64,000 nt of DNA. It comes from Viridothelium virens. Taxonomy: Eukaryota; Ascomycota; Dothideomycetes; Trypetheliales; Trypetheliaceae. The DNA lies in the NCBI GenBank assembly GCA_010094025.1, contig ML991774.1:684821-748820 (forward strand), in the 5' to 3' direction. Of this stretch, positions 1-64,000 are shown one piece after another. A model generated the notes under the pieces. That model saw only the letters and a program-made list of their open reading frames with translations, did no database searches and was not told the origin of the DNA. The stretch's first letter is position 1. Each line of letters opens with the position of its first letter. The translations under genes and the position numbers were made by a program.

Positions 1-1
1 T

Positions 2-964
2 GTGGTCCTTCATCTCCGCGCTCTGATCGACGGGCAAGCTCACCATATGGAACACATCGTCAAGAGTCTTGGGAACACTCCTGAGATCTCAGAATATATT
101 GACGAAGAATTTGATGAAGCTGAAGAGGATCAGCAGTCACCTGTTGAATCTCAACCCAGCAAGCCCGAATCCGCCGCCGAGGTCGGCAGAATTAGCGGTG
201 TTCCCGGCGTCTCAGACAAGTCGCGGCCCTCATCACGCACATCCACGACCGATGGCAAGCATCTCGACGGTGAAGACGTATCTCCCGACATGGAGACCCG
301 CCTCCTGTCCAGTCCTGAGACGCGTAATCGCCTCGTCCGCCTCTCCATGACCGACGTTGCAGACCGCCATCTCCGTGACAAGACCGAGTCCATCGCCTAC
401 ATTATCCGAAATATCAGCGAACAGTGTGCCGCCGCTGTTGAGGGCCTTCAGCTCGCCCAACGCGCTGACTCCATGGCTGAAAACGATGGCGCTCCCTCTC
501 CAACTTCTCCCTCTTCTGCTACAGGCAAGAAGCACCTCCAAAATCACCGCCGCAACACCCACTCCACCGCCACGACCTCCGCTAATGGCTCTGAAGCCGG
601 CGACGACAGCCACCTCTCGACGACTGGCAGTGAATCCGGTCGTGAAGGGAACCGACGCGCCTCCTCGATCCCGCCTACACCGGATCTTGTGCATAATCGC
701 AGCAGCACGAGCATGAGCATCGCTAGTGCGAGCACTGCGCCGGATAATCGGTACAGCACACAGACATGGCGCAACGAGGAAGTGCCAGATGTGCCAACGC
801 GGATCGTCGAGGGCAGCGAGGATCTTGGTGCACTGCCCAGGAGTGTAAGTGGAGAGATGGAGCCGGAAGAAGTGAGCGCAGAGCTAGACTCCGGCAGGAA
901 ATTTGCTCCCGGAGTGGTTCCGGCTGCGAGGGCTGGGGCCCAGCGGACCGCTGAGGCGCAGTGA
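2..964 (+). CDS. C-terminal part of an unrecognised fungal protein (5' partial)
   Basis: The reading frame is open from the left edge and ends with TGA at 962-964, so only the last 320 or so residues are present. I do not recognise the family. It starts with a possible helical stretch (HLRALIDGQAHHMEHIVKSL), followed by an acidic patch, a long Ser/Thr/Pro-rich region, a predicted helical block near residues 95-155 (ending SEQCAAAVEGLQLAQ) and a low-complexity Ser-rich tail. Vezatin/Inp2-like proteins were considered because of the helical block plus disordered tail, but no diagnostic motif is visible. The stop is followed by 991 bp with no gene before the convergent Mch1 gene. Codons are C-ending-rich around 160-560 and more G-rich toward the stop. 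Confidence 0.7.
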   Translation: MVLHLRALIDGQAHHMEHIVKSLGNTPEISEYIDEEFDEAEEDQQSPVESQPSKPESAAEVGRISGVPGVSDKSRPSSRTSTTDGKHLDGEDVSPDMETRLLSSPETRNRLVRLSMTDVADRHLRDKTESIAYIIRNISEQCAAAVEGLQLAQRADSMAENDGAPSPTSPSSATGKKHLQNHRRNTHSTATTSANGSEAGDDSHLSTTGSESGREGNRRASSIPPTPDLVHNRSSTSMSIASASTAPDNRYSTQTWRNEEVPDVPTRIVEGSEDLGALPRSVSGEMEPEEVSAELDSGRKFAPGVVPAARAGAQRTAEAQ

Positions 965-1955
965 GGAATGGAATAGCATAAACGTGGTGTTTCTACGGCA
1001 AAGGGTTATCGAGTGTTGTCCTTGACTGATATCATTCTATGTTTACATGATCTTGGACTTGGCTTGGAGTCGGTGGAATTGTGGATTTCCGATTTTACTT
1101 GCAGGCTATATTATCCAATTTTGTGCATGAATACTTGGTGTGGAAGTTTCAGGATATATTCTTGGTCTTTATGGGGGCGACTATTTTACAGAGAACATCT
1201 CGATCCTATTTCGACGGCCGTCTACTCGATAGCGCAAATGCTGGGTTGAGCAGAGTTGGGTTAAACACAGAACCTCAGAAAACAAATCAATTTCTCCATA
1301 CCGCATTACTTGACCAAACCATTCGACTGTGATAAAGTTTGATCGCGTGGCCAAGTTACCTTACCATAGCCTACTTGACGCTCTCCACAATCAAATGCCG
1401 AGCCATGTTGATTATCCACGTAATCGGGCATGCGTACATATGTACGGGGTGTGTACTCGGTGCATACTTAGGGTTTCTCGGTCTGGGGAGGATCAAACGC
1501 TTTCCGTCACTCCCCAGCGGAGTCTGGACGAAAACGTCTCGAAGTCCTTCATTTTAAGACGAACATGCAATCGAGACCGGCGTAGCTGGAGCCTGGAACC
1601 CTGCAATTAAGATCGACTTCTTAAGGTATCAACATGACCATATAATTAATCCCATCAGAATCTGTCCACGGTGGCCGGGCCGTAACGTAGTTTTTTAGGC
1701 CCCGAGGCAAGCCGGGATACGAGATGCAGGCATCATGACTTGCCTTTGATGGTGAAACTGCATCTTCACCATCCCCGCTCCTGCAGGAACGGACATTTTC
1801 CTACTTCAGGTGTTGACAGCGGGCTGGTGCTGCTTCTCTACCCCGAATCGCGAAAACTTTAACGCATGGAGAATTATACGCTTCATCGGAGATGCACGAT
1901 ACTAGTACGAACCTTATTATTTGATTGAATATCGGAGAATGATTCTTTGTTTACA
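965..1955. other. Intergenic region, convergent 3' flanks
   Basis: This lies between the stop of the first gene (+) and the stop of Mch1 (-). Only short, unconserved open frames are seen. I see no RNA gene, repeat or promoter signal that I can support. Confidence 0.6.
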
Positions 1956-4094
1956 TCACACAGGCACGCCTCGCCTATACCAGCCCCCTGGCCCCCGCCA
2001 CGCCCAGAGCCAGAGTCCGCACGCGACCCAGACGCTAACGGCCATGCACCAGAACGTCACGGCGTAGCATTCCTTGCCATAGCACATCTGCTCCCCATCT
2101 TCCGCTGCAGCGCCCGCCCCCATCAAGATAATACCTCTCCCAGCTCCCACTCCCATCCCACCCGCATGACTTAAACCCCACTCCGCCCCTCCCCCTCCCT
2201 CCTCTCCTCTTCCTACTCCTCCCCCACCCCTCCCCGCATACCCCTGATACACCCCCGCAAACACCGCGCCCCACACCGCCGCGCCGACGGCCGGCACCAT
2301 CGCCACAACCCCCCAATTCGTCCCGAAGTTCTCGACGCCCCACACCGCGGAGATGAGGATGGGGACGAGGCTGAACACCGCGCCGTACCCGGCGCCGATG
2401 AGCCCGGATACCAGCCAGAAGCGGTCGGCGTGCTGCTGGATGGCGCCGCTGGCGAGGAGGCACTGGCCGAGGGAGAGCAGGAGCGAGAAGGCGAGGAGGA
2501 AGGCGACGCGGGAGAGGGTGGGGCGGTGGCGGCGAAAGCGACGAAGGCGTTGAAGGGGTAGCTGGTACCACGGTTGGGGGTCGGGGTCTGGGGAGGGGAT
2601 GGGGGGGATGTTGAGGGAGTCGATGGAGGTGGAGAGGGAGGTCGGGTTGTGCTGCTGGGGGGTGCGATGATGATTCTGTTGCTGGTGTGGGTTGGGATTG
2701 GTGGGAGACGGGGAGGACGAGGAGGGCGCGAGGAGGTCGGAGAGGGTGCCGGTGAGGATGCGGGCGATGGTGGAGGTGACGGCGACGATGGAGACGTGCG
2801 TTGCGGCGGAGGTGGGGATGGCGGAGGGAGGAGTGGCGGGTGGGTAGAGGGTCGGGATGATGGAGCCGAGGTTGTTGATGAAGGCTTCGCCGGGGCCGGT
2901 GACGAGGAAAAAGCCTGCGGCGAGCCACCACATGGTGTGGTCGGTGAGGAAGCGGCGGGTTTCTTCGTTGAGGAGCCAGGTCTTCTTGCGCTGCTCTTCC
3001 AGGGCGCGCTGTTTGCGGGCGGACGCTTCGGCTTGGAGGAGCGCGGTTTCTTCGTCTGAGAGGCGGCGGTCGTTCATGGTGCCGTAGCCGTTTTCGATAG
3101 CGGCTCGTTGGAAGAAGTCACTTTCTTCAAGTAAACCGCTCCTTTCGAGCTCGCTGACGGCCTCGTCAATCATCTCGCCCTCGTCTACGATTCGAAGCAT
3201 GACGCCTCCTATTAAACCTGCCCCCAGTAGGGTGCAGCCAAGGAAAAGGAAAAAGCGATATACGTCGACATCTCCTTTACTCCCATCTGCGTTCGTCTCA
3301 TATAGTAGTTTTTCGCCCACCTGGCTCTGCCACAGTCCACTGAGTCCAAATGCCGCAATAGGCATTGCCAAGGCAAAGCCCTTGTGTTTTCCTCTTCCAA
3401 AATTCTTCGCACAGGTAGTCACAGCAGATAGGTACATGCTACTGGTTCCCATACCAACAGCAACAAACGCCAGTACCATGACTCCAAAAGGCCAACCATG
3501 CCCGCCTCCTGCTCCCGCATCTGGCGGAGGCCCACTTTTGTATGAGAATGCAGCGAGGAGGTATCCAAGTCCAAAGAGAAATCCAGCTACGATCGATGAG
3601 GGTGACGGGCCGTATCGATCACAGAGAAGACCAAAGAGAGGAACAGGGAGATACATGGCAAGCTCCGCGGTAATAGAGATGATGTTGACTCGGTATTGTG
3701 AATAGCGGAGGTGGGTCTGAAAGAGATGACCGTACAGCGAGTAAGCTGTTATCGAGCCAGCACATAGACTAGACAGGAAGTCAGCTTGCCTCATTAAAAT
3801 GCAACGGATCGTATGATAAATGACACTCTCGTTTGAACAGTGCTTTCGCAGAACATACCATTCTATGATTGCCCAGATAAAGCTCCCCCACCGTATGACT
3901 TCTCTGCGCATCCATTTCCTGTCCCGGGCCTGTATACCCTCGGCGACATGCTCAAAGAAGCTGCCAGCATAGCTGTTATCTCGGCTGTTACTATTGGAGC
4001 TTTCCGCGCTATCATCTTGACTGAGGAGAGGTCTTGAGGAGTCAGGCCTGGTACGAAAATCGCGCTTGTCTATGGAGGGTTCTCGAGATGGCAT
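1956..4094 (-). CDS. MCH1: Mch1-type major facilitator transporter
   Basis: This is a probable membrane transporter of the monocarboxylate-porter-like Mch1 family (MFS); the fungal substrate is not established. Two exons: 4094-3859 and 3768-1956, with a 90-bp intron (3769-3858, GTATGT...CTGAC...TAG). Splicing gives 682 residues. The join reads SFIWAIIE/CLCAGSITAYSLYG, the family's first transmembrane segment. Other hallmarks are ELAMYLPVPLFGLLCDRYGP and SAVTTCAKNFGRGKHKGFAL, a central acidic cytosolic loop (DEGEMIDEAVSELERSGLLEE in outline), and a second set of hydrophobic segments from residue 350 or so. The loop between halves carries a low-complexity Pro/Asn/His insert. The 3' third is strikingly GC-rich. 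The ATG at 4094 precedes a Ser-rich cytosolic N-terminus typical of the family. Confidence 0.88.
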   Translation of the reverse strand: MPSREPSIDKRDFRTRPDSSRPLLSQDDSAESSNSNSRDNSYAGSFFEHVAEGIQARDRKWMRREVIRWGSFIWAIIEWYVLRKHCSNESVIYHTIRCILMRQADFLSSLCAGSITAYSLYGHLFQTHLRYSQYRVNIISITAELAMYLPVPLFGLLCDRYGPSPSSIVAGFLFGLGYLLAAFSYKSGPPPDAGAGGGHGWPFGVMVLAFVAVGMGTSSMYLSAVTTCAKNFGRGKHKGFALAMPIAAFGLSGLWQSQVGEKLLYETNADGSKGDVDVYRFFLFLGCTLLGAGLIGGVMLRIVDEGEMIDEAVSELERSGLLEESDFFQRAAIENGYGTMNDRRLSDEETALLQAEASARKQRALEEQRKKTWLLNEETRRFLTDHTMWWLAAGFFLVTGPGEAFINNLGSIIPTLYPPATPPSAIPTSAATHVSIVAVTSTIARILTGTLSDLLAPSSSSPSPTNPNPHQQQNHHRTPQQHNPTSLSTSIDSLNIPPIPSPDPDPQPWYQLPLQRLRRFRRHRPTLSRVAFLLAFSLLLSLGQCLLASGAIQQHADRFWLVSGLIGAGYGAVFSLVPILISAVWGVENFGTNWGVVAMVPAVGAAVWGAVFAGVYQGYAGRGGGGVGRGEEGGGGAEWGLSHAGGMGVGAGRGIILMGAGAAAEDGEQMCYGKECYAVTFWCMAVSVWVACGLWLWAWRGPGGWYRRGVPV

Positions 4095-4781
4095 TGCTAA
4101 GGCTGCAAGATGTTCAGCTGGCGCTGGGGGTATCTAATATAGAACAGTGAAAAATAACATATAACCAAATGCTGAAAATACAGGAAAAATGAAGGATCAA
4201 ATTCAAGGAAATGCTCGTAAGGTCATGATGGGAGAATGCAGGCAGGTAATCATGTAGCAGGTGATGAAGGTTGGGCGTGACGCGAATGAATGAGAGCATG
4301 ACGCCCAAGTGCTCGCACGGTCCCAGGGGAGATTGAGATGTCCTCCGGCGCTTAAGAATCGTTAGATGCCAACGCACAGCGCTTAAATCTATAGGACTAG
4401 TGAATGAGTCTGAAGACTTGGTGACCACATCATTTTCTACCTCGTCAACTACCGGTGTATGTACATTCTGCGAATAGCCGGCCAAAATTCTGAACCCACG
4501 TAGAGAAAACCAAGCCCCAACACCTTGCTTCCCAGGTATCAGTGCAGCAGTAAACACAGGGAAAAGACAAAGCCGCCGAATATAAATGGGAAGCGATGCA
4601 TCTCTGCAAAGCTCGGTATCAAATGACTCCAAACAATGCCGAGAAAAGAAAATGCCGCCCGCTGATTTGAACCGCAGTATCGCCATGCGACAAAACGCAT
4701 ACAGGAATAATCTTCCAAAAAGGTAAATCGCATTCACCTACCTCTCAAGCTTCACGGCTGCGTAGCTTAGGAATCCTCCAC
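4095..4781. other. Intergenic region upstream of MCH1, downstream of KCS1
   Basis: This presumably holds the Mch1 promoter and 5' leader and the Kcs1 3' end. A 207-codon minus-strand open frame (4114-4737) has no recognisable protein features and is not called. Confidence 0.6.
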
Positions 4782-7700
4782 TCAATCGCTGACATCCCCA
4801 GTATTGTCCATCACCGCTTCGCTCCACCCTTCCCTCGTCGTCCCATGACTCACGTTGCCCTCTTCGACTGCGCCGCCAACCCCTTCGCCCCTGACCACAA
4901 ACCGCTGGTCCTGAACATCCTTAAAGATCTGCTGAAAGTACATCCGCAACGACCTCAGTCCGCGAAGGTAGCCCTTATCGATGCCCCAGCGGTCGCGCGG
5001 TGGACACTTCGCATGCTCGGCCCGGCGATCCTCCGCGGTGATGCAGTTCGCAAAGTCGACGATCTTCAGCATGATCGAAGACGGCTTCTGCGGCACCCCA
5101 GCCTTCGCATCCTCCTCCCCATCGGCACTCGCCGCACGTTCGAGCGACGCACGTCGGCTACTGAACGACGCCGCGGTGGCGGGGGCAGCAGCAGCAGTAG
5201 CAGCGACGCCGTCCTCGTCGCCGCGGTCATACAGCATCAGCAGACTGCTCGCATAGAAGCGATAGCCCGGCAGCTTCTTGATGATACTCTCCAGCCGCTC
5301 GATCTCCTCCAGGACGCGCGGGATGTGGCGGCGCGCCTCTCGAAAGCCGATGCCGTCGAAGAAGAAGCGCCTGAGTGCGTCTTGGAAGTCGCCACCTGCG
5401 CGCAGGTCGCGCCCGAAGTACTTGTCCTCGAAGACGTAGCTCTGCGTCCGGACGTTCCAGACCTGCATGCCGCAGACGCGTACGCCGAGTTGCTTGGACG
5501 TCGTCATTTGGCACTTGCGCCGTTGCGACCGCTGCTTCTTCTCGTCGGCGTCGACGCCGTATTGCCGGGTACCCATTTTCAGGTCGAGCACGCAGGGGCG
5601 CAGCATCCCTGCCGTGAGGTCCTCGAGGAGGATGAAGTGCTGCACGCGACTGTCCGGTCGGACCTGTGCCTGCTCAGGGTTCAAGGGGAGTTGGAGTAAT
5701 GCCTTCATATCCTCGAGATCAGGTTCAGGGGGTGGCGTCGGATACGAGGTTTGTTGCATGGACAGCGATTCTGGGGGTTTATCCTGGGCATTTTCTAAGC
5801 TTGGCCCAGTCCGAGTTTTACTAAGGGATAGAGTTTTGCGTAGTGATCTTCCGCCCTCGTCATCCATTGGAAACACTTCGTCTTCGTGATCACCTCCGTA
5901 TCCTTCATCTTCGTGGTATTCCAAGTCACCTCGCTTGTCGGAGTCCACATCGTACAGCTTTTTTCTCAAACCCATGCCAGAATGTCTTCGCCGCGGCATT
6001 CCAGGATTTGCAGCACGGTCTCTTCTACCATTTGCTTCGGCTTCGGCTTTACCTTTAATTTCTGTCATTGTCAATGCCGTCAGAGGCACTAGTGGCTGGC
6101 CACTATCCGAGCGACTGTCTGCCTCTATTGCGGCCTCAAGACTTGGAGTATAAAGATGCGAAACTTCCCTATCGGATAGCGCAAGAGACATGCCAGGAAC
6201 ACCAGTGCTACTTCTTCGGGTGGGACGGTCAGATGACTCAGATCCAGGAACTCGCTCAGGCTCCTCGCGTACTCGTTTCCTGACTGAAACAGAGTGATGG
6301 GGTCGGTGACGGTGATGGTGGATAACGGGCCGGGCAAATACCTCCCTCAAAACTTGTTCTTGCAATCGCCTATTGACTGTAGTAGCACCCCAGCTCGAGT
6401 ACTGTTTGATTGGAGGTCGAGTAGGACTTGAATCATTTGAGTTTCCTTGACTACTCCCACTAGGAAGTACATCAGTGGAGTGCCGAAGTAGCTGTGACCT
6501 ACGAGATCTATCACTACGGCAGGGAGGAGGCGTACGGGAAGCTTGTCGTTGTGGAGAGAGTGGGAAGAGGCTTTCTGGGATAATGTGCCTGTTGTTCTCA
6601 AATATTACTTGTGGCACTTGGGTGTTCTGTTGTTGATGGCTAAAAACACGCGGCTCATCGCCGCTTTGGCTTTTCTTATGTTTGCTGCTCTCCGAAATAA
6701 GAACATCGGTGTCCATTGCCCCTTTGTCTTTCGTGCTAGAAGAATTGACCGCGATGACTTCCTGGTCGTTGACGGGTCCCTGGTTTGATTTCGTTTTCTT
6801 GCGCTCCCGGCGGAAGGTAACATTGAGGACGCCGATATACCTATGTGGGCAGCAAAGTTAGCGAGGACTTGATGGAGAAGCAAAGAAGGAGCAAGGAGAC
6901 CATGAAAGTAAATTGAATTGCGTAAATTTGCAAGACTACGACAATGGTTCTGTACTTACTTTGGTAGAAAGTCGAGCAACTCCGGATGCTGCCGCTCAAT
7001 GGTCTCATAGAAGACATTTTCGCGATTGTTCAGCTGCTTGCACACGGCACGACGAGAAAACCGATAGACCGTGCTATGGCCGCCAACCTGATGGCTGAAG
7101 GGTTTAAGCTCAACAGCACCAAGTGGGACGTTGTCGTGGTCGCGATCTCGACCAGTGCGTTGCTCTGGGGACGCCTTTGGGGTATTTTCTTGATCATCAA
7201 AATTGCTAGACTCGTCGCCTTGAGATACAACGGATTCATCGACCGACTCATAATCAGACTCGGACACGGTGACAGCTCCTTCAGGAGGGCTGATTATTCG
7301 CTTTGCAAGAGTATCAGCACGTGGAAGGGGTGGTTGAAGTTCTCCATGAAGATGATGTCTTTCATGCTGTGACTGCAGCGATATTTCTACTTCATCCAGC
7401 TTCGATGACCGCCGCGTTTGTTGCCAGCCATGAGGAAATCGCTGAGCGGAGGCATCGGTACCATCTCTCGCTGAATCGGTGCCGTCCTTCTGAGACGGTT
7501 CCTGTACTGATGTAGACTCGGGAAGTCCAGGTGTGCGGTGAGGGAAGTAGAGAGCTGACGAAATATGCTCCTTTTCAAATTCGTCCTCTTCCTCCAATGG
7601 CACACGAACATTTCCACTCCGTCTGTTGCCGCTTTTGGCGTCATCTAGGCAGTACTCGTCTGCATGTGCTCGCCTTGCGACCTCGCTTTTCTTCGATCCT

Positions 7701-9082
7701 AATTTGGATCGCTCGGATGCAGTTGTTCCAATGCTGGGAGAGAAAGAAGTGTCCTTACCTGAACCAGAAGTTACGTTGTACTTGTCTCTGATCCTCTCTC
7801 CAAGAGCCTGCGGCATTTCATACCTTGGCTGTCCTGTCAATTTGGCTTCACGGCCTTTGTTCTGCGGAAAGGCTGACGGGTTGACAGGCTCTGGGCGCGA
7901 GCCATGGGTGAATGTATCCCTCGCATGTGTATGCTCGTCTACCCAATCTGACTCATTTCGAGATTCCCTCCTCTCGGATGAAGCACGGAAGACTTGTCGG
8001 CTGGCGCCATGTTTGACAGGACCGAGCTGGCCTCTTAGTAAATCTGCAGCAGCAGTGTCCTGAAATTGCAAAGATATGTCCTGATCCTTTCCTGTGCCGT
8101 CTTTGTCTTGACCAAGCATGTTTGCTTTGGATAGCGTTTTATGTGGCTTAGATTCTCCGTCCGATCCTTGATGCGTGAACAATCCAAGGTAATGGGTGGC
8201 TTTTCGACTTCGAGGATGTACTGCGGGCTCTGCTTTTGGCAGCTTTGCGGCAATGCTTTTTTCCAAATGACCTGTATCTTCGAAGACTGATTCTGGTGGC
8301 GTATAGACTGACCTTCGCCCCGGATGCACAGGCTTTCCTTCACGCCAGGATCTGTATCTCATGCGCTCGTCTTGAGCGGCTAAATCATGAGGCGTATTTG
8401 TTTCATAATCGGGAGATTTTATTTTGGAAGAGGGCGTGTGTGACGATGAAGTGCGGGGCAGGGGGAAGTGTTCATGATTGCGGTGTTCCTCGAATCCTGC
8501 TTGCGAGTTCCCTGTCGGTTTGTAACCTCCTTTTTCAATCAACCAAACATCTTGCAAGGGTACACTGAGTCGTTTGCCTCGGTCGTGTGGCGGGTTACGT
8601 CTGATAGAGGCTTGCTGGTCTGGAGCGGACGAGAGGCGAACGGAAGAAGCATGCTCGTTGTTCAGTGTGTTGTCGGCTGGGTTCCTTACAGGAGAAGCTG
8701 CCATGCTCATCAGGTTGCTCCCTTCACGAACTCTTCCCCCGCGGGGACCAACGGCAGAGGAGGGCTCCAAAACAGTAGGAAAGGTAGGGGGGGAATCGGG
8801 ACTGCTCGCAGGAACGTAGTTGGTCGCGAAAATGCTGTCTCGCTCATTGAGCTGGGGCCGGCCTGAAGCTTCAAGCCGGGAGGAAACGACTACAGCATCG
8901 AAGCTGGGCGCAGTCCTGGACCTGCCAGTCTGGGCAATTGGGCGTATTGTTACCTCCCGCGGACTCGAGCGAGAGGGAGAATTGCGGGCATTTTGAGAGA
9001 GAAGACTGGCGGACCTAGGCTGTTGCCCAGGGCGAGGTTGGGGGATTGAGGTATTTTCGGGAGGAGAGAAAGCTGAGGACAT
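4782..9082 (-). CDS. KCS1: Inositol hexakisphosphate kinase Kcs1
   Basis: It phosphorylates InsP6 (and InsP5) to inositol pyrophosphates, signals used in phosphate homeostasis and stress control. Two exons: 9082-6960 and 6840-4782; the 119-bp intron 6841-6959 (GTAAGT...TAG) joins [10 protein letters not shown] to YIGVLNVTF, a contiguous family block. The product is 1393 residues. The first 650 or so are low-complexity and Ser/Pro/Gln-rich, as is usual in fungal Kcs1. The kinase part starts at [20 protein letters not shown] and has the IPK signature PxxxDxKxG (PCVLDLKMG, about residue 1120), the SSLLxxYD element (ASSLLMLYD, about 1240) and the late IDF-like motif (MLKIVDFAN). It contains an Ala/Ser-rich insert near residues 1245-1270. 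The 3' end is GC-rich. The ATG at 9082 is the first in frame. Confidence 0.95.
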
Positions 9083-10555
9083 GAGTGCGACATTGGGTCT
9101 GAACGGAGCGAGATGAACTGGACCAATTGCTTGCGTGCGTGATCAGAGGGATGGACAGGTTCGACCGTTGCTTCTTCTGTTTCCGATAAGGCTTAGGTTT
9201 GGACCAGGACTTGACACCAAGCCCACATCAGAGGAGCAATTGAAGGTCTGGGACGGGCAGGCCGGGGATGAGTGGAGTGAGCAAGCCGGCCGTAGCAGCA
9301 TCAAGGCATGCACGTTGCTGGATGGATGGGTGGATGGGCAGATTCGAAGTCAAAAACCGTGCGGGAAGCTGCGTGACCGCTACCGTGGTACCTTGCCGGC
9401 CCCTGCACGCCTCGCCCGCTGCACCACGGATCAGGTCTATACTTTCCCCGCAGGTATTTGCCTACTTTACCCTTAACCACGCCCACCTAACTGTTATCTG
9501 ATTTACCGCCTCTTCAATATACCGGCGACGGCTCCTCTGAAACGGGTTCCTGGACCTACCACAGCCTATACTCTCAGACCGTGCCCAACCACGATGCTAA
9601 ACTCATGCACTCGATCGCCGCCGTTTCGCCCACGCCAACGCCAGAGACAGAATGGCGACTCGTCGCTCCTGCCGGATTGCACACAAACAGGTGAGAGATT
9701 TAATTTCATCGAATAATTGCAGATCTCCATCAGAGCGGTCAAGGAAGGCAAACAAGGCATGCCTTTTTTCCAGATGGTATCATCACCAATCAAGCGAGAA
9801 CGTGCGCCTAGAGCCGGCTCTGAAGTGCTTGCCCTTGTAGCGTCTCCAGGATCTGGTTCTTTGCGGGACCCGGCCCATGCCTTCCGTGTCGTCCGTTGCA
9901 CGCATGCTTCCGGCTTGGGAAGCCACAACAGAATGACGCGAGCTCGGTTGTTGACGGTCTATCTAAGCAGCCACGCAGCGTTTAACGCTCTGATTATCCT
10001 GAGCCTCATTCAGTGGTCCAGCTATGTCAAGCTCACGATACTACAACTGCAAAAATTCAGGTCACATTGCAGCAAAGTTACGCATGAATTACGGAGCTGT
10101 AGCTTAAATAGTTCTCGAATTATTAATATCTGACATCTGACAATACTACCAAAGGAATTGATTAACCTCGCAGACCTCGTCTCTCGCCCGAATGGTGCTG
10201 AGCAAATTACTTACCGCATAGGAGAAAGTATGGCGTTACCCTTGGAGTTCTATTTCTTTGGTAAGAGCACATCATATATTCGTCGCCTTATCGGTGAAAC
10301 CGAACTTGGTGTTGTGATCCGGCAAGCCCGTCGTCGAAAATGTTACGGAACGACAATGGAATGCTCGGATTGGCCGAGTTTGGCTATGCTATTGCTCGCT
10401 ACCTTGGAGAGAGTAGTCACGACTGATTGCTTCCTTCCGGACGATCTTGACTAATGACATCAGCTTGATTTGTTTAATATGCCAGTCAAACTCTGTGTAT
10501 CACCACAAAGTGCAAGAAAGAGACCCTAAGCGTGCACCACAGTAATGCTTACCCA
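9083..10555. other. Intergenic region between KCS1 start and RRP5 stop
   Basis: About 1.5 kb on the 5' side of Kcs1. Several open frames of 60-140 codons occur on both strands, but none shows recognisable motifs, a signal peptide or convincing splice-linked extension. No tRNA or repeat was recognised. Confidence 0.55.
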
Positions 10556-13500
10556 TCACTCTCCTCCCTGCTCCTCCCTCAACCCCTCCACAAACCGCTC
10601 CGCCCTCTTCTTCACGTCCTCCACCTCCCTCGCCGTCCCCTTCTGCTCCTCAAACTCCAACCACCGCTTAAACACAAACCTCGCCCTTCGCGCCTTCATC
10701 TTAACCCCCTCCCCACCCCCTCCACTCGTCATCCGCTCAAACAGCCCCCTCACATTCGCCACATCGCCGTGCCTCATCTCGAGATCGACAAACTGATCCC
10801 ACAGATCCCCCCGCTTGGGAAACGTCGAGACGAGGCCTTCGAAGATAGTCCGCCCCCGCTCCGGCTCCCCCGCCGGCGACGTGAACTCGAGCGCCGCAAA
10901 CCGCGTCGTGAGGTGGCGGTGGAGGTGCTCCGGGACGGACTGGGCGGCGCGCGAGAGTAAGGCGCGGGCGCGGGCGGGCTCGTGGAGGGTGGTCATGAGG
11001 AAGGTGGCGTAGTTGAGCCAGAGGGCCGGGTTGGCGGAGAAGGCCTTGATGCGCGTCATGATTTGGAAGAGGTCGTCGGCGGGCTGGTGCTTGCCGGAGT
11101 CGATGTAGATGCTTGCGAGGCGCTCGTGCATCGTCTGGCTGTCGGCGTACTGGCAGGCGCGTTTGAAGACGGCGTCGAGGGTTGCGTCGTCGCCGTAGGT
11201 GTTTTCGAGGTTGAGGAGGGCGATCCAGACGTTGGCTTTTTCTTCTTCTTCCCGCTGGTGGATGGTTTTGAGGGCGCGCTCGCCGATCTCACGGGCGGTG
11301 CTGGCTTCGCCGAGCTGTAAGTAATGTGCCATGTACTGGATCCAGAGTGCAGATGAGTTTGGCTGGCCCAGGAGTTGTCTCTCGAAATCGTCGGCGGACT
11401 GGGGACCATAGCTGTCAAGATCTCCTGTTCGGTCGACACCAGGGCCAGGCGCTTTGCGCTTCCGGTGTTGATCCGCTTTACCATCATCATCATGTCCTAA
11501 GAAAGTGTCATCTTGACCGAAAGCTAGGTCATCTGCTGCGGTCCCATCCCAATTAAAACCGCTCGTAGATAAACCTTCGGTTGCCTCCTTTGCGTGCATG
11601 TCTTCATCTTCAAGATCCTCATTATCGACGTCCACTGCATTTTCGTCTTCTAAATCCTCTTCGTCGCTCTCGTCGCCCTTATTCACCTCAGCCATGTCAA
11701 GCTCTGGACCAGGACTGCCAGCTTTGCTAGCACCCTCAAGTCGGACGCCACTTTCACTCCCAGAGTCCTCCCCATCGGTCAGATCTGGCATGTCCTCCAC
11801 TACATTGCTGTCTTGGAAGTACGAAGCTTTCAATCCAAAATTGATGCGTCGCTTCTCTGGATCCACTTTGAGCACAATAGCCTTGACTTTGTCGCCTTCT
11901 TCATATAGAGTCCTCACGTCTGATACCCTGTCTTCAGCCACTTCGCTGCGATGACACAGCCCGCTGACATTACGAGAATTGTCGACCACAATGAATGCAC
12001 CAAAGTCCTCGACCTTCCGGATTTTGCCATTGATGATTTGGCCAGATTGCAAATCGTCAAAGGTCAGAGGCGCCACGTAATTTTCATCGAGCATGGACGC
12101 CTTCAAGCTCATTTGGACATAGTTCAAAGCCTCGTCAATAGCCGTGACCTTGCCTCGGACCAGTTCGTCAATTTTGAAAGCGGTCTTCCACTCTTTCAGA
12201 AAAGCATCCGAGAGATCGGCAAGGCGCACAAAGGCCGTGACGTTCGGACTCAGCCTCACGAATACCCCCTTGTCGGAGATGTGCTTGACAAAACCGCGGA
12301 CAATGTCATTGACTTTAAGTTGGGAGACGGCAGAAATGTGAGGGTCTGTCACTGGCAACGACGAGCTGAGTACCTTTGACGGTCTTGTCGAGAGAGTGAC
12401 TTTCTGGTTGATTGAATCAACTCCAAGAACGCAAACACGGATGATTTCATTTTTGTTGTATCCTGAGAGATTAGCTTGAGAATAATCATCAGCCAGCTGT
12501 GTTAAGCCAACAGTCCCGACAACAGAAGTGCTGAGCCGCACAACGAGGGCGCTTTCTGAGGCCTTGGCGACTTGGCCTGCAAGGATCATGCCCTCAGAAA
12601 TATCGCTGATAGTCAAACCTGCTCCATTTCTATTGCGGGTCGCGACCAAGTCTAAGCGACTGCTAGGTAGATCAATGCTTTTGACATGGGTCATGAGTGC
12701 AGTACCGGCGGGAAAATTCCGCGCGAGATCTTTTAACATCGATACATCGTCAGAGAGGTCCAACGCTTCGATTCGGCCATGAACGTTAGGCGATACTGTC
12801 GTCCAAACATGCGTGTTTGTTGTATTATTGACGAAGGCGATAACAGACGATCCCACAGTGAGTTTGTCTAGTGTCAAGACATCGGCGTCATCTGAGACCA
12901 AGCTTGCCGCTTTTGCTGTCAATTCAAAGACGGGGTTGCTTCCCTGACGATGCGATATTGGCAGAAATCTGTGCGTCCTTGAGTTGTGGAGACCAATGAT
13001 CTTGACCGCAATACTCTCGTGCCTCTTGAAACGCGCAAGCGGTTTTTTCTTATCTTCGATATCTTCCCATTTGTCAAAGATTTCGGAAATGTCCACACGG
13101 CCATGAACCTTGTCGGCAAGTTGTACGTTCAACTGGGTCTCCTTGATGGAAGTTATTCGAGCCTGAGTTCGGTATCCAAGCTTGAAATCAGCCATTGATG
13201 TTGAGTGTCCATCAACGGGATTCATCACCTCGCCTACAGCAGCGCTCTCTTTGTTTTTATCAACTTTTTGGGGATCATCCTTAAGTTGCTCGCCCTCTTT
13301 CATCGAGAGAGTGAAACGCTCCTGTTGATGATCAATACGGTGAATCCAGGCCTTGATCGACTGATCGGTGCGAAAACCAAACTCAGGTATTTTCTGCATT
13401 TCATCCGTCAGTTGCTTTTTTGGTAGCAGCCCGACGAGTCCCCCGGCGAATTCAACAAAGACGCCATCGGATGTGATATTTCGCACGAACCCTTCCACAA

Positions 13501-16021
13501 GTTGGTTTGGCTGGACGTCTTGGAATGACGAGAGCAATCGGCTAGCTCTGGCTGCTTTCAGCAGTGAAGGCTTCTTAGATAGAAGTACTAGCTTGCGCTT
13601 GCTGCTTTTGTCTAAAGCAAGCAATTCCTGCAGCTTCTGCCCAGTCTTAATCCTTTTCAGTGCTAACCTATCTCTCTCTTCCGTACCATCATTTAGATGC
13701 CCAAGTTTGAGAATACCAGGTCGGCCGCTGCCAACAAGCTGCACGGTGATGTGAAGGTCCGTTATTTCAGTCACTGTCCCATCCACAAGAGTACCTGATG
13801 CAGCTTCATCGTCATCGACATCTTCCTCAGCATTTACGGTAGACGGATCTCTGCAAGAGACAGTCATCCTATTGTTTTCAGAATCTACTGACCTCACGTT
13901 GACGTGAACAGTCTGACCCACGTGGAAATGATCCGAGGGATTTTTGATGTATGCCTCGCTCATCTCTGATATGGGCAAGAAGCCGCGCACCTTCCCAAAA
14001 AACTGAACAATCGCACCGCTTTCCGAGAGACTAAGCAATGTGCCGGATGATTGAGAACCTATGGACACATCCGTGTAATCGGCCCAGATATGACCAGAAT
14101 TTATAAGTGTTTTCTTGAGGGTCAGTCTGATGGACCGCTTGTCCAAGTCGATTGATAACACACGCGCTGACAGGCGCATGCCTTCTTTGAATTTTCTCTC
14201 GGGGTGCTTTAGTTTGACGTCGGCAAGATGCAATTCGGGCACTAGAGCTGTGATTCCATCTGCCAGGTTCACAAGTAGACCTCCAATACCATTAGCGTTG
14301 ATGATAAGCCTTTCCACGGTACCCTGCACGACTTGTCCTACTCGGATATCTTCAAGGCGGAGGAATGGCTGCTCGATGATTTTCTGTTCGAGTGATAGAA
14401 TGTATTGGGCATCCATAGAGTTGTAGCCTAGTACTCTAGCGCGATGACTGGAACCAAGTTTGTATAGACCTGTTGTCTGCGATAAGGTGTCCACTCTGTC
14501 ATCAGAGAGCCTGGAAATGTGAGCCAACCCATAGAGACCATTACCAAGACCAAGAACAAGACCCTGCTTCGCAATGACTTTTACGACCGTAGCCGTCTCG
14601 ACAATAGCTGAAACATCCAAGATGTCTAACGGTGGTCGGACAACATCGCCCGTTTTCGCCACTGACTGCGACAAAGAGAGAACGTGCTCAAGCAGCGACA
14701 CAAGAACCTTGTTTTCTCCATCTGCAAAGGTGCAGATTATCCGTGCCTTTATCTTGGATCCAACTTTTGCCAATTTGGCCTCCTCATCCGGACTGGTTCC
14801 TGCGCCAGAATGAACCCAGTCCGCAGTGGCATCAACGAGTCCTGCAATCTTGCCGCACATTCCCGTTGCAGTCGCACTAGTCACAGGCATCTGCACAGCT
14901 GTTCCCGGCAGCAAATTGTCTAATTTTGGCATGTCGGACACAAAATTCGATTTTCGGATGTTCCCTATCCGGCTTTGATTGGCAGAGAGTTGGAGCGTCT
15001 TCTTATTGGAACTCAATCCCGTGACTAAGCATAGCCATACCATTCCCTCCTTGACCTTCGACGGGTCTAGGCTTGGATCGAGTTCAAAAACGGGAACAAA
15101 GCCTCTTAGGGAATTATTCTTAAGACCAAGATCCATGATGAAGCCTCGATCCTCAATGCTGACAACGGCGGCTTGAATCGTACTGCCTATAGTTACATCT
15201 GATGCCTGGACTTCGACGTTGGTTTGACGTGGGTTGAGAGTGAGCTCAATTCGTCGTTTTGATTTGGCAAGACCCTGAACCGACTGCTCATCTGAATTTG
15301 ACACCACACAAGCACGAAGATATTGTCCATTTCGAAATATTTCTCGCAGGTTAATGTCATCGTCTTCATTTGCTCCCTCTAGGTCGTCCTCGTCTGATCG
15401 GGCGAGAATGGTTTCGATACGCTGATTAAGTGTATCAGAGACCGAGGTCAAAGGTATATAACCAGTAAGATTGTTCGGCAGCGTCAAGGCAATATCGCGA
15501 GGAGTAATTTGGGCCACCTGTCCAAGCACAACAGAGCCTGGGATAAGCTTCCGGAAGCTAAGGCTTTCAATCTTGACATTATCCTCGGGAGCGACCTCAG
15601 GCGCCGTTACCGACAAGTGCGAGCGCTTCCTTTTCTTTGATCTCTGTTTTTGCTTGATTTCGCCCTGAGCCTCCGTCCCTATGTTTTCTCTATCAGAGGT
15701 GTTGTCATCTTCGACCTGGCCCTTGGGTGGTCTGTTCTCGAACAGCACGTCCCGCTCAGCGTCAATCTTGATCTGCTTGTGCTCCAGAGGCGTCAAGACA
15801 CTGGCACCCCCACGGGGAAAACTTGCTTCTTCGCTACTTAGCAAGGATGGTCGTGGCTGCTTTCCTGATCCATCCTCTGCCTTCTGGTCATTCTGAGCTG
15901 GCTTGGATTTTTTTGGTTTGGGCTGCGAAGGTGCATCTTCTTTCCGGGCTTTCTTAGGCCTGGGACCATTGTTCGCGCGTTGAGACTTGTCAGCATCAGC
16001 ACGACGTTTGGTCGGAGCCAT
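10556..16021 (-). CDS. RRP5: rRNA biogenesis protein Rrp5
   Basis: This is an SSU/LSU processome factor in the nucleolus, required for cleavages at A0-A3 in pre-rRNA. It is a single exon of 1821 residues, starting MAPTKRRADADK. The frame continues open upstream to 16297 but holds no earlier ATG, and homologues also begin with a basic MAP-type leader. Visible parts: a basic, lysine-rich N-terminus (to about 150), then a long array of S1 RNA-binding domains (repeated patterns such as GxVxxIxxxGxxVxL, for example GFVRNITSDGVFVEFAGGLV and GFVKHISDKGVFVRLSPNVT), an acidic linker, and a C-terminal HAT/TPR-like helical region (about the last 300 residues, starting DFERQLLGQPNSSALWIQYM). It shares a promoter of 294 bp with the divergent Cdt2-like gene. 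The last 760 bp have very different codon use from the rest. Confidence 0.96.
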   Translation of the reverse strand: MAPTKRRADADKSQRANNGPRPKKARKEDAPSQPKPKKSKPAQNDQKAEDGSGKQPRPSLLSSEEASFPRGGASVLTPLEHKQIKIDAERDVLFENRPPKGQVEDDNTSDRENIGTEAQGEIKQKQRSKKRKRSHLSVTAPEVAPEDNVKIESLSFRKLIPGSVVLGQVAQITPRDIALTLPNNLTGYIPLTSVSDTLNQRIETILARSDEDDLEGANEDDDINLREIFRNGQYLRACVVSNSDEQSVQGLAKSKRRIELTLNPRQTNVEVQASDVTIGSTIQAAVVSIEDRGFIMDLGLKNNSLRGFVPVFELDPSLDPSKVKEGMVWLCLVTGLSSNKKTLQLSANQSRIGNIRKSNFVSDMPKLDNLLPGTAVQMPVTSATATGMCGKIAGLVDATADWVHSGAGTSPDEEAKLAKVGSKIKARIICTFADGENKVLVSLLEHVLSLSQSVAKTGDVVRPPLDILDVSAIVETATVVKVIAKQGLVLGLGNGLYGLAHISRLSDDRVDTLSQTTGLYKLGSSHRARVLGYNSMDAQYILSLEQKIIEQPFLRLEDIRVGQVVQGTVERLIINANGIGGLLVNLADGITALVPELHLADVKLKHPERKFKEGMRLSARVLSIDLDKRSIRLTLKKTLINSGHIWADYTDVSIGSQSSGTLLSLSESGAIVQFFGKVRGFLPISEMSEAYIKNPSDHFHVGQTVHVNVRSVDSENNRMTVSCRDPSTVNAEEDVDDDEAASGTLVDGTVTEITDLHITVQLVGSGRPGILKLGHLNDGTEERDRLALKRIKTGQKLQELLALDKSSKRKLVLLSKKPSLLKAARASRLLSSFQDVQPNQLVEGFVRNITSDGVFVEFAGGLVGLLPKKQLTDEMQKIPEFGFRTDQSIKAWIHRIDHQQERFTLSMKEGEQLKDDPQKVDKNKESAAVGEVMNPVDGHSTSMADFKLGYRTQARITSIKETQLNVQLADKVHGRVDISEIFDKWEDIEDKKKPLARFKRHESIAVKIIGLHNSRTHRFLPISHRQGSNPVFELTAKAASLVSDDADVLTLDKLTVGSSVIAFVNNTTNTHVWTTVSPNVHGRIEALDLSDDVSMLKDLARNFPAGTALMTHVKSIDLPSSRLDLVATRNRNGAGLTISDISEGMILAGQVAKASESALVVRLSTSVVGTVGLTQLADDYSQANLSGYNKNEIIRVCVLGVDSINQKVTLSTRPSKVLSSSLPVTDPHISAVSQLKVNDIVRGFVKHISDKGVFVRLSPNVTAFVRLADLSDAFLKEWKTAFKIDELVRGKVTAIDEALNYVQMSLKASMLDENYVAPLTFDDLQSGQIINGKIRKVEDFGAFIVVDNSRNVSGLCHRSEVAEDRVSDVRTLYEEGDKVKAIVLKVDPEKRRINFGLKASYFQDSNVVEDMPDLTDGEDSGSESGVRLEGASKAGSPGPELDMAEVNKGDESDEEDLEDENAVDVDNEDLEDEDMHAKEATEGLSTSGFNWDGTAADDLAFGQDDTFLGHDDDGKADQHRKRKAPGPGVDRTGDLDSYGPQSADDFERQLLGQPNSSALWIQYMAHYLQLGEASTAREIGERALKTIHQREEEEKANVWIALLNLENTYGDDATLDAVFKRACQYADSQTMHERLASIYIDSGKHQPADDLFQIMTRIKAFSANPALWLNYATFLMTTLHEPARARALLSRAAQSVPEHLHRHLTTRFAALEFTSPAGEPERGRTIFEGLVSTFPKRGDLWDQFVDLEMRHGDVANVRGLFERMTSGGGGEGVKMKARRARFVFKRWLEFEEQKGTAREVEDVKKRAERFVEGLREEQGGE

Positions 16022-16315
16022 GCTGTCTGCAGGTTTCGATATTTCCGTGCCGACCCACGCCTTAGGTGGTGGTCCGAATTGAACTCCGAATGGAAGTTGC
16101 CGAAAGTTTGGCGGGGCGGAGGATGGAAATTTTTGTCGGAGGTCGCACCAGTCGGTGTCGGTGGTGCCGCACTCACGGAGCTTGGACCATCGTTTTAACA
16201 CTTTACGCGACGACGCGTCTAACTCCGACTCGCTCGCAAATGCTTGACTGAGTCCAGATAGAATTGTCTGTTTGTATGTCCGATTAAACAAGCTCACTGC
16301 ATTGCGAGACGCGCA
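16022..16315. promoter_or_regulatory. Shared divergent promoter of RRP5 and CDT2-like gene with ACGCG motifs
   Basis: The two start codons are 294 bp apart and point away from each other. The interval carries ACGCG at 16205-16209, a full ACGCGT at 16213-16218 and ACGCG at 16309-16313, the core of the MluI cell-cycle box bound by MBF in yeasts. Function here is inferred. Confidence 0.5.
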
Positions 16316-18628
16316 ATGTCTTCTCCAATCAGAAGCACGGGTCCATCAATTTTTTCTCCAGAGCAGCCTCGCTCCTCCCCACTACGTCTTCCCTCCAGTA
16401 ATGGTAGCAGAAAAGCTCGCAAACCTCCGAACATAACTCCGAAACGTTTCACCCGCTTCTTCACCCCTCGATCATCAGTTGCTTCACATAAATCTTCAGG
16501 AAGACTTAGTCGCTCGGGTAGACAGTTGCGGGATATCACACGAGATGCGATCAACGGCGCTGGGACCGCTAGATCAAGCTCCTCAGGCAAGCGAGCTTTA
16601 TTTGAAGACATCAAACCGTCGCAAGTTGCATCAGGCTCTACACAGAGATTGACGTCTCACAAACGGAGACGAACATCACCACCTCCACTCGACAGTTCGC
16701 CGCCACGCTCTTCACCGTGTCACCAGTCCTCAGATGCCTTGCCTCCCATCCTTTATAGTTCGGACGTCCTTTCGCCCCGGGAAAGTATCGAGGATGACTA
16801 CTCACTTCCAAGTCCACTCAATATACAGCCATGTCCTGAGCCTGTGAAGCGTGTTAGGAATACTGGCGTTGTTGCGCAGGATCTGCAACGAAGCTTCGGG
16901 GGCCACGATTGCGTGGGAAGAGGTAGCCGGCAGGAGCATTGTACTGGTAAGATTACCACGAAATTGATCTCGAAATTGGCTAATTCTTCAGATTGGCAAT
17001 ATCATACGCAAGATTTCTATAGCACCCCAAGCGACCGCTATCGCTTTGCTAGCCCTGCTCTCCCGTTTTGCACCAAAAGTTGTAATAGTATGTCTACACT
17101 TAATCTTGAATATCTCTGATCAACTCGTCCTCCTCACCCTGATTGGCTGCTAATTATGACACAGCGAATTCCCTCGTCGCATTCGGAGATGAGGAAGGCT
17201 CTATCCGGCTGATTGACTCGGCCAAGGACTGCCATGAAGGATTCTCGCGAGCCCATGTCACGTTTCGACCGCATGCAAACGCAATTATGGACCTTGCCTT
17301 TTCACCAGACGATCTACGACTTGTTGTAGGATCTGGCGACCAAACTTCAACAGTGATTGACATGCAAACTCAGCAAACAATATATACCATGCCCGGCCAT
17401 TCATCCTCCGTCAAACAGGTGGCTTTTCAACCAGGGCAAGATCGCATTGTGGCTACATCTGGCCGTGATGGTAGCATACGTCTATGGGATACTCGGTGTC
17501 GCGACCGCACCTCGTCCCAGGTCAATCTGCGTACATCGTTCGAATCTCAGATATCTTCAGGAAGCCAAGATGATGTCTTGATTCATAATGCGGCTTTGTT
17601 GAGATCTATCCCAGGTGCTCATGCTGTTCGGCAACCCCTAACACCTAGTCAGGGAGCTGAGAACGTTCGCGGCAACACAAGGTAATGTGATACTCCTAGT
17701 GTTCCACACAAAATTAACGTCGGTTAGATCTGCCTCGCTAAAGGGAGAATCCCCTAGTCGCGTTGGGGACGTTTCCATCACTGCCCTCTCCTTCCTTCCT
17801 GTAGGCCGTGAACATTTGTTGATGACGGCAAGTGAAGCAAATGCTGTTGTCAAATTATGGGATATTCGGTTGCAGCCAAAGTCCAGACACCGTCCAATCT
17901 TGCCGATTTCTGTCACCAAAGAGCCGGAGAGCCATATTCGGCATCGCCCATTTGGCATCAATTCTTTATCTTTGAGTGGGGATGGTGCTCGTTTTTACGC
18001 CTTATGTCGAGACAGTACGGTATATGCTTATTCTACGAATCACCTCATCTTGGGCTCAGCGCCAGAGTACTGTCATGCTTCAAAGCGGAAAGCCAGGGCC
18101 AGAGTAGAGAGCAAGGAGGGATTGGGTCCCATATACGGCTTCAGGCATCCCAAGTTGCTCGCAACGACTTTCTATATAAAATCATCTCTGCGAGCTGCAA
18201 AGAACGACAGGAGCGAGGTACTAGCTGTTGGCAGCAGCGATGGCTGTGCAATATTATTCCCAACGGAAGAGATTCGGGCGCAGGACTCCGAGAGAGGAAA
18301 CGATTATGACAATATCAGCCCAGCCCTACCGAGCCATCCGAGACTGGGGAGAGGGGCAAGCGCCACTAGTATCTTTGGAAGACCAAACGACAATGTGCCA
18401 ATCCATCAAAAAGGTACTGCACTCATCCGAGGTCACCAGAAGGAGGTGACTAGTCTGACATGGACTGCTGACGGAGATTTGGTGTCGGTTGGCGATGATT
18501 ACGTGGCACGCTGCTGGAGAGAGGGTAGCAAAGCGCGAGAATTACGGCGAGGCGGAGAACTCCATGGGCAGAGATGGGACTGTGGCTGGGCTGATACGGA
18601 AGATTTTTGGGACGACGAGGACTGCTGA
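16316..18628 (+). CDS. Cdt2-like WD40 protein (CRL4 substrate receptor)
   Basis: This is the probable substrate receptor of the Cul4-Ddb1 ubiquitin ligase that removes Cdt1 and Spd1-type proteins during S phase, by family resemblance to fission-yeast Cdt2 and human DTL. Three exons: 16316-17087, 17165-17681 and 17728-18628. Introns are 77 bp (GTATGT...TGCTAAT...CAG) and 46 bp (GTAATG...ATTAAC...TAG). The protein is 729 residues. The N-terminus is basic and disordered and includes the fungal block TPKRFTRFFTPRSS. WD40 repeats begin after the first intron (SLVAFGDEEGSIRLID; IMDLAFSPDDLRLVVGSGDQ; DGSIRLWDTR; NAVVKLWDIR) and end with LTWTADGDLVSVGDDYVARCWRE. The acidic C-terminus ends WADTEDFWDDEDC. 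The call as Cdt2 rather than another DWD protein is fairly secure from the N-terminal block plus repeat layout. Confidence 0.82.
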
Positions 18629-19480
18629 GAGCGGTGCCCAAAGCTTTTGGTTAGAAGAATCAGTAAAGCTTGGATTGCTCACGTACCCTTGTTTGCATAT
18701 ATCAGGAAATTTCTGGATCGGGGAAGTGCTAATAAACCGCAATAACTGTGTGAAAATCGGCCTTACAATGTGCAATTGTGCATGGGCTTTGATCGAGACG
18801 AAGGAGACATAGAAGGTAGGGGTTGGGTACCTGTCGATAGAATCAACCCATGTCAGGGACCCCGATAGGCTAGGCAAGTACACGAAATTAGCCCAAGCTT
18901 AGAACAAAAATGCGTACACTATCCCGCATGTTTATCATGTAGAAGTCGTTGGGCCGTTGTGTTCAAATTTCGAACCCGCCGCACTGTTCCCAGGCCAGGC
19001 TCGACAAACACTATTCCTGTTCCTGAAATTTACTCCACTTTCCTATCTTGTGGGCAAGCGTGGTTACCTATTTCGATTCTTACCCGTAACACCCCTCAAT
19101 TCCTCTTTAGATGATTGTAGGACGGCAACATCTTGGCTTACCTCGATTTAGGTATCTGAGAGTGAGGCAGAGTGCTTTTCTCTAGCAATTCCTGATAAGC
19201 AATCGTCGTCTTGAATTGTATTGCTAATCGGATATGATCAAGGGTTGCCAACGTCATCGCAATCAAAATTTTACGGTTAACCATGCCAAATTTTGACACA
19301 TTTTTCAGCTGATCCGAAGCTCCGGTCTGTCAGCGCTTGTGATAATGTTCACCCAGCTAGGTAAGGTAGTCAAAGTATTTGACTCTGTGACACTAGCTAG
19401 ACAAAAGCCTATATAAGAGCAAATCGGATCCAAACATTCTCGCCGCCGCCATCCCGCGTGAGCAGTCATCTTCCCACCAT
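18629..19480. other. Intergenic region upstream of the secreted-protein gene
   Basis: Both neighbours are on the plus strand. Apart from a TATA-like box near 19410, nothing is recognisable. The region is AT-richer than its surroundings. Confidence 0.55.
19410..19417 (+). promoter_or_regulatory. TATA box of the small secreted-protein gene
   Basis: TATATAAG lies about 65 bp upstream of the tandem ATGATG start at 19481. Canonical TATA boxes this close to a start were not noticed at the other genes here, which fits a regulated secreted protein. Confidence 0.5.
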
Positions 19481-20075
19481 ATGATGCTTTTCATTTTTTT
19501 GGCATCCTTTCTGGGACTTTCTTCCTCCTTTGCCGCCGCTGCCAATAGTAATTTCTTAACAGCTACTGCGATTGTGACGGACAAATCAAATAACTCCGCT
19601 TTCGAATGCTGGGAGTTTACGACACCATTCTCAGTGTCAACAGATGCCGGCACGACTGGCGCTGCCACACTTCCATTCAATACGTCGGAGATAGTCTATA
19701 CCGTAATTCCTCCGCGGTTCAATGGCGGCACCCACAAAGCACCTAAACTACAGTCAGTGTCTCGGAAAGCCAGACCTACATGTCTAGAAGCACAACTGAT
19801 CTCTTTCATCTAGGCTGGTTGCCTTTCTCACCGGATTGGCTCACGTCACACTCCCAACCAATAGCAGCTCGGAAGCTTGGATCCTGGGTGGAAGCGCCAC
19901 AAGTTTAATCGTAGCTGCAGACACGACTGGTGGTGGACACATTACGACTTATCCTTCAGACGAGACTACGCTGAGCCTCCAGATTCCGCTTGACGGAGAT
20001 ACTCCGTTACCATACAATGTCATCAGCAATGAAGCATGTCACCAAACGACGCAAATTGTTGGTGGCTCAAGCTAA
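19481..20075 (+). CDS. Small secreted protein with cupin-like barrel pattern
   Basis: Two exons: 19481-19752 and 19814-20075, intron 61 bp (GTCAGT...TAG), 177 residues. The N-terminus (MMLFIFLASFLGLSSSFAAA) is a signal peptide. The mature part has beta-strand-rich segments with the order PPRFNGGTHKAPKLQLVAFL, then GLAHVTLP, then AWILGGSATSLIVAAD and HITTYPSDETTLSLQIP. The order 'P..GG.H.AP..Q.V.F.TG.A.V.LP' resembles a one-domain cupin, but the metal-binding histidine set is not complete by eye. Two cysteines remain in the mature chain (FECWEF and EACHQ) and could pair. Related proteins seem to occur in filamentous fungi as uncharacterised secreted proteins. Function unknown. It ends 109 bp before the convergent Ybp1 stop. 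Confidence 0.75.
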
Positions 20076-20184
20076 TTGAAACTTCCGCGGCGTGAGCCGT
20101 GTATACTTTGTATATACCATCAAGAGAGCTAGCAAAGGTTTCGTGACACATAGACATCTGCCGTTCGCCGATTTACGGAACAGT

Positions 20185-22254
20185 CTAGTTAGTCTGGTTG
20201 AGCTCCAATACCCCAGCCTCAACCTCTCCCAACACCATCTGCACAATCGAGACTTCACCTATTGCCACCCCAGTACCCGATTCTCCCTCCTCCCTCGCAA
20301 TCTCGCCTCCACTCTCCAGATCCTTCTTAAACATCTCACAAGCCTGCTTCAACGGCCACAAATAGCTACCCCCGATATCATTATGCACATGCAGCGCGCC
20401 TACATCCAATGTCTCCCGCAGGTGCCGATGACCCAGCAACAAGCGATACAGATTCAACGTCGCCAAGTAGAACGGCACATTCGGCTTGAACGCCATCCAC
20501 GCCTCCCCGAGCGACTGCCCCGTCAGATCATGCACAAGATCCGGAAACAGATACGTCGACAGCGTCGCAAGCGCGATCGGCGTCGCAAACAGCGGTGGCG
20601 CCTCCTCCTGCTCTGCCGCCACCGCTGCTTCTTCGCCGACTCTCGAGAGCGCGGGCGATGGCGCGGCGCCGTCGACGGTGGGGTTGGGGAGCGGGGAGTT
20701 GGCCTCGAGGAGTTCGCCTTTGAGCCAGCTGACGGCGCTGGCTTTGAGGTTCTCGAAGGGGCAGTGCTCGAGGGTGTCGCGGATGAAGGCGAGGCGGACT
20801 TGGTCGGACGGGTGGGAGCGTAGGATGGTGGAGGTGAGGTAGTGGGCGTGGTATCGGATGTTGGGAGAGGGGCAATTGGCGGATATCAGGGACGTCTTTT
20901 GGAGGTACTGGTGGAAGTCTTCGTCATCGACGGGCTCGCCAATTTGGTTGTTCTCCAGGGCGAGCAGGGCCAGAGCGAGCAGGCAGTCGAGAAGCGCAGG
21001 TGTTTCGGAGCCAACAGTCGAAAATTCGGATGCGTCAGCTGCCACTAGGATGCTTTGTAGTATCTCAATGTGGGTGGGGAAAATGGAAATGGCTGGCGCT
21101 GTTGTGGACTCGTTGTAGAGCACTGGTGCACTCTGACGTGCAGCGAGTAGGAAAGCTGCTCCGCGCCGTGAGAGGGGAATGTCAGCCGCCGAGGAAGGAG
21201 GGTCATCTTCTTCATCACGATACCCAGTAGACTCTGGCATTTTGTCTGTCAGAGTACTGTAAAGGTCCTGCAACTCTAGCCCCAGGTCTTGTGTCAAAGC
21301 AACAATCTGACCAATTATTGTCGTTCTCAGCAGCAGCTTTGGATCCTTTGAGAATTGTTCAGAGAGCGTAAGACGATTTGGCACGGTCCATTCGGGGTGT
21401 AAGCGCTCTTGAAGTCTAGTGCATAGTGCCAGGCCCGGAATATCTTCTGCTGATGCTAATGATAGCATATATTCTTCCACAAAATGAGTCAGGAAAGACT
21501 GTAATAATCGGCGCTGCATCGCCAGCTCATCGTCATCAGGAGGCTCTGCAGAACCTTCTGGATCGGGCGCGGCCGATTCTCCGAGTAGGATATTGTTCTG
21601 GTTCGTATTTCTCCTCGGTGGTAAATGCGGCCGTTTGGTGCCTGAAATTGCTTTGATAAATTGAATCACCGCGGGAGTGATCTCCTCGATGTACGTGCCA
21701 GCTCCGGAGTAGGTCGCCAGAATCGCCTGCAAAGTCGTTGAAAGGAAGCGACTGGGGTATTTAGTTTTTATGCGTGGATGTAAAACACTCAGCATTGATA
21801 GCAAAGCTATGAATTGTAGAACTTGTAGAGACGGCTCAGGAGGAGTTTCGATAGCTTGAGTTGGCGAGCTCTGATCTGTGTGTGGAACTGGAGCGGTTCG
21901 CAAGGATTGTCGTGCCAAAGCCTCGTTCTTTGCTTCATCATCGTTCTCTTCCTGCTCTTCGGCAGTATCGAAGTCGATCAGTCTCAACGACTCAGTCACC
22001 TTGATAATCACTTCCCGTGGGTTGCCCAATCTGGCTATGTCCTGTAGACATTTATCGGAGCCAGGCAAGAGAGGAACAAGTAAATGGATAAGGTCCCAGC
22101 CAATGTTTGTTGTCAGAGTCACATCCTGTAGAACTTCGTGTAGCGTGGGTAGATTCTCCGGGGTAAGATTATATTCAATGATTGTCAAATAAGTCAGGTA
22201 GTCAGTTGCTGGTGGTAAAGCCTCGAGCAACGAGTTGGGTGTTTCATTAGACAT
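20185..22254 (-). CDS. YBP1: Yap1-binding protein Ybp1 (ALF4/glomulin-like helical repeat)
   Basis: This is a cytosolic helical-repeat protein of the Ybp1/DUF1760 family. In yeast it helps Hyr1/Gpx3 oxidise the transcription factor Yap1 under peroxide stress. Single exon, 689 residues, ATG at 22254 (MSNETPNSLLEALPPATDYLTYL). Recognisable blocks are WDLIHLLVPLLPGSDKCLQD, the central LQFIALLSMLSVLHPRIKTK followed by a basic/acidic linker, PEWTVPNRLTLSEQ, and the late LKASAVSWLKGELLEAN and ATPIALATLSTYLFPDLVHD. A variable acidic insert lies at about residues 235-255. The last 800 bp are GC-rich, switching from C-ending to G-ending codons toward the stop. No introns were seen. Confidence 0.88.
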   Translation of the reverse strand: MSNETPNSLLEALPPATDYLTYLTIIEYNLTPENLPTLHEVLQDVTLTTNIGWDLIHLLVPLLPGSDKCLQDIARLGNPREVIIKVTESLRLIDFDTAEEQEENDDEAKNEALARQSLRTAPVPHTDQSSPTQAIETPPEPSLQVLQFIALLSMLSVLHPRIKTKYPSRFLSTTLQAILATYSGAGTYIEEITPAVIQFIKAISGTKRPHLPPRRNTNQNNILLGESAAPDPEGSAEPPDDDELAMQRRLLQSFLTHFVEEYMLSLASAEDIPGLALCTRLQERLHPEWTVPNRLTLSEQFSKDPKLLLRTTIIGQIVALTQDLGLELQDLYSTLTDKMPESTGYRDEEDDPPSSAADIPLSRRGAAFLLAARQSAPVLYNESTTAPAISIFPTHIEILQSILVAADASEFSTVGSETPALLDCLLALALLALENNQIGEPVDDEDFHQYLQKTSLISANCPSPNIRYHAHYLTSTILRSHPSDQVRLAFIRDTLEHCPFENLKASAVSWLKGELLEANSPLPNPTVDGAAPSPALSRVGEEAAVAAEQEEAPPLFATPIALATLSTYLFPDLVHDLTGQSLGEAWMAFKPNVPFYLATLNLYRLLLGHRHLRETLDVGALHVHNDIGGSYLWPLKQACEMFKKDLESGGEIAREEGESGTGVAIGEVSIVQMVLGEVEAGVLELNQTN

Positions 22255-23113
22255 TGTGAATGTGGCCTGCCGTTCAGCCTTTGCACAATGTGGGCCTCAG
22301 AATATCGATGAGCACGATAACGTGCTAGAAGATGAGCTCATCATCCAAATGCACACATACACGCGCCGCAGCTGCGTAACGCGGCGGAGTGTCATGTACC
22401 AGCGCTATCTCACCCACCTGAGGAAAATCAGTCTTTGTGGTGTTGGGATGTGATCGGCCACGCTTACGCTGGCATGAAGATCGAAATGCGGAGCTGAATG
22501 TGCCAAGCTTTTGCGCTCGTAGACGAGGCTTTCAGCCAAAGATAACATCATATCAAAATTACGTCTGCAGGACCACCTACAATACACGCGAAATGATCCA
22601 AAAAAAATTGGTCTGTGTGGTTCCAGGGAACTAGGACGACATGAGCGTCCGTGTGTGGATCAAATTTCGAAAACATAAACATATTTGTACTCTCTAACTT
22701 CCTCTGGTTACAATCTCTTCGTTCAGTTTCATGTCTTGTGCAGGCCTACATCTGATCTTTGCATCAATTGATTTTTCGCTGGAACGTCTCAGAAATCACT
22801 GGGCACGATAGTCATTCAGCGGTGAACTCGGGCCTCCCGAGCTGGCAAATATCTACACTGGCTTGTTGAATCCATTTTGAAGAAGATGCTTGCGAACATG
22901 CCGTTAGGGGGCTTGGTGCATGAAAGATGTTTTCCTTCCTATTTGTATTATCTTGTTAACTAGCCTCAGTGCAGAAGAAACATCTTTTGACCTCCCAAAT
23001 GATGCAGATGCTTATAAGAAGGCTATTACTCCGGGGCCAGCAGGCCACGCCAGATCCTCCCAACATAGGAATACTTCGAATCAAAAAGGAGCCAGCATCA
23101 TTCTCACATGAGA
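22255..23113. other. Intergenic region between YBP1 start and POL3 stop
   Basis: This holds the Ybp1 promoter side and the Pol3 3' flank. I see no gene, RNA or repeat in it. Confidence 0.6.
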
Positions 23114-26100
23114 CTACCAAATAGTCGCATCCCGATCAAATCTGACCAACTCCTTGCCAGCATCCTCAACATCCTTCTTCGCCTTCATCCGCATGTAGAA
23201 AATCGGACAGTCTCGAGAGCTACAAATCACCTCACAATGCATACTCCCCTGACACCGCTGACACTGTGTCCACAGCCTTGCGAACCGCACTTCCAACTCA
23301 CTCACTTTCCCCAATGTCTTCGTATACAGCTCGCCAAACCTAGGTCGACAATCCTCACACACCGCCCCGGCCGCCTCCACTGACCCTTTCAGGGGCCGCT
23401 TACATCCCATACACGTTTGCGTCTTCTTCGCGAACTTCATCAGCCCGCCCATCGTCGGCGCCGCCACGGAGATACTGCGGGTATGCTCGCCCGTGAGCAG
23501 CTGTCCCGCCTTCTTCTCTCCCAAGATGGGCTCGAAGATACGTCCCAGCGGTTTCGCGAGCTGGTTGTCGAGGTAGTACTTGGTGTCGATGGGCAGGTTG
23601 TTCTCGAGCACGTAGATGGGGTCCTCGGATTTCTCGTAGTTGCGCGCGTCGCCGGCGCCCTTGACGATGACGTACGCGACCCGGTCGCCGAGGGCGGGTG
23701 CGGAGCCGGCGTCGCGTTTCTTCATGCGCTCGGCGAGCTCCACGTGGGCTTGTTTGGCGGCGTAGTCGGATTTGGCGAGGGCTTTGGTGATGACGAGGTT
23801 GGACATGTCGATTTTGTTTTGGAGGAGGTCGGCGATGGTTTCTTTGACATAGCTAAGGACATGTCAGTTTTGATGCGTTTCAGAGAGGGGGAACCTTCGT
23901 GTAGCACTCACTCTTGCGCTCCTTGAATGTCGCGGTCAATGAGCAACATGCGGAGACTGGTTTCAATGACTGTTTGTACCAATCGACAATTGTCCCTTCT
24001 AACGGTCTCGATACCCTTACTGTCCATCTTGTCCCATTGCGTTGGCTTTGTGTAGTACAGGCCAGCGTACCTCTTTTTGTTGATGAGAAGATAAGGAAAA
24101 TATACCTTCTCGAACTCAAGCTTGATGGGCTTGATGAATTTCGTAGAGACAAAGTTGGCGGCTTCTTGACCAAGTTCCATGCATTTTGAAATATCGTTGG
24201 GGCCAAATTTGACCATCACTGAGTCGGTATCACCATAGATGACTTGAGCATCATGACTATAGCCATTGGCTATTGTGTACTGCCGCTCCACCTCCTCCTT
24301 GGTCTTCTCAATCATTTGTCGACCGTAACTAGTGGTGCTACTTGCAATAGCCAAGCAAGGAAGTTTCCCAACAGTGGCACCTGTGAGACCATACACACTG
24401 TTGGCGCTAACCTTCAAGGCAAGTTGTCGCCCATTCAAGACGGCTTTCTTGAAAAAGTCTGTTTCAACCGCCAGTTCCTTCTTTGCGCGTTTCCGCGCGC
24501 CCAAAAGCTCTTCGAGGATCTGTGAAAGAAGCCCTTTTCGAACTTTGCTTGTGCAGAACATGTCATTATTTGGAGTCACAATATAATCTTCATCCTTCTT
24601 CAAGCCGAGCTTATCCACGGCCGTTTTGTTCAGTAATGTTGTGTAACATAGGTTGTGCGCTTGCATAATGCTGGGGTATAGAGATGCAAAGTCAAGGGTA
24701 GCGACAGGAACATCGTAGTAACCTCTTACGGGTTCAATGACTGTGGCGCCTTCGTACTGCTCATCGGTTGAAGAATCGCTGCGATGGAAATGTGGAATGA
24801 CAAGTTGCTGTTCTAAGGCTTTCCGGAAAAGTTGGCTGATGAATCTAACCTGCTGTCCTCTTGCTAGCAGATAATTGAAAGGTACTCCCGTAACTCTTGC
24901 CATTTCAGTGTAGTTGATGAGACACATCAACTTATCCATAAGACGCTGCGGAAGGTATGCATCCTTGAGACAGTAAACGGCCAAACGGCGACGCGATTCC
25001 GGTGTCCCGTTGAACAGCTCCGTAATCATGGTATGATGGACATCTTCCTTCTGTTCGTTTAGAAAATGTGCACAAACCGAGTTGAGCGTGTAGCTTCGTA
25101 AGTGGTGATCTCGCTGTATAAGCTGAAGCAGGTCAAGTTGGATTCGACCGTTCGTGTTTATAGCTTTACTTTCGCGATTGCCCATCTGTTTACTGGAGAA
25201 TTTTGAGGATTCGACCTTGGACATGGTGTTCCTTAATCTCGACCAGTACGGGAAGCGTGTGCATTTCAGTTGTCTTGCTCTGTCCAAGAGATATGTCAAG
25301 TCGAAGTTGGCAATGTTGTAGCCAATGATTACGTCCGGATCAACCTCCTCGAGGAAGTCCCTCCAGCCCATGAGCATCTTTTCCTCCTTGCCGTATTCGA
25401 AGATCTGTGTGCTCACGATGGGACTACAGGAATTTAAGCAAAACACGTTACGAACAAACGGCTTTTCCTCTCCGTATCTTGTCACGATGTTGGCGATTTG
25501 AATCACCGGATCTATTTCTGCGTCAGGAAAGATACCTTTGCGGCCAGCGCATTCGATATCGAAAGAAAGGACACGTAGAGGTGCCATCTTCGCCCACTCT
25601 CCGTCTGTCGGATGCGCGATCAGGTCTCGATAATGGACGCGTGCTTCAATTTGACAATTCGATTGCCGATCTCGATCTGGAAGCAACTTGAATTTGCCAG
25701 CAGGGACTTCGACCCAGGACATGCCCGAGATCTTTTCCGATCATCAGAAATCTTAGCCAGTTACAACGAAGCAGACGTACGTACCTTGCAGTCGATCATG
25801 AAGCGCAAGATGTATAGGATATGATCAAATGTCAAGACTTTGTCGATGCCATTCCAGTAACCCTTGTAGTTTGCGTTGTTTTCTTCGATCATACCTCTGA
25901 CCTGATTCATGTACTTTGGAGCTGTCATAGTAATCTTTAAGTATGGGCTTTTCTGATTTCCCTGAAATCCGAAAACATTCTCCCTCATCACCATTTGAAC
26001 CGAGTGGATGACAGACTCCTGTTCAGCAACTCGTGACTCCAAGAAGACTTTGTAGCCCTCGCAGTCATGCTTGGTAAAGGAGATTGGAGCAGCAATGTAG

Positions 26101-26600
26101 AAATAAGATAGGAAGTCGGTAACGTGCAACAGGACTGAATGACCCTCCTATATATTTGCACTTCATTAGTAGATGCGCTGGCGACTAACGATGTAACACA
26201 CCTCCGTTACGCCGAACAGCTTGACTGTGGTCTTGCCGCCGTCTAGCGACCCTGCTTCTACATCAATTTGTTGGAAGCATAATGTATTCGTCTTTTCATC
26301 GAAGCTATCTAACTTCGGCCTCGCCCAGCGTTGATCTGTTTCGGAATTGTTTTCTTTCAACCCGTTGATATCCTGGGTTAGCTTTTCGAGAACTTCCTCT
26401 TCAAATTGGCTCTTGGGCTGACTCGACCCAATCCGTCTTCCACTGATGACCCGAGGTGGTGCTTTAAGCGTGGAGACTGGGGAGATAGCCTCGGTCTTAA
26501 GCTTCTTTGATGCTCGAGGGGAGGTTTGAATATTGGTACGTTTGTTCGTCGAATCGGTGAGGACATGCTTCGTCGAACCATTTAGAGTGACACTCGGCAT
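23114..26600 (-). CDS. POL3: DNA polymerase delta catalytic subunit
   Basis: This is the lagging-strand replicative polymerase with proofreading exonuclease. Four exons: 26600-26202, 26147-25785, 25731-23912 and 23852-23114. Introns are 54, 53 and 59 bp, and each junction restores conserved sequence ([50 protein letters not shown]). The length is 1106 residues, normal for Pol3. Motifs: ExoI DIEC (about residue 311); polymerase motif [18 protein letters not shown] (about 600); motif [10 protein letters not shown]; motif C YGDTDS (about 750). The C-terminus has the CysA cysteines (CMGC...CEDC, about 1006) and the CysB set (CQRC...CSSRDC, about 1055), which in yeast holds an Fe-S cluster and binds Pol31. 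Three ACGCG cores lie just upstream of the start. The last exon has markedly different codon use. Confidence 0.97.
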
Positions 26601-26706
26601 ATTGAAGAGTCCTGGTACGAGACACGGCGTTTACATGAGGGTGGAATGTGTGCGTTGTGGTCAAGGGGTGGGGCAACTTAATGAACATGAAAAGTAAACG
26701 AGGTCG

Positions 26707-26731
26707 CGCGTCGGACGCGATGAACTCGCGT
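26707..26731. promoter_or_regulatory. ACGCG cluster upstream of POL3
   Basis: Three ACGCG cores lie within 25 bp (minus strand at 26707-26711 and 26727-26731, plus strand at 26715-26719), 107-131 bp upstream of the Pol3 ATG. This resembles MBF-type G1/S elements. Replicative polymerase genes are MBF targets in yeasts; use here is inferred. Confidence 0.45.
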
Positions 26732-27557
26732 CACTATATCGGCCCAGAGCGGCAAGATGACATCACGTGATTTTACAGGCTTCGGCGGATCTTCGGAAAT
26801 CGGAGGACTCCGCTGCGTATCCTTGCGTGCCAAACCATTTAAAGTAGAGACTCCGTACCTTCCCTACTTCATCAGGGCTGAAAGATATCAGCCTCTCCTA
26901 CAAAACCCCATCTTAAAACAGCGATACGTCTTGACATTAGGTTTCCGATGTTAGACGAATAAAACAAAGCTCAGCAACAAGTTTAGAGTCTGCTTGATGG
27001 TCATCAGAAAGAGCGAGGGTAACTCAATGTTCACGGTAGTCAGGAGAAACAAATCGGCTATCTCGGAACTAATTAACGAGGAACATTGTACTGATGACCT
27101 GAAAAGATGAAAAGTCCTATCAGACGGTGTGCCTCCGGACCAATCCGCGCTGCTAACCTTCATGCATACAGATGCAAGGTCATCGCAATTTTGACATTAT
27201 CAAGCATAATGCTTGCATGAGCCCCGTGTCTACTACTCGATCTGAAATAAACAGCGTGGGTCTGTCTGCTCAGATATCTCCGATAGTCGAAGAGTATCCA
27301 CTCGAGGCAGCACGCCGAGAGTTCCCTTGTCCTTAGTAAGATACCTTTACAGATGGCACGGACCGGTGAAGTGTAAAATAAAAGCCATCCGAATCTATCC
27401 TCTCAAGACTCAGCCGTCAAATTCGTTGCAAGAGCTTTCCATCTAGCTGCATGTTCTTTCCCGTGCCATTGCTATCGTCGTCCGAATTTTGTTTTCAGCG
27501 ATATTTGTCCAGAAGGTTTCCTTGGCATCTCACTCTTGGCAGCGTCCAAGTATCGAT
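26732..27557. other. Divergent intergenic region POL3 / SPT small subunit
   Basis: The rest of the 957-bp interval between two divergent starts. A splice-acceptor-like TTTTCAG at about 27491-27497 precedes the second gene and might close a 5'-leader intron, but no donor could be fixed. No other gene was seen. Confidence 0.45.
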
Positions 27558-27881
27558 ATGGTATCGAGATTAGAACTCCATGAATTGTTGAATACCATCA
27601 AGTCGAGAGTGAACCACTATGCACACCACTTGTATCTGTGGCATTATCGTTACGAGGTCACTCTGGGACTTTATGTCATGACACCAGGGGAGAAGTTTAT
27701 TCTCAACTTCTTCATGTTGACTCTTTCTGCTCTGTTCTTAGCGCTTGCCACTATATGGCTTCCATGGTACTTAGTGAGCGTGGCGCATACATTGCTCGCC
27801 TGCATCAAGGGCCAACAGATGAATGACAACCGGGGTTTTGGTAATGATATTCACTTACCAACGCTACAGCATACTTCTTAG
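27558..27881 (+). CDS. Small subunit of serine palmitoyltransferase (ssSPT-like)
   Basis: This is a 107-residue ER membrane protein that would activate serine palmitoyltransferase (Lcb1/Lcb2), the first step of sphingolipid synthesis. The core runs from YLWHYRYEVTLGLYVMTPGE to FILNFFMLTLSALFLALATI and WLPWYL. It matches the ssSPT layout: an aromatic amphipathic stretch, a 'Y-E-V-T-x-x-L-Y-x-x-x-P-x-E' turn, and one transmembrane helix followed by a Trp/Pro segment. The frame is open upstream to 27489, but ATG first occurs at 27558 (MVSRLELHELLNTIKSRV). The tail after residue 85 (KGQQMNDNRG...) is not conserved in my memory of the family. It is divergently paired with Pol3. Confidence 0.7.
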   Translation: MVSRLELHELLNTIKSRVNHYAHHLYLWHYRYEVTLGLYVMTPGEKFILNFFMLTLSALFLALATIWLPWYLVSVAHTLLACIKGQQMNDNRGFGNDIHLPTLQHTS

Positions 27882-28967
27882 ATAATGGCATCAGTGCCGT
27901 CACCGCTGGCACAGCAGTCACAACATGATTCTTCGGTGCGGATCGAATCCTGAAGATAGAGAGTGGATTTTGGCTTTTCTATCCGGTCATATATCGAACC
28001 TGGTGGATGTCCAGATTTTGACGGAAACGGCGTAACCACCTCTTTTCGTAGAGCTGGTGTGTCTTGCCGCACATAGCTTATGTTGACCCATAGGACTAAT
28101 GCATATGACAGTCGGATGGCTGGATTTGACTCTGTCTCTCGTTAACCCAATGACAATGAATTGAGGAAGGAATCGGATTAGGACCGACGCTTGAATTATT
28201 CATGAACTTGATTGTCTTATGAGGAGAATGTTTCGGATAGTGGAAGCGGTGTTAAGAAGTCCCTCGGAATTTTGTGTCCACGCTTTAGCGCGGACGGAAG
28301 AGAAACATTTTTGAGGATAGTGAAAAAGTACCTAAGTGGTTAATGTGAAGTATTTGCAGTGCTAGACAATGATGAGAAGATCATGGCTTACGCCAGTTGA
28401 GTGCGCATTCGATAGTGGGGCAGTTCAGTGACGCGGCAGGAGATGACGACTATCCAGCCTTTTGTTTGTTGTACAGTCTCCTATTGCGGCTAGGTGAACA
28501 CGACCCGGTAATAGTTAACAGGTGGGGGATGGGAGCGGTGGGAGCGCAGCTTGTGGCAAGGCCGGTGTCATGTTCGTTTCCGGTCGACTCAGCCACAGTG
28601 CGTCAGTTCAGGTACGGCCAGCCCTGCTGCCCGGTCATGCCTGTGTCTAAGAATATCCGAACCTTAGTCTACCCACCTCGAACCTGCACAGGACTTCTCC
28701 GTGCCTCTACCCTGTACTTATCATCGAACTCCCATCCGTCGATTGCTTCGGCTTCATCGTCTCTCGTTTAACGTTCCGTCAATCTGTTTCGTCGTCTGAA
28801 GACTCTTTGTCTTGATACTCCCACACCCACCACCGTGCGCCTGGAGCCGGAATCCAACACTCGCTATTTACACTTCTTATAACCCATCCGGCCCTGCACA
28901 GCGATCACAGTTGGCATCCTTGTTCCTTTCCTTCGGGTTGCCGTCATAGCGACTGCTGGTTGCCACG
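27882..28967. other. Intergenic region upstream of the rhomboid gene
   Basis: The 1.1 kb upstream of the rhomboid start includes a pyrimidine-rich leader near 28820-28950. A 124-codon frame at 28397-28771 shows no protein features. Nothing else was recognised. Confidence 0.55.
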
Positions 28968-30695
28968 ATGGCAGCTAACGACTATTACAACGCCCCATAC
29001 GCATCTGAATACACGCATCACCAAAACGCCCCACCCTCGACCAGGCCTCAACAAGATCATTACGGCGCGCCAGTCTCGCCCGTCGCATCCGCCTTTGCAG
29101 ATCAGCCATATTCCACATACAACTCATCTCGAAGATCGAGCATACCCAACTCCACACGGTATAACGGAGGAGCCCTTGGAGATCACACATCAGACCCGTT
29201 TACAGATCAGAATGCTGTACCACTGAAGCCGTCACAACCAAATATGGACGATCCGAAAGTACAGCACTACATGAATGATTCTGAGGGTCAACTGCATGCC
29301 GTAAGAAGGCTCTCTCGGGATCGCGGAAAGAGAACTTGGAAGGAGCGGTTATTTGGGGGCAAGATAACATGGGTCGTCTATTTCTTTACCATCGTGCAGC
29401 TCATTGTGTTCCTTGTTGAAATCATCAAGAATGGTGAGCTCTTGTATAGCCTTTCGAGAATGTTAAAACGACAGCTGATCATGCCCTATAGGGACCCTCA
29501 CCCATTCACCTATTGAGATACACCCTCAGTTCAACCCCATGATCGGTCCCTCACCTTATGTCCTGATCAATATGGGTGCAAGATACGTGCCTTGTATGCG
29601 GAACACACCCGGAGTTCAAGATAATACACTTTCCGACACCCCACTCAGCTTTCCTTGCCCTAACACCACATCCGTCAATCCAGCACCAGAATGCTCTCTC
29701 TCCGAGCTCTGTGGCTTCTCCGGCGTACCCAATCCTCACCCAGGAGGCAGTCTCGACGACAAGCCCGCACCCAATCAGTGGTTCCGCTTCATCATCCCCA
29801 TCTTCCTCCACGCCGGCATCATCCACATCGGATTCAACCTGCTCCTCCAGATGACGCTCGGCCGGGACATGGAAAAATCGATCGGCTCGCTGCGCTTCCT
29901 CCTCGTCTACCTCGCCAGCGGCATCTTCGGCTTCATCCTCGGCGGCAACTTCGCCCCGAACGGCATCGCCTCGACCGGCTGCTCCGGCGCCCTCTTCGGC
30001 ATCCTCGCCCTCGAACTGCTCGACCTCCTCTACACCTGGCGCGAGCGCCGCACCCCAATCAAAGACCTCTCCCTCATCCTCCTCGACGTCGTCATCTCCT
30101 TCGTGCTGGGCCTCCTGCCCGGGCTGGACAATTTCAGCCATATCGGCGGATTCCTCATGGGTTTGCTGCTGGGCGTTGTCATCCTCCACTCCCCAGTCGT
30201 GCTGCGCGAGCGTATTGGCAGGCAAGGCGAGTACTCGCCGTTCTATCCGGACAGCTCAACGCAGCACCTGCGGGCACCGAGCACTGAGAATGTCGGAGCA
30301 GGAGCAACACGCACGGCTCCGTCGGCCAACGAGGTGAAGTCTTTCTTCAAGGATCCCATAGGCTTCTTCAAGGGGCGCAAACCGCTCTGGTGGGCGTGGT
30401 GGCTCATCCGGGCGATCGCGCTTGTGGGCGCCTTGGTGGCCTTCATTGTGCTGTTGAATAATTTCTATACATACAGAAAGTCGTGTGTCTGGTGCAAGTA
30501 CTTGAGCTGCTTGGTAAGTTTTTGTCGGATCTTCTTGCGACCCTTCGAGCTTCGGGTTTGCGTTTGATCTTTGGCTAACTTTTTTCGCAGCCCATCACTA
30601 CCAACGGCGTCAACTGGTGCGATATCGGAAATCTTACCTTCACCACGCAAAAGAGTCCGACCAAACGTTTCTTTGACCCCTCATTGTACTATTGA
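28968..30695 (+). CDS. Rhomboid-family intramembrane serine protease
   Basis: Three exons: 28968-29433, 29492-30513 and 30591-30695, introns 58 and 77 bp. The protein is 530 residues. A disordered cytosolic N-terminus (about 120 residues, rich in Tyr/Pro/Ser) leads to a first transmembrane segment (WVVYFFTIVQLIVFLVEIIK). After the luminal loop with paired cysteines comes the rhomboid core: HIGFNLLLQMTLGRDMEKSI, the catalytic-serine motif TGCSGALFG (Ser about 318) and the partner histidine in DNFSHIGGFLMG (His about 370). Both catalytic residues are present, so an active protease rather than an iRhom is expected. A last transmembrane helix precedes a Cys-rich tail (CVWCKYLSCLPITTNGVNWC). The intron join KNG/TLTHSPIEIHPQFNPMIGPS restores the family block. 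The middle of the gene is strongly C-ending in codon use. Confidence 0.9.
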
Positions 30696-31402
30696 GTAAA
30701 TTCTGGCTTCTTAGGACGCATAATCATAAAGTTCCCAATCATGTCGGGGCATAGATGGCGCTATTTTCGGGCCTTGAAGGATAATGTTGCGTTGTTCCAA
30801 AGCCTCTTCGCTTTATGACGTATTTCTCTGATGGCGTATATCGCGTCCTTGCAGGGGTTCGATACCCTTTCTTTTCGAACGAGAGCGAGCTTAGGCGTAT
30901 AGTCGGGATGAATACGGTCCGGGCATATGCATGGCGTCCGTGGATAGGACGAGTTAATACTGCCAATGGCGACGATAGGAAATTACGACGACATCATACT
31001 TTTATAGGGAACATGGAAGCGATGACAGCAATATAATTAGCGAAAGAGAATCAGCTGCAAGTGTGCAGTAAGTCTTCTGTATTGATCTACCTGGTTAATA
31101 ATTCAAATCATTAGTATAAGGTAATACGTCAATGATTGAGCCTGCTAAGATCATCATCGTCGTCGGCCAGCATAGGAAGCTGTCCGGAAATCGGGTGGAT
31201 TAGAAAATCATCAATCTTGTAGAAAAGGAAAAGATATAGCCAGTTAGCATTCGAGTGTCACATCGGATCTCAATTTCTCCATTTTTGGTTGTCTCCCTCC
31301 ATTAAAACTCATCATTCTCGACTTCCTCCACCATATCCGTAATGTCTTGTCTAAGATTCCTTGTATGCATGTTTACGTTCCCAGTCATGCTACCGATGCC
31401 AT
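30696..31402. other. Convergent intergenic region
   Basis: This lies between the rhomboid stop and the zinc-finger gene stop. Only short open frames are present and no element was recognised. Confidence 0.6.
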
Positions 31403-32855
31403 CTACCAAATACTCGCCGGCTTATGAGCCTCAAACATCGGCTCTTCGTTCTCTCCTTCCTTCTTGAGAAGGATGAGGAACCCACCGGTCACATGGTCAA
31501 CAAGCTGTCCGAATTCTCTAGTGTCCGAAATTCGACAGCGTCCAGTCGGTGCTTCGCAATGGGCTATCAAGGCAGCGCTCGTGTCGAAGTTATGGAAGCA
31601 TTTCGGACAGCGGATTCGATTCACAGTATGCTCATCGACCATGTGTTGTGTGATCTCCTGCGCGCTGTTGAGGCTGCGGCTCTTGGTCGTCCTGATTAAG
31701 TCAGAGCTGTCAGTAAAGAGGTCCGCTGCACGCAGGAAAAGAAATCGCTTGACTAACTCGCAATCAGGGTAAGGGCACCGAAAAGCTTGAAGCTGGGTAT
31801 CCCAGAATCGATATGGATCGTAAGCCCGGCTGTCGGGGTTGTAGATGCGAGCATTTTCAAATTGCATCAGGTTGCCCTCATTGCTTAATCGGTGTTCTTC
31901 GTCCTTGAAAGCCAATGCGGCCTCCCATTCTTGAAGGCTCTTTATGGCGTTCGCAACGTGGGGATCGGTGACGCTATCTCCGTCTAAACCGGCAGCCTCG
32001 GCGGGTGTAGGCCATTGACTTTTCGGGGATGCTATGAAGCTGGTGTAAGATATGGATCTACGAGTACGTGAGGGATAGAGGACGAACCTTTCTGCTGAGA
32101 CTCGTCTTGATCGTCAAAGGACATGAGATCAACCACTGGACGCGTTGGGCAAAGCGATTCAAAGGTTACACGCTTCTGCTCCTCATCTTCCTCGAAAGCT
32201 GATTCAATTGAAACGCCTCCATTGGTTTCCGTATCTTCGTCGCCGGTATTATCCTCGAAATTGGTGGTATCTACTCCAGGCCTGGCTCCAACTTTGAAAT
32301 TGAACTGCTCGGGATTCTCAAGAATCTTTCTAACAATATACTTATGCTGCTTGTTTGCCTCTAATTGGTGGTGCGAGTTTATATTCTTCCGGCAGTGACC
32401 GTCTTCGATATGCCGCACATAAGCCGCAGCACGTGTAAACTTCGCATTGCAGTCCTTGCAGACGATGTCTTGGTCTATTTGATGAGACTTGCAGCGTTCA
32501 GTTAGTGAGAGCTTCCTGTACTGGCTACAAGCCCTTCGCGATATGCAATGGTAACCTGTTTCGATGTCTAACGTACCTGTTTCTTGTGACGAGTAAGACC
32601 GCTTTTGCTACCGAAATCTTGACCACATCTGTCGCACGTGATATGCTTATCGCTCTCAACCCGATGTGAGAGATGGGAATCGTAGTCGGGAAAGTCTATA
32701 TCGCACTTTCGGCAGTAATCATGATTGTTAGATGACACTTTGTGTCTCTTCATCATGGTCTCATCCTCAAAGACCTCGTTGCAGTTCAAGTATGTGCAGA
32801 GTATCTTGGGTGCCTCTACCTCAACAACTTCCCCAGATACTTCGTATTGCGCCAT
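31403..32855 (-). CDS. C2H2 zinc-finger protein, uncharacterised fungal family
   Basis: Four exons: 32855-32577, 32487-32088, 32031-31758 and 31691-31403. Introns are 89 bp (ends GCAAG), 56 bp and 66 bp. The 66-bp intron keeps frame whether or not it is removed, but removing it brings CPYPDC next to a helix. The total is 413 residues. The start is the first in-frame ATG (MAQYEVSGEVVEVEAPKIL). N-terminal fingers: CTYLNCNEVFEDETMMKRHK, then CRKCDIDFPDYDSHLSHRV, CDRCGQDFGSKSGLTRHKK, CKDCNAKFTRAAAYVRHIE. After an acidic linker, a second finger pair follows (CPYPDC... and CPKCFHNFDTSAALIAHCE). This split layout is common in a fungal family without known targets; nucleic-acid binding is inferred. 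The GCAAG acceptor of intron 1 is the least certain junction. Confidence 0.78.
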
Positions 32856-33496
32856 ATCCGAAGTGTCGATATGCACAGTAAGCTCGGAAGGCTGGAGGAA
32901 TGTTGTATGGGAGTGGAAGTTTCAAGGTAGAAGTAACGGAGGAGAAGCGGAAGTAGAAGTGCCGCAAAAGAAGATTTAGGCAGAAGTGGGGCAGTGTGTA
33001 AAAGTACGTGTGATATGAGTTAAATCTTTATTTGAGTCTGGTGGTGAATGGAAGGAAAGCGCGTCTGTAGTTCTCACTTCCAAACTTACTCCCGCACTCA
33101 GGCACACACAGAGTCCTTGCCACCTGCACCGTCGCACATCCACTGAGCACGTGGCACCGGAGAATAGTGAGACTAGGTAAGAAACAAGACCGTGAAACTG
33201 TCGTCAAAGTGCTTGCAAGAACCTAGACTGGCTTTGAATTGTACCTTTTATTAACTCCCAAGCTAAGTAAGGAAGACTGTATTACCCCTTTTTCCGCAAC
33301 AGTTTTCGTTTTTGTATGCTCTTTCAAGCAAACATAATTATCTCTGGACGCCATGCAGTTAAAGATCCGGAGGAGCCATGGAAGCAAAACGTATCATAGT
33401 TCGACAAGAGCATACATTGTCACGCACAGAAAGTTTCGCAAATCGCTTGAAGAGAATGCATGTAGTGCAGACATTCCACACTCGCGGTCGTAGAAG
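32856..33496. other. Intergenic region upstream of the zinc-finger gene
   Basis: Promoter side of the C2H2 gene and 3' flank of the small myristoylation-type gene. No other feature was recognised. Confidence 0.55.
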
Positions 33497-33916
33497 TCAC
33501 CCCGAAAAGCAACAAGAACACCACCTCCTCCATTTGGCTCGCTTCCTGGGTCGCTTAAATGGACGGCCAATATAATCGTGGTATGATCCTTCGAAACTCG
33601 TCTTTTTCTCTACCGTGGTTTTGATGGCTTCTTGGCGTTCTTGCATGCTCAGCGGACGATCCGGGTGATTTGCATAATCTGTCTTTGTCAGAATGCGTCC
33701 GGACGGCGAACGAACTACGATTCCCTCCTTGATTTCAGTGGGCGGAACAATGGACAGCCGGTTCAATTTTGAGGGTGGTGCAGGCTTTGTGACGGCTGGC
33801 CAAGCGTCGACATCATCGCTCTTGACGGGCCGTATGGTTTGGGATGTGAGAGGTGTCGATGAACTGTCAGAAGAAATCGAAAGGTAATGGTGCGGCTTCG
33901 AAGAGCCTTGGCCCAT
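33497..33916 (-). CDS. Small protein with N-myristoylation-type start and C-terminal Cys cluster
   Basis: A 139-residue single-exon frame. The N-terminus MGQGSSKPHHYLS fits an N-myristoyltransferase site (Gly2, Ser6, basic residue at 7). The C-terminus is very basic and ends with a Cys cluster (RRWCSCCFSG), a plausible palmitoylation site. The middle is polar, with a conserved-looking core (GIVVRSPSGRILTKTDYANH). I do not recognise a named family. Dual lipidation would put it on the cytosolic face of a membrane; this is inference from motifs. A short frame of this quality might be a chance frame, but the coherent terminal signals argue for a gene. Confidence 0.55.
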   Translation of the reverse strand: MGQGSSKPHHYLSISSDSSSTPLTSQTIRPVKSDDVDAWPAVTKPAPPSKLNRLSIVPPTEIKEGIVVRSPSGRILTKTDYANHPDRPLSMQERQEAIKTTVEKKTSFEGSYHDYIGRPFKRPRKRAKWRRWCSCCFSG

Positions 33917-34657
33917 ACTTTCACGGCTGCAGGAATGGAGAAGAAATTAGTACCAACTGGGAATTAATTCCTGAAGGCCAATGGCCCACAAATACTGGAG
34001 ATAGGGAATGTATCTTTCACGTTGAGAGTTTGAACTGATGTTGAAATTGCGGCGAAAAGCATCAAAAGCCAGCTTGTAATGCCAGAGCCATGAGAAATTC
34101 TAGAGGCTTTTGTGTAACGAAGGAACCGATTAATTGCGGCAAAACAATGGAGGATTACATTTGGCGTTGGTGGCGATATGAAACTTGAGGCTGATGGAAG
34201 AAGACACATCACCAACCCCTGGTACCCTAGCTGAAACCCTTGAGATCGAACATATAGAGCTCCTGATTTTGAATTACGAATTTTGACAACAGATATACAC
34301 ATCGGTGAGTAGCGAGAGAAGAAATAACTGAAATTTAGGGTTTACGAAGAAACCTCCTGTGGAACCGTCAATTGTAGGCCAAGTTCTAGACCCGGTGAAG
34401 CCGGCCTTGGTCGCTCAGTCCTCAATCCAGAACCCAACTATGTTGGCTGAGAACCAGCCATATCGTACGATGTGGCATGCTCAGTCGATCACTTGATGGT
34501 GGCAACGATAAATGCGTCAGCGAGCGCAGCTGCGAGTATCTGATCGTCCTCTGGAAAGCTCTTTTGGCCCTATGGGAGAAGGCTAGAATCGTGTGAAAGG
34601 TAGCCTGTACACGGTCAATACAGATGTTCGAGGCTCTGTCAATATAGCAGGAAGGAT
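33917..34657. other. Intergenic region
   Basis: This lies between the myristoylation-type gene start and the cyanase stop. I see nothing supportable in it. Confidence 0.6.
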
Positions 34658-35323
34658 CTACCATTTGCCTCTGAGCGTAATGACGACCCAGTCCCCCTTG
34701 TCATCTGTTTCCTTCTTTACGTTGGTGGAAAAGCTTATGGCGCTCATGATGCCATCGCCGAATTTCTCGTTCAGAACAGCCTTGTATGCATATCCGTAAT
34801 TCTGGACAATCTCGTATAGCCGGTAGATCAAAGGCTCCTTGGGTGGCATGTCCATTGTCCTGCCCCGATCAGGGTGCCCTGCCAACTGCGACTCAAGTTT
34901 ATCTGCTGGTATACCGAGTAAGTCTGACAAATTCTTAATGTCCTCGGCATTTGCCATAGCCTGGCCGTAAAATAGAGCCGCAACTGCTACTTCATCTCGG
35001 CCGAGCTTCTTAGCAATGGCCTCAAATGTCAAGTTCTTCTCTTTCTTTGCGTCGAAAAGAGTCACCGAAGAACTTGGTAGGCGGGGGGCGAGGGAGCTCT
35101 ACAATCTGGTCAGTCAAGAGTCAGCCTAAGAAATAGGGACTCGCACATCCAGCTTTGCAACAGGCTTGTCTGCAGATGCCATTCTACGAGACTGATGGAA
35201 CTGGCGACCAGGGGTAAGTTGGGTCGAGACTGCGATTGAAGGAACAATGACCCTCCTAGACAGTGGATTTAATGCACGCTGGGCAAGGCAGTTCGAAAGA
35301 AGTGCAGAACGGGACAACGACAT
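34658..35323 (-). CDS. Cyanate hydratase (cyanase) with N-terminal presequence
   Basis: It converts cyanate and bicarbonate to ammonia and carbon dioxide through carbamate. Two exons: 35323-35147 and 35098-34658, intron 48 bp (GTGCGA...TTGTAG), 205 residues. The cyanase body starts near residue 57 ([20 protein letters not shown]), with a helix-turn-helix-like N-terminal domain and the catalytic part [20 protein letters not shown]...GIMSAISFS, holding the Arg, Glu and Ser of the active site. The first 47 residues ([20 protein letters not shown]... ending RQFHQSRRM) are Arg/Ser-rich without acids, like a mitochondrial presequence. An internal ATG ([12 protein letters not shown], residue 48) would give the normal cytosolic length, so two products are possible. 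Confidence 0.92.
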
Positions 35324-36730
35324 GATGGAGGCTGCGAGATGCGACTATATACATAGATGATGCAGTCTTCGACTCTTAATGGCGAGAGCAAGAGAGGGAC
35401 CGGGGATCCTAATTAACGTCATGGCCACGGCTAGATTGCGGGGTTATGAGCCGGACAGCTGCATCACCTTGGACATATCTTTTCCGCTGACCGAGCCTTT
35501 TTCTTCGCCGTCGTGGCCGCGAAAGACGGTCTGACTCTAAAAAGATCTATGTGATACCCGATGGAGACGCGCGCCGGAGATCAATCGGGACGCGTTTCCA
35601 GACTCGTGTTGTTGTCAGGGATGTTCGCCAAGGTCCTCCCACGTCTTCCAGCCTCAAAGGGTGCTCCGGATAATTTTCTCACACCGACAGATTATTTTTC
35701 TCAGGTACATTTGGACGATGTTGCTCATTGTTCAGGTAAACGATGATATATCGTCAGCTGTAACCCATCTTTAGTCACCAGGCGCAACGCATGATCCTCC
35801 CGAAGACCATGGAGAATGCAACCATGCGATTGTCACAGAAGCCAGACAAAGATACTAATTGCTGTCCTTATCATACACATCGGAGAATATGTCAAGCTGA
35901 TCACTTTACTTGCCTATCATAACCATTGGTATTGGAAGAGAGGTCTGACATTTCATCACTCCAAAGTTTGTTGACTCCGATCTGCCACTCTAGAAAAATA
36001 TTCCGATGTGAAGTCTCTCTCGTTCAAATTATTGATGGCTCTTTACATCATATGATAGTGTATCACTCTTCTTCTACACTATCTTGAATGTGGCTATCCC
36101 TTGTTGGGATGACAACGGGCGCTTCAGTAGAGACTTCGATGAGCCACCACACGATAATCTCGGCTATAGAGCATGACACTCCAAGGAATCTTCGCACTCA
36201 TGGATCTGAGGCCTCCTCCCTCCCATTGTGATGCGCATTGTCTGTCATCAAGTGGAGCTTGAGGCTTTTTGGTTCTGTCTAGACAGGTGGTACTCTACCG
36301 GTGGTTGTGCGGTTCAACATCAGCTGTTCATCATTCATATTGATTGTTACAGAGCGTCTAGACCCGCCACTGCAAATCATTTTTCTTCGGAAAAGCTTGT
36401 ATGCTCACGTTACCTTTTGGAACATATGCTTTCGATAGAGTCGAGTGGGCTTGGGCGATTTTAGCGGACCCTCACATGGTCTGCCTGGCCTTTGTCGCAA
36501 AAGAACAATATCAAGCATGAACAATATTAGGCGTCTCTATCAAGCACGCCTAGCCAGTGCTAGATCCACTTTATTGAATTATATCAAAGGAAGTCGTGTT
36601 CGGATTTCTTTATTCGATTAGAGGCAGTATGATCAACCCCCTATCGACAACAACTGATTGCAGAAGTTTAAAGACTCTCGTCAAGCTCAGTCTGACAGCC
36701 CATCACACTCGCTCTACTGATCCAACTACA
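35324..36730. other. Gene-poor region upstream of cyanase
   Basis: 1.4 kb without a recognisable gene, AT-richer than the surroundings. An isolated ACGCGT occurs at 35590-35595. No repeat or RNA gene was recognised. Confidence 0.5.
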
Positions 36731-37069
36731 GTAAGATTACCTCATCGAACACAGTGATACGAAGTCTGTCTAACCCAATTTCTACAGCGCCAGTCTCTCT
36801 CGACTTCACTACTCAAACCCAGGTCTTCAACAATGGCTATTGAAACCATCAACAACATTGCCGACTTCCGCGGCTCGTCGGACTTGGGCTGCACGATACA
36901 GCGTGGTAGTACCGACTCTGGCTGCACCGTCCAGCGTGGTAGTACCGACTTTGGCTGTACAGTCCAACGGGGTAGTCCCGACTCTGGCTGCACAGTCCAG
37001 CGTGGAAGCACCGACTCTGGCTGCACCGTCCAGCGTGGTAGCATCGATTCTGGCTGCACCGTCATGTAA
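36731..37069 (+). CDS. Small gene encoding six 11-residue repeats (RGSxDxGCTVQ)
   Basis: The coding frame is 36833-37069, 78 residues: a 12-residue leader (MAIETINNIADF) and six back-to-back units of 11 residues with the consensus RGSxDxGCTVQ, filling the protein to its stop. The ATG context (caacaATGGC) is good, and a typical intron of this genome (36731-36787, GTAAGA...CTAAC...CTACAG) lies in the leader. The six units vary mainly at synonymous sites: the Arg codon is CGC, CGT or CGG; Ser is TCG, AGT or AGC; Gly, Thr, Cys and Gln also change codon. Arg, Gly, Ser, Asp, Gly, Cys and Thr remain fixed, which argues for selection on this protein frame. Positions 4 (S/T/P/I) and 6 (L/S/F) vary. 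There is no signal peptide, transmembrane segment or dibasic cleavage site. I know no family like it. Confidence 0.6.
36869..37066 (+). repeat. 33-bp tandem repeat, six copies
   Basis: Six contiguous 33-bp units, each starting with an Arg codon (CGC/CGT/CGG) and followed by a Gly codon. The period is a multiple of three, so other frames through it also stay open; that is why the codon-level substitution pattern, not openness, is the evidence for coding. Confidence 0.95.
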
Positions 37070-37979
37070 TGACTACCGCGGATATCAAACAGCGTCAGCC
37101 TTCACAGCAAGTATAAACTCTCGTACGGCTCATGCTATCCTGCATCCTAGTATATACGTGGCCATATATTCTCGACCGATATAGAAGGGGTTTATTTTGG
37201 ATACTGCTTTAGATTTAATTTTGGGTTATACATATATGTGGTGGTTTCTTGAATAATTTTGGGTATTCGGGGGAGCTTGGTTTGCGCTTAAACTTTACTT
37301 CGTTTTGCTGCTCCTGGCAAGGAAGCAGATAACTTGCGGCCGTCAAGCCAAATAATTAGATAGTCACAATGTGACGGTCTTTTCACTGCGTCCACTCTAC
37401 AAAGTCAAGCCTCAACTCCCAGCCGTGCACCAATGCAGGAGAATTGTGGACACCTTGCTGACGATCAGGAGAAAAGCCATGGGCTACTTCGTACTACTCA
37501 GCTCTAACCCCAACTAAGCAGCATTCCGGCGGTGGTCAAGACCAGGGGTTTGTGAACCTGGAAGTACTTCATAGATGTCAGTCAAGAGGTCGTAAGTAAA
37601 ATACCTCTACATAACACTGCCCTAAGCGAATTCTACGGACGTGATCTCCGACAGGGTTCAGCGGCCCCTAACGCTGGGCACCAGACCCTTGCAGTGGCAG
37701 AGATGACGGACCTGAAGTTGCAACACCTCCGATGAACGGAATCCTACGGAGTACCATCACTATTAGCTAGCACCGGTCACATTACTCGTCTTCGAACATA
37801 TTTCTTGAGATTGTCATTGCTCATTGATCACTCATTTTGTAATTCAATTCTACGCGCTCCTAATCTACGATCAAAGCTCGTATCGCCCTTAGATTGCCGC
37901 CATATACCCAACGACATCCTATGTCTCCCGCTCCGACATAGCGAACGCTGCTGGAGCCAGTCTGGCTCAGCAAGAGGGA
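37070..37979. other. Intergenic region upstream of the DHHC gene
   Basis: 3' flank of the repeat gene and promoter/leader of the DHHC gene. A TACGGAGTAC palindrome at 37745-37754 matches the tip of the MITE at 52.1 kb, but no element around it could be recognised. Confidence 0.45.
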
Positions 37980-39452
37980 ATGTCCAGTCTCGGATCACCT
38001 TCGCCTCCGGGCTCGCCGTCTTTCAGAGGCCGACGAAGACCGTGGGCGAGGAAGTGCGAACGATATTGCTGCTCCGTTCTCTCGTGCTTCCCGCTGGTAT
38101 TCGTATATGGATTGACAAGTTGGGCTGTCTGGGTTGAAGCTGGGATTGGGCTACTACCCATCAAAGCATGGACTGGTGAGTGGTCATTTAGACTGTCCTT
38201 GGATCTCTTGAATAATCATGACTACTGCTACTGATATCTGATCTTAATAGGCTATACAACATCCATCCTTGGCGTTATTCTTTATGTCCTTCTTAACTGG
38301 TCCTACTCGGTAGCGGTCTTTACGGATGCTGGCTCTCCAATGAATACCCAAGATGGTTATAGTCATCTTCCCACGGACGATGAACAAGCGTATACATCCT
38401 TTACAGTCAAATCTACAGGAGACATACGATTCTGTAAGAAATGCCAGGTCAAGAAGCCAGATAGAGCGCATCACTGTTCTACATGCCGACGCTGCGTTTT
38501 AAAGATGGATCACCACTGCCCCTGGCTGGCTACCTGCGTGGGCTTGCGCAACTACAAACCTTTCCTCCTATTCTTGATCTACACATGCTTGTTTTGCTGG
38601 CTCTGCTTCGCCGTCGCCATCACCTGGGTCTGGTCTGAAATCCTCAGCGAGAACCAATTCGCGCAGATGCTGATGCCCGTAAACTACGTCATGCTCACCG
38701 TCCTCGCCGGCATCATCGGACTCGTCCTCAGCGGCTTCACCTTCTGGCACATCTACCTCGCATACACCGGTCAAACCACCATCGAAAGCCTCGAAAAGAC
38801 TCGCTACCTCTCCCCGATCCGGAAGGGCCTCCAGAACCACATCAACGGCCCCCGAAACTACGTGAACGGCGTCCCCACCCCCTCGTACGGCCAACAACTC
38901 GCCGAAATCCATGCCAACGCGCTCCCAGGCATTACCCGCCCCGAAGAAGGCGACGCCTCTTCGCCCGCCACCGCCTCCCTCCGCAGCAACTACCGCGACC
39001 TCGAGCTCGCGCGCGAGCGCGACCGCTACCAGGAGTACCTGGACGAGCGCGACTCGGAAAAGCTGCCGAACGCGTTCGATCTCGGCTGGCGACGCAACCT
39101 CACGCACGTTTTTGGCGAGCGTCCGCTGTTGTGGTTCCTGCCCGTCTGCAACACGACGGGCGACGGCTGGCGCTGGGAGGCCAGCAAGAAGTGGCTCGTT
39201 GCGCGAGACGACATCTCGAGGGAGAGGGCGCGGCTGAGGGGTGCGGAGCCCCAGCAGGAGCATGCGGCTGAGGATCGCGCGCGGTTGCTGAGTGGGAGTC
39301 CGAGGGGCCGTGTTCAGAGGGGAGCGAATGCGTCGCCAAGGGGAGCGAGACGGATTGATGAGGATTATGCGTACCCGAGTGGGTCGCTTAACGAGGCTTC
39401 TAATTGGAATGATGTGCCGGATGATATGTTGAGTAGTCGAAGAGCGCGATGA
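37980..39452 (+). CDS. PFA3: DHHC palmitoyltransferase, Pfa3-like
   Basis: An S-acyltransferase of the vacuolar/Golgi Pfa3 type; yeast Pfa3 palmitoylates Vac8. Two exons: 37980-38175 and 38251-39452, intron 75 bp (GTGAGT...TAG), 465 residues. Layout: short basic cytosolic N-terminus, two transmembrane helices (LSCFPLVFVYGLTSWAVWV and TSILGVILYVLLNWSYSVAV), the Cys-rich domain (FCKKCQVKKPDRAHHCSTC...) with the catalytic DHHC in CVLKMDHHCPWLATCVG (about residue 150), and two more helices. After these come the TTxE motif (TTIES) and the NAFDLGWRRNL block (PaCCT-like) typical of Pfa3. The C-terminal 100 residues are disordered and basic. The 3' two thirds are GC-rich, C-ending first and then G-ending. 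Confidence 0.9.
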
Positions 39453-40411
39453 CGCTGGGCTAGCATAGGATCATGGCGTTAGGGAAGTCGCATGGTTTTG
39501 GTCATTTTTGCATAGTCTGCTGCAGAAGCGTTCTGTATAGTAGCGGCGTTGTTAACATTGCAGCTGTATTAGTAGTGCACACCTTGGAATGGCCCTATAT
39601 GGACTGCATCTGCTCTGCCTACACTTACTTCGTCATGAACGAAGAGGAATCGCATATAGCCTTATGCATGACCAGCTCTGTGCGATACTAGTTGCGGCAA
39701 AAGTGGCGATGATATCGTATGATTAATCTTGTCTGCTCCATCATCCACCAACGAGATCGCACGAGATGGGCTGGGCTTTACTGTACGGGCTGCGGCACGG
39801 GTAGCTGTGCTGTGCCTCGCTCTCTTACCACTCTTTCAGACTTACTCCGTACTGAGCATCACAACAAAGAGAAAGACCGCTTATCCACGAAGAATTGGAC
39901 ATCCACCAGTCTTTAGAACTTCTGTTTCATGCATCTACTAGGCTCGATTCTTGCGACCCCTCGCTAATGCACCGTTTCGACGCATTACGCGATACTTTAG
40001 GAGTAGTATGAACGTCAAAGGTCCCTCAACAGTCTCGTTATCATTTAATTCCGTTTGCAGATGCCCTGAATGTGAGGATTGAAACGGGGTCGCATGGCGC
40101 AAGCCTCAGCTGCCATTTCTATGGATGGTGAGGTGTCTGATTGAAATGCTGCAGCACTATTCACGCCCCATCGATCCAATACAATTTAGAACCCGGCAGC
40201 TTTATTGCGGCACAGGGCGTACTCATGGATGTGGCGATAGCTGGTGTTAGAAACCCACCGCTGGTATTAGTCACTTTGCTGAATACATTGATCCACCCCT
40301 TTCTCAACCGTGTTCAGCCGATTCCTTTATCTTTGCCATGCCATCTCCTCATGCATCTCGCAAAAAGACCGCCCGCGGGTTTTTCTATCTCTCTCCATAG
40401 TCGTTTCATTC
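39453..40411. other. Intergenic region upstream of the GT90 gene
   Basis: Several short open frames, none recognisable. The last 120 bp are open in the GT90 frame without an ATG (see that gene). Confidence 0.5.
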
Positions 40412-41829
40412 ATGGGCTTCTTGTATTTTCGTCAATTGTCTAACCTATCGCAGCCGGAGTTGAAGAGCCTTGCGCCCACTTCTAGCAAGACTGATGGAAA
40501 CCAAGCTGAAAAGCCTACATCATCTTCAGTTTTTCATCCTGTCCAACCATCTGCTAGTCAAGGTTATAAGACCGAGAAACTCGGTAATGAAGAATGGAGA
40601 TTCGATCCAACAGAGGATGCAGAGAATTATGGCCTTGATGATGCGCAGTGTGACGCCGCCTTTCCTGCCATGTATTTTGAGATCGACAGGGCAGCCGCAT
40701 GGTGGAGGTCGATTCGTGATATCACACTCGAGGATGTAGATGCCTCATGGAAAGCCAGTGGTCTGGTCCGTGCAATGATATATGATCATGAAGTAAGCAG
40801 TACTTCATCTACTAAACAGAAAATACTACTTACACGCATAGCTGTATGTGATAGAGCCAAGGTATAATGGTGAAGGCTACGACATTCGAAGAGCACCTGC
40901 TGTTCTTGATTCCATCCATCGTGCTGTCGTCGCTTACCATGGGAGAATCCCCAACGTCGAATTCTCCTTCTCTGTAAATGACGTTCCTGACCCCGATCAC
41001 GCCGCTAAGCCGATCTGGACCTTGCGCCGACGTGTCGATGCTAAGGAGAAATGGCTTATGCCGGATTTCGGATACTGGAGTTGGGGTCTTGACCACATTG
41101 GATCGTACGAACAGGTGCGCCGCGAGATCGCCGCTATCGAGACAGACTTTCGGGAGAAGAAGCCTCTGGCAGTGTGGAGGGGTGCCAGGGAAAATAACGC
41201 AAGGGCTGATCTGCTGCATGTAGCTATGGGGAGGACGTGGTCTGACGTGCAGGAGATTGTCTGGGCAGGGAAGACTGGGTTTCGCTCGAAGTCTCGGGGA
41301 GGATTCATTAGAATGGCAGATCACTGCAAGTACAAATATGTGATCCAGACTGAAGGTGAGTCACTTAATCTGAGCGCATGAGAATCATGTTGTAGGCTTC
41401 CTGACTTGCTGTCTCGCAGGTGCGAGCTATTCCACCCGGGGCAAATACCTCCAGAACTGTCACTCGGTCGTCATTATGCACCGCCGGCGGTGGGTCGAAA
41501 CCCATGACCATCTGCTCATCACCGAGGGACTGGATCAGAACGTCGTTGAAGTGGAACGCGATTTCTCTGATCTTCCTCTGAAGATGGATTATTTGCTTTC
41601 CCATCCTACCGAATCGGAGCGAATCGCGAATAATAGCGTGGCAGCGTTTCGAGACAGATACCTCACACCGGCTGCGCAGACTTGCTACTGGCGGAGATTG
41701 TTCCGAAGGTGGCGAGAAGTCAGCTTCGAGCCGCATTTGTATGATGATATTCAGATAGCGAACTCGGTGACGGGACAACTTAGCGCGAAGAAGAAGCTGC
41801 GAGGTGTGCCATATGAACTCTATGTGTAA
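40412..41829 (+). CDS. GT90/CAP10-like glycosyltransferase
   Basis: A Golgi-type glycosyltransferase of family 90, related to capsule-associated protein Cap10 and to beta-xylosyltransferases. Three exons: 40412-40792, 40842-41355 and 41420-41829, introns 49 and 64 bp, 434 residues from this ATG. Family blocks: YNGEGYDIRRAPAVLDSIHR, FSFSVNDVPDP, PDFGYWSWG, KPLAVWRGARENNARADLL and, after the second intron, GASYSTRGKYLQNCHSVV and HHLLI-like WVETHDHLLITEGLDQNV. The start is uncertain. In frame, the first ATG is 40412 (MGFLYFRQLSNLSQPE), which cuts through a hydrophobic stretch that continues upstream as VFLSLSIVVSF. A basic peptide suited to the cytosolic tail (MPSPHASRKKTARGFF) begins with ATG at 40338 but lies in another frame. 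The anchor may therefore depend on a splice or start I could not resolve. Confidence 0.82.
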
Positions 41830-42455
41830 GTGGCCATCTTACAGATTGTCTTCCAAAACACCCCGCTAATGCCTCAAGCGCACAGTATGACCGCTTCTAA
41901 CGATGACTTGGAAAAATGCAGTCGGGCGCGGAAAATATTACGTTTGTGCTAGTGCATTGATATCCTTTTCAGATGTATTGAAAATTCCGTTCGTGAAGTT
42001 CAGAAATTAGTGAAATGGAAGTTGACTGGAGTTCTGAGGAAGAGTTGTTGAGGGTTCAGGACTAAAAACTGGACAACGCCAGATTGTACTCTAGCTTTGT
42101 AAAACGTTAGCCTCATTTGCAGAGGTATCTCTGAAGGTTTAAGACAGCCAGCCTGAGCCACCAGAACATGGGCTTATTTGTATATAACGGGAGAGTCTTC
42201 ACACAAGATGACAGACTCATCTTCAAGACTTGGCTTTTCAGAGCCTTGCCTTGAGACGTAATTTCTCAGCAGATGAAAGGGTGCCATGACGAGTAATTCG
42301 ATACGCTTCCGAGTCTGAAGTAGTGGATGGTCTAGATACTGGGAAGACATACACGAGTACCAAGCTCTATTCCAGCCCACAGGGAAAATTTGAGTCTTGA
42401 CCAAGCAAACGCCTAGCCGATGCAAGTATCGTAATCATTAAGCTCTGGGGACAAA
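41830..42455. other. Convergent intergenic region
   Basis: This lies between the GT90 stop and the Ubc6 stop. I see nothing supportable in it. Confidence 0.6.
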
Positions 42456-43451
42456 TCACAAGTATTTCCGCACGACCATCAGAACCAGAGCAAAAATGAC
42501 GCCCCAGATTGCTTTATCGAGCCAGTCGTCACTCGTTTGAGATCCCTGAACCGGCTGCGGTTGGGCTCTTGGAGCAACTGTACGTGTTGGCGTTAGTGTA
42601 GGTCGGGTGTTGACTGGCACAGGTGTACTCTGTGCTGGATTCGGAGCTGACTCTATCGGTATTGAACGAGCTGTGACACCTCGCGAAGACGAAGCAGACG
42701 TTTCTTGCGTACTCGGCGCAGAACGAGGTGTCTCAGCAGAGGTGCCTGCTGAAGTTGGCTCTGGCTGTGGTGCAGCCGAAGATTGCGCTGCGGGCTGTTG
42801 TTGTAGATCTTCCCGGTACGCCAGCTTCAATTCTTCAGGAACCTCTTCCTCCTTTAGCTTACCGGAGTCCTGTAACTGTCGGACGGCATCCTCTCGCTCT
42901 TTCATGATCTCGCCGTTGGTCATGCCACAACCGGCACACTTCCAAGCTGAACTGTCGGCCGCCATCTTTTTCCGCGCACTTTCAGAACTGTCCATACCAC
43001 CTAATTGACCGCTTGCGTTGGTGTCCATAAAGCTCCGTATCGCCACGAGAGCAGTGCGTAACCCCCAGGCCGGCTGCCATGACTCCTCATGGTGTCCACT
43101 GATGCTTAGACAAATCTCACGATTCACTTCGAATCGGCCAGTGGGAGTAAGGAAGCGGAAGGCGGGAGGGCGCAACGGGTATGCAGCAGGTAATTGTATC
43201 CGGCCATGGTAAATGCCGTTGGCGTATGGTGATGGTGCTGGAGGGCCGCGGAGGGTGAAGTGCCACTCAAAGAGATCGTTTTCCAGAGGCTCTGCGTGAT
43301 AATCTGGGGAGGGGTTGTTGGCGAGCTCTGAAGCCTCTTTCACTGCTTACCTGTTAGCGGATAGGGTTTCTAGACTATGCACCTGGACTCGAGCATTACA
43401 GATGCGCTTAATGGTGGGGTTCTTGGTATTGAACTGTCCGCGAGTCGACAT
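42456..43451 (-). CDS. UBC6: Tail-anchored ubiquitin-conjugating enzyme Ubc6
   Basis: An ER-membrane E2 for ER-associated degradation, working with Doa10. Two exons: 43451-43400 and 43342-42456, intron 57 bp (GTAATG...CTAAC...GCAG). The small first exon encodes MSTRGQFNTKNPTIKRI, and the join gives TIKRILKEASELANNPSPDY, a family block. The protein is 312 residues. The UBC fold has HFTLRGPP, YHGRIQLPAAYPLRPPAFRF and the catalytic cysteine in NREICLSISGHH (about residue 95); the usual HPN motif is replaced, as in other Ubc6/UBE2J proteins. A low-complexity Pro/Ser/Thr linker leads to the C-terminal anchor IWGVIFALVLMVVRKYL. Two adjacent acceptors (CAG and GCAG) exist 8 nt apart; only the second keeps frame. 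Confidence 0.95.
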
Positions 43452-43887
43452 GATGAAAAGGAAGCGAAAGAGACGAACGCCAGTGGAGGAAGCCCCAGCT
43501 TCAAGTCTACACAAGGACCCGCTATGTGAGAATAAATCAGCGTGACTTCGGAGTTTAGAGGAGAGACGTCGAGGACAGTTCCCAGGATGCGCGGCTAGGT
43601 TAGGTTAGGTACAAGGAATGCCACGTGGTAAGTTGAATGAGTTGGATAGGTAAGGTACCCTAATTAAGGCACTCCGTCATTCCCTCCTCAAAGCACGGCG
43701 GACGAGAAAAAGCCTCCGCCAAGTTTATTTCCTGATACCTGCTCTCTGATTGCTAATCTATATGCAATTGGATCATATGGATTCACCTGGCATGACTGTG
43801 CTCCAGACTTTGCGTCCTATGTCTCAACTCTTCTTGGCAACCATGTATATAGGTTATGGAAAGTCATAATGGCTTGGCAAAAATGCT
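43452..43887. other. Intergenic region upstream of UBC6
   Basis: Ubc6 promoter side and 3' flank of the helicase gene. Three TTAGGT units occur near 43594-43610 and are too short to call a telomere-like repeat. Confidence 0.5.
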
Positions 43888-46800
43888 TCACTGGTCAAGA
43901 CCGTTGAGCTCTACTAGTCGTCTTACCGTATCGATGACCTTATTCCCCTCTAAACCAAGCGCGGGATCATCGATCTTCTTCGCTAATATTTCGTCGAGCA
44001 TGAGACGCAATCTCGATACCAGCACTCCAATACGCGCCCAGCCCCGTAGTCGCAGCCACCCATCGATGACCAGTCCTCGCCCCAGGGTATCTAGCTGGAT
44101 TGAACCAGAGAACAACAGTAAAGAATACGCATTAAACGGGGTCAGTTCTCGGATGAAGACTTTGCTTGTCGCCATCTTTGAGAAATAACTCATGAATGTC
44201 GATGATCCTGGAAAAGCCTGTGCATTAAAGACGGTCGAGCTCGGGTGCACAAAAACTCGGCCATTCTCCTGGTTGAAGTATTTGATCGCTCGCGCTTCAG
44301 GATCCAGCTCCACCGCCCCCGACATCGAAGCCGCAAACTTCTTGTCTGGAAACTCAATGCGTGCGATTTGCGGATTGAATGCTCCAGCCACAATCGTTCG
44401 TAGGAGTGCGTTGTTCCCGTTTTGGCTGTTGTAGGTCTTAGTAGTTTCTGCACGTGAACTCTGATAGTTGGCAGGGATAAAACCCGCGTCCTTGAGCGAT
44501 GACAGGTGTTGAATGCGGTTGCTTGTGATATCAAACAGCGTCTGAGAGGACAGGAAATTATCACCGCACCAAATTTTCACCGCGTGGGGAGTCAGACTCT
44601 GTCGCTGCTCAGACCAGCCTTCGTACGCCCTCAAGTCACACAATAGATCGCCTTGCCCGTTACCAAACGAGGACCGAGCTGATTTTGACTCCTCACGTTT
44701 GCTTTGTGGTGAGACAAAGGGACTCTTGACGGTCAAAATAGCAGCGATTGTAAGGCATGCTTCCAAACAGCTGAAGATGGCTCCGTAGACGAGCAGCTTG
44801 CCGCATCTCAGGTCCGCTGGGATCATCGCGAGGTGTCTTCCTAGAGCCGTCAATTCCTGACCATCTAAAGCGCTCATCCGCTCAAGAACATCAAGAGCAT
44901 TCTCAACAGCCAGGCTTGATGGGGGGGTCAGAGCGCTTGCTAAGAATGAAGGCACGTTGCTAATTCCCATGGCTTTGACTGACAGACAGAGCTGCTCCAG
45001 TGGAACTCTCTTGATCTCCGGCTCGGGGCGCTCGGCCATTTTGTTCATCTCCGCACTCTGAGTATACAGTTTGTAGCACTTGCCCGCCCGCACTCTGCCA
45101 GCTCTTCCGCGACGTTGTTTGCAGGCTGCGCGTGACGCCCAAACCTCTTCAAGCTTCACCATGTTATTTTCGGGGTCGAAGATTGTTTCTTTGACACGGC
45201 CGGCATCAATCACGGCAACCACATCCTCGATAGTGATGGAAGTCTCCGCTACGTTGGTGGCTGCGATCACCTTTCTCTTGCCCCGTGGTGGCGGTGGGAA
45301 TACTTGGCGTTGCTCAGAAGACTGTAGCGAGGCATGAAGCGGTAAGGCAGTAAGATTGGGTATTCCCCGAAGCACTTGCAGTGTCTTGTCAATCTCAGCT
45401 GTGCCAGGTAAGAAGATGAGAATGGCACCATCTTTCCCTGCCAATTCTCTGTCAATGTGCACGACAGTCTGTCCAATGAGCTCGTAGTTGATTGCCATTC
45501 CGATGCTACGCAAGGTCCCGGAGAGCGAAGTCTGATTCTTGTTAGTACCTTCAATGGCTTCTTGCGAATAGCCGCTAAAGCCTGTCATGCGAACGACATC
45601 ATCTAGATAGTGATCATGGACTGGATGGGTCCTGCCTTCAATCTCAACTCTACCCACAGAAACTGTAGGCCGGAAGTAATTCTCGAAGATTTCAGCGTCA
45701 AGTGTAGCACTCATGAGAATGACTTTTAGCTCTTTTCGTTTTGCCAGTACGTCTCGCAATAGAATCAACAGGAAGTCGGTGTCTAAGCTTCTCTCGTGGA
45801 CTTCGTCAACAACTACATGACTAACATTCGCCAATGCATCAACAACGTCGTCTGTTCGGCCCCCTGAGGTTTGCAAACGGCGCAGGAGCACACCTGTAGT
45901 AACAAACGTGATGCGCGTACGGCCTTGAGTCATTCGTGATTCCCCTCGGATAGAGTACCCAACCTCGTCTCCAACCTTCGAGCAGCGCTCATTGGCAACT
46001 CGATCAGCTAAACCAAGGGCTGATATTCGACGAGGCTGGGTACATATGATATTGGCTGCGCCTCCAAGCTTTCGTTTGATCATATCATCGAGAATAAACT
46101 GGACGGACTGAGTCGATTTGCCAGACCCCGTCTCGCCGGAAATGATGACGACCTGATTGGCACTAACAGTATTGACTATCGCCTCTTGCATTTTCCACGC
46201 TGGCAATGACTGTCTCACCCGCAGCATTTGTTGCCCAGCAGGTATATTCTGCTTCGATTGCCATTCCTGGAGTACGATTTGGCTCAATGTGGTGTCTGGC
46301 GTCCAATCGATTGGCTTGGGCTTGCGATGATGTCCAGAATATCCACGAGCATCACCATCGAGCCCTTCAATCTTTGAAGTTGCCGATGGCTTAGTAGCAA
46401 TTTCACTTAGCCTTCCAGGGTTTTCAGTAATTCGAGGTATCTCTTGTTCAAGCCAGTCCACAATATTGAAAAGCATCTGCTCACCAAGAAAATTGGCTCG
46501 AGCATGCTCTACTGCTTGTTTCGTAATGCTCAAACGGATATAGGCAGGAATCTTGGCCTCTAGAGATATAATTGGTAACTTGTTAGGATATCCCACTGAA
46601 GGTCTGCGGACGCGCAGAGTGAACGTTTGGTCAAGTGTCTGGTGCACTTCTAACTGGATATTGCAGCCTTCATATTCAGCACTATTCTCCGGATCGGTGT
46701 ATCTGTCTCCAAGAATTGATTTAAGCACATCCTGCTCTTCTTTCCAGATTTGGAGCGAATCGGGTTGATGAGGAATGATGCTCTTGTCATTTGAATTCCG

Positions 46801-48122
46801 ACCCAAATCTTGCTCATTAGTTGTGCCTCCCTTCACCAGCGCTTCTTGTAGAGCTTGGGCGGCAAGAAGCTCGTCGCCATTGTGATCGTCAAGCACTTCT
46901 TCACAGACTTCGGATGTATATCCCGCTACCGAGAGCCTTTTGATCTTTGCTTCTCTCTTCAAATCTCCAGTGGCCATCGATACACCAGCGACATAGTTTT
47001 CTGGCAAAGCCCACGCAGGTGAGTCGTCTTCTGGAACATGAATAAGAAGCCACTCCAGAACCTCCTCCCGATCTTTACATATCTTTGTGGCCTCTTCAAC
47101 ATGACTACGACGGAACCCTAGCCCGGTCACCTCCTCGATGAGTTTTGATTGCTCAATGCCAGAAAGAGATACTTGGTGTGGATTCCATGCTCCATATCGC
47201 CGTACAAGGCTTTCGACCTGGGTCCGCGTCTTCCTGCCCATTTCGACTCTCACTGCTCTCGTCCAGCCCTTGAGATTGGCACCACTACTTGACTTGGTGT
47301 TCACATCGCCCGGATTGGAACCTGAAAAGCCGGGCTGCTTAGAGTCCTGATCTCTGCGTTTCTGGATATCTTGCCGCCGTTTCTCAGCGGCCGCCGCTGC
47401 TTCTTCTCTCTCCTTCTTTGCCATGAATGGGTCAGCCTCATATTTCCAACCACCTCCGGCGCTCTGATCTTCCTTCATCAAATCTGTAAATGTACCCTTC
47501 CATAAATCACGGTATTTGGGTGGCATTGACATATGTAGGCTCCGCATGTTGCCTACGCGAAAGAGAGCATAGGCGGCGGCAAAATGCCTGGCCTCCACAG
47601 CAGTGGGTTGTGTGGAGAGCTCTTGATGAGGAGGAGGGAGCTGGAAAGGCGCTAATGTAGTCACCTCTCTGGTCTTAGGGTTCTCCGTTTTCAGGATGAC
47701 CGACGACCTAAAGCCCTCCTTTACTTTTGTCTTGAAAAAGTTTTAATAACAAAAGTTGCAATTCAAAAGAGCCAATATCTTACCATTGTATATTCAGGTT
47801 TGTGCCATTTTTGTTTCTGACAATGCTCCGATAGCAAGGTTACAGGTAATTTGCCCGTCCATGACGCTCCTCCGATAAGAGTTCGTGTGTCGGGCTTTTT
47901 GGCCGCATCGTCCTGGTTCGACGGATTTGAGGATTCTTTGCTCTTGCCTTTCACATTGGCGGAGTTCTCCGCTGCTGATGGAGTTTCGGATTTCTTGCCC
48001 TTCTTTTGTTCGCTCTTTGAATTTGAGAAGACGATGTAGCTTGTATCTTCATCGGTTGACGCTGTTGTCGAACGCTTTTTGCCTTTGGCCGGGCCTCGAG
48101 GGGGATGGGGGTTTTTGGGCAT
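43888..48122 (-). CDS. DEAH-box RNA helicase of the DHX57/YLR419W type
   Basis: An ATP-dependent RNA helicase (DExH, Ski2-like processing not implied). Two exons: 48122-47784 and 47730-43888; the 53-bp intron ends TCAAG. The join gives KWHKPEYTMTKVKEGFRSSV. The protein is 1393 residues. Order: basic, low-complexity N-terminus; a UBA-like helical region (residues about 290-400, KIKRLSVAGYTSEVCEEVLD); an RWD-type domain (about 440-560, with LPIISLEAKIPAYIRL); the helicase core with motif I GETGSGKSTQ (about 643), motif II DEVHER (about 755), SATLDAE, and motif VI QRRGRAGR (about 983). Then come the HA2/ratchet and OB-fold regions (FNAYSLLLFSGSI). The RWD plus UBA combination identifies the DHX57-like subgroup, whose exact role is not settled. 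It is head-to-head with aprataxin, 448 bp apart. Confidence 0.9.
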
Positions 48123-48570
48123 ATTGCCGTGAGAGGATCGGATGTGTTAGTGTTCGAATGCGAGTCCATGAGAAAACTTTGGTTCAGAGGTACTGGTTGC
48201 GAGCATGCAAATTCCTGGTGCCACGCCATGGTCAAATGTTTTGCAGTACATAAGGTATATAGAGGTACACCGTCATTGACGGACCCTGGTTCCGGCGTGC
48301 GAGAGCGGGTAGGGCTGAAATAAATTTCCCTGGCCTGCACCTGCCCGTCCCGTATTTATCTACGTCACTGTCATCCAAACACCCAAACTTCATTTATGTA
48401 TGAAAGAGACAGCGATGGCAACGCCGTTTTCTAGCGAATTGCTATCACAGATACATGACCGCACATTGGATCAAGGCTTACACAAATTGTTTGATGCGCC
48501 GTTCGGTAGATAGTATAGGCTGATATGGAAGCTCACTGGCTCCGTACAGCTTCACCCATAGCAGCCAGAT
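48123..48570. other. Divergent promoter region, helicase / HNT3
   Basis: A 448-bp interval between the two divergent starts. No specific motif was recognised. Confidence 0.55.
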
Positions 48571-49510
48571 ATGGCAGTGTCACCCAAGGAGAGCGCTGAA
48601 GATGGCATTACAGAGGAGGAAATGGCCGCCACATCCACATCTCTTTCAAGGCCAGAGCAGTCCTCGTCTAATCTGGGAAAACCAAACGCTTGTAGGAAAA
48701 AGCCGTTTTACTTCTAATCCTAGTGACCATGCTAACCCGCTTTGCGCCTACGCAGTCGCGGAACTCATGTCGCGCAAGCCCAAACCTGTGACGGATACAT
48801 CAAACAAACCTCAGAAGTCTGCGAGCCGTTTCATAGCTGGCCGTGATCGAGATGGTCTCGCTGCCTACACCAAAGACCCCGCTGCCTTCCCACCTACCGT
48901 TGTCCTCCATGCCGATGACAACTGGGTCGTAATCCATGACATGTTTCCCAAAGCAATAGTACATCTCCTTCTCCTTCCTCGGAATCCTGCAATCAACTCC
49001 CAACACCCCTTCGATGCCCTTTTCGACCCCGACTTTCTTGCTTCTGCTAAAGCCGAAGCGTCAAAATGGCGTAATTTCGCGGCAAGCGAGCTCCGCCATC
49101 TCTTTGGGTCCGAATCAGCTATGGAATCCACGCGGCGAGCAGCGCTGGAGGCGGAGGAGCTGCCTTCAGACGGGGCTTCCCTCCCTCCGGGGCGAGACTG
49201 GGCACAAGAAGTCAGAGTGGGCATCCATGCTCACCCGTCGATGAATCATTTGCACATCCATGTCATATCGCAAGATATGTACAGTGAAAAGATGAAGCAC
49301 CGGAAACACTATAATAGCTTCAAGACGCCGTTCTTCGTCGACATCGACGAATTTCCTCTTGCGGACGATGATAAGAGAAGGCATCCGGGAAGGGAAGGGT
49401 ACCTACAATCGGATTTGAAGTGCTGGCGGTGTGGGAAGAATTTCGGGAATGCTTTTGCACGATTGAAGGACCATATAGCTGAGGAGTTTGTGGAGTGGAA
49501 AAAGGAATGA
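48571..49510 (+). CDS. HNT3: Aprataxin-like DNA deadenylylase Hnt3
   Basis: It removes AMP from 5' ends of abortive ligation products during DNA repair. Two exons: 48571-48691 and 48756-49510, intron 64 bp (GTAGGA...GCTAACC...GCAG), 291 residues. The first exon gives a disordered acidic leader (MAVSPKESAEDGITEEEMAA), and the join reads GKPNAFAELMSRKP. The HIT domain runs from residue 60 or so with VVLHADDNWVVIHDMFPKA and the histidine triad NHLHIHVIS. The C-terminus holds the aprataxin zinc finger (CWRCGKNFGNAFARLKDHIAEE: C-x2-C...H-x3-E), the C2HE type. The frame also stays open across the intron from another start at 48602, but that reading breaks up the leader and lacks the family join. 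No FHA domain, as usual in fungi. Confidence 0.9.
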
Positions 49511-49894
49511 ATGACATGACCACCTTATCCTTGTTGACACCAGTTACCTACCTTATCGCGGCGTGAATATGGGCCAATAAGGCCATAACAGCATTCTATT
49601 GATTATCAGTCGAAGAGCCCCCCAACCGCGATAAGGTACTGTATGGTGAAAGTAACAGGATCACCGAGCGTTACGCGCTGCATGAATCCTACCAAAATTA
49701 CGAGAACATACCAGCGGACAGAACTATTGGGGCAAGCCTCATTAGGATATGACTAAATTTAAGCAAAGTGCAGTTTAATTGCTGATATCTCATTTCTCCT
49801 ATTTCTTAAAAAGCATCTCAAATACACCTACAGCCCGAAATTCCATTGGGGGTCTCCTCAACCCGGATTTGGCATTCAATTTCTCTTCTCCCTT
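49511..49894. other. Intergenic region with MITE remnant
   Basis: Short interval between convergent Hnt3 and the CCCH gene. It holds the small palindromic element at 49549-49638 and nothing else I can support. Confidence 0.6.
49549..49638 (+). mobile_element. Short deleted copy of a foldback/MITE element
   Basis: The tips form an inverted repeat of about 13 bp (TACCTTATCGCGG at the left, its complement at the right), and a small palindrome lies inside (TATGGGCCAATAAGGCCATA). From about 49566 onward it can be aligned to the right half of the element at 52141-52360: 'gggccaataaggccataacag', 'cattctattgattatcagtcgaagagcccccc' and the tip follow the same order with scattered differences. It looks like an internally deleted, older copy. 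Confidence 0.65.
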
Positions 49895-51790
49895 TTAAGT
49901 TGCCTTGCTCCCCGCAAAAGGTTGAGTGTCAAAATGGTGTAAATTCGGAGGGAATTTACAGTACTCCTGAAAGACACACAGACGAAGTCCCTTCATAGTC
50001 GACGGCAGTGGGCAATGATGTCCATAGATGCACTTGGGATCTGCACATGCGGGGCCTCGAACGCAGGGATGATCAATCCTTGCGCGTAGCTTCAAGGTCT
50101 GCATCTCTGCTTCAGTAGGATTGTAGTCGTGTCTCTTGGTGCATTTCTCGCCGAGGGGGCAGTCGTTGCGGAGGTAGTGAGTGTAGCAGAGCCCGAGATT
50201 ACGGACCCGGATGGACTCGTGCTTCTCCCATTTAGGAAGCTCGGAATCAATGCGCTGCCCTTTTCGATTGCGTGGGATGTAATCTAGATCCAACCTAATT
50301 TCCGGTTCTGGAGTTTGAGGTAAGCTGACTGGCTTCTGTGCAGGCCCAGCCGATGTTTGTGATTCTGTTCGTAGAGAAGAGGTCTGCGGGTCTTCAGTAA
50401 ATGGTGTGGCTGGACCAGTTAGCTGCATTTCTGACATCTGTGACCCGGGAGGCGTGGTTTGCTGCTAGGCCACAGAGCAAAAACTCTGTTCTGATTTTGG
50501 TTGTAGAGCAGAGGTCTGCTGGTCTTCAGCAATTGGTGTGGCTGGACCAGTTACCTGCATTTCTGACAGCTGCGACCCGGGAGGCGTGGTTTGCCGCGAG
50601 GCCACAGAGCAAAAGCTCTGTTCTGATTCTGATGACTCCTTGCTGATGAATTGTGCTGGGGGTGTCTTACTTTTGCTAGCCACTCGACTAACGTAAGGCG
50701 TAGACAGATTCGATATTGTCGAGGTTCGGAACAAGTCTCCTAGTTGGGTCGTTGCAAAAGGCACTCCAGCCCAAGTCCGTTCCGATGGAGCTTCTACTAA
50801 TGTTACTCTGTGCTGCATGTTTTGCTCTCCGATGCGTTCCAGCATTTGGACGTAGGCAGCGGTGCGGGGGCCACCGAAAAAGATTCCGCGACAGTGGGTA
50901 TTGTGGAGGTGCAAATTGAGAAGCTCTAAACCGGTTCTATGTTAGTTTCTACATGTCCCAGAAGGGTTCTGCGAACAGCACATACCAGGTATCTTGTCAT
51001 CAGCGCCAAACCAAACAGATCCAGTATCAATCATATCAAATAGCTTGTTGCCCCTCATCAAGCCTTGGCAAAATTCAACAAATCGGAGGATTGAGGGACT
51101 GATACGATTTCGGAGTAGCCAGCTCCCAAGATTGTCCATCCTGCCATAGAACCGAGCAAGAACTGTGCATTCGGATGGCAGATCAGTGAACACGCTTTGG
51201 GCATATTCAAGGACTCTATCGTGCAAGTCATTAGCAGCCCGGAGGCCACCGCTGTCTCCTTCGCGCAGAAAGTCGTTTGAGAACTGCACTGGTATTAGCT
51301 AGAGGTTCTCCAGGGAAGCTTCTTTGTGAAAGGGGATTTATTTGTAGCCTTCGCCAGATCCTCGTAGGGGATGACTCACGAGTAACCCATCGAGGTCGAT
51401 GAGAACCAAAACAAAAGGAGCAAGTTTCTGTGAGGATTAGCTTTGAGTTAATGGAGTACTTTTGGGAAAGTCTTACCAGGCGACTTTGTAATTCACTAAT
51501 GTGCGCCTTCAGACCTTTCTCCCTATCTTCAGCGCTTTGAAGTAGGTATTTGCGTTCTTCTTCACGTTGCTCTCCGTCCTGTTTATGAATTTGACTCAGA
51601 TATTCGTATCGAGCAAAAAGCTCCTAATAGGGACGTTAGTCTAAGAATGGTGGCGAATGGTTTTGTAGGCTACCTCAATGAGAAGGTCTTTCTGCTCCTC
51701 GATGGTCTTGATCTGGTGGTAACGGCCGCGAAGAGCCGTGATCGTGCCATCATCGACTCTCTTGGAAACGGCCTCCATATTCAAGGCCAT
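49895..51790 (-). CDS. CCCH zinc-finger protein with N-terminal DUF7923-type domain
   Basis: A probable RNA-binding protein. Proposed exons: 51790-51674, 51623-51477, 51427-51380, 51283-50986, 50925-50555 and 50464-49895 (516 residues). The first five exons are joined by clear introns of 50, 49, 96 and 60 bp. The N-terminus has a coiled coil (to about residue 88), then an alpha/beta domain (LAPFVLVLIDLDGLLFSNDF... GIFFGGPRTAAYVQML). The C-terminus has a perfect C-x8-C-x5-C-x3-H finger (starting LCYTHYLRND) and a second C-x5-C-x4-C-x3-H one. The last junction is inferred. The gene carries a 132-bp tandem duplication, and a TAG at 50467-50465 interrupts the frame. A CAG/GTAACT donor in one copy and that TAG as acceptor in the other define a 90-bp in-frame intron that removes it. 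The alternative is a truncated gene lacking its fingers. Confidence 0.75.
50361..50624 (-). repeat. 132-bp direct tandem duplication inside the CCCH gene
   Basis: Two copies, about 50361-50492 and 50493-50624, period 132 bp (44 codons). They encode near-identical stretches (SEQSFCSVA.QTTPPGSQ.SEMQ.TGPATP). They differ at scattered sites, among them the ones that create a GTAACT donor in one copy and a TAG acceptor/stop in the other. Confidence 0.9.
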
Positions 51791-52140
51791 TTTTCGTACT
51801 GAAAGTGAAGGTGAAGGTGAATGTAGAAGTGAAGATGGCGTTGGGGCGTTGAGAGAGTTTTTATAGTTCGAAGGGTGTGTAGTGAGAAGAAGGCACCCAT
51901 GCCGTGTTCCTACAGATCATCGGTTCAACTCCCCACGTGTGATATTGCGGGCGTCTAGAGTCATTGGGTTCCAGAAACGTCTCCATCGCGGGCATGCCAG
52001 CGCGGATGGAGACTATCCAGCGGACACGCAACTCTGATGGAGAGCAGAAGGACAATCTGGATGCCTTGTGTATATAGAATAACGAAGGATCTGAAACGAT
52101 GTCAATGGGCCAGCACAATTTTCTTCGTCCCTTAATCTCG
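51791..52140. other. Promoter region of the CCCH gene
   Basis: 350 bp upstream of the start, bordered by a foldback element. No other motif was recognised. Confidence 0.5.
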
Positions 52141-52360
52141 TACGGAGTACCTTAGGTACCATGCGGCGGCTGGGGGGTTCCTCAACTGGTAATTAATACA
52201 ATGTTACCTCAGTTTAACTGTTATGACCATGTTGGCCCAGGTTAAGGCGGTGTTAACATGGACCAACAAGGTCAAAATAGTAAAGTCGAAATAACATTGT
52301 ATTAATTACCAGTCGAGGAACCCCCCACCCGCGGTAACGTAGTTTAAACATTACTCCGTA
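52141..52360. mobile_element. Foldback/MITE DNA element with long terminal inverted repeats
   Basis: A 220-bp near-complete palindrome. It begins TACGGAGTA and ends TACTCCGTA. The best-matching arms are 35 bp each (52172-52206 and 52292-52326), starting with a run of G then TTCCTC and differing at one site. Matching weakens but continues both outward and toward the centre. It has no coding capacity. The right half resembles the short copy at 49549-49638. The superfamily cannot be fixed without the target-site duplication or an autonomous partner. Confidence 0.8.
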
Positions 52361-52540
52361 AGGGATGCTCGAGGTCGTTTCCAACCCGGCTAGCTTCCGC
52401 TCAAGCCTCCAAGCGGTTTGTCCCAGCCACCTGTCTCTCACGACTCCAGAGCATCCTCATTTTCCTTCCTTCCTCGTGTCGTGGGGGTTTTTCATCTAAA
52501 CTCTCTTTGTCGAGCCTACGGGGCTGTATCATTGGCCGTG
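52361..52540. other. IRC22 promoter-proximal region
   Basis: Only 180 bp separate the foldback element from the Irc22 start, so the element sits in or next to that promoter. Nothing else was recognised. Confidence 0.5.
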
Positions 52541-53512
52541 ATGGGATTTTCCAAATTCGCGACGTGGGCGCTCCTCGCGTTCCAGGCCTTGCAGACCCAC
52601 GCTGCAATCGAGGTATACTTTTTTTCTTCTCAACCAAGACCAGCATATTTGGAGGCTAGATTCTGACCACATGTTCCTCGCAGGTTGAAGATATCGAGGA
52701 AATTGAAGAAGACACCGAGAATGGGCCCTCTTCCACGCCCAATCTCCAAGTTTCTGTCTCTGCGTCTTTTCCCCAGTCGGAAATTTTTGGCATCAAGTTA
52801 GTCAACGGCCATCCCACTCAGGCCGTCCTTTCCTTCGAGAATAGTGAACCCACACCCATTACCGTCGCCTTCATTGGTGGCTCGCTCTGGACGCCTACGA
52901 TGAGTCCCCAGGGTCAACAGCTTGTGCGCAACCTTACAACAATCCGATACAACGTCGAAATACCTGCGGGAGAAAAGGAGACCTTGACGTATAGCTTTGC
53001 CACCGAGATGCACCCTCAGGACTTGACCCTGAGTCTTGTGTCCGTGTTGGGCAACAACGAGGGTATGTTCTATACTATGCAGGCCTTCAATGAGACGGTC
53101 AGTATTGTTGAAGCTCCTACGAGCATCTTCGATCCGCAAATGTAGGTCCACAAAAACTATCAAAATACACACGACATTGCTAAGAGCAACTTGTAGCATC
53201 TTTCTCTATCTCTTCCTCGCTGGAATCTTCGCTGGGACCTGCTACTTCATCTACAATACTTGGGTCGCTCAGTTGTTTCCCCAGAAACGTCGTGGTGGAA
53301 AAGGAGGCGAACGAGCGAAGCGATCATCTGGCCAATCTAAGAAGGTGGATCCTACCGATCAGGTTTCTGTCTTGGGTGCGGATGGACCGGCTGTCACCAG
53401 TGGGGCTCAGGCTTATGATGAGAGCTGGATTCCGGCACACCATATCAATAGACCTGAGGCGAAGAGGGTTAACAGTGGGGCTACTAAGGTCAAGACTAAA
53501 CCTCGAGCTTAA
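52541..53512 (+). CDS. IRC22: Irc22 / TRAP-alpha-like ER membrane protein
   Basis: Single-pass ER protein of the fungal Irc22 family, related to translocon-associated protein alpha. Three exons: 52541-52612, 52684-53141 and 53197-53512, introns 71 and 55 bp, 281 residues. A signal peptide (MGFSKFATWALLAFQALQTH, cleaved near AAIEV) is followed by an acidic stretch (EDIEEIEEDTE), a luminal beta-sandwich region (LVNGHPTQAVLSFENSEPTP; IRYNVEIPAGEKETLTYSFA; PQDLTLSLVSVL), a transmembrane helix (IIFLYLFLAGIFAGTCYFIY) and a basic cytosolic tail. The second intron splits the codon before IFLYLF. All junctions keep phase and the luminal domain is complete. Confidence 0.9.
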
Positions 53513-54881
53513 AGTTGGAAAAGGACTATATCCATCCTCGGATTCTAAATAGTGCACAGCGGAGGACTTCGAGTTTCGTCAGGCGAAACGCGGGCCGTGA
53601 ACGGGAAGGCCGGCCAAAAGCTAGACCCCTGAATGAAGGTCAGATCAGACCGCGCCTTTGTATAGTTTCATTGTCTAAACTTCAAATAACTCAAGGAGTG
53701 GACCATTCCATCCTTCAGTGATACAACTCTAATTCCTTACTCCCCAAATCTGCATAACAGACCTCCGAAGTCTAAGAACACCCCCAAAGGGCTTGGGCCT
53801 TATTAAGACAAGCTGGGACTATTTGATCTTCAACGTTTCATGTATAACCTCTTTCTCAGGTCACATTGCATTGGTTGTGGACTGTCTTAGCTTCCAAAGT
53901 ATTTGCCAGTGTAATCAGCGATAACATTTCCAGCACTACTCTTTCCTAAAAAGGAGCTCACAACGATGCTGAAATGCTTATTGACAGACACGAGTACAGC
54001 GCATAAAGCTTTATAATAGCTCCTCGAATCCGCCAAGCAAGTTCTGAGAAACGGCAGGTGTGTACGCACCACAAGCATGAAGCCTGATACTGAAAGAAAA
54101 TATTACAGGACTACAGTTCCGCGCGCGTTCATTTCGAATTGACACCACCAAATATCCAGATCGAAGCGGCCACAAGGGGTTGCAATCAGAAATCTTGGCA
54201 GTGCGGCTCTTCGATCTGATTAAATAAGCCCGGTATTGCACGCACTACCACCTATCGTCATACGTGACTGATGCTTCACATCCAAAGACTCCAAGTCGTT
54301 TGTCCGGAAAAAGGACGATCGATTCTCCTCACCACGGACAGCCAGCCGGATATACCTGGAGCCACATTGTACCTAATTGGTCGAAAACGCAGGATTCAAC
54401 AGGCACGGGCCTGCAAGACCAGTGACAGTTGCTGTCGCCTACATGGTTGAAAGGAGAAAAGCTATTGGAGGTGACTCAGAATATCTTATCGAATGTCGAC
54501 TAGAGAAAACCTCGAGCTCATGAATGCGACGTCAGGCTTGCAATACGGCCTAACCAAGGCAACTCAAAAACTATTCCAGCCCGGCCATCATACCCACCGT
54601 AGCGCCAAGACCTCGTCGACGCCAGAGATGTTACAAGAATGAGAAAGCCAACCCTCCAGGCTTATTTATTGACTCGGTCGACTGAGGCAAGTCGACACGA
54701 TTCCTTCGCCCAAAAGCTCAGACAGCCCGTGCCCGCCGGTCATCTATCAGTCAGATCTCAAATCCAAGACTCATACACCACCGACTCTTCTCCTTACCAA
54801 GTCTTCCGATCCCACAAGCTCTCTGCTGGCCACAAAGCCCCACGAACACTAGGCTCACTCCATCCAACACGACCTCCTCAA
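53513..54881. other. Convergent intergenic region
   Basis: 1.4 kb between the Irc22 and Ase1 stops. Short frames only; no repeats or RNA genes were recognised. Confidence 0.55.
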
Positions 54882-57535
54882 CTAAAACCCACTCTCATCC
54901 GTCCACCCTGCCTCACTTCCCTCCACAGCAACCTCCTGCTCCTGCCCACGATACCCTCCCAACCCCCTCACCCTCTTCCCCATCCCCGGCTCTGCACCCA
55001 CATACCCCTCCAACACCGGCGGACCCCTCTTCCCCAACCCTTGCGCATGCGCCTGTGCCTGCCTCCCCATCGCCTTCACCATCCGCGCCCGATACGCATC
55101 CTGCTGCTCGCGCTCGCGCTCCCAGTCGCCCGGCTCGCTCGCATCGTCGTACGTCTCCCAGTTCTCGCTGCCGGACTCCGCGGTGGCGTGCCCCGCCGAG
55201 CTCATCGACGTGTTGCTGATCTGGCGGCTGCCTGTGCCGTTCGCGGTACTGCCGGGGCCGCTGTAGGACGAGACGCCGGAGGTGTAGCCCGTTTGGGAGC
55301 TGTAGCTTGATGCGGTGTAGTATGGGGGTCGGGTCGAGGAGGCGGTGGAGGAGGCGTGGCTGCGTGACTGCTGCTGTTGGTGCGTTGGGAAAGCGTGGTG
55401 CTCGCCGCGATCGTCGTAGACGTCTTCGGGCTCGACGTGGCGGACGATGTTGGAGCTCTGATGGCCGTCGTGGGCTGCGGTATCGGAGTCGGAGGTCGGA
55501 GGAACGAAGAGGTCCTTCATCTTTGGAGGCGGAGCGCGAGGCGGTGGTGCCATTCGGCCGCGGACGGTGCCGTAACCGTTTTCGAGCTCACTGACTGCGG
55601 CGGCAGGGCCAGGGCGTGGTCGGCGCTCTGGCGAGTTGTTGCCATGCGGCATGTTGGAGAGAGGAGCGCGTGCTGGAATCTTGGACGGACTGTTGCGAGT
55701 GGCAGAGGCGGCGGATACCGAACTCCCGAGCATAGAGGAGCTGCCAATGGTTGAGCTGCCAAGAACGGAGTGCGAGAGAGCGGATTGAGATCGTCCTAAT
55801 TGGGCGGTGGGTGTCTTTGAACGAGGCGGAGCGCCACGCAGTGTTCCACCTTTCTGGGTCAAGGTACCTGAAGACTTGGCGGATTTTGCAGGAAGTGGAC
55901 AATTAGGCGTTTTTGACCTAGGGGGAAGAGGCCTGGCGTTGGCAGCAGCGGCTGCAAGCTCATCAAAATATCGCTGCCCGTGGACCAGGAATGGCCTGCC
56001 ATACTCATTCTCCCAGTTCTCCAGCACTTTGATGAGGTCTGCCTCAAGCTTCGGTAATTCCTTTGCAATCCGCTTTCGCATCTTTTCTTCGCGGAGGAGA
56101 CGGGTCGGATCGCGCTTTTCGCCTTTGTTGCCTCGCGCCATCAGTCGAGAAGCATCTTGGCTCGAGGCTTGCAGATCGTCACGTTCCTTAACAAGCGTAC
56201 GATGCCTATCGATCATCTGCAGCGTGGGGGCACGTTGCTCTCTGAGTGCCTCCAAGCGGGCGATCTCAGCTTCGTGGGCGGAGAGAAGCGCATCGCTGTA
56301 TACATCTAGTAATTCTTGAAGTTAGTAGAACCCTCTCATGAGAAAGTCGTGCAATACTGACCGGAGAAGGCGGGTGTAAATTCTAGCATCTCCTCTTCCG
56401 AAAAGTAGAGACTGTCCCATAGCTCCTGGAGTTTGTAACGAGCATCCTCGACAAAGATGTGCAGATTCTGCCGTTTTAATTCGTTCAGTCGTGAAAGTTC
56501 ATCTTCGAACTCATTTATAGTCCTCAGTCCGCAACCACGATTACCTGATAGGAAGGCTTTGCGGTCTCGTTCTTCAACACCGAGACGTTCCCACAGCTCT
56601 TCAACAGACATCCTAAGCTCTTTTAATCTCTTCTCTCGCATGCGCTTCTCTTCCACTAACTTGTCCCTCCGGCCTCGAAGTCGGTTAAGGTCATCCTGGT
56701 GAAGACCAAGTTGTTCGGGAGCATCGCGAGCACACGCGACAACGTTGCTGTCAGTCTGCGCTTGAGGGGTGCCAAGTTCTGCCCAGAGGGAGATCATGTC
56801 GTCTGCCAGCGCTTTGACAGTCGAAAGGCGACGATTGTACTCCTCATACACGCGAGTAAATTCATTATCAAGTGCATTTACATATGTCGGAGAAAGGTCG
56901 AATGTGGGAGACACAGTGCCATCAGATGATGCTTTCGGAAGTTTGATCTTTACGAAAGATGTTTCAAGATGAGACGCGTAGGATTCGAGCGCTTCAACAA
57001 GTTCTGTAACGAGGTCAGCGTTGCTCAGACAAACAAGGTGGACCGATATGAATACTTTTCACTTGTTCGAACCGTTCACGGTGGAGCTTGCTAATGGTAT
57101 TGTGTTTCTCTTTAAGACCCTGTAAGCAGCGAAGGAGCGGGAATGAAACCTTCAGATCTTCGTCTTCTAGCTCGTAGTCGCTTCGCTGTTTCGTATCATC
57201 GAGAGACGCTTCCATCTGCCTGACGGTCTTAATCAGGCGACGTGCTTGTTCTGTGAGGTCATTCTTCTCTCTGCGCCACAAATGTCAGTTCAGATTGGAG
57301 GGTCTAGGTAAGTGATTACGCACGTCGATACTAGTCGAAGTTGATTATGAAGTGTTTCCGCCAGTGCAGAGAACAGCTGCAGATGCGATTAGCCAAGGCT
57401 TCACGAATATGAACGGGATGGTACATTTGATTCGCGTGATTCTCGCTCATGGCTAGGAATTCCGATATCATCGAATAAGCCATGAAGTTGCGTAATAATT
57501 GTAGAGATTTGCTGAGACAGATAGCTAGAATCCAT
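54882..57535 (-). CDS. ASE1: Anaphase spindle-elongation protein Ase1 (MAP65/PRC1 family)
   Basis: It bundles antiparallel microtubules at the spindle midzone. Five exons: 57535-57425, 57376-57324, 57270-57056, 57003-56362 and 56305-54882, introns 48, 53, 52 and 56 bp, 814 residues. The start is the ATG of MDSSYLSQQISTIITQLHGL. Junctions restore continuous helical sequence (RLVSTEKNDLTEQARRL; QVKKLVEALESYASHLE; TPAFSDVYSDALLSAHEAEI). The MAP65 microtubule-binding spectrin block includes RRDKLVEEKRMREKRLKELR, VEELWERLGVEERDR and LQELWDSLYFSEEE, and continues past the last intron with KVLENWENEYGRPFLVHGQR. The C-terminal 300 residues are basic and disordered, with two RSKTP sites suited to Cdk. 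The 3' 600 bp are very GC-rich. Confidence 0.93.
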
Positions 57536-58582
57536 CGCGTCACGACTTGATCGCGGTCCCTGCCTGTTATCTTAAGCTCATGCACCGAGACACCAGAATG
57601 CACCAGGGATCCGAGCTGCCGAGGAATGTCGTTTTTAGCTCTGCGCGCTGGTGGTGCGATCTCGTGAAATCGTCAACAAACGCGTTGCGGGGTAAAGAGC
57701 GTGGAGAAGTGCAAGTCAGATTGGAAGGAAACTTGGTCGCGAGCAGCGATGGAGCAGTTGGTAGGAAGAGAAGGTGTAGATTGGCAGATCTTCATCGCAT
57801 GTAATCGTGTCAATTTTGAGATGGCGTGCAGATATGCTACGATGTTAAGTGGAGCGGCGAAAGTAGGCCGATTTTACTGTATAGGGATTGGTGTTGTTAC
57901 TATGGGCGTTGCTGTGGATACGGGCCTCAGGGCGATCGGACCCGATAAGGTACGATAAAGTACGGTCACGTTATCGGCCGTACCAACCTTGCCTCAGGTA
58001 CCGGATTGCCAAATCTGCCCATGCTTTATCCATGCGAGTACCCAAACCCATGGCCGCGCTTGCGAGTCAAGGTTATTTTTGATTTTCTTAGCATTGAATT
58101 TCTATGGACACTAACTACGCAAGCCAGTAATGGACTTGGGAACCTTGTATGTGCGCCGGGGACAAATATGCTGGAGGTCGAGTTACGCGAGGGTACATTG
58201 GGGTTTTACATGACGGGGAATCTTGGTGATCATAAATGGTCATGACGAAGGGGCGAAGAATGGTGCTGGGTTTGATCTGGGATCATGGGATAAGAGTGTG
58301 GTCAAAAAAGTCTTCAGTGGAGAGCCAAGGGACCAGACTCGGAGACGCCGTTCCTATTCTTAAGTGTCCGTCCCTTCAAGGCCACCAGTCAGAACCATTG
58401 TTCCGGGTCGGTCCCTCCTTATCCAGGAGGTCGGATACTGTTTCGGGGGAGATCGAATTTTCCTAAGCAACTTCACAAAGGCGCATGCTTTCTGAGAGAG
58501 AGTCACAGAGAGTACACGTCTTACATGTCCCAGCTTGCCAGATTTGGATCTCATGCCACGTCCTAAAGGCCAATATTGGAAT
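57536..58582. other. Intergenic region between ASE1 start and importin-alpha stop
   Basis: Ase1 promoter side. An imperfect inverted repeat (GGTACG...CGTACC) lies near 57955-57992 and may be a decayed element tip. No gene was recognised. Confidence 0.5.
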
Positions 58583-60531
58583 TCACATATCCATGGAATC
58601 TCCGCCGTTGGCAAACTGGAACTGTGGGTTTTGTTGTTGAGCGCCAAAGCCAAATGTGCCATCTTGACCCTGCTGAGGAGCAAGCTCATTGATATCGTTG
58701 CCTTCGCCTTCTTCATCGGAGAAGTACTTCTCAATGATATTGTACGCTTTCATGTAGATCTCCTCGTTTGCGTTGTTCTGACAGTCGTGAATCTTCTCCA
58801 TACCTCCGCATTCTTCAATGAATAGCGCGTAACGGTTAATGGCCTGTTGCTCGGCAGAATTGACGGATGCCTCACGATCCATCTCTCCGACCTTGAGAAT
58901 ATTCTCCAACCCATCAAGAGCAACCTGGATGATCTTATTGTCCGGACAGACAAGAAGGTCGCAGAGTGGCTTAATGGCGCCATTGCTAACCAGATAACGA
59001 ATCTGATCGGGCTTTTGCAATCCACCAGATGTCGCATTGGAAATTGCCCAGCATGCCTCCTTACGGGTCTTGAAGTCGCCGTTCGAAAGCAAGTGAATCA
59101 GTGGCTGAACAATGTTCGCGTCAATGACGGCCTGGATCTGGGTTGAGTTGCCGGCCGTGATGTTGGAGATCGTCCAACACGCCTCTTTGCGGATTCCATC
59201 CTTACTAGAGCTAAGCAACGAGAGCAGTGCTGGAAGGGCACCACAATTAATGATGACTTGTGTTTGAACATCATCACCAGTAACAATGTTGCCAACCGAA
59301 CGAAGAGCTGGCGTCTGGACGGATGTCGAAGCATGCATAAGAAGTTCGACAAGGCGGCGGGGAATGCCAGCTTCAATCACGGCTTGAATCTTATCATTGG
59401 AGCCATCAGAAAGATAGGATATCGCCCAGCAAGCATCGATGAGAACCTCATCATCTAAAGAGTAGACGAGCTTGGCCAATACAGGCAGAGCAGGAGCAAT
59501 CTGAATATTTGTAAGCTTCAAGTATGTGGTGAAACGAGTAGGAGGAACGTACTGTCTGCCAGTCCGGTTGTGGTGTCTTGCCACGACAGAAATTGCTGAG
59601 AGTCCACGTAGCATTTCGTAGCATACTGAGTTTGCGACTATCGCCCAAGAGTGCCAGAAGAGGTCGAAGAGCGCCTTGTTGGAGAACGAAGTCCCGACAG
59701 TTGGGACTGTCACCGGCAATATTTCCCAAAGCCCAAACAGCCTGCTCCCTGACATCCGGTTCATGACTACTCAGCAATTCAACGAAAATGGGTACAGCAC
59801 CAGCAGCGATGACCACCTGTGTTTGTTGAGCAGATCCGGAAGCGATGTTGGTGAGGGCCCAAGCTGCCTCGAATTGGACAAGAGTGTGGGGAGATCGAAG
59901 AAATTCGACGAAGCGGCTGACAACACCAGTCTCTATGACCTTTTCGATCGGCGGGTTGCGCTCTTTGGATAGTAGTTTGCGAAACTTGGTGGTAGCGGCG
60001 ATTTGATCGTCTATCTGCTCCGAGAAAACGCCCCGCACCATTTGAGGAAGCTCCTCGTTAAGCTGTGATTGGAATGATTAGCATCACCGAGTTTTGATTC
60101 TAAGAGACAGTTGGATAGTAGAGCAATGATCTTGTCAATGGACTGGAAGACATGCGCGCAGCAGAGAGAACCTGTGGGTTTCTGTACTCGGCGACGACCA
60201 CTTCCGTCAAGTCTCTGACAGCGCTACCAGATTGAGAGCATGCCATGACACGACATCTGGGTGGTCATGGAGAAATTAAAAAGCACGAGCATACCTGGCT
60301 TTCAATATTCCCACCCTCATCATCGCTATCCGGTGCAGCCCCTACTCCGGCGCCTAAAGCAGGACCCTCACGGGAAGTGATACCTCTCCTCTTTGCAAGA
60401 TTTTCCTCCCGCTTGGCTTTCCTGATCTCAACCTGCTGTTCTTCACGACGGCGTCGCAGCTCATCGGGCTTGAAGGTATTCTTGGCTTTGAAAGCCGTAC
60501 GACGATGTTCTGGAATATAGCGCTCCGCCAT
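58583..60531 (-). CDS. SRP1: Importin subunit alpha (karyopherin alpha)
   Basis: Adaptor that binds classical nuclear localisation signals and importin beta. Three exons: 60531-60295, 60062-59553 and 59500-58583, introns 232 bp and 52 bp, 554 residues. The N-terminus is the importin-beta-binding domain ([20 protein letters not shown]... [11 protein letters not shown]). The join [23 protein letters not shown] leads into the Armadillo array, with repeated W..SN-type NLS-groove motifs ([78 protein letters not shown]). The acidic C-terminus ends with a Gln/Gly/Phe-rich tail. The first intron is far longer than the others in this window. Divergent from Pot1. Confidence 0.96.
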
Positions 60532-61212
60532 GTTTGCAACTTTGCGCTCAGCAGTGCGGTGGATGTAACAAGGGGAGTTGTGGGACTCAGAAAGAGAGCT
60601 TATGCAGGTGGCATGCAAGTGAAAAGTGAGAGGGAGCAAGGCAGAGGCTGGGGTGAGTGCAAGAGGGAATCCGAGTGAAGAGCAGCGGCCTCTCGCGAAG
60701 ACTTCCTACGTTTGCCCGGAGTGGGCACCTGGGCAGGGGGACGCCGCCAGCACGTGACTCAGCCCCCCGCAACAGCCAGAACCTCCCGTCGAGGCGGCTT
60801 TCAGCGTGAATGCAAGGTGGGTGAGCGCGACGCGACTTTCTAAATATCACCCTTCACGCGTCCTCCATTCACCGGAGTCGAAATATTTATCAACTGACCT
60901 GACGCAACCAAACGCTTATCAATTCCGTAGGTAATTTGCTTGGAATCCACCTAAGTGAAATTTTTCGTCCGCTCATACTCTACACATGTTGTTCCAAGCG
61001 CTTGCCCAGACGTATCTCATTCAGTACGTACAAGGTACGGCAGTAATATGAGTGAGCACGATGTTCATTGTAGCTTTGGTATCCGCTAAGGTCTACTGAC
61101 AGACCTTATGTTCATGCAAGAGTTCTCTCTAATCCTCCTCCACCATATTGCCTTTCCCAAATACTCAATTCTTTTGCACATGCATTAAGGCCAGAGCGTT
61201 TAAAGTATCAAC
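60532..61212. promoter_or_regulatory. Shared divergent region of importin alpha and POT1 with ACGCG motifs
   Basis: 681 bp between divergent starts. ACGCG at 60830-60834 and a full ACGCGT at 60856-60861 (MBF-type core). No gene inside. Regulation is inferred only. Confidence 0.4.
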
Positions 61213-63303
61213 ATGTCCGCGAATCTTCCCCAAAACTACTGCACTCTGCCTGAGGCTCTGAAGACATGCGAAAAGCCGATCAATGTCATTGGCATGGTTA
61301 CGGACCATATGCCTCCAACACGTACCCGTGACGGTGAGCTGCTACCCAATGCCGGCTCAACAAATACTAAGAGAGACACATAGATCTTCTGTGCACTCTT
61401 GTCCTGCAGGACCAAGAACTGCGCAGTAATGGACTCCGGGTGAGATGCTTTGGACGTACAGAGGAGTTCTTACCCAAGGTCAAATCTTTAGGTGACGTTG
61501 TGATTCTTCGCAATATCAAGGTTTGCATCACCAGATGCACGCAAACTTAGTTATCAAAGTACCTGACAACACTGCAACAGGTCAAAGAATTCAGAGGAGA
61601 AGCAATTGCAATGACCAACAAAAGCTCCTCGTGTGTTGTTCTTTACCACGAATCCATACCGAAGCCCGGATATCAGGCTCCTTTCAGTGGTGACAGGCAA
61701 TTACCGCATGTTGCAACTCGTGGTGCAGCCTCACCATCCAGTCCGGAACAGCTTTATGCGATCTATCTAAAAGAAAACCTGAATTCGCTCGAACTTCATG
61801 CCCATAGTGTCGGCGTGCAAAGCCAGCATCAATCGAGTCCTCGCCAAACAAAATTCTCTCTCATCAAGGACATCAGACCCCAAAGTTTTTATGACCTTGT
61901 CGGACAAGTCATCAAGGTCTTCCCCACCTCATACGGCGAAGTAGATCTATACGTAACGGATTATACTTCCAACAGTCTATTGCCAGATCATGCATCTCCT
62001 AATGAGGGCTCCAATGCAGAAAACCGACATAATTATGGTGACGAGTTTGGCTATTCTGATCCGGTCCAGCAGAAGTGGCAGGGTCCTTTTGGGAAGCTGA
62101 CTCTGAAGATTGAGCTCAAGCATCCCCACGCAAGCTATGCCCAATTCCAGGTAACTGTTGGTGACTTTGTCGCTCTCCAGAATGTGCGCATCAAACCCGA
62201 TAGTCGCGGAAATCTTGAGGGCAATATTTTCCCTGATCATCTAGCTCCCGACCGTGTTCTTGTTCAGAAAATTACAACTAGTAAGAATGAACGAGTGCGC
62301 AATGTGAAGTTGCGAAAAGAGGAATATGAAAGCACCCTCGGCACCAGTGTGACAGACGAGGTCCCAGCAAACAGACAACCGAGTGCAAAGAGCAGAAAGC
62401 GGGACAAGAAACAGAAGAAGGCTGAAGCAAGAAAACATGGCGAGGCGAGACTCCGTGATGAAATAAAGATGTTGAATGGGACCAAAGATGAAAATCAGAA
62501 GAATCAACATGGTAAAAGCCGAGGAGCGGTTGATTATCTCTGACTTTTTGCTAATTATCCCCAGTCCAATGTCAGCACGGTGCCGTTTCCCTGACGCGGA
62601 TCAGAGATATAGTGAACAGTCCTCGCCTGCAAGACAAGACTCCCTCGGGCATTGAGCGCATGCTCCCTTTCATTAATGCGAAATACCGGTCTAGTATCCG
62701 AGTAGTCGATTTCCATCCTCACAACTTGGAAGACTTTGCACACGCATATGACGATGCTGTATACAATGATGCAGAACATTCAGAGAATGATGATCAAGAT
62801 TGCATGGAGATTGATGGGGAGACCCATAAAAAGTGGGAATGGGGATTTTATCTTCTCGTCGAGGACGCGAGACGCCCAAGAATAGCGGAACTCAGAACAA
62901 GTTTGAAGCTCCTTGTAGCTGGAAAGGATGCCGAATTTCTGCTCGATATGGAGGCGACAGAGTAAGCTCTCCTCTCTCAATTTAGATAAGCACAGCAGTA
63001 TTCTCATTCCACGCGAACAGTTTACGGAAGGACGAGGAGATTCTTTCGAAGCTCCGGGAGAAGCTCTTCATCCTATGGGGTGACCTTGAGGAGATCAAAG
63101 CAAAAGCCGCCATCGGAGGCTATACTCCCGATCCAGCTCTATCCATGCTTGGCAAAGCCGGGTTCCCATGTTCCAGCAGGCCTTTCGAGTGCTGTATAAT
63201 GGAATATGGGGTCCCCGTAGGAAGCAAAGAAGGGGACGAGGAAGATGCGGACCTTCAGTGGATGAGGATGCACAAAATATTTGACACAACCATCAAAGGT
63301 TGA
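61213..63303 (+). CDS. POT1: Protection of telomeres protein 1
   Basis: Single-stranded telomere-end binding protein of the shelterin-like complex. Five exons: 61213-61333, 61384-61520, 61581-62511, 62565-62961 and 63021-63303, introns 50, 60, 53 and 59 bp, 622 residues. The first OB fold (telo_bind) runs over exons 1-3: KPINVIGMVTDHMPPTRTRD, DLLCTLVLQDQEL, RCFGRTEEFLPKV, GDVVILRNIKVKEF. A second OB-like part follows (QSFYDLVGQVIKVFPTSYGE... VDLYVTDYTSN... GDFVALQNVRIKPD). A basic linker (AKSRKRDKKQKKAEARKHGE) precedes a further folded region with KYRSSIRVVDFHPH and WGFYLLVEDA. Every junction keeps phase. The C-terminus (residues 530-622) is short and acidic. Confidence 0.92.
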
Positions 63304-63726
63304 TGAGGTCGAACTTAAGACTACACACGATTTCAAAGCTGTAGGCTAGAGGAATGATGCATTCCGCACTTGTATATTGATACCCTCAAAGTAGATAAGT
63401 CGAGGTGGCTGCTTATCCTATCAAATCCCAATCAGCCATCTCACCTCAAGTACTAGAAGAGCTGCAATTCACCAACCTGATTCGTACTTATGTATGATGC
63501 CACTGTGAGATCAAGTCCTCTGTCCAGTCTTTTACGCAGCCCGCCTTGGTTGGGCGGCTACATATAAGACAGTAACTCCACTTGCCCCCATTTTTGCTTC
63601 CTTCAGGCCCTGCAATCGAGACTCAAGTGTAATCATAACCTCATCATTGATAACATAACAAAATTGCTTCGCTCTTATACCCAGGGTATCCGTGAAAGCG
63701 CCCACATCTATCAGTAATATACTTTA
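63304..63726. other. Convergent intergenic region
   Basis: This lies between the Pot1 stop and the stop of the gene at the right edge. Nothing supportable was seen. Confidence 0.6.
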
Positions 63727-64000
63727 CTACTTTCTCCCTTTTTTCTTCTTCTTTCCACCTCCCTGGCCTCCGCCGCCCTGTCCAGCTCCACCCTTTGTCT
63801 CACCACTCACAGCTTTGGGGACCGGTGTGTTCCTGCCTGTGCCCTGCTCTCCAACTGCTCCCTCCGCTGCCGCCGCCTCATCCTTGATTTCCTCATCTGG
63901 TGATGCTGCCATGGACCGCCCAAGTCTACCCATGACAGCTACTAGGCGTCCGACCTCTGCTGCTTGATCTGTGCGGTACTTGAGAGTGACTCCCGAAGCT
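63727..64000 (-). CDS. C-terminal part of an SRP9/SRP21-like signal recognition particle protein (5' end outside window)
   Basis: About 90 codons, open to the right edge. The visible start of the frame reads VTLKYRTDQAAEVGRLVAVM then GRLGRSMAAS, which resembles the second half of the fungal SRP9/SRP21 domain (the 'LKY.TD.A.EV.RL' helix). A Gly/Ala/Glu-rich linker and a poly-basic end (GGKKKKKGRK) follow, as in fungal Srp21 proteins where the tail may contact RNA. The N-terminal half of the domain is off the window, so the call rests on one motif. Confidence 0.6.
   Translation of the reverse strand, partial: ASGVTLKYRTDQAAEVGRLVAVMGRLGRSMAASPDEEIKDEAAAAEGAVGEQGTGRNTPVPKAVSGETKGGAGQGGGGQGGGKKKKKGRK

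Follow-up and report, generated by a model that had tools for sequence, protein, structure and literature searches.

A gene in the 64-kb window (the whole stretch of DNA analyzed here) very probably encodes a multicopy lipopeptide (a-factor-type) mating pheromone precursor of a filamentous ascomycete. We read its sequence in this way because the predicted protein ends in CTVM and every inner repeat unit ends in CTVQ or CTIQ; because its layout resembles those of the Huntiella a-factors and of HPP1, a cyanate lyase gene adjoins it, the protein has no dibasic site or lysine, and one copy was found; and because the genome encodes Ste3, Ste2, a farnesyltransferase beta subunit, Ste14-type, Ste24, and Rce1-like enzymes, and MAT genes. 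Counting against this reading are the published motif (LI)GC(TS)VM, matched by none of the six units, the absence of Gly-Tyr, a weakly hydrophobic leader, a synteny of one shared neighbor, the breadth of the enzyme families, and the lack of a canonical alpha-factor gene among our matches. Precursors of this kind are already known from other fungi, and the sequence itself is new as far as searched. The gene had been called undescribed-looking in an earlier note made from the DNA letters; this holds for the sequence (a literature search with the repeat unit gave no match, and no Pfam family scored above the cut-off for the repeat protein) but not for the kind of gene.

Table 1. Features of the pheromone precursor gene and its two neighbors (window positions).
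Feature	Position	Strand	Evidence or remark
Cyanate lyase (cyanase), divergent neighbor, two exons as read	34658..35323	-	Pfam PF02560, E 3e-32 on 34658-35065
Cyanate lyase first exon	35126-35323	-	ORF list; no Pfam match of its own
Predicted 57-nt intron in the 5′ untranslated leader, GTAAGA...CTAAC...TACAG	36731..36787	+	Pattern scan
Pheromone precursor reading frame, 78 aa and TAA stop	36833..37069	+	ORF list, translation
N-terminal leader MAIETINNIADF, 12 residues	36833..36868	+	Without signal-peptide-like hydrophobic stretch
Unit 1, RGSSDLGCTIQ, most diverged	36869..36901	+	
Unit 2, RGSTDSGCTVQ	36902..36934	+	
Unit 3, RGSTDFGCTVQ	36935..36967	+	
Unit 4, RGSPDSGCTVQ	36968..37000	+	
Unit 5, RGSTDSGCTVQ	37001..37033	+	
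Unit 6, RGSIDSGCTVM, stop codon directly after	37034..37066	+	
Terminal CaaX (CpaX) box, CTVM	37055..37066	+	
DHHC palmitoyltransferase, downstream neighbor, 5′ end approximate	37980..39452	+	Pfam PF01529, E 1.3e-39 on 38340-39449

Translation bears out the proposed architecture of a 12-residue leader followed by six contiguous 11-residue units (Table 1). The array was detected by Tandem Repeats Finder with a period of 33, 86% matches, and 0% indels, as one of three rows in the window. All six units start with RGS and end with C-T-[VI]-[QM]. Residue variation, which the earlier note had placed at unit positions 4 and 6, is indeed found there, and additionally once at position 10 (V/I) and once at position 11 (Q/M). 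The protein terminates as GCTVM-stop, in which C-T-V-M constitutes a CaaX (CpaX) prenylation box, and the CTVQ or CTIQ endings of the five inner units are latent CaaX boxes. Glutamine at the last place of such a box suits farnesyltransferase. Methionine at that place has likewise been read as farnesylation (PMC3068285, available text). Among the 298 ATG-initiated ORFs of at least 40 aa in the window, 12 have a cysteine fourth from the end, and two, the pheromone frame included, end in C-[TSNQVILAM]-[VILM]-[MQSACT]. These boxes explain the single cysteine of each unit as a prenylation site, rather than as a disulfide partner or as the metal-binding or stacking residue previously suggested.

The protein contains neither lysine nor dibasic sites, and it has no tyrosine, hence no Gly-Tyr motif near the C-terminus as in many a-factors. 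The highest 15-residue Kyte–Doolittle mean in the whole protein is 0.3. The leader, MAIETINNIADF, is weakly hydrophobic (mean 0.59), with one threonine and no serine; a hydrophobic N-terminus is a required a-factor criterion in PMC13037118, and a Ser/Thr-rich N-terminus is a supporting trait in the accessible part of PMC10569646. The lack of both a signal peptide and dibasic sites had been held to speak against a secreted, Kex2-processed peptide. We see no such stretch or site either, but an a-factor-type precursor should be without both, and their absence is therefore no evidence against a secreted peptide. A multicore peptide precursor, one of the options raised earlier, is in line with the pheromone reading. 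An alpha-factor precursor was considered and rejected, as no signal peptide, Kex2 sites, or WCxxxGxxC-type unit was seen in the protein. The sole Pfam match of the protein, Bacteriocin_II (E 0.015), falls below the cut-off and was taken as chance. At E <= 0.001, the protein has one match in the 30.7-Mb genome; among viral contigs and prokaryote genomes, 0/3 and 0/164 pattern matches, respectively, were upheld by tblastn.

Comparison between the units supports selection on the protein, as the earlier note had argued from codon changes. Variation affects 18 of the 33 unit positions, distributed as 4/11, 4/11, and 10/11 over codon positions 1, 2, and 3. It had been suggested to check whether substitutions are rarer at codon positions 1–2 than at position 3; relative to the unit consensus, 5, 5, and 16 of 26 substitutions fall at the three positions (binomial p 0.003). 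Within the first ten codons of units 2–6, 8/11 substitutions are at codon position 3 (p 0.009). A neutral minisatellite without a protein product could equally present itself as a tandem array with 0% indels in an intergenic gap, but the sense-frame pN/pS of 0.28 (null median 0.88) was reached by 0/1000 null sets mutated regardless of frame, pN/pS exceeds 1 in four of the six frames, and the terminal CaaX box and the neighboring gene also speak against it. We consider this explanation barely conceivable.

The opposite strand carries a 107-aa ORF (36742-37065, -) with TVQPESVLPRW repeats, whose pN/pS is also low (0.25, P 0.006; the value covers five units, the frame shift dropping unit 1). This low value arises because the antisense ORF has third codon positions in common with the sense frame. 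The codon test therefore shows coding selection but not, on its own, the strand, and the antisense ORF is a warning to anyone who applies frame tests to tandem arrays. That the opposite strand is the coding one, the shared low pN/pS notwithstanding, is highly unlikely. Unit 1, which differs from the other units by 12 to 16 bases, is less conserved in the antisense frame (residue differences of 4–5/10) than in the sense frame (3–4/11), which mildly favors the sense strand, and we know of no kind of protein that the antisense frame resembles. Strict intron signals sit on the sense strand: the pattern has four matches on the + strand of the window and none on the - strand, the 57-nt leader intron noted earlier being one of the four; it lies upstream of the frame, in the 5′ untranslated leader. 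Codon-usage scores gave no separation of frames, and CAAAG elements upstream (4 in 1 kb versus 2.05 in shuffles) are not telling. The predicted leader intron, the CaaX end, and the gene neighborhood together decide, at the level of sequence, for the sense strand. The earlier claim of a gene on the + strand is very probably correct, as is that of selection on the protein.

The gene and that for cyanate lyase are immediate, divergent neighbors, with 1.5 kb between their ATG codons. The cyanate lyase has cyanate hydratase 6xgt as its best PDB match (E 1.1e-65). Its first exon contains an in-frame upstream ATG with an Arg-containing leader ahead of MASADKP, and a longer, perhaps mitochondrial form might be made. 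The pheromone gene had been described as alone in a gene-poor gap; the size of the gap was given correctly, but its telling neighbors, the cyanate lyase and the DHHC palmitoyltransferase, were left unnamed. In the available text of PMC3068285, N. crassa, M. grisea, and G. zeae have their a-factor gene near cyanate lyase, with a downstream position given for C. globosum and M. grisea; the h-type gene of N. haematococca (Nectria) lies between cyanate lyase and EBP2; and order and orientation at this locus vary, the arrangement being lost in Trichoderma. In the genome analyzed here, EBP2 and the pheromone gene share a contig, about 390 kb apart. The synteny thus amounts to one shared neighbor, which is divergent and not downstream. 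Since the accessible parts of the Huntiella (PMC10182648) and Leotiomycete (PMC10569646) a-factor papers make no mention of cyanate, and pheromone loci of the Ceratocystidaceae show no consistent synteny (PMC13037118), we treat the neighbor as support, not proof. If a single cyanase and ~10,000 genes are assumed, the chance of adjacency to cyanase is about 2 in 10,000 per gene.

Other large ORFs in the window carry domains of general cellular genes or have no Pfam match. The scan took in 20 of the 27 window ORFs of at least 230 aa, with the DHHC ORF entered minus its first 35 residues, and the domains found include DNA polymerase delta, RRP5-type S1, DHX29-type helicase, ubiquitin-conjugating enzyme, importin alpha-type Arm repeats, MAP65/ASE1, POT1, rhomboid, inositol polyphosphate kinase, and MFS transporter, among others. 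No RiPP tailoring domain was detected in these 20 ORFs. Fungal RiPP precursors have a signal peptide, Kex2 sites between cores, and tailoring genes nearby. A precursor of a secreted cyclic peptide of this class, with one core per unit, would account for the repetition of a core whose variable residues keep to fixed places, but is very improbable for a protein without a signal-peptide-like stretch or dibasic sites and with no tailoring domain among the ORFs scanned. Elsewhere in the window, 50360-50631 holds a tandem array of a 132-nt unit (2.1 copies, 90% matches); in one - frame, both copies give similar translations, separated by a stop codon.

The same genome encodes receptors and enzymes with which an a-factor-type pheromone would work. 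A Ste3 receptor gene is on contig C5 (the match was confirmed), and a Ste2 receptor gene is on C7. Prenyltransferase-beta matches occur at three loci; the one of these that was compared, on C32, has as its best PDB match 4l9p, the CaaX farnesyltransferase Ram1. Also encoded are Ste24 with a CAAX-protease N domain, a Ste14-type methyltransferase, and an Rce1-like match. The same family searches match prokaryote controls (ICMT in 5/14, M48 in 10/14, and Rce1-like in 11/14 genomes); the family labels are therefore broad, and more specific identification is limited to Ste24 and Ram1. CaaX-processing enzymes serve other prenylated proteins as well.

A MAT1-1-1 alpha-box gene is present on C147, and HMG-box matches occur at eight places, one of which, on C150, has a split HMG box. 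We take this last gene to be MAT1-2-1. Since MAT1-1-1 and the MAT1-2-1-like gene are both present, self-fertility of the strain is possible, provided that the assembly does not combine two strains. C147 and C150, both short, have inverted stretches of 76–85% identity in common, a pattern that may reflect homothallism, a rearranged MAT locus, or a mixed strain. The MAT1-1-1 alpha-box region also has a 253-bp, 92.5% identical match on C69:116082-116324, with no further match between the two 9.9-kb stretches compared. We place the fungus among the filamentous ascomycetes by its Ste2/Ste3 and MAT genes and by an importin alpha whose closest PDB match is 4rxh, from Neurospora. The best PDB matches of the cyanase (6xgt, from Thermomyces), Ram1 (4l9p, from A. 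fumigatus), and importin alpha, drawn from a set with few filamentous ascomycetes, do not fix its class, for which Eurotiomycetes would be a guess.

Pattern searches for an alpha-factor gene in the genome returned one match to WCxxxGQxC, which carries an in-frame stop. The relaxed pattern WCxxxGxxC had 101 matches versus 76 in the reversed control, with no tight tandem cluster among the 100 of 101 matches listed; the nearest same-strand pair among these is 0.9 kb apart, on C64, and five matches that were examined are each a single occurrence. No canonical alpha-factor gene was found by these patterns, and a divergent one may exist. Four similar short DNA matches of the form WC[GK]K[IF]G[GW]GC lie on four contigs, with 2-kb surroundings that share no similarity; they are perhaps the ends of a dispersed element.

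In the maturation pathway that we propose, the precursor would be made in the cytosol, and Ram1/Ram2 would farnesylate the C-terminal cysteine of CTVM. Rce1 or Ste24 would then remove the last three residues, and Ste14 would methyl-esterify the cysteine. We propose farnesylation at CTVM, trimming, and methylation because the biochemistry of CaaX boxes is known and the enzymes are encoded. The N-terminal side of the peptide would be cut, and a Ste6-type exporter would carry the peptide out; its target would be the receptor Ste3 (PreA), either on a partner or, in a self-fertile mycelium, on that mycelium itself. At its simplest, the core would be the octapeptide RGS-x-D-x-G-C(farnesyl)-OMe, as the unit boundaries and the analogy with Huntiella suggest. 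For such farnesylated, methyl-esterified octapeptides, the calculated [M+H]+ is 1000.51 (RGSTDSGC), 1060.55 (RGSTDFGC), 996.52 (RGSPDSGC), or 1012.55 (RGSIDSGC and RGSSDLGC, so that units 1 and 6 coincide). The inner units are probably further copies, which a cytosolic protease might expose by a putative cut between Gln and Arg; we lean toward their being used because C-T-[VI]-Q and R-G-S are kept under selection. Recent exchange among units 2–6 (concerted evolution) could, however, produce some of the same conservation. We tentatively entertain a poly-CaaX polyprotein, in which a dedicated cytosolic protease would cut Gln/Arg at every boundary and release six farnesylated octapeptides of five sequences. 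If true, this would represent a route of lipopeptide maturation that involves neither Kex2 nor secretory-pathway processing, and the locus would be an ancient version of the a-factor locus that has stayed next to cyanate lyase in different classes of ascomycetes.

About as plausible is that only the last unit of the same gene matures, as in a single-copy a-factor, and that the inner five are spacer or a reserve for new terminal units. In its favor, a free C-terminus exists only at CTVM, and no protease that would cut at the Q–R junction is known to us. The Kex2 sites of HPP1 are dispensable (PMC3068285, available text), and the accessible part of PMC10182648 leaves it undecided whether the repeated a-factor of Huntiella is processed further. 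Set against it, R, G, S, D, G, C, T, and Q are kept in the five inner units (with V/I at a2) despite many synonymous changes, and a spacer would be expected to be held less tightly than the pN/pS of 0.28 implies. Both processing schemes are sub-cases of the pheromone reading, whose probability already includes theirs; the remainder lies with other processing schemes or a nonpheromone role.

Such a role would be that of a CaaX-anchored repeat protein, a membrane-tethered structural or signaling component. Many nonpheromone proteins bear CaaX boxes, and a single-sequence AlphaFold2 model places low-confidence short strands at residues 20–24, 31–35, 42–46, and 53–57, in four of the six units. The model offers no support for the beta-solenoid or amyloid fold imagined earlier, its mean pLDDT of 45 and pTM of 0.33 being too low to read either way. 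We judge an anchored protein unlikely: there is no confident fold prediction and no Pfam family above the cut-off, and both the latent CaaX box in each unit and the cyanate lyase neighbor are left unexplained.

Short length, loose conservation, and a frequent lack of annotation make a-factor genes hard to recognize, and an additional find is therefore useful. The locus suggests a practical search, for a short frame with CaaX boxes beside cyanase, and the array provides a clean case for studying how inner CaaX units are processed. According to the available text of a 2023 paper (PMC10569646), which presents Leotiomycete candidates, all a-factors found until then in filamentous ascomycetes were from Sordariomycetes.

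The CTVM at the stop codon, the length of 78 aa (below 100 aa) without a signal-peptide-like stretch, and the adjoining cyanate lyase are characters of the a-factor type, the last being a supporting trait and not a defining one. N. crassa mfa-1 has one unit only. With the single-copy a-factors of Sordariomycetes, mfa-1 and others, the present gene shares, as far as they are described in the texts available, a CaaX box at the stop and a cyanate lyase nearby; it differs in the absence of the Gly-Tyr motif. CTVM is also the commonest ending of the putative Leotiomycete a-factors, which differ in their length of 45–64 residues, and no tandem array is described for them in the accessible part of PMC10569646. 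The a-factor-like pheromone ppgB of Aspergillus fumigatus (Krappmann et al. 2025), cited as recently reported in PMC11787670, is possibly a direct counterpart, known here from that citation alone; for A. nidulans, the part available of a review table (PMC6562746) lists no a-factor pheromone.

A likeness is also seen with the h-type precursors, HPP1 and its Fusarium relatives, which in the available descriptions have a repeated GC(T/S)V motif, one copy of which is the C-terminal CaaX box, and no predicted signal sequence. Trichoderma reesei HPP1 has three (LI)GC(TS)VM copies, one being the C-terminal box, and is essential for male fertility, while its Kex2-site mutants are still fertile (PMC3068285, available text). 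The present protein likewise repeats the motif, in six units of which the last ends in CTVM. None of the six units fits the strict (LI)GC(TS)VM, the nearest being LGCTIQ in unit 1 and SGCTVM in unit 6. Whereas HPP1 has, per the same available text, three copies and two Kex2 sites in T. reesei, the present protein has six contiguous units, inner boxes that end in Gln, and no Kex2 site. The accessible part of the PMC3068285 screen reports HPP1 orthologs only in Hypocreales, and its authors allow that others, with a differing motif, may go undetected. As far as its locus is described there, the h-type gene of N. haematococca shares the cyanate lyase neighbor.

In the Huntiella a-factors, contiguous 12-residue repeats place Arg first and the CpaX box last, with up to five per protein (PMC10182648, available text). 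Their units have Gln as the fifth residue and, in nearly all cases, Pro ahead of the CpaX box, whereas those described here have 11 residues and Gly before the Cys. Huntiella has several genes, the first locus being flanked by tubulin and nucleolar protein genes in the portion available, and the present genome has one, beside cyanate lyase. With these Ceratocystidaceae precursors, as there described, our protein shares its short length, its contiguous Arg-to-CpaX units, and a terminal box at the stop codon.
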